Source: Candidatus Obscuribacterales bacterium
GTDB taxonomy: Bacteria > Cyanobacteriota > Vampirovibrionia > Obscuribacterales > Obscuribacteraceae
Direction: 5' to 3'
Assembly (NCBI GenBank): GCA_020050685.1
Contig: JAGVKG010000069.1
Location: 1-64,000, forward strand
DNA: 64,000 bases
The notes beneath the pieces were generated by a model. It was not told the origin of the DNA. It worked only from the letters and a program-made list of their open reading frames with translations, and made no database searches. A program made the translations under genes and the position numbers. Below are positions 1 through 64,000 of this stretch, in pieces; within the stretch, counting starts at the first letter, position 1; each line of letters opens with the position of its first letter.

Positions 1-523
1 CAATCGGGTTTAAATCACCAGAGGAGGTGGAAAAACAATATTGGTCACGCAAAGCAGCTTCGTAGAAAATCATTTGTCCACGAATTGGGGGACACCTCAG
101 GAAGTCACCACAGCATGGGTGGTGCGCAATAGTTTGCGAACCTGCGCTAGTGTCTAATCTATGCTGGATAGCCGACTATTTGCAGAAAGTTCTCATTGCT
201 AGATCAAATCTTCGCCTGAAATTAGAAGCTGAATGGTGGCACTTTTAATTGCACCGTGAGTGGGGAAGTTACGTAGTTATACAGAGAAGTTATATTGCAA
301 TGCAAAAGTGATAACTGTTAGGTTCGAAATATATTTATTCGCTTTCGCAACCGAAGAGCAAGTCCCAAAGACAAAGCAATTCAACATCAGCAAGAATCAT
401 CATGTGTCCTGTGGACATGTGGGCGATTGTGCTGTTTCGAAATCGAGTGAAGACCAGCTGTGTTTAATGAAACTCGGCACGACTGGTTTGAATTACCACG
501 AGTTTTAATCGAGGTTATGGATC
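1..523. other. Gene-poor left edge
   Basis: No convincing gene. A TTG-initiated 38-codon frame (41-157) follows a GAGGAGG-like site at 21-27, and a GTG frame (260-508) has no ribosome binding site. Neither has recognisable protein character. A GCGCTAG word with TCTAATC occurs near 144-158, resembling a short repeat seen elsewhere in the window. Confidence 0.4.
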
Positions 524-1156
524 ATGATTACAAACGAAATGGGCAACTACTCGCCATACAATCCTTACGACGATGATGATTGGGCGCCGGACAAGTCACA
601 AGCTATCGACCCTTGCGATGTAGCGATTAATGAAGGCGACGCTCACATGATTGGAGATGGTCGTCCCGAAGACATTCACCACAAAAATGTGGCTCGCGCT
701 CAGCGCTGGTATTTGCAGGCACTTATTCTTCTGCGGCTGCGGGCCAGAGACGAGCAGATTCAGGACGACCTTGATGCAATGTTGCTCAAGTTTGTTCAAA
801 TGGCCGTGATTATCCAACGCTTGAAGCAGTGTCTGAACACGAACAAACGTTCAATCGAGTTCATTCACGGCACGGAACGTTGGGCACGGACCAGACTTGC
901 CTCGGCCAACAAGGAGTTGGCTGTCTTTGAGGCGATGACCATACCGCCGGAGTCCAAACTCAAAGTGCTTAGAAATGAAATCGAAGCACTGAAAGTGCAA
1001 GCACCATCGTGCCGTGCATCTGTCAGAAACGTAGCCGACGAATCGAAACGCCTGCGCAAAATGATCATTCGCATCATGCCTTGCTTGCAGTCGGAATTCG
1101 GCACCACCGACACGATGAAAGTCGTGCCGAGTCACGCCGCACAGAAAGCCAGCTAG
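524..1156 (+). CDS. Hypothetical helical protein, 210 aa
   Basis: Unrecognised protein. The N-terminus is acidic and low in complexity (a DDDD run near residue 17). From about residue 55 on it is mostly charged and helical, rich in Arg, Gln, Leu and Lys, with likely coiled-coil stretches at 75-110 and 140-180. There is no signal peptide or membrane segment. A GAGGTT ribosome binding site is close to the ATG. It stands alone, and a strong terminator lies 150 bases downstream. The 3' stretch between stop and terminator carries a short Cys/His-rich frame (CALC...HxxxxxFC) in another phase, which could be a lost or frameshifted C-terminus. Confidence 0.6.
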   Translation: MITNEMGNYSPYNPYDDDDWAPDKSQAIDPCDVAINEGDAHMIGDGRPEDIHHKNVARAQRWYLQALILLRLRARDEQIQDDLDAMLLKFVQMAVIIQRLKQCLNTNKRSIEFIHGTERWARTRLASANKELAVFEAMTIPPESKLKVLRNEIEALKVQAPSCRASVRNVADESKRLRKMIIRIMPCLQSEFGTTDTMKVVPSHAAQKAS

Positions 1157-1305
1157 CGCACAGCAGCTTGACCAATCGATCAACACCGGAGCATTGCGCG
1201 TTATGCAAATACGCGCACTGGAAGAATCACGCAGACCGGAAAAAGTTCTGCGTCTCAGACGACGACCACAGCAAGAAACTAGCAAGTAGGCGAGAGACAG
1301 TGGAC

Positions 1306-1342
1306 AGTGGTCTAGGGCGATCCTGCTCTAGACCACTTTTTT
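1306..1342 (+). terminator. Rho-independent terminator
   Basis: A perfect 10-bp stem AGTGGTCTAG / CTAGACCACT with a 12-base loop is followed by a run of six T. It ends the transcript of the 210-aa gene and insulates the Fic promoter. Confidence 0.85.
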
Positions 1343-1351
1343 ACCTTTAAG

Positions 1352-1413
1352 TTGATCTATTGGACGTAATTGGCTATAATTGGACATAATCGGTTAAATA
1401 ATTGGCTAATAGG
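1352..1413 (+). promoter_or_regulatory. Fic promoter with 10-bp phased repeats
   Basis: A sigma-70 type promoter, TTGATC (1352-1357), 17 bases, TATAAT (1375-1380), is overlaid by direct repeats with core TTGG at 1360, 1370 and 1380, a variant TCGG at 1390 and another TTGG at 1402. The first four sit exactly one helical turn apart, so a repressor array on one DNA face is a reasonable inference. The winged-helix domain of the downstream Fic protein is a candidate ligand. Confidence 0.65.
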
Positions 1414-1422
1414 TTTTGACCA

Positions 1423-2472
1423 ATGAAGTTCAAGAATTTTCGGCCAACCCTTGAAATGCTGCGTCTGATTGGAGAGATAGACGAGTTTAAAGGTGCCTGG
1501 CGCTCATTATCCGCCATATCTCCGCAGCGCCTCCAAGTCCTCAAAAGAGTAGCGACTATTGAGAGTATAGGTTCGTCTACGAGAATCGAAGGCGCTGCGC
1601 TTTCCGACGAGCAGATTGAAGCGCTTTTATCTGGTATTCGAAAGAAGTCTTTTCGGTCAAGAGATGAGCAGGAAGTGGCAGGCTATGCCGATGTAATGGA
1701 TACAGTGTACGAAAGCTGGCAGCAGATCCCTTTAACGGAGAATCATATTAAGCAACTCCACCGAGATCTTCTGAAGTACAGCACGAAAGACGATCGACAC
1801 AGAGGAAAGTATAAGACGGTGCCAAACAATGTGGCAGCGTTCGGTCCAAACGGCGAAAATCTAGGAATTGTTTTCAAGACAGCTACGCCATTCGATACTC
1901 CTTATCAAATGACGGAACTTGTCACTTCGACAAATCAAATGTTCGATTCCGGCGACGTGCATCCGTTATTAGTGATAGCCATGTTTATCGCTACATTCCT
2001 GACAATCCATCCCTTTCAAGATGGTAACGGCCGATTGTCGCGCGTGCTGACTACCCTGCTTCTGCTAAAAAACGAATATACTTACGCGCCATACAGTTCC
2101 CTGGAAGGTGTAGTCGAAGCCAACAAGGAGAGCTATTACTTGGCGCTCCGCAGAACTCAGGGCACTCTGGAATCTGACGCACCGGATTGGGATCCATGGA
2201 TTCAATTCTTCCTAAGGGCCGTGCAAAAACAAAAAGCAAATTTACAAGTAAAGATTTCACGAGAAAATCTGCTCGAAGGTGAATTGCCACCACTGGCGGT
2301 GCGCATACTGGAGCTGGTTCGGGAGCGTGGGCGCATAAAGACCTCCGACATTGAAAACCTAACTGGAGAGAGTCGCAGCACAATAAAACTTCGTCTTAAC
2401 GAGCTGGTTCAGCGACAAACCCTGGCACGATATGGACGTGGTCCTGCTACATGGTATACATTAGCCAGATAG
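1423..2472 (+). CDS. Fic family protein with C-terminal winged helix
   Basis: Fic-domain AMP/NMP-transferase, 349 aa. The core motif HPFQDGNGR (196-204) is intact, with catalytic His196 and the phosphate-binding Asn and Arg. An N-terminal inhibitory helix motif S-x-x-x-E-G (about 52-57) marks it as a self-inhibited class II Fic. Residues 285-349 form a winged helix-turn-helix, a common arrangement in stand-alone Fic regulators. The family transfers AMP to hydroxyl side chains of target proteins; the target here is unknown. No separate antitoxin gene is adjacent, as expected when the inhibitory helix is in the same chain. The ordered repeats in the promoter suggest autoregulation. Confidence 0.93.
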   Translation: MKFKNFRPTLEMLRLIGEIDEFKGAWRSLSAISPQRLQVLKRVATIESIGSSTRIEGAALSDEQIEALLSGIRKKSFRSRDEQEVAGYADVMDTVYESWQQIPLTENHIKQLHRDLLKYSTKDDRHRGKYKTVPNNVAAFGPNGENLGIVFKTATPFDTPYQMTELVTSTNQMFDSGDVHPLLVIAMFIATFLTIHPFQDGNGRLSRVLTTLLLLKNEYTYAPYSSLEGVVEANKESYYLALRRTQGTLESDAPDWDPWIQFFLRAVQKQKANLQVKISRENLLEGELPPLAVRILELVRERGRIKTSDIENLTGESRSTIKLRLNELVQRQTLARYGRGPATWYTLAR

Positions 2473-2545
2473 AACATCAGCGTTTGCGCAGACGAGACGA
2501 GGGTTTGTAACAAAGCCATCTGCCCGTTTCGTCTTTGGTTACGAG

Positions 2546-2562
2546 CTACTACTGATAGTAGC
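2546..2562 (+). repeat. CTACTA-N7-TAG dyad, copy 1
   Basis: CTACTA, seven bases, TAGC, then AAGAAA. It lies in the gap between convergent genes (Fic and the 151-aa gene). See the finding on this motif. Confidence 0.6.
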
Positions 2563-2628
2563 AAGAAATGATAAAAAACTCGTCGGCAAGTTGCCTGATT
2601 CCTTTTTGCTTTTGTGCTTAAAGGTAAG

Positions 2629-2666
2629 AAGGCGGTCTAGATTCTGTTTGTTCTAGACCGCCTTTT
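2629..2666. terminator. Hairpin between convergent genes
   Basis: A perfect 10-bp stem GGCGGTCTAG / CTAGACCGCC with a 12-base loop and TTTT on the plus side. It can serve the Fic transcript and the minus-strand 151-aa gene. The CGGTCTAG stem resembles the terminator at 1306. Confidence 0.8.
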
Positions 2667-2681
2667 GCCGCGACTGTACTA

Positions 2682-3137
2682 TTATTTGCGTTTGGCATAG
2701 TAGTCGTTGTATGTCTTGAGAATCCATTCTTTTAGAATGGCTTTGCTGAGCAAAGTCCCTTCTTGAGAGGCAACTACTCTAATTTCGTTGCTCATTCCTG
2801 GGCGCCATGCATCATAGGACGGCTCCTTAACGCATTGCTGTAATATGCGGCAGTATGGATCTGCACTTTGTTCGCGAATCTGAAGATAGATTGGCGGATT
2901 GTGGTGCTCTTTGTAAATCTCTTCGGCCAATTCATCCAATTCCTTGCCGTAGCCAGGAAATTGTTTCTCGTAGAAGTAGCAATAGATTCGCCACGCATTA
3001 TCGTATGAAGGGCCCTGCAAAGTTTCCACGATATTTTGCCAGGCATGTTGCAACAAGTCCCCAACTAGATAGCAAAGCGCCTTTACGCTTTTTAGCGGCT
3101 CCTGAAATAGACCATTGATCATTTCGATAAATCTCAT
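2682..3137 (-). CDS. Hypothetical protein, 151 aa
   Basis: Unrecognised. It is predicted soluble and mostly alpha-helical, rich in Tyr, Glu and Lys, with a lysine-rich C-terminus (AKRK). There is no signal peptide. An AGGTGA ribosome binding site precedes the ATG. The gene is alone between a pair of inverted repeats (2591-2624 and 3191-3220). Confidence 0.7.
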   Translation of the reverse strand: MRFIEMINGLFQEPLKSVKALCYLVGDLLQHAWQNIVETLQGPSYDNAWRIYCYFYEKQFPGYGKELDELAEEIYKEHHNPPIYLQIREQSADPYCRILQQCVKEPSYDAWRPGMSNEIRVVASQEGTLLSKAILKEWILKTYNDYYAKRK

Positions 3138-3289
3138 AACTAATCACCTGTTGAAGGGATATTTGTAAGCTTGCGCGACGAATCGAACAAGACTTAAAGC
3201 ACAAAAGGAGAATCAGGCAACGAGACTTTTGTCTCGCGGCCATTTCCTCCTTCTGTGTTTAAGCGATGTTCCAATTGCCGCTGATTGCT

Positions 3290-3333
3290 GCAAAAAATAC
3301 TGGTCGGCACTGAGTTGTTCAGTACCGACCAGC
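3290..3333 (-). terminator. Rho-independent terminator of the 760-aa gene
   Basis: On the minus strand, stem CTGGTCGGTACTGA / TCAGTGCCGACCAG is followed by TATTTTTT. It sits about 25 bases after the stop of the gene at 3359. Confidence 0.88.
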
Positions 3334-3358
3334 TTGGCTGTCCAATTTAGGTCATTGG

Positions 3359-5641
3359 CTATGCCGATTTGCGCATTTCTGCCCGGCGAGCTGCGGCGAG
3401 CGTGCGGGCTTGTTCCGCAGAGGTGAGGATAAGCACACGGCTTTCGAATTCACCGGCCACCAGCTTGGCGGCATCTTCGGCTGAGTCCAAGGTAGACACG
3501 ACGATGTCGCGTTTCTTGTACGAGGCTTTGATACCGTCTTGATTGGAGGCATTGTTGTTCTTCTTGTCGAACGCGAGGTGCGAACCGAGAACATCTTCGA
3601 ACGTGGTCTTGCGGCCTTTGGAAGTGGTGATCAGATTGTCGTGAGTCAAGAGACAGTGGATAAGCCACTTGCCGAGGATCTCTTGTTCTTGAGCATTGTC
3701 CAACTTGCTGAGGAGAGCGTCGGTCAACTCGCCGACAATGTTCAAAGCGCTCTTGATGCGATTTGCCAGGTCGGATTCGTACGAATCCATTACGGATCCG
3801 GACAAAGCGCGACCGCGAGCGTGTGGCTCGCTGCTTTCGTGTTGACCATGCACCGTGCGGGCATCGCGAATCGCTTCGTTGCCATCTTTATCGCGGTAGT
3901 TACCCGCGGTGTAGTGGCCGATCAATCGCTTGTCTTCGAAGATGAACTTCGCTGTGAGCAGACCGAGATTGAACATGCGGAGGTAGATGTACAGGAGAGC
4001 TCCACAGTCGGCGAGCGCTTCGTGGCAGTCCGAGGGGAACTGGTGCAGGGGAGCCCGCAACCAAATCCAACGGTGACCAGGAGTGTCCTCGTGCAGGGAA
4101 ACGTCTGTGCCGTACACAAGTCCGTCTCTGCGCAAGCGCTTGCCACCAGTACCCACACCGAGAACGATGGTGAGTTTCTTGGCGCCGGCTGATTCGATTG
4201 GAGTTTCTTGCAGCCACAGTGTCCAGGAAAGTCCGCTGTCCGTGAAGTAGGCGTTATCCTCGGTACCTTTGTCCCATGATTTCACGGTTGTGAAAGTACC
4301 GTCGAACGTACCACCGGTCAACTTGGTCATCACGTCTTCTGCTGCGAACATGAATTGTCCGGGAGTAGAGGCGCGCGACTTTACGTCGTCGGTCTTGTTC
4401 AGGAAGTTTCCGTCTTTGTTCGGGGCGAGCGACTGGAATGAGCCGCCGTCCGTTGCCGCGTACGTCATCTTTCTGACTTTGTTTTCGAAGGCCTTTGAGC
4501 CCTGGTCTAAACCAGGAACAGAGGCTTCCACTTCTTGTTCAGCGAGTGACTTTTTCGGATCGGGCGAACCAACGAAGGTTATCGCTTTGGCTGCGTCAGC
4601 AAAGTGCTGGGCCAGATCTGTTCGCACAACGTTACCATTTTGCGCTTCGACAAAAACTTCCATTTGCAATGGCTTTTTGGCGACAATTGCTTCGGTGACG
4701 ATAACGAACACGTTGCCGAGTTTCTCGGTAACCTTGCCGGCTTCCTGGTGAGAGGAATAGCCACATCCCTTCACCAAGACTTTGATCTGCGACTTCTTCA
4801 GCTTGCGCGATTTGGCCAGAAAATCTTCTGCCTGTTTCACGCGGGCTTCAGCATCCATCAGAGTTTGGCGAGCGCTTTCCGGAGTTCCATCAGCAAATAC
4901 ATCTACCGATGCTTCAAGCAAATCTTGATTCGCTTCGGCTAGTGCTTGCTCGGCTGCTTCGATTACTGCGGCTTTGGTCTTTTCCACAGCTTCACGAACA
5001 GCGGCTTTCTCGTCGATGCCAGCATGAATGCTGGGAGCTGGACGACCTTTGCGGACCGGTGCGATCACGTCTTCCACGACCAATTCGATTTTATTCGGGT
5101 CGTCGATTTCGATGACGCGCATCTTTATCGTGATCATTCCGTCGTAGATGGGCTTGTTGACGCCATAAACGGTGCGCTTCTGCATCAGCACCACGGTGAT
5201 GCGATCATTCGCATCACGGCTTATGCTGTACGGCACATAGTTGGTGGCATCGCCGATGCTGAGAGTATCGCGGAGCAAAGCCATTTTGATTGTGGCCATT
5301 GCAACACCGATAATCTGAGCACGATTGGCTCTCTTCGCCTTCTCGTTTTCCGTGCGCAGTTGTTGTTTGGCTTTGCGGCTTCCGGTACCTTTGATGGTGT
5401 TGAGCGCAGCTTGGAGTTCTTCTTCTGTCAGTTCCGGATACTGCAGGACTGTGTCGCGCAGGAAGCAGAACTTGGTTATGGCGCGATAGGGGCGTCCCTT
5501 TTGCGTGTCTATATAGACTTCCGTGCTGGGGAAGCGATCCATCAATTCCGCTGCTGCATCCAAAGGCAGTACGCGAATTGGCAACGGCAGGTCTGTCGAC
5601 CTGAAGATATTGAACAGTTCGGTTTTATTAGGTTGTCTCAT
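3359..5641 (-). CDS. Large hypothetical protein, 760 aa
   Basis: Unrecognised. The start at 5641 is chosen because GGAGGG lies about nine bases upstream; an in-frame extension to 5755 would run through a terminator stem. The N-terminal third is mixed alpha/beta and basic. Residues about 215-310 are Ala/Glu/Lys-rich and probably coiled coil. The middle and C-terminal parts look globular, including a His/Trp-rich stretch (HEDTPGHRWIWLRAP). It has no signal peptide or membrane helix. It is a single-gene transcript with its own terminator. A structural or assembly role is only a guess. Confidence 0.8.
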   Translation of the reverse strand: MRQPNKTELFNIFRSTDLPLPIRVLPLDAAAELMDRFPSTEVYIDTQKGRPYRAITKFCFLRDTVLQYPELTEEELQAALNTIKGTGSRKAKQQLRTENEKAKRANRAQIIGVAMATIKMALLRDTLSIGDATNYVPYSISRDANDRITVVLMQKRTVYGVNKPIYDGMITIKMRVIEIDDPNKIELVVEDVIAPVRKGRPAPSIHAGIDEKAAVREAVEKTKAAVIEAAEQALAEANQDLLEASVDVFADGTPESARQTLMDAEARVKQAEDFLAKSRKLKKSQIKVLVKGCGYSSHQEAGKVTEKLGNVFVIVTEAIVAKKPLQMEVFVEAQNGNVVRTDLAQHFADAAKAITFVGSPDPKKSLAEQEVEASVPGLDQGSKAFENKVRKMTYAATDGGSFQSLAPNKDGNFLNKTDDVKSRASTPGQFMFAAEDVMTKLTGGTFDGTFTTVKSWDKGTEDNAYFTDSGLSWTLWLQETPIESAGAKKLTIVLGVGTGGKRLRRDGLVYGTDVSLHEDTPGHRWIWLRAPLHQFPSDCHEALADCGALLYIYLRMFNLGLLTAKFIFEDKRLIGHYTAGNYRDKDGNEAIRDARTVHGQHESSEPHARGRALSGSVMDSYESDLANRIKSALNIVGELTDALLSKLDNAQEQEILGKWLIHCLLTHDNLITTSKGRKTTFEDVLGSHLAFDKKNNNASNQDGIKASYKKRDIVVSTLDSAEDAAKLVAGEFESRVLILTSAEQARTLAAARRAEMRKSA

Positions 5642-5702
5642 GATGTATACCCTCCTAGCGAGGAACGTGGTGTGAACTGTGTGAGTTGGTCTGATGTCCC
5701 CG

Positions 5703-5776
5703 CGCGCCAAAACACGACCTGTCCCGTAAAAAGGACAGGTCGGTTTCAAGCTCATTCCCGAGCGCGTTTTGGCGCG
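5703..5776 (-). terminator. Nested hairpin and cruciform after the GHL10 gene
   Basis: The inner stem CGACCTGTCC / GGACAGGTCG (5715-5742) is followed on the minus strand by TGTTTTGG. It lies inside a second perfect 11-bp inverted repeat CGCGCCAAAAC / GTTTTGGCGCG (5703-5713 and 5766-5776). It ends the GHL10 transcript and precedes the 760-aa gene. Confidence 0.75.
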
Positions 5777-5805
5777 TCAGTGCAGGAAAATCATTTCGCT
5801 GGTGA

Positions 5806-7881
5806 CTATTCGCGAGTCCCCAGCGATGGGTCGTGTGTACGCTTAGCTAGTTGAACGGAATACGTGAGCAACCAGCGCACGTTATTCAATTTGCCTAGCA
5901 GAAATTCGCTGCGACCAGTTCGCTTAACTAAAGGCTCCGACCGCAGCCATTGCTTGGCGGAGTTCTCTAGCTGGCTCACCTTATCTAGAACCGCTTCAAG
6001 ACTGGCTTGTGAAGAGCCTTCTGTAAGCTGTTTCAGGTCGCGCTGAATTTCTTTGATTTGCGCAACAACCGTGCTAGATTCGTGAGTGGTGGCAAGTACT
6101 TGCGTGCACCCACTGTCTGTACATTCGATTGCTCGCACCGCGAAATCCTCATATACGGACTTTGCAGCCGTAACTGGTTTTTCGTGCGGCACGATTAAGC
6201 TAAGCTGCGAGGTCGATTGACGATTGGGACCAGTCTTGATAATTCGTTCTTTGCTGTCTTGCAAATGCGCAACAGCAAACAGCGTCGTCCCAAGAAATCC
6301 CAACTTGTTCGCAGCTTCGATATGGTCGATGAGCAAGGCGGCAGGATAACGATCGATAGATGTTCCCGGATACACCAGACAGAAATCTTTCACAGAGTCC
6401 CGCACGAATGCGCAGGCATCGGAAAAATCTTTCGTATCAGGTGCATACGTCATCGGATTGATCACATCGATCAGCCCTTCGTTTGCCCATACTTCCCAAT
6501 GTTGCTGAATTGCTGCAATTCTGGCTCGCAAGGGCGTAGCGTAAACTGCGGCAGATATGGTCATGCCCGGGCGCAACTTCCGCAACGTACGCGAGGCATC
6601 GCGCACAAAGTTGGTTACTTTGGTTGCTTTCCAGGTATGCCAGACTTCTCTAGTCTCTCTGTCCAATTGATCGGACCGACTCGGCAACTTGTAACCAGGG
6701 TTTTCCTGCTCGAAAGCAGTACGGCTAATCGCATCGAATCCCATCTCTGTTCCCGACAATTGCCAGGGAAAGCGGATGTAATCCAATTGAATGCCGTCGA
6801 CCTGATAAAGAGTTGCAACATCGACCATCTCGTCAATTCTCAACATGCAAGCGCGTTTGTTGGCTGGGCTGAGCCAAAACTCCGGTTGCCCAGGTGGATT
6901 GGGAGAGCCTCTGTCCGAGTGCAATCCAAGCGATTGATCCTTTTCCAAAACTGGACCAGGATAGTCGTCACTTGTATTTGGATTGATGCGGTTGTGTCCT
7001 CTGCTGCCGACAGCAAATGTCCACATCCAGGCATGCAGGGACATGCTCCGTTTGTGAGCAGCAACCACTGCTGCACCAAGCGGATCATAGTTAGGCGCGA
7101 TAAGAGGATTTTTTGGCACCTTCGGTTTGTGCGTTACCGGATCAAGCGATGCGTTATACATTGCATAACCGGCATTGTTCGTTTCAAAGTACACGGTGTT
7201 GAAACCGGTTTCCTTGAGCCTGTCGAACAACGCTTCCATTCCCGCATCGTTTTTGGTAGCAACGATGGTGCCGCGATCCAACCAAATGCAGCGCGCTTCT
7301 GCTAAGGGTAGCGGCATGGCCATACCATTGGCGGTGGCATAGTCTTCACGCGCCAGCTCGAATTCCTTTTGAGCAAGTTGAAACATGCCAGCATCAAGAG
7401 CTTTCTTGAATGCTTGCGTGTGGCTACGGGCAGAAGCAAGTATTCTTTCAATTGCTGCAAATGGCACATCAAGTTTCATTTGTCGGGCAGTGGCCAATTT
7501 TGCCTCGACGGCCAGATCTCTTGAGGAGAGATCCTCTTGCCGATTCTTACTGTCCGCTAACATTTCTTGTGCGAGCTGTTTGATCACGCCGAACAAATCT
7601 AGATGTAAGTGCTCCGCAGGCTTTCGCCTACTCTGCACGTTCGCCCGCTTCACTCCGCATTGCTCATCGCAATACTGCGTTTCGCTGAGTTTGCCTGTGA
7701 CTGGTTTCATGTTCGTGGGGCGCGATATCTGACTGCGCTTGAATCCGTTGAAGAAATTTTCGCGCCAATTGCTCCCGTTCCAGGCATCTGCCTCCTGAGC
7801 TGTAGTAACAGTCAGAAGTGCAAAACCAAGAAGCAAGACAATCAATCTCTTAGTGTGTTTCTCAAGTTCTTGGTGTTGCAT
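5806..7881 (-). CDS. Exported GHL10 (DUF187) glycoside hydrolase-like protein
   Basis: 691 aa. A signal peptide (hydrophobic residues about 12-28, cleavage near AQEADA) indicates export. A central TIM-barrel region (about 195-530) has the hallmarks of glycosyl hydrolase-like family 10: an early strand with FNTVYFETNN, a segment with YDPLGAAVVAAHKRSMSLHAW, and VDGIQLDYIRFPW. The last 140 residues are helical and family-unspecific. The related families are thought to act on envelope polysaccharides; the substrate here is not known. GGAGG precedes the start. The leader carries a terminator-like hairpin 20-50 bases upstream of the ATG. Confidence 0.88.
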   Translation of the reverse strand: MQHQELEKHTKRLIVLLLGFALLTVTTAQEADAWNGSNWRENFFNGFKRSQISRPTNMKPVTGKLSETQYCDEQCGVKRANVQSRRKPAEHLHLDLFGVIKQLAQEMLADSKNRQEDLSSRDLAVEAKLATARQMKLDVPFAAIERILASARSHTQAFKKALDAGMFQLAQKEFELAREDYATANGMAMPLPLAEARCIWLDRGTIVATKNDAGMEALFDRLKETGFNTVYFETNNAGYAMYNASLDPVTHKPKVPKNPLIAPNYDPLGAAVVAAHKRSMSLHAWMWTFAVGSRGHNRINPNTSDDYPGPVLEKDQSLGLHSDRGSPNPPGQPEFWLSPANKRACMLRIDEMVDVATLYQVDGIQLDYIRFPWQLSGTEMGFDAISRTAFEQENPGYKLPSRSDQLDRETREVWHTWKATKVTNFVRDASRTLRKLRPGMTISAAVYATPLRARIAAIQQHWEVWANEGLIDVINPMTYAPDTKDFSDACAFVRDSVKDFCLVYPGTSIDRYPAALLIDHIEAANKLGFLGTTLFAVAHLQDSKERIIKTGPNRQSTSQLSLIVPHEKPVTAAKSVYEDFAVRAIECTDSGCTQVLATTHESSTVVAQIKEIQRDLKQLTEGSSQASLEAVLDKVSQLENSAKQWLRSEPLVKRTGRSEFLLGKLNNVRWLLTYSVQLAKRTHDPSLGTRE

Positions 7882-7901
7882 TGTGCCTCCGAAAGCCCAA
7901 A

Positions 7902-7939
7902 CAAAAAAGCGACCTCCGGTCGTATGACTGGAAGTCGCT
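7902..7939 (-). promoter_or_regulatory. Terminator-like leader hairpin (possible attenuator)
   Basis: On the minus strand a 14-bp, nearly perfect stem with a four-base loop is followed by six T, ending about 20 bases before the start codon at 7881. No minus-strand gene lies just upstream, so it may control read-through into the GHL10 gene. Confidence 0.55.
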
Positions 7940-8349
7940 GGTAAATGTTGTGAATTGTTTGTTGTTAGAGAGTTGGTGGGCTGGTTATGGGTTGGTCCGA
8001 ACGTTTATTGGGTAGTGATACATACTTTGAATTTATCCATTATGTATGTACTAATTCAATAGAAATTTGAAATGGAACATATAGCGCAGATGCGCTCACC
8101 ATGCGTGTCGTGGCGCTTGACATCGAGCGTACGAGAATAGCCGCGAATGTACAATGAACACGCAATATCGGTTGTCAAGAATAATGTGTACAAAAAAGAG
8201 TGCCACCACCAGCGGTGTTTGGTGCTTTGTCAAGAAGAGGGCGCGTTAAGCCTTCGACAATTTTCGCAAACGAATGAAAGCTTTAGTGCTTATTGACAAC
8301 CAATCGATGAACTAATGGTGGTCTAAAACAAGACACACACTGGAATTAG

Positions 8350-8471
8350 CGCGGCTCGCGTAGTCACAGTGCATACCGCGGTTCGCGTAGTCACAGCAAT
8401 AATCGAGGCTCACGTAATCACCGCGCATACCGCGGCTCACATATAGCCATAGCAAATATCGAGGCACATTC
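8350..8471. repeat. 27-bp imperfect tandem repeat, four copies plus part
   Basis: Units start at 8350, 8377, 8404 and 8431 (the last is 29 bp), with a partial fifth at 8460. The consensus is CGCGGCTCGCGTAGTCACAG followed by a variable CATAC or AATAT end. It is non-coding, inside the 0.8-kb gap 7882-8674. Confidence 0.8.
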
Positions 8472-8487
8472 ATTTCGGCCTATGTTT

Positions 8488-8603
8488 GGTCATCATATTT
8501 GATGACAGGTTGTGTTTCTGCTGTTTTGAAAAGCCAGTCTTAGTCTAGCTTTTCAGGCACGTGATTTGTGGCGTCAGATTAATCGTCATCAAATATGATG
8601 ACC
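8488..8603. repeat. MITE-like 116-bp unit with 19-bp terminal inverted repeats
   Basis: The 19-bp GGTCATCATATTTGATGAC at 8488-8506 recurs as its exact reverse complement at 8585-8603. Each copy contains a 7-bp dyad with a four-base centre. Between them a TGAAAAGCCAG... hairpin is visible (about 8523-8552). It could be a small non-autonomous element or a pair of operators. The rest of the gap holds nothing else. Confidence 0.6.
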
Positions 8604-8674
8604 TTGACTAAGAGCGAAAATGGAAAGGACCAAAAGTCCTGACGAACGAAGCCTTTAGCTTGGTCAGATCTTTT

Positions 8675-9061
8675 CTAGCGCGCCTTTTTACTTGGTGCGG
8701 TTGCCCACAGCACGCCACCAAACATCAGACCGACAACAATTGCCACAGGAGAGAAACTGGAAATTTCCAGAAAGCGTGGCATCAGTTGTGCTGTGCCATA
8801 GAGTGCAACTGATGGAGCCAAGAGTGTGGCAACGAATTTCAATCCGCTTGTGATTATTACGCCCAGACCAAGTGTGCTTATGTTGATACCAAAGACAATT
8901 GCACCGAGCAGCCATTCCAAGCCGAGAAAGAGAACATTGAACACGAGTGACGTGACTGAAGCGCCGATCCAATCGCCGTGAAATTGTGCGCCGGAAATTA
9001 GCGGTACAGCAAAAGCGAATGCTACTGCGATTAGTGTTGTTCGTAAGAGGAACTTGAACAT
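8675..9061 (-). CDS. Small four-helix membrane protein, holin-IV-like
   Basis: 128 aa with hydrophobic segments near 4-22, 28-52, 58-86 and 98-120 and a basic tail (SKKAR). Size and topology resemble the phage holin superfamily IV (PF04020) proteins widespread in bacteria as housekeeping membrane proteins. The match is by topology only, so the function is open. No terminator with a clear U-tract was seen. Confidence 0.6.
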   Translation of the reverse strand: MFKFLLRTTLIAVAFAFAVPLISGAQFHGDWIGASVTSLVFNVLFLGLEWLLGAIVFGINISTLGLGVIITSGLKFVATLLAPSVALYGTAQLMPRFLEISSFSPVAIVVGLMFGGVLWATAPSKKAR

Positions 9062-9073
9062 GGCTATCCTTAT

Positions 9074-9112
9074 GAGAGGTCCTTCGTCGCGCTGCGCGCT
9101 CCTCAGGATGAC
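9074..9112. repeat. Dispersed repeat (GAGAGGTCCTTCGTCGC type)
   Basis: Palindromic intergenic unit ending CCTCAGGATGAC. Related copies lie at 9921-10019, 29198-29226 and 46536-46641. Units of this kind are common in many bacterial genomes. Confidence 0.75.
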
Positions 9113-9143
9113 AGAATATTGATTCCCGGGGATGGCGATCTAT

Positions 9144-9839
9144 TTAAGGGACGCGGTACATTTTGTTGGGCAGCTTAACGCAGTTTTCGGCATAGCCACC
9201 GGTAAGGTCGGAATACTGATCGCCGATATTGAGGACAATTTTGAAGCCCATGTCTTCAATTTGTTTTCTCAAAAGCGGTTTGACGATTTGTGCTGGATCT
9301 TTCGGCGCAGCATCCGGACGCATATAAAGCCCGTCGTAAGCTATTTTGTCGCGCACCAGATTTTCAATCGTGGCACCGCGAAGATTCTCATTGCGCCCTG
9401 TAATTAGAAAAACGGCATAGCCATTTTGTCTTGCCCAAGCCAGCAAATCGGCCGTCGGCTTCAAGACAGGTGCTTTCGCTTCCTTGATCCATGATTCGAA
9501 TGCCTTCCAGCTCCAAACCGGATTCTGTATATAGTCTTCACGATTGTCTAAAAGCGTCTCATCTATGTCGGCGACAATTGCCACATTCTTTTCGCCAATG
9601 TGTTTTTGCAAAGCGGCTTTAGCTGAGTCGATCGCGCTATCAAATTCCTTTTTGAATTCCGCAGTTTCGGTAAACTTCAAACCTTCTTTGTGATCTTCCG
9701 GTTTCGGTGTGGACCAGATCATGCTTTCCGTTACTTCGGAACACGGGCAAGCTGCTGCGGTTATCGGCGCGGAAGCTACCTGAACAGCACTAAGGGAAGC
9801 GATCAATAAAAGAATACGACCGGCAACGTTGAGACGCAT
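9144..9839 (-). CDS. Exported HAD acid phosphatase (class IIIB type)
   Basis: 231 aa. A signal peptide covers about residues 1-29 (cleavage before a CPCS segment). The HAD motif I DIDETLLD has its nucleophile at Asp91 and acid/base at Asp93; motif II is FLITGR. A conserved Lys occurs in the KPLLRKQIE region, and GDQYSDL provides the motif IV acids. This matches the HAD superfamily acid phosphatase family (PF03767), secreted enzymes that release phosphate from organic monoesters. GGAGG lies before the ATG. It stands alone with dispersed repeats on both sides. Confidence 0.88.
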   Translation of the reverse strand: MRLNVAGRILLLIASLSAVQVASAPITAAACPCSEVTESMIWSTPKPEDHKEGLKFTETAEFKKEFDSAIDSAKAALQKHIGEKNVAIVADIDETLLDNREDYIQNPVWSWKAFESWIKEAKAPVLKPTADLLAWARQNGYAVFLITGRNENLRGATIENLVRDKIAYDGLYMRPDAAPKDPAQIVKPLLRKQIEDMGFKIVLNIGDQYSDLTGGYAENCVKLPNKMYRVP

Positions 9840-9920
9840 GGCAAAGCCTCCTATAACTTCGCCATTATTCTACATCACAAGCTTCCATATTTTGTCATTG
9901 GCAGGGTCTCGCACTAATTA

Positions 9921-10019
9921 GTCATCCTGAGCCGCAGGCGAAGGACCCTCATATTTCAATGAAGTTCTTCGTAGGAGCATGAGAGGTCCTTCGTCGCGCT
10001 TAGCGCTCCTCAGGATGAC
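9921..10019. repeat. Paired inverted copies of the dispersed repeat
   Basis: GTCATCCTGAG... at 9921-9950 faces ...CTCAGGATGAC at 9981-10019, giving a long potential hairpin. The rest of the gap 9840-10340 shows no gene; a short TTG frame at 10052 has no ribosome binding site. Confidence 0.75.
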
Positions 10020-10340
10020 ATGCTGTGTAGCTTGATGAAACGCCGCTCACATTGGCGCTTTTCAATTTAGTATCAGTCTGCGCTAGCTTGCGTATGCGGA
10101 AATTGTGCATACGCTCAAATCTTCTTCCTAAATACTATTTTTCAAGAACTTGTTTTTGTTACGGTCAGGTCAAGATGTATCCCCATTCGCTTGCAAGAAA
10201 AACACCTCAAAAAACCACCAAGCCAGAACTAGTGATGCACACAGATTGAACGGACGCTAAAAGCATCCAACCACTTAGTAGGACTAGCTGTTCCTCGCAT
10301 AGGACCGGCTGGCTGTTCACACCCTTTGGAGATTAGAGCC

Positions 10341-10691
10341 ATGAAAAGAAAACGAAAGCGCAGGGGAGAGCAATCTTCCGGACCCCTAGACCGCTCCGCC
10401 GGCGATTATGGCAGCCATGAATTTGCTGACCAGGAAAGTCGCACTCCGGAGCAAAACGCAGAAACTGCCCTGCTGAAAAAAGACCTCAAGCTTTGGCTGC
10501 GATTCTTAGAGCCAGAGTCCAGGCGCATATTGTATTTGCATTTCGGTTTGGTGAGTGGATATCAAATGTCCATTGAGCAAGTCGCAGCTGCAACTGAAAG
10601 AACACCGGAAGGTGTGCAGAAAATTTTGGGCGAAGCACTGCGAAAGTTGAAGACGTTTGCTGAATTAGACGGATGGGGAGATGCCGCATGA
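10341..10691 (+). CDS. Sigma-70 region-4-like DNA-binding protein
   Basis: 116 aa, starting at the ATG preceded by GGAGAT. The N-terminus is very basic (KRKRKRRG). Residues about 55-110 read as sigma-70 region 4: SRRILYLHFGL, then an HTH with SIEQVAAATERTPEGVQKI and LRKLK. Regions 1-3 are absent, so it is not a complete sigma factor. It may bind -35-like DNA or modulate RNA polymerase. It is the first gene of a two-gene plus-strand unit, 71 bases before the next start. Confidence 0.75.
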   Translation: MKRKRKRRGEQSSGPLDRSAGDYGSHEFADQESRTPEQNAETALLKKDLKLWLRFLEPESRRILYLHFGLVSGYQMSIEQVAAATERTPEGVQKILGEALRKLKTFAELDGWGDAA

Positions 10692-10762
10692 GGTCATCTC
10701 GATTTTTGCAAAGTTATCATCCCCGGAATCCCAACACGACACCACCAAGGAGGTCCAACAAA

Positions 10763-11212
10763 ATGCCGTATTCAGATAGAGGTAGAGAAGCAGGTGAAGA
10801 CCTGTTCAAAGAAGCGTTGCCTGAATTGTTCAAAACAGGTAAAGCCGGTTTCATGACAGCGGAGAATGGTGGCATGACGAAGTTCATTATGGACGACGAC
10901 GTGCGCATGCAAGTTCTCACCGTTTGGATGGAACTCGTCGATTATCTGGGCAACACAACTCACATCGCCACGCCTGATGAGATAGAAGAAGGCTTTGTTC
11001 GTTTGCTTGCACGTGAAGACGAGCCGGCTTGGACAAATGCCGTGCGCGGCGTGTTCAACACGGCTTTCGGTGAAGGCAAAGTCGATGCTGGAGTCACTCA
11101 CCAAAAGGAGTTGATGCCGATTCTCAAAGACGAGTCGGTGTCGAAAAAGGCGATCACGGATCTGATCGACGACATCCTCGACTGGATGCGCAATCGCATT
11201 GACGCGACGTAA
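10763..11212 (+). CDS. Hypothetical protein, 149 aa
   Basis: Unrecognised, acidic, probably all-helical and soluble, with regularly spaced short helices and a C-terminal DDILDWMRNR helix. A perfect AAGGAGGT site seven bases before the ATG fixes the start. It is co-transcribed with the sigma region-4-like gene and ends at a strong terminator. Confidence 0.8.
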   Translation: MPYSDRGREAGEDLFKEALPELFKTGKAGFMTAENGGMTKFIMDDDVRMQVLTVWMELVDYLGNTTHIATPDEIEEGFVRLLAREDEPAWTNAVRGVFNTAFGEGKVDAGVTHQKELMPILKDESVSKKAITDLIDDILDWMRNRIDAT

Positions 11213-11231
11213 TCGCCAAAGCAAAACCGTC

Positions 11232-11265
11232 AAAAGAAGAGCCGGGCAAACCCGGTTCTTCTTTT
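11232..11265 (+). terminator. Rho-independent terminator
   Basis: Stem AAAAGAAGAGCCGGG / CCCGGTTCTTCTTTT with a short CAAA loop, 20 bases after the stop at 11212. The 3' arm ends in TTTT. Confidence 0.85.
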
Positions 11266-11305
11266 GAACCGCAATATACTATACGGACTCGTAGAAAACA
11301 AAAAG

Positions 11306-11339
11306 CAAAACGGGGGACAAGTAGCATAGCTTGTCCCCC
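11306..11339 (-). terminator. Terminator of the CinA-like gene
   Basis: A perfect 10-bp stem GGGGGACAAG / CTTGTCCCCC (11312-11339). On the minus strand it is followed by CGTTTTGCTTTTTG. A loose copy of the CTACTA dyad (TACTATAC...GTAGAAAA) lies just to the left at 11278-11296. Confidence 0.8.
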
Positions 11340-11350
11340 TGGATATTGCT

Positions 11351-11941
11351 TTAGGATCTGCAATCCGGCTCAAGCGCCAGAACAAATCTAAGCAGCTCTC
11401 TCAATGCGAGGTAGGCAAAAGCCTCGATAAATTCTTCTCTGTCATAGCCATTCATTTCGGAGAGATCGAAAGTAAAGGCCTGAGCGTGTTCCTTGGTGAC
11501 AACACCAACGTAAAATGAACCAACAGGATTGAGCTCGTTGCCGCCAGTTGGCCCGGCTACACCAGTTATGCTCACACTAATTGTGCAACCTGAGTTGCGT
11601 CTGTTGCCTTTTGCCATAGCAATTGCACACTGAGATGAATACTGTCCGAACTCATCGAGAAAATCTCGAGGTATATCCAGATGCTCAATCTTCTCATTTA
11701 TGTCATAGACTACTTCGTTGTATTTTACATACGAAGAGCAGTGAGGGTGTTTTACCAGCCATGTGCTGGCTTGCCCACCAGTGCACGATTCGCACAAGCT
11801 GACTGACACTTTCTTTGCAACAAGCACATTGTGCAAGCAGTCAACAAGTTCCTTGCGCGATTGATTCATTTCGCTTGGTTTGGGTAATTCCGCTTTAGCG
11901 ATTTGACGAGCGCGATCTTCTAGCATTTTGATTTCTGTCAT
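11351..11941 (-). CDS. CinA C-terminal domain protein (PncC-type amidase)
   Basis: 196 aa, start chosen after GGAGG. It matches the stand-alone CinA C-terminal family, nicotinamide-nucleotide amidases that return NMN to the NAD pool by forming NaMN and ammonia. ESCTGG (51-56) provides the catalytic Ser/Cys region, and a later SITGVAGPTGG is typical. In usual members the first motif is AESCTGG; here Cys replaces Ala just before it. The N-terminal competence domain of full CinA is absent. The gene is single and ends at a strong terminator. Confidence 0.88.
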   Translation of the reverse strand: MTEIKMLEDRARQIAKAELPKPSEMNQSRKELVDCLHNVLVAKKVSVSLCESCTGGQASTWLVKHPHCSSYVKYNEVVYDINEKIEHLDIPRDFLDEFGQYSSQCAIAMAKGNRRNSGCTISVSITGVAGPTGGNELNPVGSFYVGVVTKEHAQAFTFDLSEMNGYDREEFIEAFAYLALRELLRFVLALEPDCRS

Positions 11942-12389
11942 CCATTGATCCTCCGATAAATGGAGGAGGAGCAAAATCCGCTGCGTCTTAAGAAAGGCGC
12001 AGGAGTTTTTGCTTGGCTCCTGTCTTGGTTTTTCTCTGTGACCCTGTCAATCAGCGCGAAGCATGCCACCACAAGAAAGCACACTAAAACCCCAGCCCTA
12101 GAATTTAGCGATGTGCGAACTCGGCAAAGAGTTAGCGCTTCGGTAAGTTCTGGTTATAGTAAGTGGGTGTGCTTCTTTGGGTGGATGTCCGTTCTAAATT
12201 GCAGGGTCTAAAACAATCGTTGTGAGCCTAGCAAATCGCTTCAGACAAAAGAAAGCGCTGTTCAGAAAAAAACGGCGCTATTGCATTAATTTGCACTGGT
12301 TGCGGGCTTGTATAAGAGTCGTATTATCCTAACGGCTTTGCAGAGCCGCGCTAGGTATGTGGTGGACACGATTGCTTCGCGCAGCTTAC
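11942..12389. other. Intergenic gap
   Basis: No gene with a ribosome binding site. Contains CGCGCTAGGTATG (12349) and GCGCTGTTCAG / AACGGCGC words that could pair. Nothing else is seen. Confidence 0.4.
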
Positions 12390-13280
12390 TTATGTGCCAG
12401 TTGCGGTGGCACGACAGGTAAAGTTGGCAAAGTTGTAAGCAACTTCTTCTTTCTTTAGGTCAAGCGTCAAGACGTGATCGCATCCGTTCATTATGATTAT
12501 CTGCTTATCATTTGTGCCCAGCCAACTGGAAAGTGTTTCAGCATTTTTTACTGAGGTGAGCGTGTCTTCTTCACTGTGCATGATCAAAACTGGACAAGTG
12601 ACTTTTGCTGCGCGCTTTTTTGCTTCTTTTAACATGTGTTGCAATTGTCTGAGTGAGCCGGCATAAGTGCGGAACTGACCGAACTGAGTTTTGTCGCCCT
12701 TGTCCGCTTTTTCCAATTGCCTAAGAATAATCCGCTGCAGCCTTTCGTCCTTCAAGCCAAATGGTGGTGCTTCCGTCCAGTAAAACCAGGAGCCAATATA
12801 TTTTGGCGCCAGATCAACAAGGAAGAGCAGGCGTTGCCAGGGGTTTGCATGTATACCGTCATAGTAAATTGTGGTGGACATGGCGACCACGCCGACCACC
12901 TTCTGATTTTCTGCGGCGAGAATCAGGGAAATAATTGCGCCCATGGAGAGTCCGCCCACCACCACGCGGTCACAAGTTTCGCAAAGTTTGTTGAGAGCTG
13001 CTCGGGCGCCGGCGACCCAATCCGTCCATTTTGTATCCAGCATTTCTTGATGGCTGTTGCCGTGCCCGGCAAGCATTGGCACTTCCACCGTGCAACCGAT
13101 TGATTCGAGTGCCTGTGCGACTGGGCGCATTTCGTTGGGCATGCCGGTCAAACCATGCAGCAAAAGTACACCAACGCGGACACCCTCCGGCAGTCGCAAA
13201 TTCTTTGTCCGCTCAACAAACTCTTGTTTGTTGCTCTTGGCGTTTTTCTTGACGTCGTTTGAAGTTGTTGTCTCTGGCAT
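12390..13280 (-). CDS. Alpha/beta hydrolase, carboxylesterase/monoacylglycerol lipase type
   Basis: 296 aa from the ATG at 13280; an upstream in-frame ATG at 13340 is possible, and neither start has a clear ribosome binding site. The oxyanion HG lies at 42-43, the nucleophile elbow is GLSMG with Ser112, the acid is in HSEEDTLTS and the His in GCDHVLTLD, completing a catalytic triad. A cap region spans about 130-220. It has no signal peptide, so it probably hydrolyses short- or medium-chain esters in the cytoplasm. It is a single-gene unit. Confidence 0.87.
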   Translation of the reverse strand: MPETTTSNDVKKNAKSNKQEFVERTKNLRLPEGVRVGVLLLHGLTGMPNEMRPVAQALESIGCTVEVPMLAGHGNSHQEMLDTKWTDWVAGARAALNKLCETCDRVVVGGLSMGAIISLILAAENQKVVGVVAMSTTIYYDGIHANPWQRLLFLVDLAPKYIGSWFYWTEAPPFGLKDERLQRIILRQLEKADKGDKTQFGQFRTYAGSLRQLQHMLKEAKKRAAKVTCPVLIMHSEEDTLTSVKNAETLSSWLGTNDKQIIIMNGCDHVLTLDLKKEEVAYNFANFTCRATATGT

Positions 13281-13690
13281 GGCTATAGATACTATATATA
13301 TAGAAATTGCGCGGTCGAAATTGCGCAGCCCTTGGAACATATCAAGTCTACTATGTTATGCGCGCAATCAGGCCTTTTCGGCTCTGCTAATTGTTAAGCA
13401 GCGCAATTGTTCCGCGGTTCCTGACATTTGACACATATTTGAGTTGTCAATGTTGTTGCGCGCAGTCGATCTTCGCTAAGTTCGAATTATTCATATCACT
13501 ACTTCTTCTGGTGACTTCCTAGCTCTAACAAGTAGCTTTTTCAGTTTTTGGTTCTGCATTTCTTTGGCTTTTGTGCCAAAGCGACAGCCAATCTAGTAAC
13601 ACTACGACTCGCGCCTTTCGTTGCACCGCCTTTGGCGATGCGACCGATTTGGTGCGGGCATTTTTTCGTGGCTTAGCCCGAGGGTGACTT
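13281..13690. other. Intergenic gap between divergent genes
   Basis: Divergent promoter region for the esterase (minus) and the CPBP protease (plus). An AT-rich TACTATATATATAG stretch at 13289-13302 could hold a -10 element. No gene is seen. Confidence 0.4.
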
Positions 13691-14572
13691 ATGTTAAACA
13701 TCATCAAAAAAATCTGGAGCTTCGTTTTTCCAAGAGAGTTTGTTTTGAAACAAACATTTCCTTGGAATTTTGGCCAGCTCACCAAAATCGAATTGCAGGC
13801 AATCGTTGCTTACGTAATCGGAACCTTCGTGCCGGCATTCCTGATCGTCAAGTTCGTTGAGTTTTTAGGAACGCAGTGGCCGGCCTTTGTTGCCACACTT
13901 GATCCGTTCATGCTCACTGTTGCCACCACATTCATTTCCTTCCTCACGGGATTCGGATCGGCTGTGTGGTGGTTGATCAAGAAGCTGCATGAAGCGAATC
14001 TCAGCTTCCGTGACGCTATGTCGCTCAACTTCAAAACGCTGGGCGGTGGATTTCTTGGATTCCTCCGCGCGCTTTTAATGGCTGGTTGCGCATATGGCGT
14101 GATCATGTTGCTTGAGCCGGCAATTGTGCAATTGACGCAGCACTTCCTCGGATCGGTTCACGATCCGGCAGCAGAGTTGGCGAAGAATCTCAATGGTCCG
14201 CTTTTCCTTGGCTTTGCTCTTCTAGCGGTAGTCGGCGCACCAATCTTTGAAGAAATTCTTTTCCGCGGCTTTCTCATGAATGCTTTGCGGAGAACATTTC
14301 GCGAAGGATGGTGCCGCAAGATTTTGCGCACGGACAGCAACGCCGATTATGCAGCCATGATTGTGCAAGCACTGGCATTTGCTGGTGCACACCTGACGCT
14401 CACTGGTTCGCCTGTCTTAGCCTTGATGGGCTTTGTACTGGCGATGGTGTACATGCGTTCTGGTTCCTTGTACACAGCCATGATGCTGCACGCCATGAAC
14501 AACGCCACTGCTGTTGTGCAAATGTACAACGCAAAGCACGGCGTAGCCTTGGTCGGTTGGTTCTTCATCTAG
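13691..14572 (+). CDS. CPBP family intramembrane metalloprotease
   Basis: 293 aa polytopic membrane protein with about seven hydrophobic segments. The CPBP/CAAX signature is intact: EEILFR (Glu187, Glu188, Arg192), a His in FAGAHLTL (234) and a C-terminal MLHAMNNAT motif (His267, Asn270-271). The family includes type II CAAX prenyl proteases and bacteriocin-immunity or stress-related membrane proteases. A GAGGGTG site precedes the ATG. It is alone, with a TGGTGGCA/TGCCACCA hairpin after the stop. Confidence 0.92.
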   Translation: MLNIIKKIWSFVFPREFVLKQTFPWNFGQLTKIELQAIVAYVIGTFVPAFLIVKFVEFLGTQWPAFVATLDPFMLTVATTFISFLTGFGSAVWWLIKKLHEANLSFRDAMSLNFKTLGGGFLGFLRALLMAGCAYGVIMLLEPAIVQLTQHFLGSVHDPAAELAKNLNGPLFLGFALLAVVGAPIFEEILFRGFLMNALRRTFREGWCRKILRTDSNADYAAMIVQALAFAGAHLTLTGSPVLALMGFVLAMVYMRSGSLYTAMMLHAMNNATAVVQMYNAKHGVALVGWFFI

Positions 14573-14579
14573 AAAAAAT

Positions 14580-14624
14580 GTGGTGGCATTCGGTTTGGTT
14601 TATCCCAAACTGATTTGCCACCAT
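14580..14624 (+). terminator. TGGTGGCA/TGCCACCA hairpin
   Basis: Outer arms TGGTGGCA (14581) and TGCCACCA (14616) with an inner GGTTTGG / CCAAAC stem. T-rich bases follow. It probably ends the CPBP transcript. Confidence 0.7.
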
Positions 14625-14639
14625 ATTCTTCATTTCAAA

Positions 14640-14656
14640 CTACTAGTACATGTAGC
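14640..14656 (+). repeat. CTACTA-N7-TAG dyad, copy 2
   Basis: CTACTA, seven bases, TAGC, then AA, between convergent genes (CPBP protease and HTH protein). Confidence 0.6.
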
Positions 14657-14720
14657 AAATATTTTCAAAGAGAAAAAGCCACATGTGTAGCTTTGTTCTC
14701 CTTTCCTTGGTCCGTCTGTG

Positions 14721-15011
14721 CTAGTCCCAGATGTGGTACTTCGCTGTGCTCTCGACCTTGTCGCCGGCAAGTAAGCTTTGGCTTGCGGCGCGTCTGGCTT
14801 CGTCCTCCTGCAAGAAGAAGACGACGTCGCTGAAGAAGACGCGTTTGTCGTCGTCGGCCTTCAGATGACCATCGGCTATCGCTTTCTCTACCGTTTCTTC
14901 CGAAACAGAGAGACATGCGGCAACCTCAGCAACTGTCTTCCAGTTGGAGAGAAGTTGCGGAAGGGCGTCGCATTCGTCGTCCGCTCCGGGTGCTTGTGTT
15001 TCTTTGTACAT
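14721..15011 (-). CDS. Small HTH (excisionase-like) protein, 96 aa
   Basis: An AGGAG site precedes the ATG. Residues about 22-62 resemble a MerR/excisionase-type helix-turn-helix (WKTVAEVAACLSVSEETVEKAI, then a wing with HLKADDDKRVFFSDVVFFLQ). A DNA-binding role is likely. No recombinase gene is nearby, so it need not be an excisionase. It lies downstream of the rhomboid gene but behind that gene's terminator. Confidence 0.7.
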   Translation of the reverse strand: MYKETQAPGADDECDALPQLLSNWKTVAEVAACLSVSEETVEKAIADGHLKADDDKRVFFSDVVFFLQEDEARRAASQSLLAGDKVESTAKYHIWD

Positions 15012-15048
15012 AACAAACTACTCCTGTCTAATCAACCACGCAAAAACG

Positions 15049-15086
15049 AAGTCCCTGCAGTTGTGGTTCACCGCAGGGACTTTTTT
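15049..15086 (-). terminator. Terminator of the rhomboid gene
   Basis: Stem GTCCCTGC / GCAGGGAC extended by AA/TT, with loop sequence CAACTGTGG-like. T-runs exist on both strands (TTTTTT plus, CGTTTTT minus). Confidence 0.8.
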
Positions 15087-15109
15087 GTCTGCTTCTTGTG
15101 CGCTTTAAA

Positions 15110-15763
15110 CTAAGCGCACTTTTGTGCAGTTTTTCGAACTAGTTTTGAGAACAGCTCTGGCACCTTCATACGGAAGGGCATTGCTATTCCCAGGAATGCG
15201 CCGAGCAGAAAGCCGGCGTTGTGTGCAACAGTTGCGCTTCCAGGCGAGAGAATCGCCAGTGCGTACTGCGCAACAACCGACAAGCAAAGCAACCTGATTG
15301 TCCTCCTGTTGAACATCGGCTTGCTTGTCTTGAAGGCAAGTCCTACCCAAAGTCCCCATAGTCCGAACCAGCCTGCAGAGGCTCCGATGACTGGTGCCAG
15401 CCAGTTGCTGTATATCTGCATCGCACCACCAAAGATGACGGCGAGAGCAAACACGACAACTAGTTGAGTAGGTCTGGCGTATTGCCGCGCCTTCAGGTAG
15501 AAGAACGTCAGCGCACCCATGCCCGTTGCCAGATATCCCAATGATTTGTGGATGCAGGCATACGTTGCTAGTCGCCAGAGTTGTCCGTCGAAGACTTTGT
15601 CATTCAATATCAACGAACGATACATCAACTCTGGCAGGGTAAGGGCTGTACTCAAAATCTGGTCGCCTGTGGAAACGTTTGTCAAAACGAATCCAATGGC
15701 CATCAGCAAGATGAGCAACACCAACCCCGGATCGAAGAGTTTCAAAAGTTTTTCCTTCATCAT
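15110..15763 (-). CDS. Rhomboid family intramembrane serine protease
   Basis: 217 aa with six hydrophobic segments. The rhomboid GxSx motif is IGASAG with catalytic Ser129, and the second catalytic residue is His181 in VAHNAGFLLGAFLG. An L1-loop-like WRLATYACIH (63-72) is also typical. Rhomboids cut single-pass membrane substrates within the bilayer. An AAGGAA site precedes the start. It is 29 bases downstream of the membrane-anchored NADAR gene in the same orientation, so co-transcription is likely and the neighbouring membrane proteins are possible substrates. Confidence 0.88.
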   Translation of the reverse strand: MMKEKLLKLFDPGLVLLILLMAIGFVLTNVSTGDQILSTALTLPELMYRSLILNDKVFDGQLWRLATYACIHKSLGYLATGMGALTFFYLKARQYARPTQLVVVFALAVIFGGAMQIYSNWLAPVIGASAGWFGLWGLWVGLAFKTSKPMFNRRTIRLLCLSVVAQYALAILSPGSATVAHNAGFLLGAFLGIAMPFRMKVPELFSKLVRKTAQKCA

Positions 15764-15792
15764 AAATTTCCTTGAGCAAGAGCTCGTAGTGT

Positions 15793-16449
15793 TTAAGTTG
15801 CTTTCAAGCGATTACGGATTTGCATGAGCCTGGAGCAAAATTCGTACTCAGTCAAAACCGTTTGGTTCGGATCGTTTTTGCCGACGCTATGCGTCAACAC
15901 AGCATTACCAGAAGCGAGCAAGGCCATTCGCGCATCTTTGTTCTGGGTGTACAAAGCATCGAACGCTTCATCTATGAGTTGTTGGTACTCATCGGAATGA
16001 CGATCGATTGCTTCGCCCTGCCAGTACAGAGTCTGGTTTTCTTTCCATCGGCTTTTGCGGCCTGTTCGTTTCGCGTCTTTGCCGACCAGAGTGCAGATAT
16101 GAATCTGTTCTTCGATCGAGGAGGACTTCAAACTTTGCAACAGACCTTCCATCGAAGCGCAGATGATGCCACGAAAGGTGAAGGAGCGTGCAGTAAAGTT
16201 TGAAAGTTCTCCAGCAGGAAACGCTTCTTCGGAGCCGATGTCTATTGTCGGCTCTTTCGAGTTGTTTCTTTTGAATGCTCTGTACTGGGAGTACAGGGAG
16301 TGAGCTACGAAAAGCGTAGGGAGCGTCATCGCAATTGCAGCGATATATGCTACCCAAGCGAGTTGTTCCCACGGTGCACCTTTAGCGAAATTGTAGGCAG
16401 CAACTGCGCAAATGATCGCAGCAGCATTCCAAGCTAGATATTTCCACAT
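15793..16449 (-). CDS. Membrane-anchored NADAR-domain protein
   Basis: 218 aa. Two hydrophobic helices (about 4-22 and 28-50) precede a cytoplasmic domain matching YbiA/NADAR: GELSNFTARSF, then SMEGLLQSLK (the S-x-E-x-x-x-Q substrate motif, Glu101), GKDAKRTGRK, and a C-terminal helix pair with ARMALLASGNAVLTHS and FCSRLMQIRNRL. NADAR enzymes cleave N-glycosidic bonds of ADP-ribosyl or riboflavin-pathway substrates and occur in NAD-linked toxin and defence contexts. Membrane anchoring is unusual. A GGGAGG site fixes the start. It lies between the 139-aa membrane gene and the rhomboid gene. Confidence 0.78.
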   Translation of the reverse strand: MWKYLAWNAAAIICAVAAYNFAKGAPWEQLAWVAYIAAIAMTLPTLFVAHSLYSQYRAFKRNNSKEPTIDIGSEEAFPAGELSNFTARSFTFRGIICASMEGLLQSLKSSSIEEQIHICTLVGKDAKRTGRKSRWKENQTLYWQGEAIDRHSDEYQQLIDEAFDALYTQNKDARMALLASGNAVLTHSVGKNDPNQTVLTEYEFCSRLMQIRNRLKAT

Positions 16450-16502
16450 TGGATATTCCTCCCAAAAGAGTGACGATTGTCTAGTTGTGAACTAGTAAGG
16501 GT

Positions 16503-16524
16503 GGGTGTTGATTGCTCAACACCC
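16503..16524 (-). other. Intergenic stem-loop
   Basis: Stem GGGTGTTGA / TCAACACCC with loop TTGC, between the 139-aa and NADAR genes. There is no U-tract. Confidence 0.6.
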
Positions 16525-16539
16525 TTGGGTTGCCGATGG

Positions 16540-16959
16540 CTAGTGGCACATTGCTAGCAGCACCAGAAAGATCAGTGCAGCTGTCGCCAGGCCAGTCGTG
16601 CCGTGCACTACCAGACGGTTGTTCCAATTCTCAAACCAGATAGCTAGTTTGTCATCGGAATCTGTTGGTGCAGGTAGTTCGTGCTCAGCGTCGCTTCGTA
16701 CTGCGAAGGCATTATCGGCCAACGTCGTACTTGTTGCTGGCAATTGCAAGCCGTTCAGTTGCTCGGTCTCTCCAGCAGTAGCGAGTTGAATGTACGCGTC
16801 AGCACTGAGCCTTCGCATTTCATCCGCTCTGCGATCATTTTCGGCGACCGTATTCATGAACCAAGGCATGTATAGTCCAAACGCGGTCGCGCCGAATGAT
16901 AGGAGAAAGAAGCCACCAAGCGCCTGCATGCAGTGTTGCAAAAGTGACATATGTTCCAT
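16540..16959 (-). CDS. Small two-TM membrane protein, 139 aa
   Basis: Unrecognised. Hydrophobic helices near 8-34 and 118-138 bracket a hydrophilic loop of about 80 residues rich in Ala, Thr and Asp. A basic RRADEMRR patch follows helix 1. The start lies three bases after the stop of the upstream gene, with GGAG inside that gene's end, so translation is probably coupled. It is part of a minus-strand group leading to the NADAR and rhomboid genes. Confidence 0.72.
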   Translation of the reverse strand: MEHMSLLQHCMQALGGFFLLSFGATAFGLYMPWFMNTVAENDRRADEMRRLSADAYIQLATAGETEQLNGLQLPATSTTLADNAFAVRSDAEHELPAPTDSDDKLAIWFENWNNRLVVHGTTGLATAALIFLVLLAMCH

Positions 16960-16962
16960 GCA

Positions 16963-17424
16963 CTATTTCTCCATGGTGAGTTCGACAGTGGCGTCATAGA
17001 CGGTTTCGCCGAAGTAGCCCGATTTGCGACCACTGCGCACCGGAATGACAAACGAGTTTGCGGGATCCGTCGAGAACTTGAGTCCATCTTCGGTGGTGAT
17101 GGGCTGGTCCTTGAACTTTTCCGTGACCATTTTCTTGATGCACCCCGGTATGGACTTGAATGTCACATATCCGCCGATGGGCATGTCGTTGTTCTGTGTC
17201 ACCGAGATGCGCAGGGTCAAGCGTAGGGGAAACGAAGTTTCCTTGTCATCCAACGCGATTGCCATCGAAATAGCGCTTTCAACACCCGGATGCTGCAGTT
17301 GCTCCGAATCGGAGGGAAGGCGACGAGCGGTATAACGTGCACTTGCTGCACATGTTCCCGCATAGTGTTCCACTTCCGAAGCTACGCGCCCCAGTTGTTT
17401 TTTTGTCAGAGTTAAGCTGTCCAT
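16963..17424 (-). CDS. Hypothetical protein, 153 aa
   Basis: Unrecognised. The start is set by GGAG before the ATG at 17424. The N-terminal 40 residues are helical and the rest is probably beta-rich, with alternating hydrophobic strands (FPLRLTLRISVTQ, PIGGYVTFKSIP, YFGETVYDATVELT). There is no signal peptide. It is the first gene of the group 17424-15110, and its stop is three bases before the next start. Confidence 0.75.
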   Translation of the reverse strand: MDSLTLTKKQLGRVASEVEHYAGTCAASARYTARRLPSDSEQLQHPGVESAISMAIALDDKETSFPLRLTLRISVTQNNDMPIGGYVTFKSIPGCIKKMVTEKFKDQPITTEDGLKFSTDPANSFVIPVRSGRKSGYFGETVYDATVELTMEK

Positions 17425-17468
17425 GATTTTCTCCTCGCCTGATGGCAATGTGACACCGCGGAAGGCAT

Positions 17469-17488
17469 TCACTGGACAAGTCCAGTGA
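17469..17488. promoter_or_regulatory. Perfect dyad upstream of the membrane/NADAR group
   Basis: TCACTGGAC-AA-GTCCAGTGA, 45 bases upstream of the start at 17424. A candidate operator or leader stem for the minus-strand group. Confidence 0.5.
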
Positions 17489-17595
17489 TGTTTTTCCGAG
17501 GTGCGATGTTGTTTGTTCTTGGTGTACGGGTTTCCGGTATTAGAAATAAACTGATGACTTGAACTTAGCTTTTACTTAAATACAAAAGCGAGAAG

Positions 17596-17621
17596 AGTAT
17601 TTCGCGCGCGCGCGGAATACT
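17596..17621. other. Near-perfect CG-alternating palindrome
   Basis: AGTATTTCGCGCG / CGCGCGGAATACT, one mismatch in 13 pairs, centred on a (CG) tract in the divergent gap 17425-17751. It could extrude or adopt Z-form, or be a protein site. Confidence 0.6.
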
Positions 17622-17751
17622 TAGTAAATTTCCCACTTAACTTGCACCCGGATAATTAGCGCAGCTATACGAGCTCTGCCGACCATGACCAAATCACTCC
17701 CGATTGGTCCTGAAAATTGGTATCATTAGACGTAACTTGAAAGGGATAAAG

Positions 17752-18486
17752 ATGAAAGACATTCTTGCCTTGGACATTGGCAACTCGTATATCAAGTGTG
17801 CTGTATTTACGAACGGGCAAATTGGCGAAATCTGGCGTTACCAGACGAGCGATGTGCAATCGGCTGCCCAAGATTTTCTCGATCGAAGTCATGCACCGGT
17901 GGCATTGTCTTCTGTTGTTCCTGCGGCAACAGTGGCGATTAATCAAAGCTGTTCCGATATCGATCGCCCGCTTTATGTTGTTAATCCCCTTTCGCAAAAA
18001 GTTCTTACTGGCATGCATCCGGACATGGGTGCCGATCGTGTTGCTGCTGCCGTGGCTGCATGGAAAATCTACGGGCAAGGCAAATTGTTCACTACGTTTA
18101 TGACGTTTGGCACTGCTACCACTTTATTGACGATTTCAGAGAATGGCCAGACTGGTGGCGGGTATATCGCGCCGGGTGTGGGTATGATGTTTCAATCTTT
18201 GCACGAGAAGACTGCGCTTCTTCCACATCTTGCCATGCAAGGTGCTGAGTATGAACTTGGTCATGACACAGAAAGCCATATTCAAAATGGTGTCTTGGTT
18301 GGCCACATTGGTTTGATTCGAGAATGGTTGAGCGTTGCCAGAAAGCACGCAACCGGTGATTCGGTAACAGTTGCCACTGGCGGCTGGGATGAAACTTTGG
18401 AGAAACACTGCAAGCTGTTTGATTTTGTCGATCAAGATCTCACACTCAAGGGTGTTCACTTGTTAGCTAGCGAGGCACTCGCTTAA
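17752..18486 (+). CDS. coaX: Type III pantothenate kinase
   Basis: 244 aa. It phosphorylates pantothenate in the first step of coenzyme A synthesis, without feedback inhibition by CoA in this family. Phosphate-1 motif DIGNSYIKC (8-16), the GADR motif with catalytic Asp95, phosphate-2 region TFGTATT (118-124), GGGYIAPG and a C-terminal VATGG are all visible. The usual Asp at the start of the phosphate-2 motif (DFGTAT) is Thr here. AAAGGGAT precedes the ATG. It is a single-gene unit with divergent neighbours upstream. Confidence 0.9.
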   Translation: MKDILALDIGNSYIKCAVFTNGQIGEIWRYQTSDVQSAAQDFLDRSHAPVALSSVVPAATVAINQSCSDIDRPLYVVNPLSQKVLTGMHPDMGADRVAAAVAAWKIYGQGKLFTTFMTFGTATTLLTISENGQTGGGYIAPGVGMMFQSLHEKTALLPHLAMQGAEYELGHDTESHIQNGVLVGHIGLIREWLSVARKHATGDSVTVATGGWDETLEKHCKLFDFVDQDLTLKGVHLLASEALA

Positions 18487-18638
18487 GCGAAGTGCGCGAG
18501 GTACGTTGTGTATATTCTTAACGTAATTACTAGTGGAATTACGAAATAAATATCTTGTTTTGAAATGTCTTTTATAAGTAGCTTGTTCTTATAACTTTTG
18601 TTTGAAAGTCATAAGAGAGCGCACGAAACAGCAGTAAA

Positions 18639-18707
18639 TAGACATCAAAAACATACTCGAGAAAGCCAGTCTTCACTGGTGGGTCTCGCGCTTGTTTTTG
18701 ATGTCTA
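18639..18707. terminator. Long nested hairpin
   Basis: A perfect 15-bp stem TAGACATCAAAAACA / TGTTTTTGATGTCTA encloses a second hairpin, CGAGA-AAGCCAGT / ACTGGTGGG-TCTCG. It lies 150 bases after coaX and could terminate transcription on either strand or be a small structured RNA. The remaining gap 18487-18829 is empty except for CGTAATT / AATTACG at 18522-18543. Confidence 0.65.
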
Positions 18708-18829
18708 GATTTGCGCCTGCTGAATCGCAGACATTGGAGATTGTTAACATCGCGGGAGGTGATCGAACAGCGTCAAAGAACTAATTGTCCATGTGATAAG
18801 AACTGTACACCCAATAAGGAAAATGAAAA

Positions 18830-19585
18830 ATGACTGATGAACAGAACAAATTTGGAAACTTCACCGGAGTCACGGGCTCACATGAACTGGTCAAGAGTTT
18901 TCCGTCGCGTTCGTTCGACAACATAGGAGACGATTATAAGATTCCCGAATTTAGATCTGATATTCCACCGAATTGGTTGGCTGGCATCAATGCGTTGTTT
19001 CTCTACGCAGATGGCTTTGAGTTTCCGGAGGGCGTCGTGCCTGGCCACTACTTGGAGAATCTCTGTGGTGCAAAAGTCACTACTGCCTCTGCCCCTTGGC
19101 GGCATCAGTGGCGTCAACCGGCCGGCAGCGTAGTCATTGGTGAGTGGACTAATGATGACCGCATGTTCTTACCGGAGATATCATTCTCTTCGGTGGATGT
19201 TAGCCAGTATGATGTGGTGTACTGGCCAGGTGGATGCTGGTGTCCGGATGAACTTCGCGGCGATGGCGATGCCTTGCGCATTATCCGTGAAGCCAACCGT
19301 CTGGGATTGCTGGTGGCAACGATATGCCATGGGGGATGGGTTCTTTGCAGCGCTTCTTGCAAGGCGCCGGAAGGACAAAACAGTTTCCCGACAGAAGGCA
19401 TCCACGCAACCGGTGTGGGTTCAATTCAAGAAGACATGCGGCGCTATGGATTCACCGTCGACAACGATGATGTCGTCTACGATGCGCAAGCAAATCTCTT
19501 GACGGCCACTGGTCCCAAGGTGCTCGGACCTTTCTGTGAACGTATGGGCGAGTTGTTGAAGCAACGGCTCGATGCTCGTGCGTGA
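18830..19585 (+). CDS. DJ-1/PfpI family protein
   Basis: 251 aa. The class I glutamine amidotransferase-like fold is indicated by VVYWPGG (130-135), the nucleophile elbow ATICHGG with Cys166-His167, and an acidic residue in the GFEFPEGVV segment, the usual arrangement in PfpI/DJ-1 proteins. The N-terminal 50 residues are an extension. Members act as glyoxalases, deglycases, chaperones or peptidases, and the specific role cannot be assigned. An AAGGAAAA site precedes the ATG. It is single-gene with a clear terminator. Confidence 0.87.
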   Translation: MTDEQNKFGNFTGVTGSHELVKSFPSRSFDNIGDDYKIPEFRSDIPPNWLAGINALFLYADGFEFPEGVVPGHYLENLCGAKVTTASAPWRHQWRQPAGSVVIGEWTNDDRMFLPEISFSSVDVSQYDVVYWPGGCWCPDELRGDGDALRIIREANRLGLLVATICHGGWVLCSASCKAPEGQNSFPTEGIHATGVGSIQEDMRRYGFTVDNDDVVYDAQANLLTATGPKVLGPFCERMGELLKQRLDARA

Positions 19586-19615
19586 AAGATAGGGAACTGA
19601 CAGCGTAGAAGAATT

Positions 19616-19665
19616 GCGGTGGCTGTACTTTAAATCGGTACGCCCACCGCTGTTCTATCTTTTTG
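19616..19665 (+). terminator. Rho-independent terminator of the DJ-1/PfpI gene
   Basis: Stem GCGGTGG...GTAC / GTAC...CCACCGC, followed by TGTTCTATCTTTTTG. Confidence 0.8.
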
Positions 19666-19749
19666 TGTGAATACTCAGAGAATCGCGGCAGGGTTAGGGA
19701 TTTACCTTTTTGTTTTAAAGTCTTATAGGCTATAGTAGAAAACTAAAAA

Positions 19750-19777
19750 AGAAGGGAGTGTTGCTGGCTCTCCTTCT
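19750..19777 (-). terminator. Terminator of the 175-aa gene
   Basis: Stem AGAAGGGAG / CTCTCCTTCT. On the minus strand it is followed by TTTTTTAG. A variant of the CTACTA dyad (in reverse) lies at 19724-19740. Confidence 0.75.
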
Positions 19778-19787
19778 TGGTCTGTAT

Positions 19788-20315
19788 TTATCTTGGTTTG
19801 ATCGTGATGCGTTCCTCATTCATCAAACAAGCTAACGTGTTCAATGCGGCTAATGCATCTTGTGGTGCGAGGCGCAGACGATCGTTATTCATGACGATGA
19901 ACGTTTGTCCTTCTTCAACATTTGCTTCCATTGGTTCGTAAACAAACATCGGATTGCGGAAGTAGCTGTTGAGAAAAATCTCGAGTGCACGCGCTTCCTC
20001 CGGGTGAGGATCATCTTCTGTCCAGCCTTTGGCGCTATATGGATTTATGTCCTTGAGCGCAACTCGCACCTTGTGCGTTAACAGCAGTGAAAATGACGCA
20101 CAAGCAGGCGTGGTGACTTTGATCTTGTCCCAGCGAACTCGTGCGTCGGATTCCGCATCCGGGTAAAATTCTTCGCATACGCATTTGAGCGCTTTTGCCA
20201 CGCGCTTTAGTACTTCCGGATCTTCCGTATCAAAGATGAACTCGTACTCTTCGTGCGCGTCTTGGTTCTCATCACCGGTGTCATCGTCTGATGGCAAGTC
20301 AAAATCGTTATCCAT
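19788..20315 (-). CDS. Acidic hypothetical protein, 175 aa
   Basis: Unrecognised. The first 25 residues are almost entirely Asp, Glu, Asn, Gln and His. The rest is mixed alpha/beta with FIFDTEDPEVLKRVAKALK and FIVMNNDRLRLAPQ. There are no membrane segments. A GAGAGGAAT site precedes the ATG. It follows the 481-aa membrane gene, with a 17-bp hairpin in the 100-base gap, so it is probably co-transcribed or separately ended. Confidence 0.78.
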   Translation of the reverse strand: MDNDFDLPSDDDTGDENQDAHEEYEFIFDTEDPEVLKRVAKALKCVCEEFYPDAESDARVRWDKIKVTTPACASFSLLLTHKVRVALKDINPYSAKGWTEDDPHPEEARALEIFLNSYFRNPMFVYEPMEANVEEGQTFIVMNNDRLRLAPQDALAALNTLACLMNEERITIKPR

Positions 20316-20352
20316 GATGGGTAATTCCTCTCGTTGAGATTACGCATGGACT

Positions 20353-20390
20353 CGCCTGCAGCGCAAGCAAATAATTGCTCGCTGCAGGCG
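20353..20390 (-). other. Intergenic stem-loop
   Basis: Perfect 11-bp CGCCTGCAGCG / CGCTGCAGGCG extended inward by AGCAA / TTGCT. There is no U-tract. Confidence 0.7.
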
Positions 20391-20415
20391 GTCGTCCAAG
20401 CGTTATGTGGGCTGC

Positions 20416-21861
20416 TTAGTGCATCTGAGGATGGTCACCCTCATCTTCTTCCTTCACGGTTATCACTATTTCCGATGGATCTAATCCATCAGACAGATCA
20501 ACCAGCATTGTGCGAGAGTCTTCTTGCTCGCCATTTTGTTTTGGCTTGCTCGGTGACTCTGCGCACGTGCCTGTGCAGGAAGCAGTGGTGGCACTGTTTA
20601 CCACGACAGCAGGAAGCGGACAGAAGTTCTGCATATCTTGGGCGCAGATTGTTCTGATGTCCGACTCATTCATGCTCCGGAGTTTTATGCAGTCGCTATG
20701 CACATGCTTCGGTGCTGCTTCGCTCGCAACAACTGCGACATCCATATTGCTTATTGGCTCCATGGATGTTGCCGCGTCGATGTCCGCGTCCATTTGCGTG
20801 CTCTGCAACTCTTCATTAGCCGGGCTGGAAGAAATTGCAAAGCGAGCCGCGTCGCTCGGCTGAATTGCGAGTGACGAAGCCTGAGCTTTCGGACGTTTCG
20901 GACTTGGATTCTCTTTGCTCTTCGGTTTGGCTTTGCCAAACGGTCGCAAAGATTCCGTTATCGGCATACGCGAACGCGGTGTTTCGCTAGCAGGCGCAGG
21001 ACCTTTCGGTGGTTCATCAGAAGGTACATCTGATGGTGTCATTGGAACCGCATCGTCATCGTCATCGCCCGGTTCTTGATCGTCGATGTCCTTCTTGTTG
21101 GTTGGTTGCACTTGCTTTGCGCGTTTCGGCAGCAAGTACTTTCTATCACCAAGCAAGAGTTGGCTGTATGAGCGATTGATGAATGGCTGGAAAAGACTAT
21201 TCTTATCCGCTTCTTCAATCGGTTCAAACGCGACCGAGAACAGACCGCGCTCTACGACAATGCACTTGATCGGACGGAGCATGACCTTTCCGCCAGGAAT
21301 TTCTGTCCACTCCTGCAACACGTGTGGTTGTCCGGGAATTAGTCGCTCGTGATCACTGCCTGCAAGTCGGGTGAACATGCCACAAGCTGATTCAAAAACA
21401 AGCTTGGAACAGGTAAAACCGAATACAAGAATGACTACTTGCAACAATTCCTTGGGAACGGTCGTGAGTTCTGGCAGAATACCCCAGACAACTGCGGTGA
21501 GCCAAAACGATGCTCCCATGATCACCTTGAGGCGATCGAGAGTGACAAGGTGGCGAGACTTAGGCTGAAGATACGAACGCACAAAGCGTTGCATGATGCC
21601 TTGCTGACCTTCTTTGTGCAGCTCATGTCCATATTCTTCGGAGTGCAATTGCAAGCCGATGACAAACAAGGCCGAGATAGCCGGGAGTTTTTGGATAATT
21701 GGCGGAAGCATTTGCCACAGACCAAGCAGGTTATGCCAGGCTGCAACAAGCGTCATGACGAGCTGAGATGATTGATCCGGAAATACTAGACATACAAAAA
21801 ATGCCAGTGATAACAAGATCAAGGTGAGACTGAGGACTCTCCTCATACTGAAATGTTTCAT
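20416..21861 (-). CDS. Membrane protein with long disordered tail, 481 aa
   Basis: Unrecognised. The ATG at 21861 follows GGAGGT; an upstream in-frame TTG lies within that site and is not the start. The first 150 residues contain four or five hydrophobic segments (about 8-28, 36-52, 58-72, 108-126, 130-148). A small folded region follows (to about 230, with GGKVMLRPIKCIVVERG). The last 250 residues are Pro/Ser/Asp/Lys-rich and low in complexity, probably disordered, ending with an acidic, His-terminated tail. It is the first gene of a pair with the 175-aa protein. Confidence 0.78.
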   Translation of the reverse strand: MKHFSMRRVLSLTLILLSLAFFVCLVFPDQSSQLVMTLVAAWHNLLGLWQMLPPIIQKLPAISALFVIGLQLHSEEYGHELHKEGQQGIMQRFVRSYLQPKSRHLVTLDRLKVIMGASFWLTAVVWGILPELTTVPKELLQVVILVFGFTCSKLVFESACGMFTRLAGSDHERLIPGQPHVLQEWTEIPGGKVMLRPIKCIVVERGLFSVAFEPIEEADKNSLFQPFINRSYSQLLLGDRKYLLPKRAKQVQPTNKKDIDDQEPGDDDDDAVPMTPSDVPSDEPPKGPAPASETPRSRMPITESLRPFGKAKPKSKENPSPKRPKAQASSLAIQPSDAARFAISSSPANEELQSTQMDADIDAATSMEPISNMDVAVVASEAAPKHVHSDCIKLRSMNESDIRTICAQDMQNFCPLPAVVVNSATTASCTGTCAESPSKPKQNGEQEDSRTMLVDLSDGLDPSEIVITVKEEDEGDHPQMH

Positions 21862-22328
21862 GGTGACCTCCAAATGAGAGAAGTCGCAAACAACCGAATG
21901 AGCCGTCGTCTAGTTTCGATGTCGATGACTAGCGATAGTTCATGCGGGAGTTTTGCGACAATGATTCTGTGAGAATGGTGGCAAAGGCACGTCAAAAACC
22001 ACCCAGCGCGAAAATGTTGCTTGGATGTTGAAATTGCTTTGCTGTACTAACTCTTGTTGTTTTTCTTGTGGTGAGAATTCGTGCGGGAGTTACATATATA
22101 ACTTCAAGTTACAGAGTTTGTAGAGTCCTTCTCAAGAGAGTTGTCATTCGGGGGAAGTTGCTCGTAACACTGATAAATAGAGGCTTTGCGCGAATTGGCT
22201 AGCGCGGCTCTGCCAATGTTGTTTCAATTTGTATAGGGCTGAAGTGGCGTTTCCAGACTAATTTCTCCTCCCAGGGAATAAAGAAGCTTGGGTCAAAGTT
22301 TGCCATGTGTGACTGGAGGAGAGTAGCT
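21862..22328. other. Divergent intergenic gap
   Basis: No gene. It is AT-rich around 22090-22130 (ACATATATAACTTCAAG) with GCTAGCGCGGC at 22199. Promoters for both flanking genes must lie here, but no consensus pair was convincing. Confidence 0.4.
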
Positions 22329-22586
22329 ATGCTTAACGACGTCAAATATATTTCCATAATTGCGCTGCTCGTTGGCATCATCATTGGCAGCAACATGCCT
22401 AAGGCAAACGCCGATGGCGAAGCACTGGACAAGAAAACATTTTTAGAGGGAATGGCCTTGTGTGGCATCTTAGCCAATGAACGTCACGATCCACTCGGTG
22501 CGTGGGGACTCTTTGGCAAGTTCCGCAGCGAAAACGATTTGCGCGACGCCGCTCGCACATATGCTAATTCCCTGACCGCTAAGTAA
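22329..22586 (+). CDS. Small exported or membrane-anchored protein, 85 aa
   Basis: A GGAGGAG site precedes the ATG at 22329. An N-terminal hydrophobic helix (8-22) ends in NMPKANADGE, consistent with signal-peptidase cleavage after ANA. The mature part is about 55 residues, hydrophilic and helical. Not recognised. It is a single-gene unit ending at the hairpin 22663-22695. Confidence 0.72.
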   Translation: MLNDVKYISIIALLVGIIIGSNMPKANADGEALDKKTFLEGMALCGILANERHDPLGAWGLFGKFRSENDLRDAARTYANSLTAK

Positions 22587-22632
22587 ATGCTCACATTCGC
22601 AAGGAGAGTGTTGAACTGTGAAAATCAAATGA

Positions 22633-22649
22633 CTACTAAAAGGACTAGT
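22633..22649 (+). repeat. CTACTA-N7-TAG dyad, copy 3
   Basis: CTACTA, seven bases, TAGT, then AAA, between convergent genes. Confidence 0.6.
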
Positions 22650-22662
22650 AAATCACCTTGTC

Positions 22663-22695
22663 AAAGAAGCAAGCATGTCGAATGCTTGCTTCTTT
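22663..22695. terminator. Bidirectional hairpin
   Basis: A perfect 14-bp stem AAAGAAGCAAGCAT / ATGCTTGCTTCTTT with a five-base loop, between convergent genes. Confidence 0.8.
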
Positions 22696-22704
22696 GGAGA
22701 GATT

Positions 22705-23100
22705 CTAGCTCGGCTCAGAGCGCGAGGTGTCCAGTCGCGGTTCGAAGTAGATGCTGGCGATGTGCTGGCTTGTACGGTCGACGTTTTTGATATTGCTGAT
22801 CTCTTGTGGAGAGACAGCAACCACAATTTCAGTTTCGACTTTGCGCACTTCGCCGTTGAGTTGAAATCTTTCCGTGATTGTCTTGGTGGTCAGACTCAAC
22901 TTTTCACCAATCAGCTTTTCAAAGGACTCTGCCGATCCGATTACGTAAAGACTGCCTCCGTGTGGTCTTTCTTTAGGGACCTCAAGCGCGTGTGAACGAA
23001 GCCCGAGCGTGACTTGCAGAATGTGATCTTCGGTGGGATTGTGCAGTTGAACCACTGCGTAAAGTATCGCTGATTTGTCTATTTCTGTTGATGGCATCAT
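22705..23100 (-). CDS. Hypothetical protein, 131 aa
   Basis: Unrecognised. The start at 23100 follows AGGAG. It looks like a beta-rich single domain: AILYAVVQLHNP, HILQVTLGLRS, GGSLYVIGSAESFEKLIGEKL, VETEIVVAVSP. There is no signal peptide. It is the second gene after the 143-aa gene, with a GGCGGATG / CATCCGCC hairpin between them. Confidence 0.75.
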   Translation of the reverse strand: MMPSTEIDKSAILYAVVQLHNPTEDHILQVTLGLRSHALEVPKERPHGGSLYVIGSAESFEKLIGEKLSLTTKTITERFQLNGEVRKVETEIVVAVSPQEISNIKNVDRTSQHIASIYFEPRLDTSRSEPS

Positions 23101-23153
23101 TATTCTCCTCATTAGGGATGCTCTGGTAACTTGTTTTCGCCAAAGGCGAGGCA

Positions 23154-23179
23154 GGCGGATGCTCATACGAACATCCGCC
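23154..23179 (-). other. Intergenic stem-loop
   Basis: GGCGGATG / CATCCGCC between two minus-strand genes; no U-tract. Confidence 0.6.
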
Positions 23180-23197
23180 GATTGCCGTCGCTTTCGC

Positions 23198-23629
23198 TTA
23201 TACGTCTTCTTGTGGTGCTACGCCACTGGGGCGCGTGCGCCTGTTGATCGTCGCTTTGAGCACGCGTTCTTCCGTCAGAATCGCGTCGACTTCAATAGCC
23301 GAAATGATTGTCAGACCAGTTCGCTGTGTATCCGTGAGTGGTTCCGGCGTGTCGCTTTCCCCGAGGCAAAACGGCTTCCAAGAACCGCGCAGTTCTTTGA
23401 TGGTCTCGTGAACGGATTTGAGTGTGGCGAGCAGCTCAGTCTGTTTCTCATTAAACTTTTCCTCTTCGGTCCAGTTCTTCTCGTTGTTGAACAACGAGAT
23501 GGATTCGTCTCTGGTTCTTATGACGTCGAGGAGGATTTTCCTCATATCTTCGCCGTACTTGCCGCGCAGATGATCCACATCCACAATTGCCAAAAACCGA
23601 AGTCGTTCTTCAATCGATAGTTTTCTCAT
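23198..23629 (-). CDS. Hypothetical helical protein, 143 aa
   Basis: Unrecognised. AAGGAA precedes the ATG. Mostly charged helices, with probable coiled coil over residues 50-85 (EEEKFNEKQTELLATLKSVHE), a short Pro/Gly linker and a C-terminal EVDAILTEERVLKATINRR helix. It is the first gene of a two-gene unit with 22705-23100. Confidence 0.75.
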   Translation of the reverse strand: MRKLSIEERLRFLAIVDVDHLRGKYGEDMRKILLDVIRTRDESISLFNNEKNWTEEEKFNEKQTELLATLKSVHETIKELRGSWKPFCLGESDTPEPLTDTQRTGLTIISAIEVDAILTEERVLKATINRRTRPSGVAPQEDV

Positions 23630-23905
23630 AATCTATTCCTTTGCTGTCACGTCGACTCGCAAAAAATGTGATGATGCACCAATTGTTCTAAACCAAGCAT
23701 TCTTCAACCCAAAGCAAGCTCTACTTCATCGCTCGTTGCGATGTCGGGAAATTCCGTAAGTAGTGATTTGGCTTAGCTGTGAGAAGAATCCGCGCTTAAT
23801 TGAAAACACTTATGTGTAACTTCACCCTATGAACTACGCGTATGAATAATCAATTGAAGTCGCGCGAATTAAAGTAAAAGTTGTGCGTATTAGTCCCACG
23901 AAAAA

Positions 23906-23932
23906 CGCGAGCTGACTTGGTATCAGCTCGCG
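23906..23932 (-). terminator. Terminator of the coiled-coil gene
   Basis: A perfect 10-bp stem CGCGAGCTGA / TCAGCTCGCG with a seven-base loop, followed on the minus strand by TTTTTCG. The gap 23630-23905 otherwise holds nothing recognisable. Confidence 0.82.
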
Positions 23933-23978
23933 CTAGGTTTTGTATTTCCTAGCAACTCGTTTGCCGCAGGAGCGGTTG

Positions 23979-24452
23979 CTATTTTTCTTCGTCTTCCAAT
24001 GTTTGTATGCGGCGTCCGTAATCCATCAGAACGTCTGTGTGCTTTGTAATGTGATCATCAATGGCTCGAAAATAATTACCCACGCCGTCAAACCCCTTTT
24101 TCATATCCTTGCGAAGATTGTCGAACTTGGCGTTCAGTCTTTCTTCCATGCCATAGAAGTTGCCTTCCAATGCGCAAAACTTCCCATAAAGCGCATTGCT
24201 ATTTTCGTCAATTTCGCACATATGGATTTTTACTGCCTGCATGTCCACTTGCAAACCATGGACGTTGAACTTAAGCTCCCGCACGTCGGTCTTCAGCCCA
24301 GCACCGTCAGTCTTCAGCCCGGTTACGTCAGACCTAATTTCGGTTACGTCAGACTTCATTTCGGCGAAGTCCGACTTGAGCCCGCGAACGTCAGTTTTTA
24401 CTTCATGCAGGTCTGACTGCATGTTGATCAGAATATTCTCTATGTTTGACAT
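23979..24452 (-). CDS. Heptad-repeat coiled-coil protein, 157 aa
   Basis: Seven or more imperfect seven-residue repeats of the type LKSDVTE / IRSDVTG / LKTDVRE (about 17-72) form a long coiled coil. The C-terminal segment GVGNYFRAIDDHITKH...RRIQTLE matches the end of the protein at 47688 (GIGKYLVAIDKDVNDHERRISDIE), so the two are paralogues. Both have the same ECF-like promoter. The repeats vary in number and sequence between the two. Function unknown. A GGAGGATGCT site precedes the start. Confidence 0.78.
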   Translation of the reverse strand: MSNIENILINMQSDLHEVKTDVRGLKSDFAEMKSDVTEIRSDVTGLKTDGAGLKTDVRELKFNVHGLQVDMQAVKIHMCEIDENSNALYGKFCALEGNFYGMEERLNAKFDNLRKDMKKGFDGVGNYFRAIDDHITKHTDVLMDYGRRIQTLEDEEK

Positions 24453-24479
24453 AGCATCCTCCGGTTAATTTGGGTCCTT

Positions 24480-24513
24480 ATATATAAAGACGTTCGAGGT
24501 GCAAAAAAGTTCA
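24480..24513 (-). promoter_or_regulatory. ECF-like promoter, site A
   Basis: Minus strand: TGAACTTTTTTGCACCTCGA, then ACGTCTTTATATA. GAACTT and CGTCTT are 14 bases apart, and the start codon is about 35 bases downstream. The same element occurs at 43049, 47623 and 56614. Confidence 0.65.
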
Positions 24514-24621
24514 ACATAAAACCAGTTTAGCAGCGTTAATTGTAGATGCCAAGTTGAGATTTAATCAGCGCGACGTGCTGACTCTATGAAAGGGATTTTT
24601 CAGATTACCAAATAGGAGTTT

Positions 24622-25626
24622 CTAGAAGATTCTTCGCAACATGCCGCCGAGTCCGCCACCACCCATGCGTGGCATTCGGAAGCCGTGGCCCATGCCACCC
24701 ATTCCCATTCCGCCCATTCCACCCATGCCGCCCATACCAAAATTCCCCAGGCCGCGTCCAATAAATGGAAGTCTGAGTCCACCCATTCCGCCGCCCATTC
24801 CCATTGGTCCATAACCACCCATTCCGCCCATGGGTCCACCCATGCCACCAAATCCTTGAGCAAGAAGTGGGGCTCCGAAGCGTTGCAGTAGTCCACCTAA
24901 ACCGCCGCGATGATGACCCTGTTGCATACCATATTGATTTTGAGCGTATCCGGGCATACCGCCTTGTAGCATTTGTTGGTCATAAGCAGCTTGCGGAATT
25001 TGTGGTTGATTCCATTGTGAATACTGAGGAGTGTTCCATTGACCGTACGGCAAGTGAACTTGTTGTTGAGGTTGTTGTTGTATATAAGGTTGTTCAATTG
25101 GTTGCGGATTCAGTTGCACATGTTGAGTGGGAGCTGCTGCAACAATTTCGCTGTCGTAAAAGCCTTGTGCCTGACGTGCGCGTGCAACATCAGCGAGTGC
25201 GGCTTGCTCTCTCATAGATGGCATCGCTTGCTCTGGCGTAAGTGTCACCGCCAGTGGTGCCGGTGCAAATTGCGGTGCCGGGAAAAATGGCGGCGCTTCC
25301 ATCGGCTGTGGAAAAACTTGAGGCTGCATCATAACTGTTTGCTCGGGCGGCCGATTCATATACTGCATTGGTGGGATGTACATTCTCGGTCCGCTCAAAG
25401 GCTGGTCTTTCCCCCAATCGGATACCGACCAAGTCGTGCCGTCAGCATTGAAGATTCCCTGGCCCGGAATGTAAATTGCGCCAGTGTCCCGATTCGTACG
25501 AGTCCAAGCTCCGCTCGATTCGGATAAGTTCTGCCCCGCCTGCATCTGCGCCAATTGGTCTGGCGATAGCTGTCTGCTAAGGTCGTCGGATGAACCGCCC
25601 GAGTTATCAGAATTTCCTGGAAGCAT
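24622..25626 (-). CDS. Low-complexity Gly/Met/Pro/Gln-rich protein, 334 aa
   Basis: An AAGAGGGAT site precedes the ATG. The N-terminus contains a TGAIYIPGQGIFNADGTTW segment that may fold. The middle is Pro/Gln/Tyr-rich (QQQPQQQ), and the last 100 residues are Gly-Met repeats (GGMGGMGGMGMGGMG) ending GGLGGMLRRIF. There is no signal peptide. The composition suggests a disordered or self-assembling protein; no family recognised. It is a single-gene unit. Confidence 0.78.
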   Translation of the reverse strand: MLPGNSDNSGGSSDDLSRQLSPDQLAQMQAGQNLSESSGAWTRTNRDTGAIYIPGQGIFNADGTTWSVSDWGKDQPLSGPRMYIPPMQYMNRPPEQTVMMQPQVFPQPMEAPPFFPAPQFAPAPLAVTLTPEQAMPSMREQAALADVARARQAQGFYDSEIVAAAPTQHVQLNPQPIEQPYIQQQPQQQVHLPYGQWNTPQYSQWNQPQIPQAAYDQQMLQGGMPGYAQNQYGMQQGHHRGGLGGLLQRFGAPLLAQGFGGMGGPMGGMGGYGPMGMGGGMGGLRLPFIGRGLGNFGMGGMGGMGGMGMGGMGHGFRMPRMGGGGLGGMLRRIF

Positions 25627-26039
25627 TATTTATCCCTCTTCTGGCTTGCCATCGAACGGCAGTTGACTAATAGCCATATCTTCCCTACCCATTTGATCTT
25701 AAGGCCAAACCAAATGTAACTCATGGCTAAATTAACATTAGATGCTCTGCGAACCTAGCGCTACCGTACTTTCGCGCTCGGCGTGGGGGAAACCCTAATT
25801 AGACAATTCAATTGTTATTGAAAATTGACTCTCAAATTGTCTAGGTTTGTCTTTGTACAAGTATCAACTCTTTTCTCTGAAACAAATCCCAGAACCCAAA
25901 GCAATTCAATAGTTCAACTATCAACGCTTCGTCACAATGTGATGCGGCGGCGGTTCGGCTTTGGCAAAAGTGTTGATCAGCCTCTCGGAAACGGGGGGCG
26001 CTTTTTTACTACAAGAAGTACCGCCCAAAGGAGAGAGAC
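25627..26039. other. Intergenic gap
   Basis: No gene. CGAACCTAGCGCTACCG at 25750 carries the GCGCTAG-type word. An ATTGTCTAGG / CCTAATTAGACAAT pair (25793-25843) brackets AATTCAATTGTTATTGAAAATTG and may be the promoter region for the next small gene. Confidence 0.4.
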
Positions 26040-26198
26040 ATGAGTACTCGAGATGAAGATCTGCAAGCGAAATTCTATATGGGAATCATGGGGCTGTTAA
26101 TGGCATTAGCCACTCACCTTTGGGTGAACGGTGGCGTGAGAGAAACTCTGCGCGAAATGCCAGATTTGGTAACACCGGCCGAGCCGGAGTCTAATTAG
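26040..26198 (+). CDS. Small membrane protein, 52 aa
   Basis: ATG at 26040 directly after AAAGGAGAGAGAC. Sequence: a short charged N-terminus, one hydrophobic helix (about 12-30, YMGIMGLLMALATHLWV), then a hydrophilic tail ending PAEPESN. Its strong ribosome binding site and its position 23 bases before the next gene make it credible despite its size. Not recognised. Confidence 0.7.
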   Translation: MSTRDEDLQAKFYMGIMGLLMALATHLWVNGGVRETLREMPDLVTPAEPESN

Positions 26199-26221
26199 TA
26201 GTACATCAAGGAGGTTGAGCT

Positions 26222-26695
26222 ATGGCTGACGAAACAATGATAGCGCTTGCTCAGCAGGTGCAAGCTGCGTGTCCAACGATCAAACAAATGGATTACCGTG
26301 GTGGCGAAGATGGTGTTGAGCGATTCGATGCCATTTTTCAAGCAACCGAAGACACTCTCAGTCTTCTGCGAGTGGAGTTGTACTCGTGGCCGGACACTGC
26401 AGAAAATCGCGCTCTAGCAAGAGACGCCAAAGTGGTGGCACCAAAGTCAGAGGAGCAGTCCAACGCCTCTGGTGCCACCCCGACCCTCAAGGAGCGTGCA
26501 AAGCAATGCAAGCACGAACTGGAGAAATTGGGATTCAATTGTGCCGGTGGGTTCATTACCACCGAACGTGAGACTCATGTGACTCTGCGACATGCTTCGG
26601 TGCCGACGCTCTATTGCGCTGTAATAGAGTCGGTGCAGGACGTGCCGGACACTCCAATGCCGCGATACCGCTTGAGACCGAACGGTACAGCATGA
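26222..26695 (+). CDS. Hypothetical protein, 157 aa
   Basis: Unrecognised. AAGGAGG precedes the ATG. The first 65 residues look folded (AQQVQAACPTIKQMDYRGG, DTLSLLRVELYSWP). A Ser/Pro-rich linker separates these from a second half with TLKERAKQCKHELEKLGF and a strand-rich C-terminus. The linker region contains the nucleotide word GGTGGCACC and its complement, also found in hairpins elsewhere. It is co-oriented with the 52-aa membrane protein and probably in one transcript. Confidence 0.75.
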   Translation: MADETMIALAQQVQAACPTIKQMDYRGGEDGVERFDAIFQATEDTLSLLRVELYSWPDTAENRALARDAKVVAPKSEEQSNASGATPTLKERAKQCKHELEKLGFNCAGGFITTERETHVTLRHASVPTLYCAVIESVQDVPDTPMPRYRLRPNGTA

Positions 26696-26873
26696 CCCAA
26701 GTGGTGGCACTTGCATTGTCACAATGGTTCTCGCGTTCACGAGTATGATGTCGGCCTAGTCTGGCATTATACTCGTATTTTATTAATACTATACAAAGAA
26801 GTAGAGTATCACAAAATAGACAGATGTGATCCTCCTTGGGATACTGTCGGAGTAACCATCGAGCATTGTGAGC

Positions 26874-26915
26874 CCGATTGGAAGGAGCGACGTACGCCGC
26901 GCTCCTTCCAATCGG
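26874..26915. other. Strong hairpin between convergent genes
   Basis: A perfect 16-bp stem CCGATTGGAAGGAGCG / CGCTCCTTCCAATCGG with a ten-base loop and no U-tract on either side. Confidence 0.75.
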
Positions 26916-26921
26916 TAACAG

Positions 26922-27341
26922 TTAGGAGATTGTAGTCATCAGGCCCAATGCCTGTGCTACGCGCTCCCAGTTGCTCTCGGTCAGGCACTTGAATTCGAGA
27001 TAGGTGCAGATGCCGTATCTCGAATACATCTTCAGGTCCGCTTCGCTGTTGCAATTGCTGGACGCTGAGCAACAGGGAATTCCGAGAGCCGCGAGAGCTG
27101 TAGCAATGGCGGTGCCATGAAGACTTTGCTTAACAAGCTGAAAGTCAACAGTGGCAGCCGCGATTGTGCGCAGATCAATTTCCACAGGAGTTTCATGGTC
27201 CATCGCAATGGCGATGGCTTTGTCTCCCTGTAGCTCTCGTATTCCCGAAATCGCGATTGTCTCGAACCCCTTGCTCTCTAAGAAGGAGCAATTAGCTTTG
27301 GACAAATCGCGGTGGTCTTCGATAACAAGAACGATAGTCAT
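26922..27341 (-). CDS. Degenerate receiver-like protein, 139 aa
   Basis: The start TIVLVIEDHRDLSKANCSFL reads like a response-regulator receiver (acidic pocket EDH). The segment VDFQLVKQSLHGTAIATALAALGIPCCSAS matches the region that normally carries the phospho-accepting Asp (LVDxxLxG), but that Asp appears to be Lys. The final LEFK is at the place of the conserved Lys. A phosphorylation-independent pseudo-receiver is an inference; fold confirmation would be needed. There is no output domain. AAGGAAGG precedes the start. Confidence 0.55.
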   Translation of the reverse strand: MTIVLVIEDHRDLSKANCSFLESKGFETIAISGIRELQGDKAIAIAMDHETPVEIDLRTIAAATVDFQLVKQSLHGTAIATALAALGIPCCSASSNCNSEADLKMYSRYGICTYLEFKCLTESNWERVAQALGLMTTIS

Positions 27342-27461
27342 AGTATGCCTTCCTTTTGAAAAGTAAATCGTAAGTAAATTAGCTGTGTCCGCTCGCTAAG
27401 CGCCCCGGTGCTTCCCCGGAGAATTGCAGTCAGTTTTTCGACTTGAAGTGGTCGTAGTAAA

Positions 27462-27485
27462 AAGGAGACAGTTGCCTATCTCCTT
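27462..27485 (-). other. Intergenic stem-loop
   Basis: AAGGAGA / TCTCCTT between the 151-aa and receiver-like genes; no U-tract. Confidence 0.5.
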
Positions 27486-27526
27486 CATAAGTCGTATTCA
27501 ATTTTTCGTAGAGTCAGAACGGCTCT

Positions 27527-27982
27527 CTATGCACAGTCCCCTACCTTGTCGAGCTTGCGCTGAAAGTAAACGGCTTGCTCTGTGTCGCCGTTCTCGGTTG
27601 CACACTCATTTGCTTTCGCGAGTAGCACGATCAATTCGCTCCGCGGAGACTCGGTGTTTAGCACCAGTCGGCATGCGCGATTGGAAATCGCTGCAGCAGC
27701 TTGAATCTGCTTTGAGCGTTGCAGGTGATCAATCAGAGCGATGATCAAGGCTGCGGGTGTTCTGGACCAAGCGAGCAACTGCAGCGTCGAACTGTCCAAC
27801 GGTGCGTCTGAGCACTCGGTAGGCAGAGTCGCGAGAGCTTGACCAATTTCCTTTGCGGGCGAGGTGTGGTCTCGTTCGATCAGTGTCAACATGGCCAGTG
27901 TGGCGAGCTCGTGCAACGTTGTGATTGCATCGACTTGCTCTTTCTGTTTGCCTTCGAGGTTGGTCAAGATTGATGTTTTCAT
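27527..27982 (-). CDS. Hypothetical helical protein, 151 aa
   Basis: Unrecognised. The start at 27982 is set by GGAGGAAA. It looks like a helical-repeat protein, with Ala/Leu-rich amphipathic helices such as AITTLHELATLAMLTLIE and RSELIVLLAKANECATENGDTEQAVYFQRKL, the last resembling a TPR-type pair. Probably soluble. It is upstream of the receiver-like gene in the same orientation, with a hairpin between. Confidence 0.75.
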   Translation of the reverse strand: MKTSILTNLEGKQKEQVDAITTLHELATLAMLTLIERDHTSPAKEIGQALATLPTECSDAPLDSSTLQLLAWSRTPAALIIALIDHLQRSKQIQAAAAISNRACRLVLNTESPRSELIVLLAKANECATENGDTEQAVYFQRKLDKVGDCA

Positions 27983-28216
27983 GGCTTTGTTTCCTCCTGG
28001 GAAAAATGTTGCTGGTTGGTAACCACAATTCGAGCCAAAGCAACAGAGCAACATCTCCCAATGGGCAATTGCCATCAAAGAAATGTTGCTGTTGTTGTCG
28101 TGCTGTTGCTTTTGGGCTAAATAGTTTCCGGAAAAAAGTTTGTGAATTACATATGTAAATTCACCTTACATGAATGATCTAAGTGAAATAAATAACGAAA
28201 ATAGAAGTTCAGTGGG

Positions 28217-28252
28217 AATGCCACCATGCAGAAGACTTGCAATGGTGGCATT
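28217..28252 (-). terminator. TGCCACCA/TGGTGGCA hairpin after VapBC module 1
   Basis: A perfect 11-bp stem AATGCCACCAT / ATGGTGGCATT. The rest of the gap 27983-28307 has no gene. Confidence 0.7.
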
Positions 28253-28307
28253 TATGTAAAGCGAAAGATTAGAGGCTATGACAGTTAGCGCGCTAGCTAA
28301 TCTAAAT

Positions 28308-28712
28308 CTAGGAAGGATCGAAAATATTCAACTCTTTAAAATACCGGCGGTAAAAGCCTCGATCGCGAGTCAGCAGACGATCGCACTGAACAAGAGCATG
28401 AGCTCCGATTAAAAAGTCGGCAACGATTCTTTCCCGTGTGCCACCGGCATGTTTGTAATTTCGCCAGTGCTTAGCGGCCAGCAGATAAGATTCCGATAAA
28501 ATTGTAGACAAACCAATTGGCAGCAATGACATTTTCTCTTGCAGATCTTGAATTGACGGCGCTGCCGGCGCTAGTTCAATCCATACTATGCCGCAAGCTA
28601 CCACTGTTCCTTCATCAAGGCATCGCGCCAGGGCCTTTTCTGACTGGGTCACGAAAGGAGAGCTGGCTGCAAATATGTCAATCAGAATATTGCTGTCCAC
28701 GGCTGTGATCAT
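28308..28712 (-). CDS. PIN-domain toxin (VapC type), module 1
   Basis: 134 aa. The PIN-domain acidic residues are in place: Asp6 (VDSNILID), a Glu in WIELAPA (about 46), Asp99 in VADFLIGAHA and a final Asp in LTRDRGFY. The family are Mg-dependent RNases that stop translation. It starts ten bases after the antitoxin stop, in one operon. Confidence 0.9.
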   Translation of the reverse strand: MITAVDSNILIDIFAASSPFVTQSEKALARCLDEGTVVACGIVWIELAPAAPSIQDLQEKMSLLPIGLSTILSESYLLAAKHWRNYKHAGGTRERIVADFLIGAHALVQCDRLLTRDRGFYRRYFKELNIFDPS

Positions 28713-28722
28713 GTGTACCTAG

Positions 28723-28974
28723 CTACGCAACAGGGCCGCGAATTTCGTTGATGTAATCGTCTGTAGACTTCCAGCGAAACTTTTTTTGCCAGGTTCCTGT
28801 TAGGTTTTTCACGCGCTGAGCAGCGCCTTCCTTCCTGAGAACGACCTGTCCGTTTACAAGTTCAAAATTGACTACAGTGCCGGCAGTCAATCCGAGCTTT
28901 ACACGCAATGACTTTGGAATAGTGATTTGACCTCGTTCTGCAATGGTGGCTTTTAAACCAGTGTGCCTGCCCAT
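28723..28974 (-). CDS. AbrB/MazE-type antitoxin, module 1
   Basis: 83 aa from the ATG with GGGAG at proper distance; an ATG six bases upstream would overlap that site. The swapped-hairpin AbrB fold is indicated by TIAERGQITIPKSLRVKLGLTAGTVVNFE. The C-terminus (RWKSTDDYINEIRG) would bind and block the PIN toxin. A consensus promoter lies 43 bases upstream. Confidence 0.9.
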   Translation of the reverse strand: MGRHTGLKATIAERGQITIPKSLRVKLGLTAGTVVNFELVNGQVVLRKEGAAQRVKNLTGTWQKKFRWKSTDDYINEIRGPVA

Positions 28975-29016
28975 AAGCATGCTCCCGTAATGCATGTATT
29001 AATTATCCATACTTTT

Positions 29017-29046
29017 ATTATATGAAAAAACAATTCTGATTGTCAA
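29017..29046 (-). promoter_or_regulatory. Sigma-70 promoter of TA module 1
   Basis: Minus strand: TTGACA (29046-29041), 18 bases, TATAAT (29022-29017). Perfect hexamers. Confidence 0.8.
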
Positions 29047-29197
29047 TATCTTGTTGGGATGCTGACGGCGTGAAATGCTCCAGGCGCTTGATAACGACAG
29101 TTCCGCAATTTTTTGTATCAGGAAGCAAATTTCCCGATACAATTGTCGGATTGTATGGGTGGCAATTATGTCGCCGCCCAATGGGGGGCAAATGCAA

Positions 29198-29226
29198 GAG
29201 AGATCCTTCGCTTTGCTCAGGATGAC
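29198..29226. repeat. Dispersed repeat, short copy
   Basis: GAGAGATCCTTCGCTTTGCTCAGGATGAC, a shorter relative of the units at 9074 and 46536, just before the POT gene. Confidence 0.65.
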
Positions 29227-29248
29227 AATCTGTCGTAGGAGTTAATAA

Positions 29249-30727
29249 ATGTCCCAAGCAGTGTCTGAAAGCAAGGAAATTATGCCAACTGAAGTAGATT
29301 CACTTAAGGACACTGGGGGATTGTGGGGACATCCACGCGGATTGACCACACTGTTTTTCACAGAGATGTGGGAGCGCTTTAGCTTCTACGGCATGCGCGC
29401 CATTCTCGTTCTATATATGGTAACGGCGCCGGCGCAAGGCGGTTTGGGTTTTAGCATCAAGTATGCCGCTACTGTTTATGGCATCTATCAGATGATGTGT
29501 TACCTACCATCATTCATCGGCGGAATTATTGCCGACAAATTTATTGGCGCGCGCAAAGCAGTGTTCATTGGTGGACTAATTATTGCGCTCGGTAATTTCA
29601 CTTTGATATTCGGTGGCCTGCCGGCATTTTATGCCGGCTTGAGTTTGATTGTGCTTGGTACGATGTTGCTTAAGCCGAACATTAGTACGATGTTGGGTTC
29701 GTTGTATGGACAAAATGATCATCGCCGCGACGGTGGCTTCTCCATCTTTTATATGGGAATCAATATTGGCGCTGCAATTGCTCCGCTAATTATTGGTTAC
29801 TGTGCGCAGAGTGCGAGCTTCAAAGCCTGGCTCACATCTGTTGGTATTGATCCTTTAAGTTGCTGGCACTGGGGTTTCGGTGTAGCAGCAATTGGTATGT
29901 TGCTTGGTCTTGCCCAATATATTGCACATCGTGAAAGGCTCAAGACTGTCGGCAATCCGCCTGCTAAAGAAATTGAATTGCCTCAGGCGGTCGCTGCACA
30001 AACACCAGTGGAACCAGATCCAAACATGATGCAGATTCCCGCACAACCAGTGGCAACTGGTGCGGTAAAGAAAGGACCACTCACGAAAGAAGAATGGAGC
30101 CGCGTCGGTGCGCTTGGTGTTCTGTTTGTATTCACGATTCTTTTCTGGGCGATTTACGAGCAAGCTGGATCGAGCTTGACCTTGTTTGCGGATAGACTGA
30201 CGCGCCATGACATTTTTGGTTTCGAGTTTCCATCCACTTGGTTCCAATCGCTCAATCCAATTTTTGTCATGATTCTCGCGCCAGTATTTTCTTTGATGTG
30301 GGTGAAGATGGGAGACAAAGAACCATCAAGCCCAGCGAAATTTGCTTGGGGTATTGCGATTCTGGCATTAGGCATTGGTATCATGGTGCCGGCTGCGATG
30401 CTGACAAAGGGTGGCTTGGTCAGTCCTTTATGGCTGGTGGCTGTTTATTTTGTTGAGTGTGTGGGAGAACTTTGCTTGAGCCCGGTTGGTCTGAGCACGG
30501 TTACCAAACTTGCACCAGCTCGCTTGCTTGGATTCTTCATGGGACTCTGGTTCTTCGCCACGGCACTCGGTGACATGTTGGCTGGCATACTTGCCGGATT
30601 CTTCGAGACAGATCCTAATTTGATGGTCGCACTCTTTGGTGGTATGGCTATCGCAGCACTAGTGGCTGCAGGAATTCTTGCCCTGCTCACACCAACCGTG
30701 CGCAAACTTATGGCCGGCATTCACTAA
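29249..30727 (+). CDS. POT/PTR2 family proton-dependent oligopeptide transporter
   Basis: 492 aa, 12-14 membrane helices of the major facilitator superfamily. The N-terminal FFTEMWERFSFYGMRAIL carries the ExxERFxxYG proton-coupling signature, followed by IADKFIGARKAVFIGG between helices 2 and 3, as in POT carriers. An inserted cytoplasmic segment near residues 235-275 is rich in Pro and Val. It would import di- and tripeptides or related compounds. AGGAG precedes the ATG. It is a single-gene unit; the following 16-bp inverted repeat belongs to the next gene's promoter or could also end this transcript. Confidence 0.94.
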   Translation: MSQAVSESKEIMPTEVDSLKDTGGLWGHPRGLTTLFFTEMWERFSFYGMRAILVLYMVTAPAQGGLGFSIKYAATVYGIYQMMCYLPSFIGGIIADKFIGARKAVFIGGLIIALGNFTLIFGGLPAFYAGLSLIVLGTMLLKPNISTMLGSLYGQNDHRRDGGFSIFYMGINIGAAIAPLIIGYCAQSASFKAWLTSVGIDPLSCWHWGFGVAAIGMLLGLAQYIAHRERLKTVGNPPAKEIELPQAVAAQTPVEPDPNMMQIPAQPVATGAVKKGPLTKEEWSRVGALGVLFVFTILFWAIYEQAGSSLTLFADRLTRHDIFGFEFPSTWFQSLNPIFVMILAPVFSLMWVKMGDKEPSSPAKFAWGIAILALGIGIMVPAAMLTKGGLVSPLWLVAVYFVECVGELCLSPVGLSTVTKLAPARLLGFFMGLWFFATALGDMLAGILAGFFETDPNLMVALFGGMAIAALVAAGILALLTPTVRKLMAGIH

Positions 30728-30793
30728 TCGCAGGTATCGATTAAATATCTAGTCCGTTTTTGCCCTGTCATGGGTTATCGGGTAGAAAATTGA

Positions 30794-30829
30794 TTTTACC
30801 AAACGCTAACGCTTTAGCGTTTGGTAAAA
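30794..30829. promoter_or_regulatory. Perfect 16-bp inverted repeat before ATPase gene 1
   Basis: TTTTACCAAACGCTAA-CGCT-TTAGCGTTTGGTAAAA. It ends 20 bases before the ATG of the DUF4143 ATPase. There is no U-tract, so an operator is more likely than a terminator. Confidence 0.7.
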
Positions 30830-30849
30830 CTATGTGCTAAACTACTAGC

Positions 30850-31983
30850 ATGAGGTCGAGAACATTTTGGCTGAATAAAATTGAACTCTACTGGCAAAAG
30901 CGTCCTATTATTTGGATGTCCGGAGTTCGACGTGCGGGAAAAACCACCCTGGCGAGATCCGTGCCTGGAGTCGAGTATTTTGATTGCGAGAGCGCGGCAA
31001 CAAGATACTTGTTTGATGATATCGAAGCTATTCTTGCTAAGCTCAAGGGCAAGCGAATAGTGATTGACGAAATCCATCGTTTGTCCAACCCTGCGGAAGT
31101 ACTTAAGCTGGCACATGATTATTACCCTGAGACAAGAGTACTTGCCACCGGTTCTTCCACTCTGGGTATATCGGATCGATTTAAAGACACCCTAACAGGC
31201 AGAAAGTACGAACTGTGGCTAACTCCTATGAATCACCGCGATTTGGTCGACTTTGCAAACGAGGAATTTTCGCACCGGATGTTGCATGGTGGACTACCAC
31301 CATTTTTTTTGGCCAGCGAAATCCAAGAACAGGATTTTGAAGAGTGGCTTGATTCATTCTGGTCTAGGGACATTCAGCAACTATTTCGCTTGCAACATCG
31401 CTCTGCTTTTTTAAAACTGGTGGAGTTGCTCTTTGTTCAAAGCGGCAGTATTTACGAAGCGACAAGATTCGCGCAGCCATGTGAAATAAACAGGCAAACA
31501 GTCAACAATTACCTGGCGGTACTCGAACACACTCACACCGTTCATGTAGTCCGCCCTTTTACCAGCCGTAAATCTTCCGAAATTATATCCGCACCAAAGG
31601 TTTATGCGTTCGACACGGGATTTGTTAGTTATTTCAATGCCTGGTCTCACCTTACTCGCAGCAACCAAGGTCATTTGTGGGAGCATCTCGTTCTTAACGA
31701 ACTGCATTCGTATTTCCGCCCACAACAAATTCAGTATTGGCGAAACAAACAAGGAAACGAAATTGACTTTGTTCTTATTAAGCGCGGACAGCCTCCAATT
31801 GCGGTGGAGTGTAAGTGGCGATATAGAGATTTTGACATAAGTAACCTTGAGTGTTTTAGACGAGCTTATCCGCAGGGTGAGAACTTTGTTGTGGCAAGTA
31901 ATATTGATAAGGCATTTACCAAACAATTCAAAAATTTGACAATCACATTTCTGGGATTACAGCACATAGCACAGCTCACCTGA
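30850..31983 (+). CDS. AAA_14/DUF4143 ATP-binding protein 1
   Basis: 377 aa. Walker A GVRRAGKTT (25-33), Walker B VIDEIH (71-76) and sensor-like LATGSS make up the AAA_14 domain. The C-terminal DUF4143 has KQGNEIDFVL...AVECKWR, a PD-(D/E)xK-nuclease-like arrangement. Cellular role of the family is poorly known. A second gene at 34703 encodes a close paralogue on the opposite strand. There is no obvious ribosome binding site, and the ATG is 20 bases from a perfect inverted repeat. Confidence 0.9.
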   Translation: MRSRTFWLNKIELYWQKRPIIWMSGVRRAGKTTLARSVPGVEYFDCESAATRYLFDDIEAILAKLKGKRIVIDEIHRLSNPAEVLKLAHDYYPETRVLATGSSTLGISDRFKDTLTGRKYELWLTPMNHRDLVDFANEEFSHRMLHGGLPPFFLASEIQEQDFEEWLDSFWSRDIQQLFRLQHRSAFLKLVELLFVQSGSIYEATRFAQPCEINRQTVNNYLAVLEHTHTVHVVRPFTSRKSSEIISAPKVYAFDTGFVSYFNAWSHLTRSNQGHLWEHLVLNELHSYFRPQQIQYWRNKQGNEIDFVLIKRGQPPIAVECKWRYRDFDISNLECFRRAYPQGENFVVASNIDKAFTKQFKNLTITFLGLQHIAQLT

Positions 31984-32374
31984 CAGGGTAATACAGCAAA
32001 ACCTACAAAGCCTATAAATCCGCCTAGACTGCAAACATTAGACGGCGCGCTAGCTTCGTGAAGCATTGCGGCACCACACTCAGTGTGGTAATTACGCGCG
32101 CGCGTATGATGCACGTGTTGGCGAAATGCTCCGCCAACATGAGTGCACGGACGAGCGAAGGACGAAACTGCGCGAACTTGTCAGCTTCGCCAGCCAGTAC
32201 CACTCGCGACTCTGGAACTATACCGGCGACTAGTTCCTTCCGTTCACAACAGGGAGAGCTCGTCTCTCCCTGTTCCGATAATTGGGCTTGTTCAGGCAAG
32301 TCCAGCTATTGGAACAGAAATATCGATGTGCCAAATTACTAAACAATGGTGGCATTGCCACACAGGAGGATTAT
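31984..32374. other. Intergenic gap with repeats
   Basis: No gene. CATTAGACGGCGCGCTAGC at 32036-32054 is a copy of the element near 42984 and 56524. TACGCGCGCGCGTA (32093-32106) is a CG-alternating palindrome, and AACAGGGAGA / TCTCCCTGTT (about 32248-32274) is a hairpin. Confidence 0.5.
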
Positions 32375-32671
32375 ATGAAAGACGACATTTGTATTGTACT
32401 TGCGACTCCTAAGTCTGGCGGTGCCAGTGAATATCGTGTGGCAGCGGTAGACTGGGAATATTTTACAATCCTCGAAGCCATGCAAAATGTCACCGGTTTT
32501 CTGCCTACGACGGAAGCGCTTCAATTGAAGCAGTGCTTCTTGGAGAGCAAGGTGTATGATAGAGAGGACGATGCTTGGCGCAAAGCGCTCGCGCTCGCGG
32601 ATAAGCAAAAGATATCCTGCGGCGTTCGCTCGATACGCCTGCACGGGGCGTTTCCCTCTGGCGCTGCCTAG
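32375..32671 (+). CDS. Hypothetical protein, 98 aa
   Basis: Unrecognised. AGGAGG seven bases before the ATG supports it. It begins with a strand-like DDICIVLATPKSGGASEYRVAAVD, then helices (ILEAMQNVTGFLPTTEALQLKQCFLES). Soluble. The upstream words TGGTGGCATTGCCACA resemble the recurring hairpin arm. It is convergent with VapBC module 2. Confidence 0.65.
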   Translation: MKDDICIVLATPKSGGASEYRVAAVDWEYFTILEAMQNVTGFLPTTEALQLKQCFLESKVYDREDDAWRKALALADKQKISCGVRSIRLHGAFPSGAA

Positions 32672-32746
32672 CAGGAATGCGCTGCGGGGCGCTAAGCAAG
32701 CACAGAGAAGAAGCTACTCAACTGGTTTCTTCTCAAAAACCCTGAT

Positions 32747-32763
32747 CTACTATAGGCGATAGC
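32747..32763 (+). repeat. CTACTA-N7-TAG dyad, copy 4
   Basis: CTACTA, seven bases, TAGC, then AAGAAAA, between convergent genes. Confidence 0.6.
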
Positions 32764-32774
32764 AAGAAAACCGC

Positions 32775-33191
32775 TTAAGTCCAGGGATTATGTATTGGAA
32801 CGCCCATAGGTTGAAAGTCAGTTACATTGCGGGTTACTACTGTCATGCGATGAGTCAATGCTGTTGCTGCTATTAGTGCATCCCGATGAGATCGCGGGTG
32901 CGGAACATGCATAAGTGCGCAACGCTGAACAACAGCAATATCTATGGACAAAATACGATCAGTGAACGCCGGTAGCACATGATTATTCAACCAAGCTCTA
33001 AGCACTGCTCCTTGCTTTTTGTCGCGCCGCTCAATCAAAAGCACTCCTGTTTCAAGTTCCAGGATAGTAATAACTGAGAGGTACAGAGCAGACGCTGGAA
33101 TGTTTGTTGCCCACGCCACTACCTTTTTGTCAGCCTTGCCCGCCTTGGCTTTCCGCAGCTCAGAAATAACATTGGTATCGAGAATAAACAT
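32775..33191 (-). CDS. PIN-domain toxin (VapC/FitB type), module 2
   Basis: 138 aa with FILDTNVISEL (Asp5), ILELETGV (Glu near 44), SHRDALIAATA and TRNVTDF providing the four PIN acids. RNase toxin family. Its ATG overlaps the antitoxin stop by one base (TGATG), so translation is coupled. Confidence 0.93.
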   Translation of the reverse strand: MFILDTNVISELRKAKAGKADKKVVAWATNIPASALYLSVITILELETGVLLIERRDKKQGAVLRAWLNNHVLPAFTDRILSIDIAVVQRCALMHVPHPRSHRDALIAATALTHRMTVVTRNVTDFQPMGVPIHNPWT

Positions 33192-33448
33192 CAGGATAAA
33201 TCGGCGGGATGATAGAAGTCATCTTCCATACGCGGTGTTTCGAAGTCGATATTCGCCATACCCGGCATGGCCAACGCGTCGATAATGTTGGCTTGCTTGC
33301 CTGTCAATTTCTGGTATTGCTCGATAGTCAGCAAGACATGTGCCGGTCGACCTCGATCTGTTATGAATACAGGACCCTTCTTCGCTGCCTTCTTGGCGCC
33401 GCCAGCATCTTGGTTGAATTCACGGCTAGATAGTGTGGTGATAGTCAT
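33191..33448 (-). CDS. Phd/YefM-type antitoxin, module 2
   Basis: 85 aa. N-terminal DNA-binding Phd fold: SSREFNQDAGGAKKAAKKGPVFITDRGRPAHVLLT. The C-terminal acidic/Pro-rich part would neutralise the PIN toxin. AGGAG precedes the ATG. An inverted repeat (33467-33488) just upstream is the likely autoregulatory operator. Confidence 0.92.
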   Translation of the reverse strand: MTITTLSSREFNQDAGGAKKAAKKGPVFITDRGRPAHVLLTIEQYQKLTGKQANIIDALAMPGMANIDFETPRMEDDFYHPADLS

Positions 33449-33466
33449 AATTTGGACTCCTCTAGC

Positions 33467-33488
33467 AATGTAGATATGTTACTACATT
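33467..33488. promoter_or_regulatory. Operator of TA module 2
   Basis: AATGTAG-N8-CTACATT, 19 bases upstream of the antitoxin start. The size and position are typical for Phd/YefM operators. Confidence 0.6.
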
Positions 33489-33568
33489 TTTTGAGGCGCG
33501 TCAAATTTGTCCATTTGACTGAAACGCATGTTGCCTATTGCGGACAAAGAGCCAGCGCGGGCGGGTGT

Positions 33569-34627
33569 TTAGCGGGTCCGTTGCAAAACGAGTTTAGCGC
33601 CGGAAGCTAACGACTTCAACTTTGCGAAGGCAATGTCGCGCGGCAAGTGATTGAGTCCGCAATCTGGTGCGACCCACACCCTTTCTTCTCCCAGCTTGCT
33701 TGTGATCTTTTCGATCGCGCGGGCAACTTCGTCTGGTGTTTCTACTTTGTGATCTTGAACATCAACAACACCAAAGCAGATGATTTTGTTCTTTGGTAAA
33801 TCTTCCAGCACAGCTAAATGTTCTTGACCGAATGAAGCTGCTGCCATGTGCACGATGTCCACATTCGATTTTTCAATCAGTGGAAGAATCGCGGCAAATT
33901 CAGATGGGAAAATGCGAATGCCTTTGTGTGCAGATGGATCCGGATTGTAATTGCCCTGGCAAACATGCAGAAGTTTTTTGGCATTCTTCACACCATTGAA
34001 GCAAGTGTTAATTGCCTCTGCTCCCCAACTTTGATCTCCTTTGAGAAACCAAAGTATTGGTTCATCCAATTGAATAACATCGCAACCTTGCGTATCCAGC
34101 TCGCGCAATTCCTTATTGATGATCGCAGCCATGTCCATAGCAATTGCTTGTGGATCTTTGTAGTGTTCGTCCCAACAAACGCGAGCAAACATGTGTGGAC
34201 CGGTCATGGCAATTTTTACTTTCTGCGTTGAGTTGGCGCGCAGAAATTTCAATTCATCGATAAGAGTGAGCGGTGCGTATCCCAACTTTCCCGTAATCAC
34301 CGGTGCGGGCAACGAGGCATCTGGCGCAACCGGACTGATACCACTTTTCTCTCTTGGCTCTTTTGCAAATCCTTGTATCTTAGCCGCGAAGAAATTGATC
34401 ATCGCATTGGGAGGACCAAAGCGATTGTCGTCGCGACGGAAAAGTTCGCCGTCAGAAATTATGTCTATACCGGCAACTTCTTGATCGTGTATCGCCGAGC
34501 GTGCTGCTGTCGCCTTGGCATCAGCAAAATCTTGCGCCGTTATTTTCTTGGCAATTACTGCTTCCTGCAAAACGGGATACCAATCGGGCACTGTATAAGA
34601 TCCGACAACAGTTGTAGTAGCTGGCAT
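33569..34627 (-). CDS. MetE C-terminal-domain-like protein (cobalamin-independent methionine synthase family)
   Basis: 352 aa TIM barrel of the UROD/MetE family. Zinc-ligand-like positions are visible: HVCQGN, APDCGLNHLP, and an acidic residue in DIVHMAAASFG. QLDEPILW and SDGELFRRD are also family hallmarks. There is no N-terminal MetE domain, as in stand-alone homologues that may use other methyl donors or other substrates. AAGGGAAAG precedes the start. It is a single-gene unit. Confidence 0.87.
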   Translation of the reverse strand: MPATTTVVGSYTVPDWYPVLQEAVIAKKITAQDFADAKATAARSAIHDQEVAGIDIISDGELFRRDDNRFGPPNAMINFFAAKIQGFAKEPREKSGISPVAPDASLPAPVITGKLGYAPLTLIDELKFLRANSTQKVKIAMTGPHMFARVCWDEHYKDPQAIAMDMAAIINKELRELDTQGCDVIQLDEPILWFLKGDQSWGAEAINTCFNGVKNAKKLLHVCQGNYNPDPSAHKGIRIFPSEFAAILPLIEKSNVDIVHMAAASFGQEHLAVLEDLPKNKIICFGVVDVQDHKVETPDEVARAIEKITSKLGEERVWVAPDCGLNHLPRDIAFAKLKSLASGAKLVLQRTR

Positions 34628-34702
34628 TTCTGCTTTCCCTTTTGTATTGAGGCTGACGCCACTATTTTAGCGAACAATCCGAGCTATTTTTATTCTTGAC
34701 TT

Positions 34703-35833
34703 TTATAAATTGGCTATGTCGGCAAGACCAATAAAGGTGACCTCAATGTCCTTCAATTGCTTCGTTGTTGGTGTGGTAACATCACTTGCCACCACGAAGT
34801 TGCGTCCTTCGGGATACAGCCTTCTAAAACTGTGAAGATTGCTTGCGTCGAAGTCTTTGGTTCGCCATTTGCATTCAATAGCATCTGGCGCTTTCCCTCG
34901 TTTAGCTAGAACAAAGTCGATCTCCTGCCCCTGTTTGTTACGCCAGTAGAGTATTTGGCGTTGCAGAAAGTATGAATAAAGTTCATTTAGCACCAGGTGT
35001 TCCCACAATGCTCCACATTCTTGCGGGTGCAATTCCCTCCAACCGCGGAAGTAGCAAACGAAGCCGGTATCAAACGCGTAAGTTTTTGGAGCCGAGGTTA
35101 TCTCGGAGCTTTTTCTGCCACTAAGAGGTCGAATGACATGCAGGACATTTGTCTGCTCCAATATTGCCAGATAATTGGTTATTGTGGAGCGATTGACCTC
35201 GCATGGACCGGCAAAGCGAGTAGCTTCAAATATAGTGCCGCTCTGGATAAACAGTAGCTCGGCCAATTTTAGGAATGCTGTTCGCCGCTCAATTCTGAAC
35301 AACTCTTGAATGTCCCTTGACCAGAAAGAGTCCATCCACTCTTCACACTCGTAATCGGGCGGCGACTGTGACAAAAAGAACTGGGGCAGCCCGCCATGCA
35401 GCAGTCTATGTTTGAAATCCAGCGAGCCGAAGTCGTTGAGATCGGCGAAATTCATGGGGGTCAGCCATGCTTCAATCTTGCGCCCGGTCAGTGTGTCTTT
35501 AAATTTGCTTGAAATCTCAAGGCTGGATGAGCCTGTCGCAAGTACACGCACCTCTGGGAAATGGTCGTGCGCAACCTTGAGCAGCTCGGAAGGGTTCGGC
35601 AATTTGTGAACTTCGTCAAGAATTACTCTTTTGCCTTTTAGCTTATTCAAAGCCTTTAAGGTGTCCTCGAAGAAGAACCTGGACGGAGCTAGTTCACAGT
35701 CAAAGTATTCTGTGTTGGGCAAAGATTGAGCCAAAACGGTCTTGCCGGCTCGCCGAACTCCCGATAGCCATACAATTCGCCGTTTCTCCCAGGCGTTTTC
35801 GATTCGCTGCAGCCAAAAATTGCGTAACTTCAT
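34703..35833 (-). CDS. AAA_14/DUF4143 ATP-binding protein 2
   Basis: 376 aa from the ATG aligned with paralogue 1 (KLRNFWLQRIE versus RSRTFWLNKIE); an in-frame ATG 24 bases upstream is less likely. Walker A GVRRAGKTV, Walker B ILDEVH and C-terminal QEIDFVL...AIECKWR are all conserved. More than half of the residues match paralogue 1 by eye. The gene is opposite in orientation to 30850, and a perfect 16-bp palindrome lies 37 bases upstream. Confidence 0.9.
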   Translation of the reverse strand: MKLRNFWLQRIENAWEKRRIVWLSGVRRAGKTVLAQSLPNTEYFDCELAPSRFFFEDTLKALNKLKGKRVILDEVHKLPNPSELLKVAHDHFPEVRVLATGSSSLEISSKFKDTLTGRKIEAWLTPMNFADLNDFGSLDFKHRLLHGGLPQFFLSQSPPDYECEEWMDSFWSRDIQELFRIERRTAFLKLAELLFIQSGTIFEATRFAGPCEVNRSTITNYLAILEQTNVLHVIRPLSGRKSSEITSAPKTYAFDTGFVCYFRGWRELHPQECGALWEHLVLNELYSYFLQRQILYWRNKQGQEIDFVLAKRGKAPDAIECKWRTKDFDASNLHSFRRLYPEGRNFVVASDVTTPTTKQLKDIEVTFIGLADIANL

Positions 35834-35869
35834 GCGGTTAGTATAGCATAAAGTCATACCGGGCGCGAA

Positions 35870-35885
35870 ACTAAACGCGTTTAGT
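35870..35885. promoter_or_regulatory. Perfect 16-bp palindrome before ATPase gene 2
   Basis: ACTAAACGCGTTTAGT. It shares the AAACGC/GCGTTT core with the inverted repeat before paralogue 1. Confidence 0.7.
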
Positions 35886-35966
35886 CACAAATCAGTAGCT
35901 ATTGTGTTCTGGACTTGCAGCGTTAAAAAGTATATACTGCATAATATAGACGTCGGAGAACGTTCA

Positions 35967-36203
35967 ATGAAAACCGCCAAACTATTTAAGAATGGACAAA
36001 GTCAAGCCGTGCGTTTGCCGAAAGAATTTCGCTTTACCGGCAGCGAAGTATATGTGGTAAGGCAAGGCAAGTCTGTCGTTCTAATTCCCAAGGAAGAACA
36101 ATGGGGCGAGTTTCTCGACAGCCTTTCGATGTTTAAATTTGACGGTGGGCTCAAGAGAGAACAACCAAAAGGGCAGCAAAAGCGTAAGGCTCTTCTATCA
36201 TGA
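35967..36203 (+). CDS. VapB-type antitoxin, module 3
   Basis: 78 aa. The AbrB-like N-terminus has KTAKLFKNGQSQAVRLPKEF, typical of VapB partners of VapC. The C-terminal tail is Lys/Gln-rich. GGAG precedes the ATG. The last codons overlap the toxin start (ATGA). Confidence 0.93.
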   Translation: MKTAKLFKNGQSQAVRLPKEFRFTGSEVYVVRQGKSVVLIPKEEQWGEFLDSLSMFKFDGGLKREQPKGQQKRKALLS

Positions 36204-36601
36204 AGTTCATGCTTGATACCAATGCCTGCATTGCAGCGATCAATGGTGATTCCGATAAGCTGGTAAAGAATATAACCAAACGAGAGCCCAATCAAATTTG
36301 CGTTTCATCGATTACTCTCGCTGAGCTATCTTTCGGCATAGCCAACAGCACGCACAAACAACGCAATGTTGAGGCTCTCGAAAAATTCCTGTCAACTATA
36401 GAAATTGCAAGCTTTAACGCTAAAGCGGCCTACGCCTATGGTGACCTTAGGGCCGAACTGAAGAAGGGCGGCATACTAATTGGTCCTCTGGACATGCTGA
36501 TTGCTGCACATGCGTTGGCCCTGAATGTTACTCTCGTGACAGACAACGTTCGCGAGTTTGAGAGAATTACCAAACTAAGCATCGCCAATTGGTTGCGTTG
36601 A
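36200..36601 (+). CDS. PIN-domain toxin (VapC), module 3
   Basis: 133 aa with MLDTNACI (Asp6), LAELSFG (Glu near 46), GPLDMLIAAHA (Asp) and LVTDNVREF (Asp): a complete PIN active site. RNase toxin. It overlaps the antitoxin by four bases and ends before a strong hairpin. Confidence 0.94.
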   Translation: MKFMLDTNACIAAINGDSDKLVKNITKREPNQICVSSITLAELSFGIANSTHKQRNVEALEKFLSTIEIASFNAKAAYAYGDLRAELKKGGILIGPLDMLIAAHALALNVTLVTDNVREFERITKLSIANWLR

Positions 36602-36671
36602 ACACCGCCTAGCGCAATGAGTCCGGACAAAAGCCATAATCAATCTACTACATCAAATCGGAGAAAATGCA

Positions 36672-36711
36672 AGAGCAAAGAAAGAAATCCGAAGACTTCT
36701 TTCTTTGCTCT
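36672..36711 (+). terminator. Terminator-like hairpin of TA module 3
   Basis: A perfect 15-bp stem AGAGCAAAGAAAGAA / TTCTTTCTTTGCTCT with a ten-base loop, without a long U-run afterwards. A CTACTA-N7-TCG variant of the dyad lies at 36645. Confidence 0.75.
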
Positions 36712-36733
36712 AAGGGTAAGTTAGTAATTGTTG

Positions 36734-36758
36734 GGCGTGCACATCACACGTACACGCC
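36734..36758 (-). other. Stem-loop after the Cys-rich gene
   Basis: GGCGTG / CACGCC. The whole unit GGCGTGCACATCACACGTAC recurs with one base changed at 37241, on the other side of the same gene. Confidence 0.6.
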
Positions 36759-36825
36759 TAGAGTTCATCATGCGCATCAGCTACGCCTGGTAATGCGGAC
36801 AAACTGTTTCTATATTTGATCTCCT

Positions 36826-37209
36826 CTATAGATAATCTTCTGGTAGTGGTTCCTGGTATCCGCACCATTTGCAGATGTCTTCTGGACCGAAATAGGTACA
36901 GAAATGTCCGTGCTTTTGTTTCAGACAATGTTTTTGGGACGATATGTGGCAAAAACCGTCCGGGCTCTTGTCGCATAACCGTGAGTGAGCTCTACAGATG
37001 GAACAGAGCATGTAGTTGGAGAATTTAGGGCAAGGCTCGTAGCTGTGAGTACAAGTATCGAGAAGAGCTTCATAGTCGCGTTGAGCAGCAGTAAAGTCAC
37101 TCCAAGATACGTCCAATCGTCCTCCAGCTTTGAGCGAACGGCTTCTCATTTGTGTGTATGGATGGTCGCCGAGCAAATTCTTTAGTGAATATAGTTCCTC
37201 TTTAGACAT
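36826..37209 (-). CDS. Cys/His-rich hypothetical protein, 127 aa
   Basis: Unrecognised. GGAGG precedes the ATG at 37209. The C-terminal 75 residues contain about 10 Cys and several His (CSICRAHSRLC, CHISSQKHC, HFCTYFGPEDICKWCG), suggesting two or more zinc sites. The N-terminal half is helical and charged. It is the last of nine minus-strand genes. A near-identical stem-loop flanks it on each side. Confidence 0.75.
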   Translation of the reverse strand: MSKEELYSLKNLLGDHPYTQMRSRSLKAGGRLDVSWSDFTAAQRDYEALLDTCTHSYEPCPKFSNYMLCSICRAHSRLCDKSPDGFCHISSQKHCLKQKHGHFCTYFGPEDICKWCGYQEPLPEDYL

Positions 37210-37240
37210 CGAATTCCTCCTGTGTGTTGTGAACTTTAAG

Positions 37241-37264
37241 GGCGTGTACATCACACGTACACAC
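37241..37264 (-). other. Intergenic stem-loop
   Basis: GTGTAC / GTACAC; near-copy of the unit at 36734. Confidence 0.6.
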
Positions 37265-37274
37265 CTGATTGGGG

Positions 37275-37781
37275 CTATGAACCTAGCTCCGATTGTTGTG
37301 GCACGGATGGCGGGGAGCCATCCGTCTTGTACGGACGGTCGTCTGGACCGTAGTCCACATCCCGTTCCACCATGGATAACTGAATGTGTTCGTGCAGTCC
37401 GAATAAGTTACCCATCTTGGCGAGTTTGAATGGTGTTGAACCCGCCATTCGGAAGTGTCGGCTGTGCACCCAATGAGCAAGGTTCACACCGGAGTAAGAG
37501 AGGTCAACCAAAGAACTCACCATTTGTGCGGCACGCTTAAAAGAGCGAGCATTGCTCTGATCGCGAAGATCGGGATCCCGGGAGAAATCTGGATCGAGCT
37601 CCGTCCAGAGGCTTGATTTCTCAAGTCTACGAATTAAAGTGGGTGGCAGAGCGATTTGCCGCGACCACTCTTCTACTGTGAAGCCAAACAACCTTCTCGT
37701 CAACTCGAATTGTCGCCCGAGCGGTGCAGAGCGAAATGAATGGACTTCTTCGCTCGTTGGTTTTTGTGTGCTAATTGTCAT
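37275..37781 (-). CDS. Hypothetical protein with possible HTH, 168 aa
   Basis: Start at 37781 after GAGGT; a long in-frame extension upstream is not coding. Residues 20-55 (RQFELTRRLFGFTVEEWSRQIALPPTLIRRLEKS) resemble a helix-turn-helix of the XRE type. The rest is helical, with a Pro/Asp/Ser-rich tail (YGPDDRPYKTDGSPPS). The DNA-binding role is tentative. It belongs to the hairpin-separated minus-strand series. Confidence 0.68.
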   Translation of the reverse strand: MTISTQKPTSEEVHSFRSAPLGRQFELTRRLFGFTVEEWSRQIALPPTLIRRLEKSSLWTELDPDFSRDPDLRDQSNARSFKRAAQMVSSLVDLSYSGVNLAHWVHSRHFRMAGSTPFKLAKMGNLFGLHEHIQLSMVERDVDYGPDDRPYKTDGSPPSVPQQSELGS

Positions 37782-37829
37782 AACGAATACCTCGTTGTGA
37801 GTGAGAAATTTGAGATACCTAGTAAGAGT

Positions 37830-37854
37830 GAGCTGCGCGTGCAGTGCGCAGCTC
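37830..37854 (-). other. Intergenic stem-loop
   Basis: GAGCTGCGC / GCGCAGCTC; no U-tract. Confidence 0.6.
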
Positions 37855-37870
37855 GTCTGATGTTGTTGCG

Positions 37871-38833
37871 TTACCGGTATTTGCCCGCGATGCAGATCGC
37901 GCCATAGAGCAGCGATGTGCGCAATGTACCCTTTACCAATTTGTAGGCATTGGTTTGGACGAGCGGTACCACTCCGAAAAGCGGTACCATTCGGAAGACG
38001 AACTTGCCTGCCACGCGCGTGATGATTGGTGCCGTTCCGAAGAACGGAATCATTCCGCATAGCATCGGGGCGAAGCATAGCCAGGCAGGCAACTTCCACG
38101 GCCCGAGGGCGAGCAGTGCAAATATTGCCGGCACTATGGACATCCAGAGTATCGACTTAATTAGCAGTTGGACTACGAGATGGTTGTGTTCCATGTCCGC
38201 GTCTACTGCCGCCCTTAGCATGAACCGGTCGCTCGTGCCCAGTAACTCAAGTACGAGTTTTATGTTGAACGCGGAGATCAGGTCGATCTGTTGTGATGTT
38301 GGCTTCTTTGGTGCGTCGTATACGGTGGATACGACGTCGTACCAGCATCGTTCGCTTAGCATTCTGTGCTTGGCATATCCGATGCTGCAAGCCACATTGA
38401 TGAATGCGGAGATGCGACTGCTCAATCGCAATCGTAGAATCGCGCCGCCACAACATAAGGCGATTGCGATCCATCCGATTGCAAGGTTGGGCAGTCCAAA
38501 TGCACCGAGCGCCTTGATCAGTACAAAGAACACTGCTGCACCGGCGGCAATAATCAGCAGGTTGTAGACGAAGGCGACGAAGATAGCTTGCAGTCCGGCG
38601 GTGAAAGTGTCGCTTTGTCTGCTGGTCGGTATACCTATATAACCGACTTCTAGAGCGTAGCCACGCATCTTGATCTCATTGAGGAGAAAAAGCAGCGGTC
38701 CTATTAATGGGATCAGAAATCCCATAATCACTGCTTTGACGAAGTCGTCGGCGCGCGGCTTGATGGCTTCTTGCGCGTATGAACTTTCCAACATGTCGTC
38801 GACTGTTGTTGCGTATGGGTAGTTATCGCTCAT
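37871..38833 (-). CDS. Polytopic membrane protein, 320 aa
   Basis: Unrecognised. It has about eight hydrophobic segments in two groups: residues 33-52, 82-130 and 220-305. Between the groups is a hydrophilic, Cys-containing domain (about 140-205). GGAGC precedes the ATG. It is in the minus-strand series between the 347-aa protein and the HTH-like protein. Confidence 0.75.
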   Translation of the reverse strand: MSDNYPYATTVDDMLESSYAQEAIKPRADDFVKAVIMGFLIPLIGPLLFLLNEIKMRGYALEVGYIGIPTSRQSDTFTAGLQAIFVAFVYNLLIIAAGAAVFFVLIKALGAFGLPNLAIGWIAIALCCGGAILRLRLSSRISAFINVACSIGYAKHRMLSERCWYDVVSTVYDAPKKPTSQQIDLISAFNIKLVLELLGTSDRFMLRAAVDADMEHNHLVVQLLIKSILWMSIVPAIFALLALGPWKLPAWLCFAPMLCGMIPFFGTAPIITRVAGKFVFRMVPLFGVVPLVQTNAYKLVKGTLRTSLLYGAICIAGKYR

Positions 38834-38897
38834 TGCTATATGTGCTCCATGAAGAAAATGACTTGGCGCTTTGCCCTATTCAGATGCGCGCCCGTGT

Positions 38898-38924
38898 AGC
38901 GCCCTTGCTTGGAGCAAGGGCGCT
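38898..38924 (-). other. Intergenic stem-loop
   Basis: Perfect 12-bp AGCGCCCTTGCT / AGCAAGGGCGCT with a three-base loop; no U-tract. Confidence 0.7.
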
Positions 38925-38947
38925 TGGGGTTGGCGTGGGATTCTTTC

Positions 38948-39991
38948 TTAACCGAAGAAACTGCGTTTCTGTATCAACGAACTAAGTTCGTTGGACTCGC
39001 TCATGGCCTCGATGCCGTTTCCTCCGTGAGAGGATTGCATCTCGTCCATTTCCGCGCGAACTTTCTTGAGGGAGAGTCCGCAGTTTTCGACGGCTTTGCG
39101 AAGCGCTTCCATACGTGCAACCATGCGATTGTCGCCTGCTTCGTAGGCAACTTCCGCGTAGTTTTTGGCTGCCTTCTTGTACTCAGTTTCGAAGATGTCG
39201 AGATCGATGGGCAGATCGAACTCGTCTCGCATATCGAGAAGTTCGGAAGTTACCTGATGAAGAGAAGTTCCCTTCTTCAGCGCATGACAGATCGAGACTT
39301 GGGTGAGTTCGATGAATGCCACTTGCGCAGCATCGCCGATGGCTCGCTCTTCAGTTCTCTTTCTTCTTAGTCTTGTCTCAACGCGTGCGCGTTCAGCTTC
39401 CCGTTCTGAAAGGAGTTCGATGCGTTCTTGCGCTTCAGCACTTAGAGGTTTTCGCATGAGTGATTCAATCATGATTGTTTCTCTCTCCTGTTTCATTTCC
39501 GGCTTGATGCTTTCACGGCATGCTGCGACGAACTCCTCACAGAGTTCGCGCGGCGATTTGGTGTCAGCGTCCTCGGTAAATGCTTTCTGGGCGGAATCGA
39601 GCAACCCCTGGAATTGCTGCGCTTCTTTCCCTTCACTTCGGGTGAAGGTTTGATCAATCGGTTGATCTTGGCTGAGTAGCAGTTTCGTTTCTGCTTTGCG
39701 AGCACCATTAAGTGCTTCTTCGACAAGCGAGAGTTTGCCGCTCTTGCTCATTTTGGAAATCTCCTCATACCAAGCCGTACCGTCTCCCACTAACTGGTCG
39801 AAGGCTTGCTGGATAACTTGGGGTGAATCATCTTCCCATGCTGCCTTTTGGAGAAGGCTTGTGAGGATTGTGTGGGGTGCGTCGGTCACCTCGATGTCAC
39901 CGAACAGCTGCGAAGCTGTCGTGTCTGTAGTATTTGCGACGATCTTGTCGGCGTTCTTGAGGATGTCGATGAAGTCGAATTCGTTAGACAT
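38948..39991 (-). CDS. Hypothetical helical protein, 347 aa
   Basis: Unrecognised. The start at 39991 follows AGAGGAAG. Acidic and almost entirely helical, with a strong coiled-coil prediction by eye for residues 165-230 (EAQERIELLSEREAERARVETRLRRKR) and a helical-repeat-like C-terminus. There is no signal peptide or membrane helix. It has the same format as the other series members. Confidence 0.78.
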   Translation of the reverse strand: MSNEFDFIDILKNADKIVANTTDTTASQLFGDIEVTDAPHTILTSLLQKAAWEDDSPQVIQQAFDQLVGDGTAWYEEISKMSKSGKLSLVEEALNGARKAETKLLLSQDQPIDQTFTRSEGKEAQQFQGLLDSAQKAFTEDADTKSPRELCEEFVAACRESIKPEMKQERETIMIESLMRKPLSAEAQERIELLSEREAERARVETRLRRKRTEERAIGDAAQVAFIELTQVSICHALKKGTSLHQVTSELLDMRDEFDLPIDLDIFETEYKKAAKNYAEVAYEAGDNRMVARMEALRKAVENCGLSLKKVRAEMDEMQSSHGGNGIEAMSESNELSSLIQKRSFFG

Positions 39992-40018
39992 TTGTACTTC
40001 CTCTCTAAGTAGAAACGG

Positions 40019-40037
40019 GCACACACACGACGTGTGC
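40019..40037 (-). other. Intergenic stem-loop
   Basis: GCACAC / GTGTGC between two minus-strand genes. Confidence 0.45.
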
Positions 40038-40100
40038 GCCAAGCGACCGCCAGCCGGGAGCATTTGCATGCGTCCCAACTGGCGACATGTTCACGATGAA

Positions 40101-40427
40101 CTATTGATACCGGGAGCGATCGAGAACTACGGATTGTTTGGACACGAGGCGGTTCAGAAATGTCTTGTTGACCAAGGCAATGCACCGCGTTTTGAGAGTT
40201 GGCTTTTCCGTTTGATGCTTCTTCTCGCGGATCGGTCTGGTGAAGTTGTAGTAGTTTCCTCTACACCAGATCCGCTTCGAATGGTTTGTATAGCCACCCG
40301 TGTATCCATTTTTGCCACTACGGCTGCGTCGGAACGCACGGTTATAGTGCGCTCTTGCTGCGAAGAAGATTGGCGTTGCGATGATGATCGAAGCGACGAT
40401 CCAGAGTGCGATGATGATATTTTGCAT
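40101..40427 (-). CDS. Small membrane-anchored basic protein, 108 aa
   Basis: Unrecognised. AAAGGAGG precedes the ATG. One N-terminal hydrophobic helix (2-22, IIIALWIVASIIIATPIFF) is followed by an Arg/Lys/Tyr-rich cytoplasmic or external tail (pI high). A regulatory or nucleic-acid-contacting tail is possible but unproven. Confidence 0.72.
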   Translation of the reverse strand: MQNIIIALWIVASIIIATPIFFAARAHYNRAFRRSRSGKNGYTGGYTNHSKRIWCRGNYYNFTRPIREKKHQTEKPTLKTRCIALVNKTFLNRLVSKQSVVLDRSRYQ

Positions 40428-40484
40428 ATTCAGATCCTCCTTTGGAATGCTGATTGCTAGTAAGCGGACACAGCCTGCAACCAG

Positions 40485-40510
40485 GAGAGAAGCACTTGCG
40501 TGCTCCTCTC
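40485..40510 (-). other. Intergenic stem-loop
   Basis: GAGAGAAGCAC / GTGCTCCTCTC with loop TTGC. Confidence 0.6.
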
Positions 40511-40561
40511 GTGGTGCCAACTGTTTGTTTGCGCTACTGTGAAAGTTCAGCGCGTGGTGCC

Positions 40562-40846
40562 TTAGCCGCCGGATTCCTCAGCGTTTGGCTTCAGCCGATT
40601 GATCCATCCGATGTTCAGCGCGGCGGCAGCGTCTTGCTCTTTGCGCTGTGGAACATACGGTTGGGTTTCCGGACGCAACTGCTTAGCTAGCGGTTGCGTG
40701 TCGTTTTGATGGCGCGAGATTTCGCCAGTTGCTTTTGGCCCTGGTCGTCCAGCTAAGTGTACGCGCGTCAGGAGCTCCAAATTGGCTTTCTCGCCGTCGG
40801 TCAATGTGGTTTTCGTTGCTTTTGCTGTGTTTTCGTTCTTTTCCAT
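40562..40846 (-). CDS. Hypothetical protein, 94 aa
   Basis: Unrecognised; hydrophilic, rich in Ala, Lys, Gln, Pro and Asn, with one possible helix (TDGEKANLELLTRVH) and a likely disordered remainder. GAGGAAT precedes the ATG at 40846. It is a series member flanked by stem-loops at 40485 and 40908. Confidence 0.65.
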   Translation of the reverse strand: MEKNENTAKATKTTLTDGEKANLELLTRVHLAGRPGPKATGEISRHQNDTQPLAKQLRPETQPYVPQRKEQDAAAALNIGWINRLKPNAEESGG

Positions 40847-40907
40847 TTGCGTATTCCTCTGTGAACTTCTACCGTTTACTGGGATTCCTATTTTTTGGTG
40901 GCTGCTC

Positions 40908-40935
40908 TGGCAAACGAACTTTGTCGTTCGCCAGG
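40908..40935 (-). other. Intergenic stem-loop
   Basis: CTGGCAAACGA / TCGTTCGCCAG; no U-tract. Confidence 0.6.
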
Positions 40936-40961
40936 TTTCCACCGTAAGTCTTTTGGTTCTC

Positions 40962-41300
40962 TCATTCGAGAGCGGACCATTGATGTTCCAGACATGCGAT
41001 GCGGAGTTTCAGCATCGCGATTTGTCCGGATTGCCAGGCGCGACCGATGGAGACGACATCACAGCTGTCTGTGTGTCTAACCGCCCATCGCACTTCGGGA
41101 GTGTTCGTTTGCTCTCTCGATTCGTGTACCAACACGATGAACTTATCCGCATTCTTTTCGGCCCATTCAAGTGCGGTCAATTGCACTTGCGAGTGGAACA
41201 GTTCTGCCAGCAGCTTCTCTCTTTCTGCTCGCTTGTGCGGCCGGTTTGTGAGTAGTTCTTGAACGAACATGGTAATTCTGTTGAATAATGTGGTGAACAC
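40962..41300 (-). CDS. Hypothetical protein, 112 aa (GTG start)
   Basis: Unrecognised. AGGAGGT eight bases before GTG at 41300 decides the start; the later ATG (MFVQELL) lacks such a site. Helical, with a charged HKRAEREKLLAELFHSQVQLTALEWAEKNADKFIVLVHESREQ segment in pieces of helix and strand. Soluble. A series member. Confidence 0.68.
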   Translation of the reverse strand: MFTTLFNRITMFVQELLTNRPHKRAEREKLLAELFHSQVQLTALEWAEKNADKFIVLVHESREQTNTPEVRWAVRHTDSCDVVSIGRAWQSGQIAMLKLRIACLEHQWSALE

Positions 41301-41350
41301 AATAAAGTACCTCCTCAAAAGTTGTGTCCGTGTTTCCTGCATCGCTGTGT

Positions 41351-41381
41351 CAGCACCCGAACAAGAAATGTCCGGGTGCTG
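41351..41381 (-). other. Intergenic stem-loop
   Basis: CAGCACCCG / CGGGTGCTG; no U-tract. Confidence 0.6.
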
Positions 41382-41393
41382 TTTCGAACAGAG

Positions 41394-41603
41394 TTACTCC
41401 GCCGATTTGCACAGCATCCGTGGTCCTGGAACTTGTTTGCCAGCGCGAATCAGATCCTCGTCGAACTGGTTCAGCAGTTGGGCTGTCTCTGCATCCGCTA
41501 TCGTTGCGACATAGCAGTCTTCCTTTGCGGAGAAGGCCATGTCTAAGAACGGCCAGTCGATGGTTTCTTCAATTGTGCTTTGTTGGTAATCTTGGTTTCT
41601 CAT
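41394..41603 (-). CDS. Small acidic protein, 69 aa
   Basis: Unrecognised. AAAGGAGGT gives a near-ideal ribosome binding site. The sequence is acidic with an aromatic centre (TIDWPFLDMAFSAKEDCYVATIA) and no membrane helix. It sits between the GGDEF gene and the 112-aa gene, each separated by a stem-loop. Confidence 0.72.
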   Translation of the reverse strand: MRNQDYQQSTIEETIDWPFLDMAFSAKEDCYVATIADAETAQLLNQFDEDLIRAGKQVPGPRMLCKSAE

Positions 41604-41656
41604 TTTGAAACCTCCTTTGTGTTGGTATTGAGTTGCGTGAGCAGGAAGGTGAAGGA

Positions 41657-41700
41657 ATGCGGAAACGGCAACTCGGGCATTGTGAGTTGCCGTTCCGCAT
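41657..41700 (-). terminator. Strong stem-loop after the GGDEF gene
   Basis: ATGCGGAAACGGCAACT / AGTTGCCGTTCCGCAT, about 16 bp with one bulge; no U-tract. Confidence 0.65.
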
Positions 41701-41719
41701 GATTCTTCATTTCCTGCGT

Positions 41720-42601
41720 TTAGGCTGCGACGTCTTCTGCGCGTCTAGCCTGATGGAGTCTGGGTTTGGGATCGCTGGAGATTCCCTTGTCCTCGAGGAA
41801 GGCATGCCACTTGGGCAGACTTTCCGCGCTCCGGATTCGGTCGCGTCCTTTCGGGTCAACCTGAATCGACTTGGTCTTGCCGTTTTCCTGTTCGACCTTT
41901 GCCACTCCCTTTGCTGCATACAGAGCTTGGTCAGCCAGTTGCATGAGAGTGTCGGCATCCATCCCCGCAGCAAGGGTGGCATAGCCAATCGAGCAAGTCA
42001 GCGTTATTGAGCCGACGCTCCGCTGTCGCATCTCTTTGCCAAGTCTGCGCGCGACAGCTTCGACAGCTTTCGCGCTGGCTTCGCAAACGATCACGCACTC
42101 GTCTCCTCCGATACGAGCCGCTGTGTCGCTTTCTCTCATGCTCTTGCGAATGACGTCCCACTGCTGTCGCAGTGCTTCGTCGCCCGCAGCATGCCCGTCG
42201 CAATCGTTGATCTCTTTGAGATGGTCGAGATCCATGATGATGACGGACAGCGGTTTCCCAAGTAACTTTGCTCGCTTAACTTCGTCCGGAAGAAATTCCT
42301 TCAGAAGTTTCTTGCGATTCATGAACCCTGACACGGGATCTTTCGTCAGGGCGATTTCCAGTTCTTCAATCCTTAGCTCCCGGATCGAGATCTCGCGAGA
42401 GAGAGCGATTTCTAGCTCCTCGATTCTGAGATCTCTATCCGCGAGTTCGCGGGATCTTTGTTCAAGCACTGTGTTCAGTCTTTCGACCTCCCTGTTCAAT
42501 GCTTCGATTGCGTGGTCTTTCTCCTCGCAGTCTTGTTCGGTGCTCCGCGGATGTAAATCAATGCGGGCAGCTTTGTTTGGTAGCAATTGTTTCCGTTTCA
42601 T
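41720..42601 (-). CDS. GGDEF-domain protein (diguanylate cyclase-like)
   Basis: 293 aa. N-terminal residues 25-88 are an amphipathic coiled coil with a 17-residue duplication (LRIEELEIAL twice). The GGDEF domain (about 88-250) has MDLDHLKEINDCDGH, an inhibitory I-site RESD five residues before the active loop, and IGGDEC in place of GGDEF (Phe to Cys). The catalytic Asp/Glu are retained, so c-di-GMP synthesis is possible. There is no membrane segment; dimerisation through the coiled coil is expected. GGAGGG precedes the ATG. It is the first gene of the minus-strand series. Confidence 0.9.
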   Translation of the reverse strand: MKRKQLLPNKAARIDLHPRSTEQDCEEKDHAIEALNREVERLNTVLEQRSRELADRDLRIEELEIALSREISIRELRIEELEIALTKDPVSGFMNRKKLLKEFLPDEVKRAKLLGKPLSVIIMDLDHLKEINDCDGHAAGDEALRQQWDVIRKSMRESDTAARIGGDECVIVCEASAKAVEAVARRLGKEMRQRSVGSITLTCSIGYATLAAGMDADTLMQLADQALYAAKGVAKVEQENGKTKSIQVDPKGRDRIRSAESLPKWHAFLEDKGISSDPKPRLHQARRAEDVAA

Positions 42602-43048
42602 GATGGGGGTTCCCTCCGTGAGAGATTGAGCAGATGCAATGCCATCTGCGGGTGTGAGTTTGTGAACGAAAACTTTCCAGCGAGTTTTCGTAGTAAGCGT
42701 TTGTCACGTTGTGCGTAACTAGTAGCTTTGCGATTTACGGAACAGCGATGTGAGCAGTGGATACGGCAGCGCAAGACAAGCCCAGCTTGTTCCGCAGAAC
42801 TAAATTGTTCTTACGCTAGCCTTCTATTTCTGTTTGCATGGGTCTTTGGAGCAGTCCTATGAATAAATAAGTGAGATACGTGTAAGAACAACCTATGTCT
42901 TTGGATGTAGGCAAAACAAGTAATTAGAAATGCAATTGAAAATAAATCTGCGTATTTGCCCCACTGCAAAACCCGCATGGCGCCTCGCGCAGCTAGCGCT
43001 TCGTCTAATGTGCGCTTTCTTTCTCCCCTAATTTAATCTTTTTTTGCT
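42602..43048. other. Intergenic gap upstream of HigBA
   Basis: No gene. GCAGCTAGCGCTTCGTCTAATGTGCGC (about 42981-43008) is a relative of the CATTAGACG/GCGCTAG element at 32036 and 56524. Confidence 0.5.
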
Positions 43049-43082
43049 GAACTTTTTGATCCTCTTGACCGTCTTTATATAG
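43049..43082 (+). promoter_or_regulatory. ECF-like promoter, site B
   Basis: GAACTTTTTGATCCTCTTGA, then CCGTCTTTATATAGAGG. There are 15 bases between GAACTT and CGTCTT. It lies 90 bases upstream of the HigB-type toxin, with the 43129 palindrome between. Confidence 0.6.
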
Positions 43083-43128
43083 AGGCAGGTCGGGAAGAAG
43101 TTTGCGATGAAGTTATAGGGTCATATGG

Positions 43129-43148
43129 TTATACACAATTGTGTATAA
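43129..43148. promoter_or_regulatory. Perfect 20-bp palindrome, HigBA operator
   Basis: TTATACACAATTGTGTATAA. It ends 16 bases before the toxin start, and TATAAT at its right edge could be a -10 element, so HigA binding there would block transcription. Confidence 0.75.
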
Positions 43149-43164
43149 TGGGAAGGAGCCGGTT

Positions 43165-43524
43165 ATGAAGCCAATCAAGTGGATGGGTGGGAGTAAGGAT
43201 CGCTTGAAGTTGTTTCCTGGCGAGGCGATGGATATAGCTGGACATCAACTTGACACGGTTCAGAGAGGAGAATTCCCCTTAGATTGGAAGCCGATGTCCA
43301 GCGTCGGTGCCGGAGTAATTGAAATACGTATTCACAAGCCGCACGAGTTCCGTGTTTTGTATGTGGCAAAGTTTCCGGAGGCTATTTATGTTCTCAATGC
43401 CTTTGAGAAAAAGACTAGAAAAGCACCACTCAAAGAAATCATGATTGCGAGGTCTAATTATGCAGAGCTACAAACATACAGAAAGCAAATCGACCAAGAA
43501 AGGCCTGGCCAAGATTCGAATTGA
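43165..43524 (+). CDS. HigB-type toxin (Gp49-like, RelE/ParE fold)
   Basis: 119 aa. Family hallmarks: KWMGGSKDRLKLFPGEA, QLDTVQRGEFPLDWKPM, GVIEIRIHKPHEFRVLYVAKF and YVLNAFEKKTRKAP. Members cleave mRNA on the ribosome. AAGGAG precedes the ATG. Toxin-first order and a 65-base overlap with the antitoxin are typical of HigBA. Confidence 0.93.
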   Translation: MKPIKWMGGSKDRLKLFPGEAMDIAGHQLDTVQRGEFPLDWKPMSSVGAGVIEIRIHKPHEFRVLYVAKFPEAIYVLNAFEKKTRKAPLKEIMIARSNYAELQTYRKQIDQERPGQDSN

Positions 43525-43801
43525 CCATGGCACAGGTAATGTATTCAAAGATCTTGGACATAGTGATGATGAAGCTGCTTCACTGATTTTGCGCAGCGTG
43601 CTCATGATTGAAGTTGAGCGTGCGATAAAGAAAAACCGTTGGACTCAAGAACAAGCAGCGAAAAAATTGCGGGTAGTTCAGCCTAGAATTTCGGAACTAA
43701 TGACAGGTCAAATTGGTAAATTTAGTATCGACATGTTGGTAAAGTACCTAACAAGGCTGGGTAAAGAAGTAATAGTCACTGTTGAAGATAGGAAAGACTG
43801 A
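43460..43801 (+). CDS. HigA-type XRE antitoxin
   Basis: 113 aa with a C-terminal XRE/HTH_37 domain: EVERAIKKNRWTQEQAAKKLRVVQPRISELMTGQIGKFS. It overlaps the toxin by 65 bases, and GAGGT precedes the ATG. It should bind the 20-bp palindrome upstream and repress the pair. Confidence 0.92.
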   Translation: MQSYKHTESKSTKKGLAKIRIDHGTGNVFKDLGHSDDEAASLILRSVLMIEVERAIKKNRWTQEQAAKKLRVVQPRISELMTGQIGKFSIDMLVKYLTRLGKEVIVTVEDRKD

Positions 43802-44049
43802 TGATCGCTGAAAGGCGTTCACGAAGATGTCTGCGTTGATATTTGTGCAACGCCTGCCTCACTGACAAAATTCCTTTTTACACTTGGCCGTCTATTTGTA
43901 AACACCGTTATGCGTTTGGACATCTTTTACTATGCGCCTACGGAGCATCAATAACAGAAAAGGGCTCTGCTTGGCATCAAAAATCAGTCAAACTTTCGAT
44001 TCTATTTATGCCTTTAGTGGGTACAGAATTATTGGAATTACTAATTGCG

Positions 44050-45066
44050 ATGACTGATAAAAATCCCAAGATGAAGAAAAAGACTCCACCCGGTGCAACA
44101 TTAATTGCGCGTTTGCGCGAGGGACGTTTGCGCCGCGAACAGGAAGTGGCTGAGAGGGAAGCGGCGAAATCCGAGAAGCCCTCGGTTAAGGTCGAGTCAG
44201 AAAAACGACCAAAGATAAAAGTAGAATCGACCGAGGTCGAAATTGCCGAAATGCCAGTTGTTGCTTCCGCCAAACAAATGCCGGCTGTGAGAAAACCAGG
44301 CAGCGTTGATTTGATTCATCGCGATGTTTCAATTCAAGATTTGCGTCCGTTTACGGATGACTACAATCAGCTCACAGAGGAAATTCGCTTAGCCGGTCGT
44401 TTTGCGGCTATCGGATTGGTGGCACAAGGCATGCGTCTTGCGCGCCTGAGAGACGATGAACTTTTTAAGGGACACTATCAAACCTTCGAAGAATACTGCC
44501 GCACCGAGCACACGATGAGTGCAACGTATGCCTATCGCTTGATACGCATTGCGGAAATGGCAGAACGCTTGGCGGAAGATTCGCACAAACATCTATCGGC
44601 AAAGCATCATGGACAATTGCACGATGCAATGCCCGATCCTTTCGAGGTGATGCTCGGATTGGGTCACCGACACATCATGGCTCTATTGCCACTCGAGCCG
44701 GCAACGGCTGAAGATCTTTTGGTTAAAGGAATTCCTTTGCCAGATGAGCACGGCAAGCGCATTCCAATTGAGAAGGCTACCGAACAACAAATTCGCGCCG
44801 CGCTCAAAGCCTTGATACCAGCGGCTGAACTTAAGCCTGCCCGCACTAATAAATCCGTGCCGCACACACGCACGGTTAAGACACTGACTGATATTGTCGA
44901 GGTCTTGGACGACTGGGCAGACTGGCTGGACAAAGGCCCATCGCCAGAAAAACTAGCTGATAGGATTGGAATAGGACGCGAAGCCACCAAGCTTGTGCAT
45001 AAAATATTGAAGGCGAGCGAGCGTTTAGTAGAATCCCTGGAGAATGCAAAAAAGTCAGGACAGTAA
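44050..45066 (+). CDS. Hypothetical protein, possibly DNA-maintenance related, 338 aa
   Basis: Start uncertain; the ATG at 44050 has no good ribosome binding site, and in-frame sequence continues to 43843 but looks non-coding. The N-terminal 75 residues are basic, with a VKVESEKRPKIKVEST repeat-like stretch. The middle (110-170) has FEEYCRTEHTMSATYAYRLIRIAEMAERL, a pattern shared with plasmid and phage proteins of DUF3102/ParB-neighbour type. The C-terminus is helical. The next gene starts three bases later and has an RHH-like N-terminus, so the two probably form a DNA-binding pair. Confidence 0.7.
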   Translation: MTDKNPKMKKKTPPGATLIARLREGRLRREQEVAEREAAKSEKPSVKVESEKRPKIKVESTEVEIAEMPVVASAKQMPAVRKPGSVDLIHRDVSIQDLRPFTDDYNQLTEEIRLAGRFAAIGLVAQGMRLARLRDDELFKGHYQTFEEYCRTEHTMSATYAYRLIRIAEMAERLAEDSHKHLSAKHHGQLHDAMPDPFEVMLGLGHRHIMALLPLEPATAEDLLVKGIPLPDEHGKRIPIEKATEQQIRAALKALIPAAELKPARTNKSVPHTRTVKTLTDIVEVLDDWADWLDKGPSPEKLADRIGIGREATKLVHKILKASERLVESLENAKKSGQ

Positions 45067-45069
45067 TTC

Positions 45070-45852
45070 TTGCGCGAACATCAAATAGTAATTACGCTTA
45101 AACCTGAACAACTCGCAGAAGTGCAGCGACTTTCCAAAGCGGCCGGTGCGAAGTCGATGGGTATTTTTGTGCGCAAAGCCTTGCTTGCTTCGCTTGGTCT
45201 CGAGGGCGCGTCACCGCAAGGAGCTTCTGGCTCGCTGTCTGTTTCCAGCGAAGAATCGATGAAGATCGCCGAGGGACTTAGGCGATTGCAAAAGGAATTG
45301 AAGATACTTGTGGCGGATACTTTGTCGCAAGCTGAGTCTACAGTTGCCGATCAAGTAGTGGCTGTCTCATCATCGCTTGCCGAACTGCAGGCGCAAACGC
45401 AAGTTCAAGCGAGCCCAAGAAATTCTCAAGCCGCAAGTGTGCCAACAAAACCAGTCGAAGAGGAATTGGCTCCGGAAGAGGATCTGGAAGAAGACCTCGC
45501 AGAAGAGCCAGTCGATCTAATAGAAGATGATGATGAGTCAGGACTCGTCCGCGATCCATTAGAGGATCTATTAGATCGTTCGCTTATGGAACGGCTTAAG
45601 GACTATAAGGATGCGGTCGATCGTTCAAAAGAAAGAACCACAAAACGTGCATCTTCATCAAAAGAAGAACCGTCCGAGAGCGACGAACCAGAATTGCCAG
45701 ACACAGAATTAGGCATCGATGAATTGAAAAAGGCAGGCGCGGACGATGACGATAATTCCGCCTCTTCCGGTGCCGATTCCGACTCATCAACCCAGTTTGA
45801 TCAAAAAATTCCCCCTTTCAGTGGGGGTCCTCCCCCTAAAAGGCGCCCATAA
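45070..45852 (+). CDS. RHH-like protein with acidic tail, 260 aa (TTG start)
   Basis: A TTG start three bases after the preceding stop suggests coupled translation. Residues 1-45 (QIVITLKPEQLAEVQRLSKAAGAKSMGIFVRKALLASLG) fit a ribbon-helix-helix. A helical coiled region follows (about 60-110). Residues 130-245 are Glu/Asp/Ser-rich and mostly disordered, ending PPFSGGPPPKRRP. It resembles accessory segregation or regulatory proteins; no precise assignment. Confidence 0.72.
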   Translation: MREHQIVITLKPEQLAEVQRLSKAAGAKSMGIFVRKALLASLGLEGASPQGASGSLSVSSEESMKIAEGLRRLQKELKILVADTLSQAESTVADQVVAVSSSLAELQAQTQVQASPRNSQAASVPTKPVEEELAPEEDLEEDLAEEPVDLIEDDDESGLVRDPLEDLLDRSLMERLKDYKDAVDRSKERTTKRASSSKEEPSESDEPELPDTELGIDELKKAGADDDDNSASSGADSDSSTQFDQKIPPFSGGPPPKRRP

Positions 45853-46046
45853 TTAACTTGCGCAAATTGATTAGTTTTGGCAACTGGGTAGGATATGTAC
45901 ACCAGCTTCAAATGACTGGTAATCAGATCAATATATATTGATCAAAACCAGAAAGGACAAGTTGGGGCAAGGCGGTCGGGGACCACTCTTATATAGAATC
46001 CCAATTTAAGTGGTATCGTAAAACTAGGGTACAGGAGAAGGAAATC

Positions 46047-46469
46047 ATGGCAGCACCAGAAGAAGGCATCGGCAAATCGAAAGAAACGGGCGATAAGGAT
46101 CTGAAAAACCTTCAGGCCAAAAGCTCCGAGAATATGAGCAATGAAGTTCAAGATCTCATGAAGGGTGAAAAACTGGCTGAGCGCAAAGCAGATCAGCCAT
46201 CAACCAAGGAACTCGATGACAAAGAAAAGAGTGTTCTAGTGGCTATCAAAGAAGTTGCTACGAAACATGGATCTGCCTTGGAGAATACAAATGTTGCTTC
46301 CGTCGTGAATTCTGGCGCAGCTGCATTGGAATCCGGAGACAAAGGTCAATTGCAAAAAGCTCGTGAACAGCACAAGCAAGTTGTGATTGGATTGAAGGCG
46401 TACCAAGATGCCGGCGGAAAGTTCCACGATGCAGAACTCGAACAGATGGTAAAGAACGCAACTGCCTAG
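46047..46469 (+). CDS. Hydrophilic helical protein, 140 aa
   Basis: Unrecognised. AGGAGAAGG precedes the ATG. Charged and Ala/Lys/Glu-rich, with helices at 15-50 (KETGDKDLKNLQAKSSENMSN) and 95-138 (LQKAREQHKQVVIGLKAYQD). There is no membrane helix or signal. It ends at a strong terminator. Confidence 0.78.
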   Translation: MAAPEEGIGKSKETGDKDLKNLQAKSSENMSNEVQDLMKGEKLAERKADQPSTKELDDKEKSVLVAIKEVATKHGSALENTNVASVVNSGAAALESGDKGQLQKAREQHKQVVIGLKAYQDAGGKFHDAELEQMVKNATA

Positions 46470-46490
46470 AGTTACACATTAAGCGTATTG

Positions 46491-46520
46491 AACAGCCCGC
46501 CACAAGCGGGCTGTTTTTTT
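46491..46520 (+). terminator. Rho-independent terminator
   Basis: AACAGCCCGC-CACAA-GCGGGCTGTT followed by seven further T. Confidence 0.95.
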
Positions 46521-46535
46521 TCGAATAACCTCCGT

Positions 46536-46641
46536 GTCATCCTGAGCACCGAGGCGACCCAGAGAGTCGCCGAGCGAGGGACCTCTCATATTTTTCGTTG
46601 AAACATGAGAGGTCCTTCGTCGCTTTGCTCCTCAGGATGAC
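46536..46641. repeat. Paired dispersed repeat
   Basis: GTCATCCTGAG... and ...CTCAGGATGAC face each other around CATATTTTTCGTTGAAACATG, as at 9921-10019. The rest of the gap to 46911 is AT-rich and empty except for a possible CCCGAT / ATCGGG operator pair (46837-46873). Confidence 0.8.
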
Positions 46642-46911
46642 ATGTTATTGGTGCATTTCTATTTGATCACCCCAATAAATTGATCACAAAATGCCATAAT
46701 TACATAGTCATTTATATCGCTTGCAAATACTCACGCATATATCAACCGTATAGGCTGTTTGCCAGATAGAAGTAAAGCGATCCCCGAAAGCCTCACAGGG
46801 CTTGAGTTTTAGGTAGTCAATAAGTTCCTATAAAAAATCCCGATTGATCTGTGCGAAACAGTGTATGATCGGGTTTAATGTGTATTTTACCGTCCACTTA
46901 AAGGCGTCAAA

Positions 46912-47565
46912 GTGCCGCGTATTCCCGATCCTAAGATGCGAGCTCTAATCATCCAGGCCTGCCAGGCAAATGACGGCTGGCTGCGCCAATCGGCGCTGGG
47001 GCGGGTTGGCATCCATTCGCGCTGGATAGCCAGGCTGGTGGAAGAGGGCACAATCACCCGAGTGCGCAAAGGGCTGTATCGATTGAGTGCCGCGGGCGCG
47101 GCTTCGCATTTATCGCCAGACCGCCCGACCGGAAGCGAGCACGATCTTTTGGACGCTTGCCGCGCTATTCCCCAGGGAGTTATTTGCCTGGCATCGGCTT
47201 TGGCCTATCACAATCTGATAGCCTCATTCCCGCCTGACGTTTACGTGGCGATGCCAAAACATATGTGGGTTCCCAAAGTTACCTATCCGCCGCTGTCGAT
47301 ATTCCGCTTTTCAGAAAAGATGTTGGAAGTTGGTCTGATTGAGAAAAAGGTAGGCAAACGAATGCTTGCCGTATTTGATGCCGAAAAGTCCATTTGTGAT
47401 TGCTTGCGATTGCGCAAAGTAGTCGGGCAGGAAATTGCGATTGAGGGTCTGCGCAATTACTTGGCTAAGCCGGGAGCAGATGTCGAAAAGTTGGTGAAGA
47501 TGGCTCACGAATGTCGGGTCGAGGCGAGACTAAAAACCTACCTGGAAGTGTTGCTCGTTCCCTAA
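46912..47565 (+). CDS. AbiEi-type antitoxin/regulator, orphan (GTG start)
   Basis: 217 aa. The N-terminal winged helix (MRALIIQACQANDGWLRQSALGRVGIHSRWIARLVEEGTITRVRKGLYRL) and central SASALAYHNL- and FRFSEK-type segments match the AbiEi antitoxin family of type IV systems. AbiEi normally represses its operon and counters an AbiEii nucleotidyltransferase toxin. No AbiEii gene follows: the next gene encodes a coiled-coil protein. So this is an orphan or a different regulator. A weak AAAGGCG site precedes the GTG. Confidence 0.86.
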   Translation: MPRIPDPKMRALIIQACQANDGWLRQSALGRVGIHSRWIARLVEEGTITRVRKGLYRLSAAGAASHLSPDRPTGSEHDLLDACRAIPQGVICLASALAYHNLIASFPPDVYVAMPKHMWVPKVTYPPLSIFRFSEKMLEVGLIEKKVGKRMLAVFDAEKSICDCLRLRKVVGQEIAIEGLRNYLAKPGADVEKLVKMAHECRVEARLKTYLEVLLVP

Positions 47566-47622
47566 TTGTGTTGGCACAGCCGCCCACCTCTTGAAAATCA
47601 GATTAGATGTATACTAGAAATT

Positions 47623-47655
47623 GAACTTTTTGCCACCTCAAACGTCTTATTAAGT
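47623..47655 (+). promoter_or_regulatory. ECF-like promoter, site C
   Basis: TTGAACTTTTTGCCACCTCA, then AACGTCTTATTAAG. There are 14 bases between GAACTT and CGTCTT, and the start codon is 39 bases after CGTCTT. Confidence 0.65.
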
Positions 47656-47687
47656 AGGGGCGTTTCAGATTCATTGGAGGATCGGCG

Positions 47688-48065
47688 GTGGATATCTACA
47701 GAGAGCTTATTGATACATTTAAGACAGAAATGCGGTCTGGTTTCGGTGCTGTTGTGGAGCGACTCGATCGGCACGAAGTTCAATTTGAAAGAATGAACCA
47801 GCGGCTTGACGATCATTCAACGCAGTTGCTTGGTATTAACCAGCGGCTTGACGATCATTCAACGCAGTTGCTTGGTATTAACCAGCGACTTGGCGATCAC
47901 ACCAATCGTTTGACGGGACTAGGTAAAGACATTCGTGACCTCAAGCGCACGCTCAACGATCATATGACCGGTATTGGCAAATATCTGGTTGCCATTGATA
48001 AAGACGTAAATGATCATGAGCGTAGGATTTCAGATATTGAGAAAAAACGCCCGGACAAAAAATGA
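47688..48065 (+). CDS. Tandem-repeat coiled-coil protein, 125 aa (GTG start)
   Basis: GGAGGATC precedes GTG at 47688. Residues 37-78 hold three 14-residue units NQRLDDHSTQLLGI; the first two are identical even as DNA (42 bp, 47796-47837 and 47838-47879), a sign of recent duplication. The C-terminus GIGKYLVAIDKDVNDHERRISDIE matches the paralogue at 23979-24452. It is a short rod with a conserved foot. The shared ECF-like promoter suggests common regulation. Function unknown. Confidence 0.78.
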   Translation: MDIYRELIDTFKTEMRSGFGAVVERLDRHEVQFERMNQRLDDHSTQLLGINQRLDDHSTQLLGINQRLGDHTNRLTGLGKDIRDLKRTLNDHMTGIGKYLVAIDKDVNDHERRISDIEKKRPDKK

Positions 48066-48217
48066 AATGTGAACACATGTGTTCACATTTTGGGTGGCCG
48101 AGCTTTTTGAGTTCCGAAGAATTCTGATGAGTTCGGAGCGCTGAGTCGTGCCGTTCCAAATTGCCGATCCAAAGTCGGTATAATCATGAGCTTAAAGGTG
48201 AACGGGCGGAATAAGCT

Positions 48218-48997
48218 ATGAAAAAAGAACTGGGAAGAATTATTGGATTCGCGGTTTTGTTACCCGGGTTCTTGTCGTTAACCGGATGCGCCGTAGTCGA
48301 TCCCGGTGAGCGAGGAGTTAAGGTAAGTCTTGGAACAATGGACAAAAACCTGCTCAATTCTGGAGTTCAATTCTATAACCCGCTTACCGATCAAATAGCT
48401 CGTTACACTATTAAGCAAGAAACAGTTGCCGGTCAGGCCGTTCCACTTACTGCCGATCAACAGCAAATTACCATTCAGTACAAAGTGCTCTATTCAATTC
48501 CTGAAGGTCAGATTCTTACCCTTTATGAAAAGTACTCCGGGGATCCTTTTAGCAAATTAGTCGACCCGCAAATTCAGGAAGCTTTTCGCCAAGTTGTCTC
48601 TCAGTACAAAGCCGACAGTGCTACCAAGAGTGTGAACATAATCAAGAACCAAGTTCTGGTGATGGTGCGGGAAAACGTCAAAGGTCTGGTTAATGTCGTG
48701 GACATTCCGATCACCCACGTGGATTTGCCCGAGATTTTGCAGAACGCCATTGCCCAAAAACAAGTTATGGAACAACAAGCTTTGCAAAAATCCTATGAGT
48801 TGGATAAGGCAAGAAAGGAAGCAGAAATCACAATTGCTAACGCGGAAGCTCAAGCAAGATCGATTCATCTTCAAAGCGAAGCACTTTCCAAATCGCCTGC
48901 TTTAATCGAGTACGAAAAGGTAAAACGTTGGGATGGCAAGTTACCCCAAACCGTAATTAACGGTTCCTCCAGTGGCACGATTTTTCAATTGAAGTAG
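48218..48997 (+). CDS. SPFH/prohibitin-family lipoprotein
   Basis: 259 aa. The signal sequence ends in a lipobox LSLTGC (lipidated Cys24). DPGERGVKVSLGTMD is the start of the Band-7/SPFH domain (about 28-185). A C-terminal coiled segment (LDKARKEAEITIANAEAQARSI) is characteristic of prohibitins. Such proteins form rings that organise membranes or shield proteases. The exported lipoprotein form is unusual for this family, whose bacterial members usually have an N-terminal membrane helix. Convergent, with eight bases to the next gene. Confidence 0.88.
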   Translation: MKKELGRIIGFAVLLPGFLSLTGCAVVDPGERGVKVSLGTMDKNLLNSGVQFYNPLTDQIARYTIKQETVAGQAVPLTADQQQITIQYKVLYSIPEGQILTLYEKYSGDPFSKLVDPQIQEAFRQVVSQYKADSATKSVNIIKNQVLVMVRENVKGLVNVVDIPITHVDLPEILQNAIAQKQVMEQQALQKSYELDKARKEAEITIANAEAQARSIHLQSEALSKSPALIEYEKVKRWDGKLPQTVINGSSSGTIFQLK

Positions 48998-49005
48998 CGG
49001 AAAAG

Positions 49006-49305
49006 TTACTTCTGTTTCTCGCTAACTTTAATCACCGGATCAACTTCAATCTTGGTCTCATTTTGTTTGACCACAAAATCCAATGTCGCTTGAACATCAT
49101 TAAGTTGTTGCTTGAGGGTTAGCACTTCACTTTCAAGATATTCGACTTTTTGCTTCAACATTGTCTCGGACTCCGATCCCATATCGCGATATTTGTACCG
49201 CACCTTTTCCGCATAAGCCTGAATTATTGGCGCAGCAATCGCGCGCATTCCGACAACCAGAACCACGCCCAAGAAAATTAGTACTGCGACTTCAATTGCG
49301 ATCAT
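49006..49305 (-). CDS. Small membrane protein with coiled coil, 99 aa
   Basis: GAGGGG precedes the ATG at 49305. One N-terminal membrane helix (3-25, AIEVAVLIFLGVVLVVG) and a cytoplasmic coiled coil (50-85, MLKQKVEYLESEVLTLKQQLND). The layout resembles phage-shock PspB-like proteins, but no specific family is claimed. It faces the SPFH gene with overlapping 3' regions. Confidence 0.72.
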   Translation of the reverse strand: MIAIEVAVLIFLGVVLVVGMRAIAAPIIQAYAEKVRYKYRDMGSESETMLKQKVEYLESEVLTLKQQLNDVQATLDFVVKQNETKIEVDPVIKVSEKQK

Positions 49306-49655
49306 TTTGAATTTCCCCTCTTTCATTACTAATCATATCCGAGCTCGTGCGGCCGTCGATATTTTGCTCGGCAAAGATCTTGCGCTAGCTTCGTGAATTG
49401 CTCTCTTTCACAACTGGTGGGGTAAACACGCAAGTTCAAATTGAAACTCCATAGTCATAACTATTAGGTTGGACTTACGTAATTTAATTACATCCAATCG
49501 AGATCAGCCTAACAGCCGCAACAATTCAATACAGCAATAGCTCCCCGGCATTTCCAAGTCAAATCTTGTGAAATGCGGAGAACTATTGCTGGGGACATAG
49601 CCGGTTTTCGATTGAGCGTTAACACCAAGTCAATCCACCACTCGGAGGTTGGAAC
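49306..49655. other. Intergenic gap
   Basis: No gene. TTGCGCTAGCTTCGTGAA at 49380 is a copy of a short repeat also at 32046 and, reversed, near 63755. AATTAATTACATCC lies near 49483. Confidence 0.4.
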
Positions 49656-50099
49656 ATGAAGAGAAAGTCAAAGCCAAAACACGATGTGTCGCAAAATCTG
49701 GACGACCGGAAGGTTGATCCCACAATCAAAAAGCTCTGGGAATCGCTTAAAAGGGGTCCCAGCGATGGCGACTACAAATACGGCAAGAATCGCAAGGACG
49801 GAAAGCGTGATGACTACGCAACGAGGACGTTCGAGCGCCCGACCGCGAGCGAGCAGCCCGTCGTTGTTCCGCCTAAGGTTGATGCCGTTACTGGCGAGCC
49901 AGTCCTGACCAAAGAAGAAAAGCGACTGGCGCTCGATGAAGCCCAAAGGAAAGCTTCCCAGCAACAGCGTGAAGCAGACGCCAAGGCGAAGCTCGAAGGC
50001 ATCGAACGCCGGAAGCAAGCGAGGTTGGCTGTGAAACAAGCGACATCCCAAGTCGCAGTTGAGGTCAGCGTCGAGACGCCGGCCGCCGAAGCTAGCTAG
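49656..50099 (+). CDS. Highly charged hypothetical protein, 147 aa
   Basis: GGAGG precedes the ATG. Very basic N-terminus (KRKSKPKHDVSQ), a charged middle and a coiled-coil C-terminal half (KEEKRLALDEAQRKASQQQREADAKAKLEGIERRKQ). It is probably disordered or helical. No family recognised. A single-gene unit with a terminator. Confidence 0.76.
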   Translation: MKRKSKPKHDVSQNLDDRKVDPTIKKLWESLKRGPSDGDYKYGKNRKDGKRDDYATRTFERPTASEQPVVVPPKVDAVTGEPVLTKEEKRLALDEAQRKASQQQREADAKAKLEGIERRKQARLAVKQATSQVAVEVSVETPAAEAS

Positions 50100-50117
50100 A
50101 AACTAGCACCAAATCGT

Positions 50118-50147
50118 GGAGCCCATCTTCTTCGGAAGGTGGGCTCC
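50118..50147 (+). terminator. Terminator-like hairpin
   Basis: GGAGCCCATCTT / AAGGTGGGCTCC, 20 bases after the 147-aa stop. Confidence 0.7.
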
Positions 50148-50227
50148 TCCGATTTAGTTTGCATCGCTGATGATGAGCATAGCGAAATCCAGTGGTCATG
50201 CCGGTTTCCGTTGTTTTTGAATTTTTA

Positions 50228-50244
50228 CTACTATTGCACGTAGC
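50228..50244 (+). repeat. CTACTA-N7-TAG dyad, copy 5
   Basis: CTACTA, seven bases, TAGC, then AAGAAAAATACAAAAAG, between convergent genes. Confidence 0.6.
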
Positions 50245-50249
50245 AAGAA

Positions 50250-50286
50250 AAATACAAAAAGAGAGGAAGACATTGTCTCCCTCTCT
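50250..50286 (-). terminator. Terminator of the M28 peptidase gene
   Basis: Stem AGAGAGGAAGA / TCTCCCTCTCT; minus-strand sequence after it is TTTTTGTATTTTT. Confidence 0.8.
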
Positions 50287-50318
50287 GCCCCTCTCTAAAT
50301 CGAGATTGGTCGCCGCAC

Positions 50319-51527
50319 TTAAGCAGCTTTTTGATTGGCTTGATAGCCGGCGAGATCGGCAGCGGTTGCTCCGATCATTCTGGCTACGTTCACGAGGAAC
50401 TCAATGTTGAGAGTACTGAGAACGTCATTCGTGGAATGATAGTTCGGGTTCTCTTCAACAGTGCGCTCGCTGATCAAAAGAGCAGCCCAACCGTGACGGC
50501 GGAAGCCGGATTGGTCGGAACGGTCTGCGAGGTGATCGCTCTTCTGGATGGTGGCATTCAGTTTGAGCTTGTACGTTGCAACCATGTGCACGCATTTCTC
50601 GGAGACTTTTCTCGAGCCGCGGTCAACGTCGTCGAAATCGTGAATCTCAACGTCGTTCCCACCTGCGCCGGTGTAGCCGATCATGTCCATCGCCAACATT
50701 GCTATCGGCTGGATTTTCTTCTGATCGACTTCGCGGGCCACATCATCACTGTAGGCATTGCTGCCCCACAGCCCTTGTTCTTCCCCAGTGAAATGCACAA
50801 GGCGAATGGTGTGAGCCAGCTTGCCGTTCTTCATCAGTTCGTGGAAGAACCGAGCGACGAGCATGAGCGCAGTGGTGCCGCTGCCATCATCGTCTGCGCC
50901 AGGTGCTTTCATCTCTGGACCCCAGGGTGAGCCGGCGGTCGAGTCGAGGTGAGCTCCCAGAACCAGAACTTTGTTGGCGGCTGGACCACTACCGGGAATG
51001 GTGACCTCCAAGTTCTTGAAGGTTTTGCCATTCTTGCGATAAGGCACTTCGCGCACGGTGAAACCTGGGAACTGCTTGTAGTAGTTCTTCAGATATTCCA
51101 TCGCGCGGTCGATGTCTTTGCCGTGTGTGCTTCGTCCCTGGATGGGTTCGTTCTCAGCAATTCCGCGTCCAAGCAGGAGCGTCTTTGCTTTGCGCAGAGC
51201 ACTCGGCGGCTTGACCATACCGGTGAGAACCTTGAGGATATCGACGGCTTCGCCCTCAGTTATTTGGTTCTGGAGGAGAAGGTTGATTACTGGATCCGCA
51301 GAGGCTAGGCCGGCGAGGCTGACGTTGACCGTACTGGCGGCGCGCTCTTCCGGTGTCATCTTCGACGCTTTGTCGTGATGGCACATTGAGTGTTTGCGCG
51401 CATCGCGTTTGGTCGGTGCGTTCTGGTGAACGAGATGAAGCTTGGTGTCATAGCCGATCGCGTGGCGAAGTTTGATAACTAGCGGGGCGACGACAGACTT
51501 CTTACGATTGGGATCTTGCATGCACAT
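50319..51527 (-). CDS. M28-family zinc metallopeptidase
   Basis: 402 aa. The M28 metal-ligand motifs are in order: GAHLDS (His, Asp), GADDDGSGTTALM (bridging Asp), FTGEEQGLWGS (catalytic and metal Glu), MLAMDMIGY (Asp) and a final His in NPNYHSTND. There is no signal peptide, so an intracellular aminopeptidase is the most likely role. The N-terminal 95 residues are a Lys/His-rich extension. AGGAGGT precedes the ATG. The gene begins with the same 12 bases (ATGTGCATGCAA) as the unrelated hydrolase at 62089. Confidence 0.93.
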   Translation of the reverse strand: MCMQDPNRKKSVVAPLVIKLRHAIGYDTKLHLVHQNAPTKRDARKHSMCHHDKASKMTPEERAASTVNVSLAGLASADPVINLLLQNQITEGEAVDILKVLTGMVKPPSALRKAKTLLLGRGIAENEPIQGRSTHGKDIDRAMEYLKNYYKQFPGFTVREVPYRKNGKTFKNLEVTIPGSGPAANKVLVLGAHLDSTAGSPWGPEMKAPGADDDGSGTTALMLVARFFHELMKNGKLAHTIRLVHFTGEEQGLWGSNAYSDDVAREVDQKKIQPIAMLAMDMIGYTGAGGNDVEIHDFDDVDRGSRKVSEKCVHMVATYKLKLNATIQKSDHLADRSDQSGFRRHGWAALLISERTVEENPNYHSTNDVLSTLNIEFLVNVARMIGATAADLAGYQANQKAA

Positions 51528-52040
51528 TGCAGTTACCTCCTATGGAAGTGCGAACGCCCCGCACGAATGCGAGGCGCTCAAGAGTTGTGGCGTTATGGTC
51601 TAGGCGAGTCATGGCACCTAGCGTCACGCCAAGTGTCTATTTCTTCCGAAGCTTACTGCTGCGGAGGGATTGGTTAGTACTTGAACTAGCTTTGTTTTTG
51701 GGGCTTAGAAGACTCGTTGTAGATGAAGGGCGATATACGTAGTTTTACCCTACCGAAAATGCAGTCTGGAAACCTAATTCAAGCTTTTTAAGGTTGTAAA
51801 CACAGTACATTCGAATGAACTACCATCTGCTAGCTGCGCTATGTTCTGCTCATGCTTATCCGGTCGACAGATACATTGCGACGCACGCTACTTGCGCTAA
51901 GTTGCGCTAACCGTGATAGTGGCACTTTCATAGTAGAAATACGCAGAAGCAATTGAGTTCTTATATTCAGAAGCGTAGATTCGAATCAAGAAATGGATTA
52001 CACCAATTTTTTTAAGGACAAAACCTAAGAGCCCCCCATA
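51528..52040. other. Intergenic gap upstream of the direct repeat
   Basis: No gene. TTGCGCTAAGTTGCGCTAA at 51892-51910 is close to the GTGCTAAGTTGCGCTAG before the second repeat copy (54237) and GTGCGCTAGGTTGCGCTAG at 57327. Confidence 0.5.
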
Positions 52041-52230
52041 GCACTAGCCATCACTTATTCAGCCATTACCTTCTCCGTCATTGTCACGGCAGTAAGATGC
52101 CGAGGGATGACTGAAGAGTAGTGGAGTCGATGGAAATGCTTGGCGGCGCGCACGAGGTCGCGTTCCTTTGTTCGATTACTACGAATAACAACCTAGAGCC
52201 GCCCGACCAGAGCAAGTCGTAAAAATTCTG
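52041..52230. repeat. Direct repeat, left copy (about 190 bp)
   Basis: Matches 54247-54468 over most of its length; the right copy has about 33 extra bases. On the minus strand it keeps an open frame containing FYDLLWSGGSRLLFVV in both copies. The two copies flank a 119-aa gene and a DUF4143 ATPase. Confidence 0.8.
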
Positions 52231-52314
52231 CTCGTAATATTTCGGTGGAAGAGCCGAGACGCTTAGCAAGCGATTATCGACTGAGGGTTCAGTTATTTAG
52301 TAGGAGAGAAAGGT

Positions 52315-52674
52315 ATGAATACCTTTAATGTAAATCTGGTCCGCTCTCTCGAAATTGTCCGCGAGTTCGCGGCCGACAAACGATGGAAAGGATGGGAGCT
52401 TGATGAAGCAAGTGAAAAAATTGAATCGGCCTGCAATGCCGAGGGACATGTGCAGCTTGCCTTGCTTCAAGGCGCTGTCGAGTCGTTAAAGCTAACGCCA
52501 TGGGTTCTCATCGGTACTACCGGTGAAGAGCTAATGGAATGCATTACAGCCTGCATCCAAGAAGCGGGGGGATCTATCAGTGAAAACTGGTGGGAATCAC
52601 AATACGATGAGACCTCTCACTTAGAAGGAAATATCCTCTGCGGCTTCCCTGAAGGAAAGCCGTGGTGGGTCTAA
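52315..52674 (+). CDS. Hypothetical protein, 119 aa
   Basis: Unrecognised. AGGAGAGAAAGG precedes the ATG. Helical N-terminus (SLEIVREFAADKRWKGWELDEASEKIES), then a mixed domain rich in Trp and Glu (VQLALLQGAVESLKLTPWVLIG, ENWWESQYDE). Acidic and soluble. It lies in the segment between the two direct-repeat copies, 158 bases before the ATPase. Confidence 0.74.
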   Translation: MNTFNVNLVRSLEIVREFAADKRWKGWELDEASEKIESACNAEGHVQLALLQGAVESLKLTPWVLIGTTGEELMECITACIQEAGGSISENWWESQYDETSHLEGNILCGFPEGKPWWV

Positions 52675-52765
52675 CAAGTTTAGGCGGCCGACTATAACCT
52701 TCGCCAACACCAACGGCCGCACAAGACGAAAGCCCGCTACCAAGCGCCTTTCTCTTGATTTGTGA

Positions 52766-52782
52766 CTACTATTACACATAGC
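52766..52782 (+). repeat. CTACTA-N7-TAG dyad, copy 6
   Basis: CTACTA, seven bases, TAGC. The only exact copy found outside a convergent gap; it lies between two plus-strand genes. Confidence 0.55.
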
Positions 52783-52804
52783 ATGAAAAGCAAATCCTTC
52801 ATAC

Positions 52805-52825
52805 AATGGTAGCATTGCTACCATT
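52805..52825. promoter_or_regulatory. Perfect inverted repeat before ATPase gene 3
   Basis: AATGGTAGCA-T-TGCTACCATT, ending eight bases before the chosen start codon. Confidence 0.7.
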
Positions 52826-52832
52826 TGGTGGT

Positions 52833-54128
52833 ATGATTGAATCAGCTCCATTCGGGTTGAATCCAATGCTCTTATCCAGAAGTTTGTCCACTCGTCTGCT
52901 GAATTCGTTTGATCACTCACCGGTTGTTTTCTTGAGTGGTGCGAGGCAGTCCGGCAAAAGCACTCTTGTTGGTCAATTGGCCAAACGCATGCATCAGGCG
53001 GAGTACTACACATTTGACGACGCCCACACTCTAGATCTGGCGTTGGCAGACCCTCAAACTTTTGTAGAGTCACTGAAACTGCCGGCCATCATTGACGAAG
53101 TTCAGTTAGTTGACAAAGTAGCTAGAGCAATAAAACTAGTAGTCGATAGGTCTCGCAAGCCTGGAATGTTCTTACTTACTGGCTCTGCTAGTGTCATGGT
53201 GCTTCCTAAGCTCTCAGAAGCCCTGGTTGGCCGCATGGACACGCATACGTTGTATCCGTTTAGTCAAGGCGAACTTGCCGGCATCAAAGAAGACTTTCTG
53301 AAATTTGTGTTTGATGGCAGACTCAAGATGTCTGGAGAATCATCCGTTGGCAAAGCCGCCAAGGGAGAGAACCTGAAGTCAGATCTGGCAGACAGAATTT
53401 TGAGAGGGGGTTTTCCGGTTGTGGCACTTCAGGATAATGCAGCAATCCGGAAAGAGTGGTTTGGTTCGTATCTCTCTGACGTCATACGGCGCGAGGTGCG
53501 GCAAATGTCGGACATTGACCGCCTTAACAAATTACCATCACTGCTTGCTCACGTTGCATCAAGCATGGGCGGGCTTCTCAACGTTACCGATCTGGCTGGC
53601 AGGGCGGCTATACCGGCAGTCACGCTTTCCCGATACCTGACTCTCCTTAATGCCGCCTACTTAGTTGGATTTGTCAAACCCTGGTCGATGAAGTTGACTA
53701 ACACAATCACGAAGTCCCCGAAAGTGTACATGCTGGATACCGGACTGGCCGGCTATGTCCTAACTTTGGATAAATCGAAACTTCTAAGTGATGGGCAGGC
53801 ATTTGGACGCATGCTGGAAAATTTTGTTTATGCCGAGCTTCTTAAACAAACAAGCTGGAGCGCTCTGGATTGTGAGCTTTTTCATTTTCGCACTCGCACG
53901 GGTATCGAGGTGGACTTCATCGTCAAAGATCAAGACGGGAGATTAGTAGCATTAGAAATCAAGGCATCGACATCGGTCACACAGGATGATTTCCGAGGCA
54001 TCAATTATTTTGCCTCACATTTCAAACAGAAATTTACCAGGGGTGTCGTTCTCTATTGCGGAGATCGGTTGATTGCTTTTGGCGACAATAAATGGGCAAT
54101 GCCGGTGAGTATGTTGTGGGAGCATTAA
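52833..54128 (+). CDS. AAA_14/DUF4143 ATP-binding protein 3
   Basis: 431 aa from the ATG at 52833; ATGs at 52806 (inside the inverted repeat) and 52866 are alternatives, and none has a strong ribosome binding site. Walker A GARQSGKST, Walker B IIDEVQL and LLTGSASV mark the ATPase domain. The C-terminal DUF4143 region has TGIEVDFIVK...ALEIKAS. An inserted basic segment (about residues 170-200) is absent from the two paralogues at 30850 and 34703. The gene is flanked by roughly 200-bp direct repeats with the 119-aa gene. Confidence 0.9.
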   Translation: MIESAPFGLNPMLLSRSLSTRLLNSFDHSPVVFLSGARQSGKSTLVGQLAKRMHQAEYYTFDDAHTLDLALADPQTFVESLKLPAIIDEVQLVDKVARAIKLVVDRSRKPGMFLLTGSASVMVLPKLSEALVGRMDTHTLYPFSQGELAGIKEDFLKFVFDGRLKMSGESSVGKAAKGENLKSDLADRILRGGFPVVALQDNAAIRKEWFGSYLSDVIRREVRQMSDIDRLNKLPSLLAHVASSMGGLLNVTDLAGRAAIPAVTLSRYLTLLNAAYLVGFVKPWSMKLTNTITKSPKVYMLDTGLAGYVLTLDKSKLLSDGQAFGRMLENFVYAELLKQTSWSALDCELFHFRTRTGIEVDFIVKDQDGRLVALEIKASTSVTQDDFRGINYFASHFKQKFTRGVVLYCGDRLIAFGDNKWAMPVSMLWEH

Positions 54129-54246
54129 CGCTACAAGGAACGGCAACTTCATGAAAGTTTGCTCCGAGGGTGTCCTGTGATTTTGTTGATCCAGTTGTCA
54201 TTCTTGCACTGACTTCAGAGGTATGTCGTTGTCTTGTGCTAAGTTG

Positions 54247-54468
54247 CGCTAGCCATCACTTATTCAGCCATTACCTTCTCCGTCATTGTCACGGCAGTAA
54301 GATGCCGAGGGATGACTGAAGAGTAGTGGAGTCGATGGAAATGCCTTGGCTTATTCTGCTGGGTTCCGATTGCTCCTTATATAGGGAGCACGAGGTCGCG
54401 TCCTTTTGTCCGATTACTACGAATAACAACCTAGAGCCGCCCGACCAGAGCAAGTCGTAAAAATTCTG
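54247..54468. repeat. Direct repeat, right copy (about 222 bp)
   Basis: Partner of 52041-52230. The extra part includes a TTGCTCC-TTATAT-AGGGAGCA hairpin. A full-length open frame on the minus strand (54289-54597) shares FYDLLWSGGSRLLFVVI and ISIDSTTLQSSLGILLP with the left copy. Confidence 0.8.
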
Positions 54469-54490
54469 GCTTTTCGTTTTGTGCTGAAAA

Positions 54491-54507
54491 CTACTAGTAC
54501 GTCTAGT
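54491..54507 (+). repeat. CTACTA-N7-TAG dyad, copy 7
   Basis: CTACTA, seven bases, TAGT, then AAA, between convergent genes. Confidence 0.6.
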
Positions 54508-54572
54508 AAAGTATGATAAAAAATACAGAACATAATATAGCTTGCTGCGCAAAAATGATGGCACCACAAGAA

Positions 54573-54610
54573 CAATCAACCGCTGATGTTGGAGCATAAG
54601 CGGTTGATTG
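54573..54610 (-). terminator. Hairpin after the 109-aa gene
   Basis: A perfect 12-bp stem CAATCAACCGCT / AGCGGTTGATTG with a 14-base loop; no U-tract. Confidence 0.7.
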
Positions 54611-54623
54611 TCTATGGCGTCTG

Positions 54624-54953
54624 TCAGTACGTCCTCGTGAAGAGGTAGTATTTGTCTTCGTTATCGTCCCATCCTCGCAAGAGGACGGTCATCGTTGTGC
54701 CTTCCCAACTAAGAAGCACGCCGACCTTGGTCGTCCAGTTTCTGGACAGATAGTCGGCGAGTTTAGCACCACCAGGGGTGACCGCATCAGGCAACCAGAG
54801 CGCCACGTGGTTCACAGCTTCTTCTCTGGTCATCACATACTTGAGTCCGTGCATACAGGCTCGTATCCACTCAAGTTGATATCCTAGATGCGCACACATA
54901 TGACCGGGTTTTGCGTCCGGCCCCATGTGCATCGTTCCTTGTTCTTGACACAT
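54624..54953 (-). CDS. Hypothetical protein, 109 aa
   Basis: Unrecognised. GAGGAGG precedes the ATG at 54953; an upstream in-frame ATG would place that site inside the gene. The N-terminus has Cys, Met and His (MCQEQGTMHMGPDAKPGHMCAH). The C-terminal half is a strand-rich globular domain (VGVLLSWEGTTMTVLLRGWDD). It follows the 380-aa gene behind a cruciform. Confidence 0.75.
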   Translation of the reverse strand: MCQEQGTMHMGPDAKPGHMCAHLGYQLEWIRACMHGLKYVMTREEAVNHVALWLPDAVTPGGAKLADYLSRNWTTKVGVLLSWEGTTMTVLLRGWDDNEDKYYLFTRTY

Positions 54954-54985
54954 AAGCGTGCCTCCTCGTTTGAAAGTGTAGTAAT

Positions 54986-55046
54986 CACGCGTGCCCGCCA
55001 AGCCGAAGTGGCTTGGCGACTGCGATGTGCAGTGGTGGCACGCGTG
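54986..55046 (-). other. Double inverted repeat (cruciform) between genes
   Basis: An outer perfect 10-bp CACGCGTGCC / GGCACGCGTG encloses an inner perfect 9-bp CGCCAAGCC / GGCTTGGCG. It lies between the 380-aa and 109-aa genes. Confidence 0.75.
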
Positions 55047-55063
55047 TTTGAACTAGCGGTGCG

Positions 55064-56206
55064 TTAGCAGTCTAACGACACCACCTTGTCCGTTGTATCG
55101 GACGCGGACGTTTGGGCAGGTTGCGTTGGTTTTTTGCCTCCTTTCTTGCCCTTCTTCTTGTTCTTCTTCGCTGGTGCTTGGCCGTTCTCGACGGGCTTGC
55201 TCGCTGTCCGATTACTCGCTCTTGGGGGCGCGATGTTCGGAATCAGTTGAGCGAGATCGGGAATGTATGAACCCAGTGCACTGATGTGCGCCGTTTCCAC
55301 CAATCCGATCTTCTTTAGAGCCCGGACGAGATTGAACAGGCTGTTGCGCTTCGCGAAGTCAGCACGCACGGTCGCGGCCACGAATTCGACGAGACTTGCT
55401 TTCGCAGTCTCGACCGCCTCCGCAGCCCCTTCCGCTCCAGCTTGTCGAAGATTGAGCGCGTCTTCGAGTGCGGCGATGCGCTCAATTAGTGTCTGCGGAA
55501 TCACTACGTTCTCGAGGTTCTCAGCCGTTCTTTCGAGTTCGGCGAGATCCGAGTAGTGGTCGTGTTCCGAAACACCTTGAGCTACGAGAGCCGCCTTTCG
55601 GCTGAAGATATCCGTGCGGACATGGAGTTTCTCTCCAGCCTTGATGCGGGTGTCTGAGGCCCACTTCATTGCCTTGATGGCTCGACGAACCCGAACGGAC
55701 TCGGCGATCAGCGCGGTTTCCGTGTACCGCAAGTCGCGCGTTATGCGAGACGCCTGGATTTTCACTCCGGTCTCCGTGAACAGAATGATCGTGTGATCAC
55801 CATTCTTGAAGAGGCGATTCCCTTTGGCGTCCACGACGACGGTGATGCTCTCGCCTTCGCGCTGTAGCGAACGAAGAACGCTCTCTGTCGCGGATTCCAC
55901 CGAGAAGCTGCTCGGAGCAACTTGGCAGTGGAAGCTGACGCTCCCGTTTTGCTCTTCGCGCACCCGTAGCAGGTTGCTTGATCTCGCGAGCAGGATCCTG
56001 TGAATGAACTGTCTGGCTTGCGTGCCATCGAATGCTGGGGTGAGCGGTTCGATGATGTCCTTGAATGCCGAGAGTGATATCTTCTCCGTTGGTGTGGTCT
56101 CGGCTGTTGTGTTTTCCTGATTCGCTGTTTCCGGCGTTTCGGTTTGAGTTGGCTCTTGAGTTTCAGCTTGCGTTGCTGGTTCCTGAGCGTTAACTTCGTT
56201 AGACAT
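55064..56206 (-). CDS. Hypothetical protein, 380 aa
   Basis: Unrecognised. GGGAGGT precedes the ATG. The N-terminal 40 residues are Gln/Thr/Glu-rich and disordered (PATQAETQEPTQTETPETA). The core (45-300) is mixed alpha/beta: SFHCQVAPSSFSVES, ESITVVVDAKGNRLFKNGDHTIILFTETG. A long helical part follows. The C-terminus is a Lys/Gly-rich tail (KKNKKKGKKGGKK), which could bind nucleic acid. It is the first gene of the pair with the 109-aa protein. Confidence 0.8.
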   Translation of the reverse strand: MSNEVNAQEPATQAETQEPTQTETPETANQENTTAETTPTEKISLSAFKDIIEPLTPAFDGTQARQFIHRILLARSSNLLRVREEQNGSVSFHCQVAPSSFSVESATESVLRSLQREGESITVVVDAKGNRLFKNGDHTIILFTETGVKIQASRITRDLRYTETALIAESVRVRRAIKAMKWASDTRIKAGEKLHVRTDIFSRKAALVAQGVSEHDHYSDLAELERTAENLENVVIPQTLIERIAALEDALNLRQAGAEGAAEAVETAKASLVEFVAATVRADFAKRNSLFNLVRALKKIGLVETAHISALGSYIPDLAQLIPNIAPPRASNRTASKPVENGQAPAKKNKKKGKKGGKKPTQPAQTSASDTTDKVVSLDC

Positions 56207-56613
56207 AATCGAACCTCCCGAGCAGATAACCTGCTCAATCGTCTATTTCGCTATGAAAAAATGTCCCGAGCCAAAACTGGCGCAGAACATATCTGGTATC
56301 ACTCATTTGCAAAGACTTCTCCTATTCAGCTGCGATGCTAAATGAAAGGTTGCCTTTGATTTGGAAATTGTATTGGGTAGAGCTTTTGGGCTATGTCCTA
56401 AACAAAAAAATGAGTTATATCAGAGAACCTCAACTTAGTAATTCTCTATAGTAAGAAACAAGAGAAACTTATATTTCGCGCGCGCGATCATTAGGGGAAT
56501 TACTAAGCGCAACAATTGGCGCGACCTAGCGCGCCGTCTAATGTTGCGTTTTTTCTCTGCCAAGGCATCCGCAGATTGTTTAGCGAGCGAGATTAAAATT
56601 CACCACTTGGTTT
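56207..56613. other. Intergenic gap upstream of BrnTA
   Basis: No gene. A CG-alternating tract at 56476-56486 (TTTCGCGCGCGCGA). GCGCGACCTAGCGCGCCGTCTAATGTTGCG at 56519-56548 is the third copy of the CATTAGACG/GCGCTAG element. Confidence 0.5.
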
Positions 56614-56648
56614 GAACTTTTTGCCTACCTCAAACGTCTTATATATGA
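56614..56648 (+). promoter_or_regulatory. ECF-like promoter, site D
   Basis: TTTGAACTTTTTGCCTACCT, then CAAACGTCTTATATATGAGG. There are 15 bases between GAACTT and CGTCTT. The BrnT start is 31 bases after CGTCTT. Confidence 0.65.
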
Positions 56649-56670
56649 GGGGCAGCAGGGGGAATTTGAC

Positions 56671-56985
56671 GTGTCTAGACATATCGTCTATACTAGCTAT
56701 GGCACATTTGAATGGAATGTGCACAAGCGAGAACAAAATTTGTTCAAGCATAATATTGATTTTTTCAAGATCACACCCATGTTTTCGCAGCCATGTCTGG
56801 ACAAGCGCGATGATCGAAGGGATTATGGCGAAATTCGTTGGGTGTCCATGGGTGAAGTCGAGGGCTTGGTCCTGCGTGTGACTTACACCATGCGAGCAGA
56901 CACGATTCGGCTTATTTCAGCAAGGAGGGCTAGTAGAAATGAAAGGAAAACGTACTTTTTATGGAGAACAAGATCTATTAGCTGA
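56671..56985 (+). CDS. brnT: BrnT-type toxin (GTG start)
   Basis: 104 aa. The BrnT (RelE-fold RNase) signature is complete: TFEWNVHKREQNLFKHNIDFFK, then GEIRWVSMGEVEGLVLRVTYTMRADTIRLISARRASRNERKTY. AGGGGG precedes the GTG. It overlaps the BrnA start by 47 bases. Confidence 0.92.
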   Translation: MSRHIVYTSYGTFEWNVHKREQNLFKHNIDFFKITPMFSQPCLDKRDDRRDYGEIRWVSMGEVEGLVLRVTYTMRADTIRLISARRASRNERKTYFLWRTRSIS

Positions 56986-57295
56986 GGATCGAACCGATTG
57001 GAAGCTGGTTCGAAAAATGAAAGACAAAGACATTGACTATTCGGATGATCCGGCAACTGATGAAGCGTTTTGGGCTGATGCAGAGTGGATTATCCCGGGA
57101 CGGAAGATAGCTTTGGGTGTGCGCTTTGACAAGGCTGTGGTTTCTTGGTTCAAAAGCCTTGGTCCAGGATATCAGACCAAGATGAATGCGGTGCTGCGCC
57201 AATACATGGAGCACCAGCTCATGAAAACGTCAAAGCCGCCAGCGCCAAAGACACCAGCGCGTAAATCCCCCGCACCCAAGAAACGCAAGAAATAG
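56939..57295 (+). CDS. brnA: BrnA-type antitoxin
   Basis: 118 aa. The BrnA family pattern TDWKLVRKMKDKDIDYSDDP, then RKIALGVRFDKAVVSWFKSLGPGYQTKMNAVLRQYM, is a ribbon-helix-helix. The last 25 residues (KPPAPKTPARKSPAPKKRKK) are an unusual histone-like basic tail beyond the usual end of the family. AAGGAGGG precedes the ATG. Confidence 0.93.
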   Translation: MKGKRTFYGEQDLLAEDRTDWKLVRKMKDKDIDYSDDPATDEAFWADAEWIIPGRKIALGVRFDKAVVSWFKSLGPGYQTKMNAVLRQYMEHQLMKTSKPPAPKTPARKSPAPKKRKK

Positions 57296-57641
57296 AGTGA
57301 GGCGTGGTATCACTCACATTAAACCGTGCGCTAGGTTGCGCTAGTGTTAATCGACACCTAAACGGGTCGATTTAATCGTGGTATATCGTAAGGTTCCCAC
57401 TGAGATCTATATTTAGAATATTTCTTTTGTGTAAGTGGTTTTGATAGGTTCAATTTACACGTTGAAACCAACTTTTATTTGAGACCCCAGAAACACAGCT
57501 AAAGCATTATCCAATAAGCGTTTTCAAAACTATCCAAGAAGCAATGGCTTCACGGGTGGTGCTTTGTGTTTCGGTTTCGCTTGAAGATTTCATTCGTGTG
57601 CATTGTTACCACTGTTGAAAATTCCTAGGAGGAATTGTCAT
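57296..57641. other. Intergenic gap
   Basis: No gene. GTGCGCTAGGTTGCGCTAG at 57327-57345 relates to the words at 51892 and 54237. CGACACCTAAACGGGTCG (57351-57368) is a short dyad. Confidence 0.45.
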
Positions 57642-58007
57642 ATGCGTACTCAGTTTACACCCCAGGACCTGATCAAAGGCACCGCTGCAGTCAGCAAAGC
57701 GGAGTTGAAGCAAGCTCAAAAGGCGCAGGATGAAGCTAGAAAGAAGCGGAAACCGGAAGTCGATAAGCTCGTAGATGAAGTGTGGCAAGCGGGCATCGAT
57801 CAAAAATTCGATGGTGTGAATGTGAAAGCGATTTCCTTCACGCTCCCCGTCAACACCGACGCCGAGGTGAAGCGAGATGCGGAAATTCGTTTGACGGAGC
57901 AACAATGGGTTGTTTCCGGCGACGACGTTTGGGACATCTCGCCCAAGTCGCTTCGTCCTCAATCCAAGCGCTGCTTTCTGAAGCCGTGGACCTGGTTCCG
58001 CCGCTAA
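57642..58007 (+). CDS. Hypothetical protein, 121 aa
   Basis: Unrecognised. AGGAGG precedes the ATG at 57642. N-terminal charged helices (KAELKQAQKAQDEARKKRKPEVDKLVDEVWQ), then a strand-rich C-terminal half (VKAISFTLPVNTDAEVKRDAEIRLTEQQWVVSGDDVWDISP) ending in a basic FLKPWTWFRR. A small globular domain with a helical lead. Its terminator is the 13-bp hairpin at 58028. Confidence 0.75.
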   Translation: MRTQFTPQDLIKGTAAVSKAELKQAQKAQDEARKKRKPEVDKLVDEVWQAGIDQKFDGVNVKAISFTLPVNTDAEVKRDAEIRLTEQQWVVSGDDVWDISPKSLRPQSKRCFLKPWTWFRR

Positions 58008-58027
58008 CCCCCATCCGCGAGAGGACT

Positions 58028-58060
58028 AAAGGCACCACTTCTGGACAAAGTGGTGCCTTT
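58028..58060 (+). terminator. Hairpin with GGCACCACTT / AAGTGGTGCC arms
   Basis: A perfect 13-bp stem AAAGGCACCACTT / AAGTGGTGCCTTT followed by CTCTC. Confidence 0.82.
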
Positions 58061-58091
58061 CTCTCATCCATTGAAAAACGAAAGGAGGTCC

Positions 58092-58142
58092 ATGGGGCAC
58101 AGCACTCGTCAAATCATACTAATCGCAGGAGAACACGCATGA
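58092..58142 (+). CDS. 16-codon leader peptide, translationally coupled
   Basis: AAAGGAGGTC, then ATG at 58092, and 16 codons ending TGA that overlaps the ATG of the next gene (ATGA). The peptide (MGHSTRQIILIAGEHA) has no evident function. A strong ribosome binding site this close to the next start suggests coupled or regulated initiation. Confidence 0.5.
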   Translation: MGHSTRQIILIAGEHA

Positions 58143-58468
58143 AATTTTATTTTTCGCCGCCGAAGCAAGAAGCAGACGACCCCCAATTCTCCGAGACAAT
58201 CATCCAGGTATCATCAGACAGGCACAGCCGCAAGCTCGAGGTTGCCCAGAAGCTCGCAGGCCAGATCGCTAACAAGTTTGGCGAAGCGGTGCAAGCGCAT
58301 GCGATGTCATTCGGGCGCGACGAAATAGAGATTTGCATTGGAAACTGCAATACCCACAATGGGACGATCGGTGTGTGCATGCCGGTCTCCGCACACTTGT
58401 CGCCCGATGAACTTCGCGAGCGACTCATCGGAGTCGGAATGATCGAAGGACTGCCAACGCGTCATTAA
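58139..58468 (+). CDS. Hypothetical protein, 109 aa
   Basis: Unrecognised. AGGAG precedes the ATG, which also overlaps the leader stop. It has a strand at the start (MKFYFSPPKQEAD), helices (SRKLEVAQKLAGQIANKFGEAVQAHAMSF), strands (DEIEICIGNCNTHNGTIGVCMPV) and a C-terminal helix. A compact alpha/beta domain with two Cys. It is followed by a 12-bp hairpin. Confidence 0.75.
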   Translation: MKFYFSPPKQEADDPQFSETIIQVSSDRHSRKLEVAQKLAGQIANKFGEAVQAHAMSFGRDEIEICIGNCNTHNGTIGVCMPVSAHLSPDELRERLIGVGMIEGLPTRH

Positions 58469-58563
58469 TCGCGCAGTAGTTCGTTAGTGTCATTTTGTAG
58501 GCGTGCAAACGAGACGCCGCCGCAGCAACAAGAGTCAAAAAGGAAAAAACTAGCATGACTGTG

Positions 58564-58592
58564 ATGCCACCACTTTTGCGAAGTGGTGGCAT
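58564..58592 (+). terminator. TGCCACCA/TGGTGGCA hairpin
   Basis: A perfect 12-bp stem ATGCCACCACTT / AAGTGGTGGCAT, then TGCTTTT. A near copy with its flank (GCATGAC...) is at 59219-59257. Confidence 0.78.
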
Positions 58593-58630
58593 TGCTTTTG
58601 TGCGCAATTGCATCTGAGGAGGTGCTTTTT

Positions 58631-59146
58631 ATGAAACTACCAAACTTGAGCAAATTGTCTTTGTCGCTTTCAACGGTTAGCGCCAATGTGGTGCGGCTTC
58701 TGCGAAAGCAGAATCCGGGTAAATCCGATGGAGATATCCTGGGTGGAATCATCAGCGATGTCTTTCTGTCCGGGGTCGGAATCGACTTTAGATGTTATCT
58801 GCAGACCGACCTGCATCGACATCCGGGTGGTGGCACTCGGAGCCGCCTGTGCGGAAAGAAGAAGGCGAAGCAACACTTCACGCCGCTTCTCACGCCAGCA
58901 GCACAAAAGTGCTTCCGCATTATCTATCAGGACGCGGTGGCAAAGTGCGGAAAGACACTCAGCGTGACTGAGTTCATCGAAGCACTCTATCTGTCGCGTT
59001 GCCCGAAGCCGGAGTTGAGGAAGCTCATTCACTCCCTCGACAGCAATCGGCTGTCAGCAAATGGGTGTGAGGCCTGCACGCAAAACTGTGTGCAAGTGGC
59101 CTGCATATTCACAGGTCGATCGGGGTCGGGAAGTTCACTTCTCTAA
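58631..59146 (+). CDS. Hypothetical Cys-rich protein, 171 aa
   Basis: Unrecognised. GAGGAGG precedes the ATG at 58631. The middle (95-145) has TPAAQKCFRIIYQDAVAKCGKTLSVTEFIEALYLSR, which faintly resembles a Clp N-terminal repeat (TPxAxxxLxxA...). The C-terminus has Cys in CEACTQNCVQVAC. There is no signal. Ends at the hairpin 59161-59192. Confidence 0.72.
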   Translation: MKLPNLSKLSLSLSTVSANVVRLLRKQNPGKSDGDILGGIISDVFLSGVGIDFRCYLQTDLHRHPGGGTRSRLCGKKKAKQHFTPLLTPAAQKCFRIIYQDAVAKCGKTLSVTEFIEALYLSRCPKPELRKLIHSLDSNRLSANGCEACTQNCVQVACIFTGRSGSGSSLL

Positions 59147-59160
59147 CCCGTCAAACGAGA

Positions 59161-59192
59161 TGTGGTGGCAGACAGCAAGTCTCGCCACCACA
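59161..59192 (+). terminator. TGTGGTGGC/GCCACCACA hairpin
   Basis: A perfect 9-bp stem with a 14-base loop, just after the 171-aa gene. Confidence 0.75.
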
Positions 59193-59323
59193 CTTCGTGT
59201 TCTCAATTAGTAAATTCAGCATGACGGTCATGCCACCACTTCGCAACAGTGGCGGCACTTATTCCATTGAAAAAACATTTGTCTACTACTGGCGGTCGCA
59301 GAGCGCGTACAAAAGACGTGACA

Positions 59324-60490
59324 TCAAATTGCAGCAAGTAAGGAAGCCAATTCACGCAAGTTAATTGCCTCAATGTTCTCTGCAATCGGATAGCGCTCAT
59401 CCCCGCAATATACTACAAATGCGCGCGTCGGTTGCAAGTCCTCACAGGCATGATAAAATCCCTTTTCTGGTTTTGGTACCAAGCCGCGCTTGATCTCGAT
59501 TGCCCAACGCTCACCACCAGATAGCTCAAGCACCAGATCGATTTCTGCGCCTGTGAAAGTTCTATAGAAAGACGACTTCACCGACCAGGGCAAAACCGAA
59601 AGCAAGTTTTCTACTACAAAGCCTTCCCAGCTGGATCCTACTATTGGATGACCGTTTAAGCCGTCCAGGTTTTCTATCGCCAATAATGCATGTAACAGGC
59701 CGCTATCTCGGACAAAAACTTTGGGTGATTTCACTAATCGCTTGCGAACATTTGCATGTAATGGTGTAAGGCGCCGCACCAAAAGAAGATCGACCATGAG
59801 ATCAAGATAGCGGGCAATCGTCTTGCAGTCGACAGACAAACTTTTGGCCAATTGCGCTGCATTCAAGAGTTGTCCCTGATTGTGTGCCAGCATTGTCCAA
59901 AGCCGGCGCAACGTCTCTGTTGGAATGCGAGGACCGAGCTGAGGAATATCCCTTTCCAGATAGGTTCGAATAAAATTCTCACGCCAAATAGCACTCGCCT
60001 TATCGCTTGTTGAGAGGAAGCTTTTTGGAAATCCACCGCGTAACCAAAGCTCCTCATTTTCCCTGGCTTTTATTTCCAGGATATCCAGAGGAAACAGCTC
60101 CTCATATGCAATCCGTCCAGCCAAGCTTTCACCGGATTGTTTGAGCAGATCCATCGAAGCAGAACCGAGAAGGAGAAAGCGTCCTGATTTTCTCCCTTTG
60201 CGGATACCCTGATCGATTAATCCACGCAATGTCTGGAACAGTTCGGGGACCCTCTGGACCTCATCTAAAATGACCAGTTTGTCTTCGTGGGTAGCCAAAT
60301 ATGATTGGGCATTCTCTAGCTTTTGCAGATCGGAGCGATTTTCCAAGTCAAGATAGAGACTCTTATGCTTCTCGGCAATCTTTTGGGCCAACGTTGTTTT
60401 GCCGACCTGGCGAGGGCCGAGCACGGCTACCGCCGGGAATTGCTCCAATCGGTCAATAATTGTTTGCGTTAATCGTCTGGGTATCATCAT
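59324..60490 (-). CDS. AAA_14/DUF4143 ATP-binding protein 4
   Basis: 388 aa. Walker A LGPRQVGKTTL, Walker B VILDEVQ and LLGSAS mark the ATPase. DUF4143 has TGAEIDLVL...AIEIKRG. It is more like the common GPRQVGKTT group than the 30850/34703 pair. There is no classical ribosome binding site, and the double ATG start (60485-60490) is part of a perfect inverted repeat. Confidence 0.92.
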   Translation of the reverse strand: MMIPRRLTQTIIDRLEQFPAVAVLGPRQVGKTTLAQKIAEKHKSLYLDLENRSDLQKLENAQSYLATHEDKLVILDEVQRVPELFQTLRGLIDQGIRKGRKSGRFLLLGSASMDLLKQSGESLAGRIAYEELFPLDILEIKARENEELWLRGGFPKSFLSTSDKASAIWRENFIRTYLERDIPQLGPRIPTETLRRLWTMLAHNQGQLLNAAQLAKSLSVDCKTIARYLDLMVDLLLVRRLTPLHANVRKRLVKSPKVFVRDSGLLHALLAIENLDGLNGHPIVGSSWEGFVVENLLSVLPWSVKSSFYRTFTGAEIDLVLELSGGERWAIEIKRGLVPKPEKGFYHACEDLQPTRAFVVYCGDERYPIAENIEAINLRELASLLAAI

Positions 60491-60527
60491 TGAAATTATG
60501 GCACATAATTCCGTATTTTCAATGATG
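60485..60527. promoter_or_regulatory. Inverted repeats over the start of ATPase gene 4
   Basis: Outer CATCATTGAAA / TTTCAATGATG (60485-60495 and 60517-60527) and inner AATTATG-GCA-CATAATT (60494-60510). The start codons lie inside the left arm, so a bound protein would block transcription, translation or both. Confidence 0.75.
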
Positions 60528-60627
60528 GCGGCAAAAAATAAAGTACGAGCGCTGGCGGAATACTTAACAATAAAAGGTCAAGAGCAGAATCATCAATGTG
60601 TATCTAGGCATTTGTTTGGCAAGTGAG

Positions 60628-60670
60628 AAAACAAAAGGAGGACCCAGGCCCATTGGCCCGGGTCCTTCTT
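60628..60670 (-). terminator. Terminator of the tandem hydrolase operon
   Basis: Stem AAGGAGGACCCAGGCC / GGCCCGGGTCCTTCTT, 14 of 16 pairs, with minus-strand TTTTGTTTT after it. Confidence 0.85.
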
Positions 60671-60685
60671 TGTTTTGATTGGCGA

Positions 60686-62089
60686 TTACTTCACCTTTGG
60701 TTCTTCGCACCAGTTGTCCAGCATCTTGGAGATGCTGCCAAACAGTTCCATGAACTGTTTGATTACGACCACGGGAATGAATTCCGGATCGTCGACCAAT
60801 TGCGAATCACCGACGCGAGGCAGCTCATCTTCTCTGCCCTGCTCCATGAGAAGCAGGATGAGCTTGTTGAGCGCGTACGGAATCACGTGACCCCAGAGCG
60901 GATCGTCCTGCGAGGTGTAATCAACACCGCGGATTCTGAATATCTGCCACCACCGGCGCGGAAGTTTGTTCACTTGCCCTTTGCGTGGGCGTTCTTCGTG
61001 ACGCAATTCTTCTTCGCTCAGCTTGACACCTTTTATCCAGCGCAGGAATTGATTCCAGGCTCTGCCGACGGTACCGTGCACTTGCTCGGAAAGAAGCAAG
61101 AGCCTGTCGCGTTGCGAACCGAGGATCCAGGAATGACCAGATTCAGTCGAATTGACTGCGTCGTCGATGTAACCGGTCTCGAAAGACCAGGCATCAAAAT
61201 CCGGCGCCACATCGATGCGAGCAAAGAAACGGTCGTCTTCGCCGTTTGGCGAAACCCAACCACGCAGAGCGCGATCGACGACTCTGTCACCCATGCTGTG
61301 AGTGATGATCACAATGTTCTTCGCTCCAAATCTGGCAACCAGATCCGTGAGGAATCGCTGGAAATCCATAAAGGACTCTTCCGCAGAACAGCCGTCCACC
61401 GAGTACGAGGGTTCGCCTCGACCGATCGATGGCCATGAATAGCAGAGTCCGATGTAGCCCAACTTTCCTGGATAGTTTGGATTCGGGCGAACCGTGAACG
61501 ACTGAATCGCCGTTCTCCATTCACCATCACTGAGACTTTGGTTCATGCCGGGAACAAGGAGCGCGATCTTTGCCGCTTCTCCGTGTCCAATCTTGTCGGC
61601 AAGAGCCTCAATCTCTCGAAACATCCGCTGTTGTGCATGGCTTTCCGTTCCGCCAAATTCTTCCCGCACATGCATTTTGACGGGAGAACGCTTGTTGACG
61701 AAATTTCCGAGCGGCGGGATCATTCTTGCGAGCAGGCCGATTTGCTCAGAGAGAATCAACCACCAGTCGAAGTCGCTGGCGTTCTTGTTTATCTCTGCGA
61801 CGCGTCGACCAAAGTGCATTCGCTTTTGGTCCCTGTAGTCCACGTAGCGGTTTCCCGATTTTTCTTTTTCCCGATTGGTAGCAAAGAAAATCGGAATGGT
61901 GGCGTTATCCTTGGTCTCGAAGTAATCAGTCGAGTCTGGTGCCACCATTCCCGGCGGTGTACGCAGGGCGGCGCCGAGAGGTCGAAGGGAACCAGGCGTC
62001 GGCAGCGTTAGTCTCAGCAGACCGCGCAGCAACAACGTGCCGAGCGGAGCAGTCCTTCTTGTCAGGTCTTTTGGTAGTTGCATGCACAT
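60686..62089 (-). CDS. Serine alpha/beta hydrolase, DUF900-like, 467 aa
   Basis: Resembles DUF900 hydrolases: IPIFFATNREKEKSGNRYV and MHFGRR near the start, then LGYIGLCYSWPS, the nucleophile elbow THSMGDR, an acidic residue in IDVAPDFDAWSFETGYIDDA, and ILGSQRDRLLLL. A His in PLWGHVIPY completes the triad. It carries a long N-terminal extension. No signal peptide is seen. It is a distant paralogue of the next gene upstream, 62168-63370. AGGAGGAAT precedes the ATG. Confidence 0.82.
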   Translation of the reverse strand: MCMQLPKDLTRRTAPLGTLLLRGLLRLTLPTPGSLRPLGAALRTPPGMVAPDSTDYFETKDNATIPIFFATNREKEKSGNRYVDYRDQKRMHFGRRVAEINKNASDFDWWLILSEQIGLLARMIPPLGNFVNKRSPVKMHVREEFGGTESHAQQRMFREIEALADKIGHGEAAKIALLVPGMNQSLSDGEWRTAIQSFTVRPNPNYPGKLGYIGLCYSWPSIGRGEPSYSVDGCSAEESFMDFQRFLTDLVARFGAKNIVIITHSMGDRVVDRALRGWVSPNGEDDRFFARIDVAPDFDAWSFETGYIDDAVNSTESGHSWILGSQRDRLLLLSEQVHGTVGRAWNQFLRWIKGVKLSEEELRHEERPRKGQVNKLPRRWWQIFRIRGVDYTSQDDPLWGHVIPYALNKLILLLMEQGREDELPRVGDSQLVDDPEFIPVVVIKQFMELFGSISKMLDNWCEEPKVK

Positions 62090-62121
62090 ATGGCATTCCT
62101 CCTAATACGAAATCGGCTCCA

Positions 62122-62145
62122 CGAGAGCAAGGGGTGTTGCTCTCG
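62122..62145 (-). other. Stem-loop between the tandem hydrolases
   Basis: CGAGAGCAA / TTGCTCTCG; no U-tract. Confidence 0.65.
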
Positions 62146-62167
62146 CGGAAAACGAAGGGTTTCTAAA

Positions 62168-63370
62168 CTAGATGCAGTTGTGTGCCAGCGCTCCCAGATC
62201 AACTGCATGTCGCAGTTTGTCGCCGACGTGATATTGCCTTTCGACTTGCGAGCCGTAACTTGTGCCATACATAGCCGCGAGAATGAACTCGCGAATCAGT
62301 ACGTACGGTATAAGGTGCCCGTGTCCGAAGAGACGGTCGTCGCTCTCCGTGTAATTCACTTCTTTGACGCCTTCAAGCAAGGGGATCTTGCTGATTTCGC
62401 CAAGACGCGGATCGGTGCCCGCGTGAATCCACGGAATCAGCATTTGCAGCGCGAGCAGCACTTGCTGATCCAATGGCGCGTGAATGAATTCCGAGATTGG
62501 CAGAAGTCTGTCTCGCTCGGAACCCAAAATCAAAGTGCCCATTGGGAGACTGCATGCTCTTACTGGATTTATCCATTCGGACTGAAAGCGCTTCAGGCTG
62601 ACATCGGGTGCCACCATAAAATTACGCTTGAATTGCGGGGCCGCACCGCCCATTTCGGAAACCAGCATGGCCATGATTTGGCACATCAACTTGTTGCCCA
62701 TGGAATGTTGCACAAGTACGATGTTTTCCGCACCGAATTCTTGCGCTAAGTCCACCAGAAATGGTGCGAATCGGCTGACGCCATCATCGACTCTTTGATC
62801 ATCTCCCCAGTAATCGGGCATCAATGTGCCTTTGGAACTCCAGGAAAGAACAATCACCACATACCCAAGCCGCCGCAAGATGTGCGTCAGAATTGCACCG
62901 CGCTCCATTCCGCCCTCTCGCAAGGAGTGGAAGAATCCCGGTGTCAAAACAACGATACGCGGTGTGCCAAAGTTCCGCTCGCGTTTGGTGGCACTGGCCT
63001 CGCGAAGAGCTGCGAAGAATTGCGCTTGTGCAGACACAGTATCCGTTGAGGCGAATTCATTGGGAGCCAGCACTTTGACCGGCGAGACCAGGTTGTAAAT
63101 CTCTGCCCCAATTGCACCGACCTGCCGCAAGATGATCAACTCTTCACTCAACATGAGTGCAAAGTCTGCAGGCACCGCTGCTTCTTTGAGTTGCACCGGG
63201 CAAGAGCCATAGTACAAACCAAACGAATTCTGTTGCTCTGTGTAGTCGGTGCTCTCTTCGCCGGTATGCGAATCGCAAGCGAGTTTATGCCCACGGTCTG
63301 TGACATAGAACACAGGCGATGGCTCAGTGTAGATTGGTCGAATCTCATCATGTGATATGCGTCGCTTCAT
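62168..63370 (-). CDS. Serine alpha/beta hydrolase, DUF900-like, 400 aa
   Basis: Same architecture as 60686-62089: PVFYVTDRG, LTPGFFHSLREGG, VVIVLSWSS, the nucleophile elbow VQHSMGNKLM, MVAPDVSLKRFQSEW, ILGSERDRLLPISEFIHA and DDRLFGHGHLIPYVLIREFI. No signal peptide. It is the first gene of a two-gene operon with a stem-loop in the 78-base gap. AGGAGGGGA precedes the ATG. Substrate unknown. Confidence 0.82.
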   Translation of the reverse strand: MKRRISHDEIRPIYTEPSPVFYVTDRGHKLACDSHTGEESTDYTEQQNSFGLYYGSCPVQLKEAAVPADFALMLSEELIILRQVGAIGAEIYNLVSPVKVLAPNEFASTDTVSAQAQFFAALREASATKRERNFGTPRIVVLTPGFFHSLREGGMERGAILTHILRRLGYVVIVLSWSSKGTLMPDYWGDDQRVDDGVSRFAPFLVDLAQEFGAENIVLVQHSMGNKLMCQIMAMLVSEMGGAAPQFKRNFMVAPDVSLKRFQSEWINPVRACSLPMGTLILGSERDRLLPISEFIHAPLDQQVLLALQMLIPWIHAGTDPRLGEISKIPLLEGVKEVNYTESDDRLFGHGHLIPYVLIREFILAAMYGTSYGSQVERQYHVGDKLRHAVDLGALAHNCI

Positions 63371-64000
63371 GCTGTTCCCCTCCTGGAAATATGTGAGAAC
63401 ACCCGCAGTCGCATCGCAAAATCTCCACCAAACTTCAGAGACTCACCGAATGTTCTTCGGCGGGTCTGTGCAGTTCGAAATTGGAGACGCGAACGTGAGC
63501 TTGTGAGTGCTGGTAAGTTCTAAGTTACTAATTCTAGATTTGTTGTAGCTAATCTTTGCGATTGAATATCTACCTCGCGCCTTGCGCGCGGGAAATTCAT
63601 ACTTGAATGCAGCAATAAATCTAGAGTGTTGGCTTCTTTTGAAAAACGAATGGGTAATAACAATACAAAATCACCCTAAAGTTTATTTGCTGTCAGACAC
63701 AATAGAATTTGCGGTTATGTAGGCGGTTGTGAGCGAGAGATAAACCAAGCAATGTGGCGAAGCTAGCGCAAACAATCGGCAACTGTCTTGAATTGTGAGA
63801 AGTTGTAAAGGTAGCGCAATTGTGCAAATCATATTTACTGCTTTTATTCGCGCGTAGTACACATTTCTCTTTCAAGTATTAGTTGCCGTTTGTTAGGTTC
63901 AAGGCATCTTGAAGACCCCAGTGAATTCCTTGGAACAACACACCTTCTAAAAATCACCAAGCAGAATTTCAATTAGTTTCCCGGCTTGCAGTTTGCGCTG
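63371..64000. other. Gene-poor right edge
   Basis: No gene with a ribosome binding site. CTCGCGCCTTGCGCGCGGG (63574-63592) is CG-rich, and GCGAAGCTAGCGCAAA at 63756 is a reverse copy of the TTTGCGCTAGCTTCG word. Confidence 0.4.

Follow-up and report, generated by a model that had tools for sequence, protein, structure and literature searches.

The window analysed here, 64,000 nucleotides of contig JAGVKG010000069.1 from Candidatus Obscuribacterales bacterium, contains two direct repeats of about 200 bases each. Sequence comparison within the window places them at 52041-52230 and 54246-54468. They bracket a 119-aa gene and a DUF4143 ATPase gene, as ORFs and Pfam confirm (Table 1). The preliminary description of this DNA had reported both the near-identical repeats and the two genes between them, and both observations hold. 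Its end point for the right copy, 54468, also stands, and its start point of 54247 is corrected to 54246. Each copy is made of two blocks. The 99-base first block (52041-52139 versus 54246-54344) is identical at 98 of 99 positions, and the 81-base second block (52150-52230 versus 54388-54468) at 78 of 81. With an E value of 3e-64, the repeats are the strongest pair in the whole-window self-comparison; therefore, chance is excluded. The longest runs of unbroken identity between the copies are 96 and 58 bases.

Table 1. Coordinates of the repeat copies and of the genes that they enclose (positions in the window)
Feature	Position	Strand	Basis
Outlying piece of left repeat, matches 54233-54254	51891-51912	+	20/22 identical; among own-genome matches of both flanks
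Left-only 128 bases, from outlying piece to main left repeat	51913-52040		Alignment
Left copy, first block, 99 nt; + strand folds as long hairpin	52041-52139	+	98/99 identity; fold
Left copy, short dissimilar middle	52140-52149		Alignment
Left copy, second block, 81 nt	52150-52230	+	78/81 identity to 54388-54468
119-aa orphan gene	52315-52674	+	ORF; codon score 0.15
AAA_14 + DUF4143 ATPase, 440 aa, PADLOC candidate-defence family PDC-S01	52806-54128	+	Pfam; PADLOC
Right copy, first block with short upstream extension	54233-54344	+	Alignment
Right copy, longer dissimilar middle with small hairpin	54345-54387		Fold; alignment
Right copy, second block, 81 nt	54388-54468	+	78/81 identity to 52150-52230

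The differences between the repeat copies cluster in the middle. Between the two blocks, the alignment leaves about 12 bases on the left and about 45 on the right, and these stretches are dissimilar; three single-base differences lie close to them. The right copy had been credited with about 33 extra bases. Its middle is indeed longer, but there is no clean insertion, as the two middles are unlike each other. Farther upstream, a 22-base block matches the right flank (91% identity), where its counterpart extends across the beginning of the right copy. Judged by this match, 128 bases on the left are probably extra. These bases have no second copy in the window, and they are edged by 9-base near-repeats that we noted by eye in the alignment. 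Directly past the right copy is a 40-base near-perfect palindrome (54572-54611), possibly a terminator.

The 119-aa gene is preceded directly by a purine-rich sequence that, by eye, resembles a ribosome site, and its codon score exceeds the 95th percentile of shadow frames. Searches with Pfam and PADLOC-type profiles placed it in no family. Relatives were found neither in 98 other genomes nor in plasmids, phages and viral contigs, and none of 41 pattern matches in species genomes was confirmed. A single-sequence structure prediction of the protein was poor (mean pLDDT of 47). The ATPase matches the PADLOC profile PDLC04790 (PDC-S01) over residues 20 to 440 with an E value of 1.8e-142. By this match it is a member of the PDC-S01 candidate phage-defence family, with a putative anti-phage role. 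The passages of PMC12988326 that describe PDC-S01 present it as a fusion of an ATPase domain with a PD-(D/E)XK part, place it fourth in frequency among the defences of prokaryotes, and give experimental validation as pending for most such candidates (PMC12988326). The closest relative of the ATPase, in genome G031, is 65% identical, and the 3.2 kb fetched around that gene do not contain the repeat.

A 380-aa gene adjoins the module and occurs in only 1 of 50 family genomes, namely this one. Because no relative of the 119-aa gene was found and this neighbour is so restricted, the region appears to be accessory. An AbiEi-like gene (46912-47565, PADLOC-type profile match) and a BrnA-like gene (56939-57295, Pfam) both lie within 6 kb of the module.

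Within the scope of our searches, the repeat is confined to this genome. The genome (4.2 Mb, 70 contigs) holds the two copies, 2.2 kb apart, and no third. A blastn search of 98 other genomes, 49 from the same family and the rest from the same order or class, with none from the same genus, returned short chance-level matches only, the best with an E value of 0.005 over 27 bases. A covariance model built from the two copies gave nothing convincing in the 49 other family genomes; one weak match spanned 41 bases (E value of 0.25). Plasmids and phages contained no copy by blastn, and two 18-mers from the repeat had no match in viral contigs. One 18-mer had 18 matches in a collection of species genomes, none extending past about 23 bases, which we attribute to chance. 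Across the window, Rfam gave nothing at gathering score and chance-level matches alone at E values up to 10. We take a pair of short motifs in the repeat's 3' block to resemble the 16S decoding region, but this likeness was set aside as chance on the lack of any Rfam SSU match in the window.

The preliminary description had proposed that the repeats encode either a small conserved protein or a conserved structured RNA. As far as searched, the repeat occurs only here, with neither covariation nor a coding signature, and this counts against a conserved product of either kind. For the protein, both copies do keep an open minus-strand frame, as had been reported (52084-52269, 61 aa; 54289-54597, 102 aa). 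However, the frames start outside the repeat, in unrelated flanks. Their codon-usage scores of -0.10 and -0.13 are at the level of shadow frames (mean of -0.09, standard deviation of 0.13, n = 144), and neither frame has a Pfam match above the cut-off. Moreover, in the 81-base block none of the three substitutions is silent, and three residues of the frame differ as a result. A small protein encoded on the minus strand is hardly credible in the face of these results.

We considered whether the repeat could instead be a lineage-specific structured RNA gene in two copies. Such an RNA, its hairpin stable and its middle variable, would serve the module as a leader or regulator. The plus strand of the first block folds into a hairpin at 54253-54338 (-33.7 kcal/mol, z score of -3.97), and it folds better than the minus strand (z score of -2.60). 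The concentration of copy differences in the middle is also consistent with such a gene. However, among 400 background windows of 86 bases, 3.25% had z scores of -4 or below and 6.25% had z scores of -3 or below, so the hairpin falls in a range that 3-6% of the background attains. Elsewhere in the repeat, stability is unexceptional, with z scores of -0.2 on the right and -0.7 on the left. Covariation is uninformative, because the copies do not differ in the hairpin block and no homologue was found; Rfam likewise has no match. In a consensus scan, promoter-like and terminator-like sites were not in excess, and neither copy had a promoter-like site; one terminator-like site fell within the left copy (52145-52164, plus strand). 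A conserved structured RNA is thus unsupported by any homologue, and we consider an RNA gene of this kind unlikely.

We suggest, with moderate confidence, that the repeats, which flank a small accessory module, stem from non-coding DNA that was duplicated locally, or that a defence-type module was inserted duplicatively. Because the only two copies lie 2.2 kb apart, either event is favored over a dispersed element. Most likely, the repeat pair arose as the module was gained or duplicated at the site. It could have come from a tandem duplication after which one gene set was lost, or from incoming DNA that recombined here and brought an equal flank with it. Afterwards, the copies would have acquired indels, and the middle would have been rewritten. 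The near-perfect outer blocks beside a dissimilar middle call for an extra event, either gene conversion or repair. The middle may have been rewritten locally at a later time, or the ends may have been converted. A simple tandem duplication might have left a likeness between the sequences that follow the two copies; against this, the sequence past the right copy is unlike that past the left. The genomes searched, none of which is of the same genus, yielded no empty site.

Two insertions of a non-autonomous, MITE-like element would also account for repeats with discrete boundaries, and the 9-base near-repeats at the edges of the left-only bases could be taken as a trace of them. But such an element would be expected elsewhere in the genome, which has no further copy, and the repeat comparison of the window gave no terminal inverted repeats for it. 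We regard this origin as highly improbable.

We then looked at DUF4143 genes in regions from the same family. There were 86 DUF4143 matches, of which 65 were tested, 4 lie in the window, and 17 were left out, mostly on short contigs; the ATPase bracketed by the present pair is not among the 65. Seven of the 65 lie between direct repeats of at least 60 bases, compared with 1 of 200 control slots from 20 hand-picked regions. In the first batch, 5 of 44 genes were spanned, with 1.44 expected from sliding windows in the same regions; in the second, 2 of 21 were spanned, with 1.04 expected. The window holds three more DUF4143 genes besides the bracketed one, and self-comparison found no such repeat around any of them. 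Coding paralogues account for at least two of the seven spanning cases: the pair at locus L086 and one at L134. At L134, one of the pairs overlaps another DUF4143 gene. Against the controls, the Fisher P value was 0.0003 for all seven cases and 0.014 for the four that remain when L086 and the two L134 pairs are left out. With the local expectation of 2.48 as the reference, the Poisson P value was 0.014 for seven and 0.24 for four. Relative to the local expectation, the excess therefore shrinks to non-significance once the coding paralogues and doubtful pairs are dropped. In addition, the DUF4143 regions are richer in direct repeats overall, with 92 pairs in 972 kb, some of them pieces of tandem paralogues, versus 4 in 400 kb of control regions. 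The spanning effect may therefore be regional. That DUF4143 genes commonly lie between direct repeats is a lead only.

Two of these family loci have a layout like that of the present pair. At L079, about 230 bases comprising the 3' end of a 16S rRNA gene (6640-8147) and the adjoining spacer are duplicated about 2.9 kb downstream at 93% identity (8071-8298 and 10941-11169), and the duplication surrounds a DUF4143 ATPase module. No 23S match was found in the 10 kb scanned. The 16S end of another genome, G002, matches the left copy at 91% and the right copy at 86%; because the L079 copies resemble each other most, this pair, too, looks like a local duplication. At L073, 72 bases from the 3' end of a 256-aa gene occur twice without any difference (6611-6682 and 11163-11234). 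The two copies bound 4.5 kb that contain a DUF4143 ATPase and toxin-antitoxin-like genes, which we take to be HigBA-like. A check for an empty site at this locus found none.

The preliminary description had also noted that the arrangement suits a module that can be excised or amplified. The layout allows this, and the module is possibly excisable: RecA-type homologous recombination between the directly oriented 96- and 58-base identical runs could delete or amplify it. A stronger version of this proposal is that the module is an active cassette: recombination between its repeats would excise or amplify it and so switch a defence gene at the population level. The orientation and length of the identical runs, the candidate-defence gene inside, and the similar layouts at L073 (72 bases, 100%) and L079 (230 bases, 93%) are in keeping with it. 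However, no excised or amplified form was seen, and the dissimilar middle shows that homogenisation has not reached the whole of the copies. The genome encodes two PF00589 recombinases, on contigs C32 and C25, but the contig of the window (C13) has no tyrosine recombinase, and no recombinase was found among the module genes and the neighbouring proteins scanned. An active switch is quite unlikely on this evidence. A still broader proposal, which we judge very unlikely, is that the DUF4143/PDC-S01 modules of the family move as integrase-free cassettes whose insertion duplicates 70 to 230 target bases, among them gene ends like the 3' end of 16S rRNA, and that the present pair is such a footprint, which would keep the module excisable.

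The preferred reading, a local duplication or duplicative insertion, can be set beside known systems. Like the products of tandem duplication, the present pair is private, local, near-identical and directly oriented. Unlike them, it doubles only the flank, the genes being single, and it has a dissimilar middle within the repeat. Islands of the attL/attR type, which are bounded by direct repeats at gene ends, also carry accessory genes between their repeats, and L073 and L079, with duplicated ends of a 256-aa gene and of 16S rRNA with its spacer, resemble them in this respect. However, no integrase was found in the present module, and its repeat touches no recognised gene. The usual attachment cores are far shorter than the present repeats. 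As for PDC-S01 itself, the bracketed ATPase matches its profile over most of the protein, as described above, but it differs in having an orphan 119-aa partner outside any known family. Long flanking direct repeats go unmentioned in the parts of PMC12988326 that describe PDC-S01, and among the papers listed for DUF4143, COG1373 and PDC-S01 none was on such repeats. As it stands, the locus shows a private duplication of an ordinary kind, set around a gene that is accessory and defence-like. If the wider association of DUF4143 genes with repeats were true, a very common and unexplained family of candidate-defence ATPases would gain a visible mode of gain and loss.

Several other repeated features occur in the window. 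Two of the DUF4143 ATPase genes (31038-31905 and 34778-35645) are inverted, facing paralogues with 64% DNA identity, and a methionine-synthase-like gene lies between them. A palindromic dispersed repeat is present at 9072-9113, 9979-10020 and 46591-46644, with two of its copies, directly oriented, on either side of an acid-phosphatase-like gene (9144-9839). Finally, the window self-comparison identified a motif of about 42 bases in common between 47621-47661 and 56612-56653 (88% identity). The first copy is 5' of a coiled-coil-like gene that starts at 47688, and the second is 5' of a likely BrnT/BrnA pair, in which BrnA was assigned by Pfam and BrnT by eye only.
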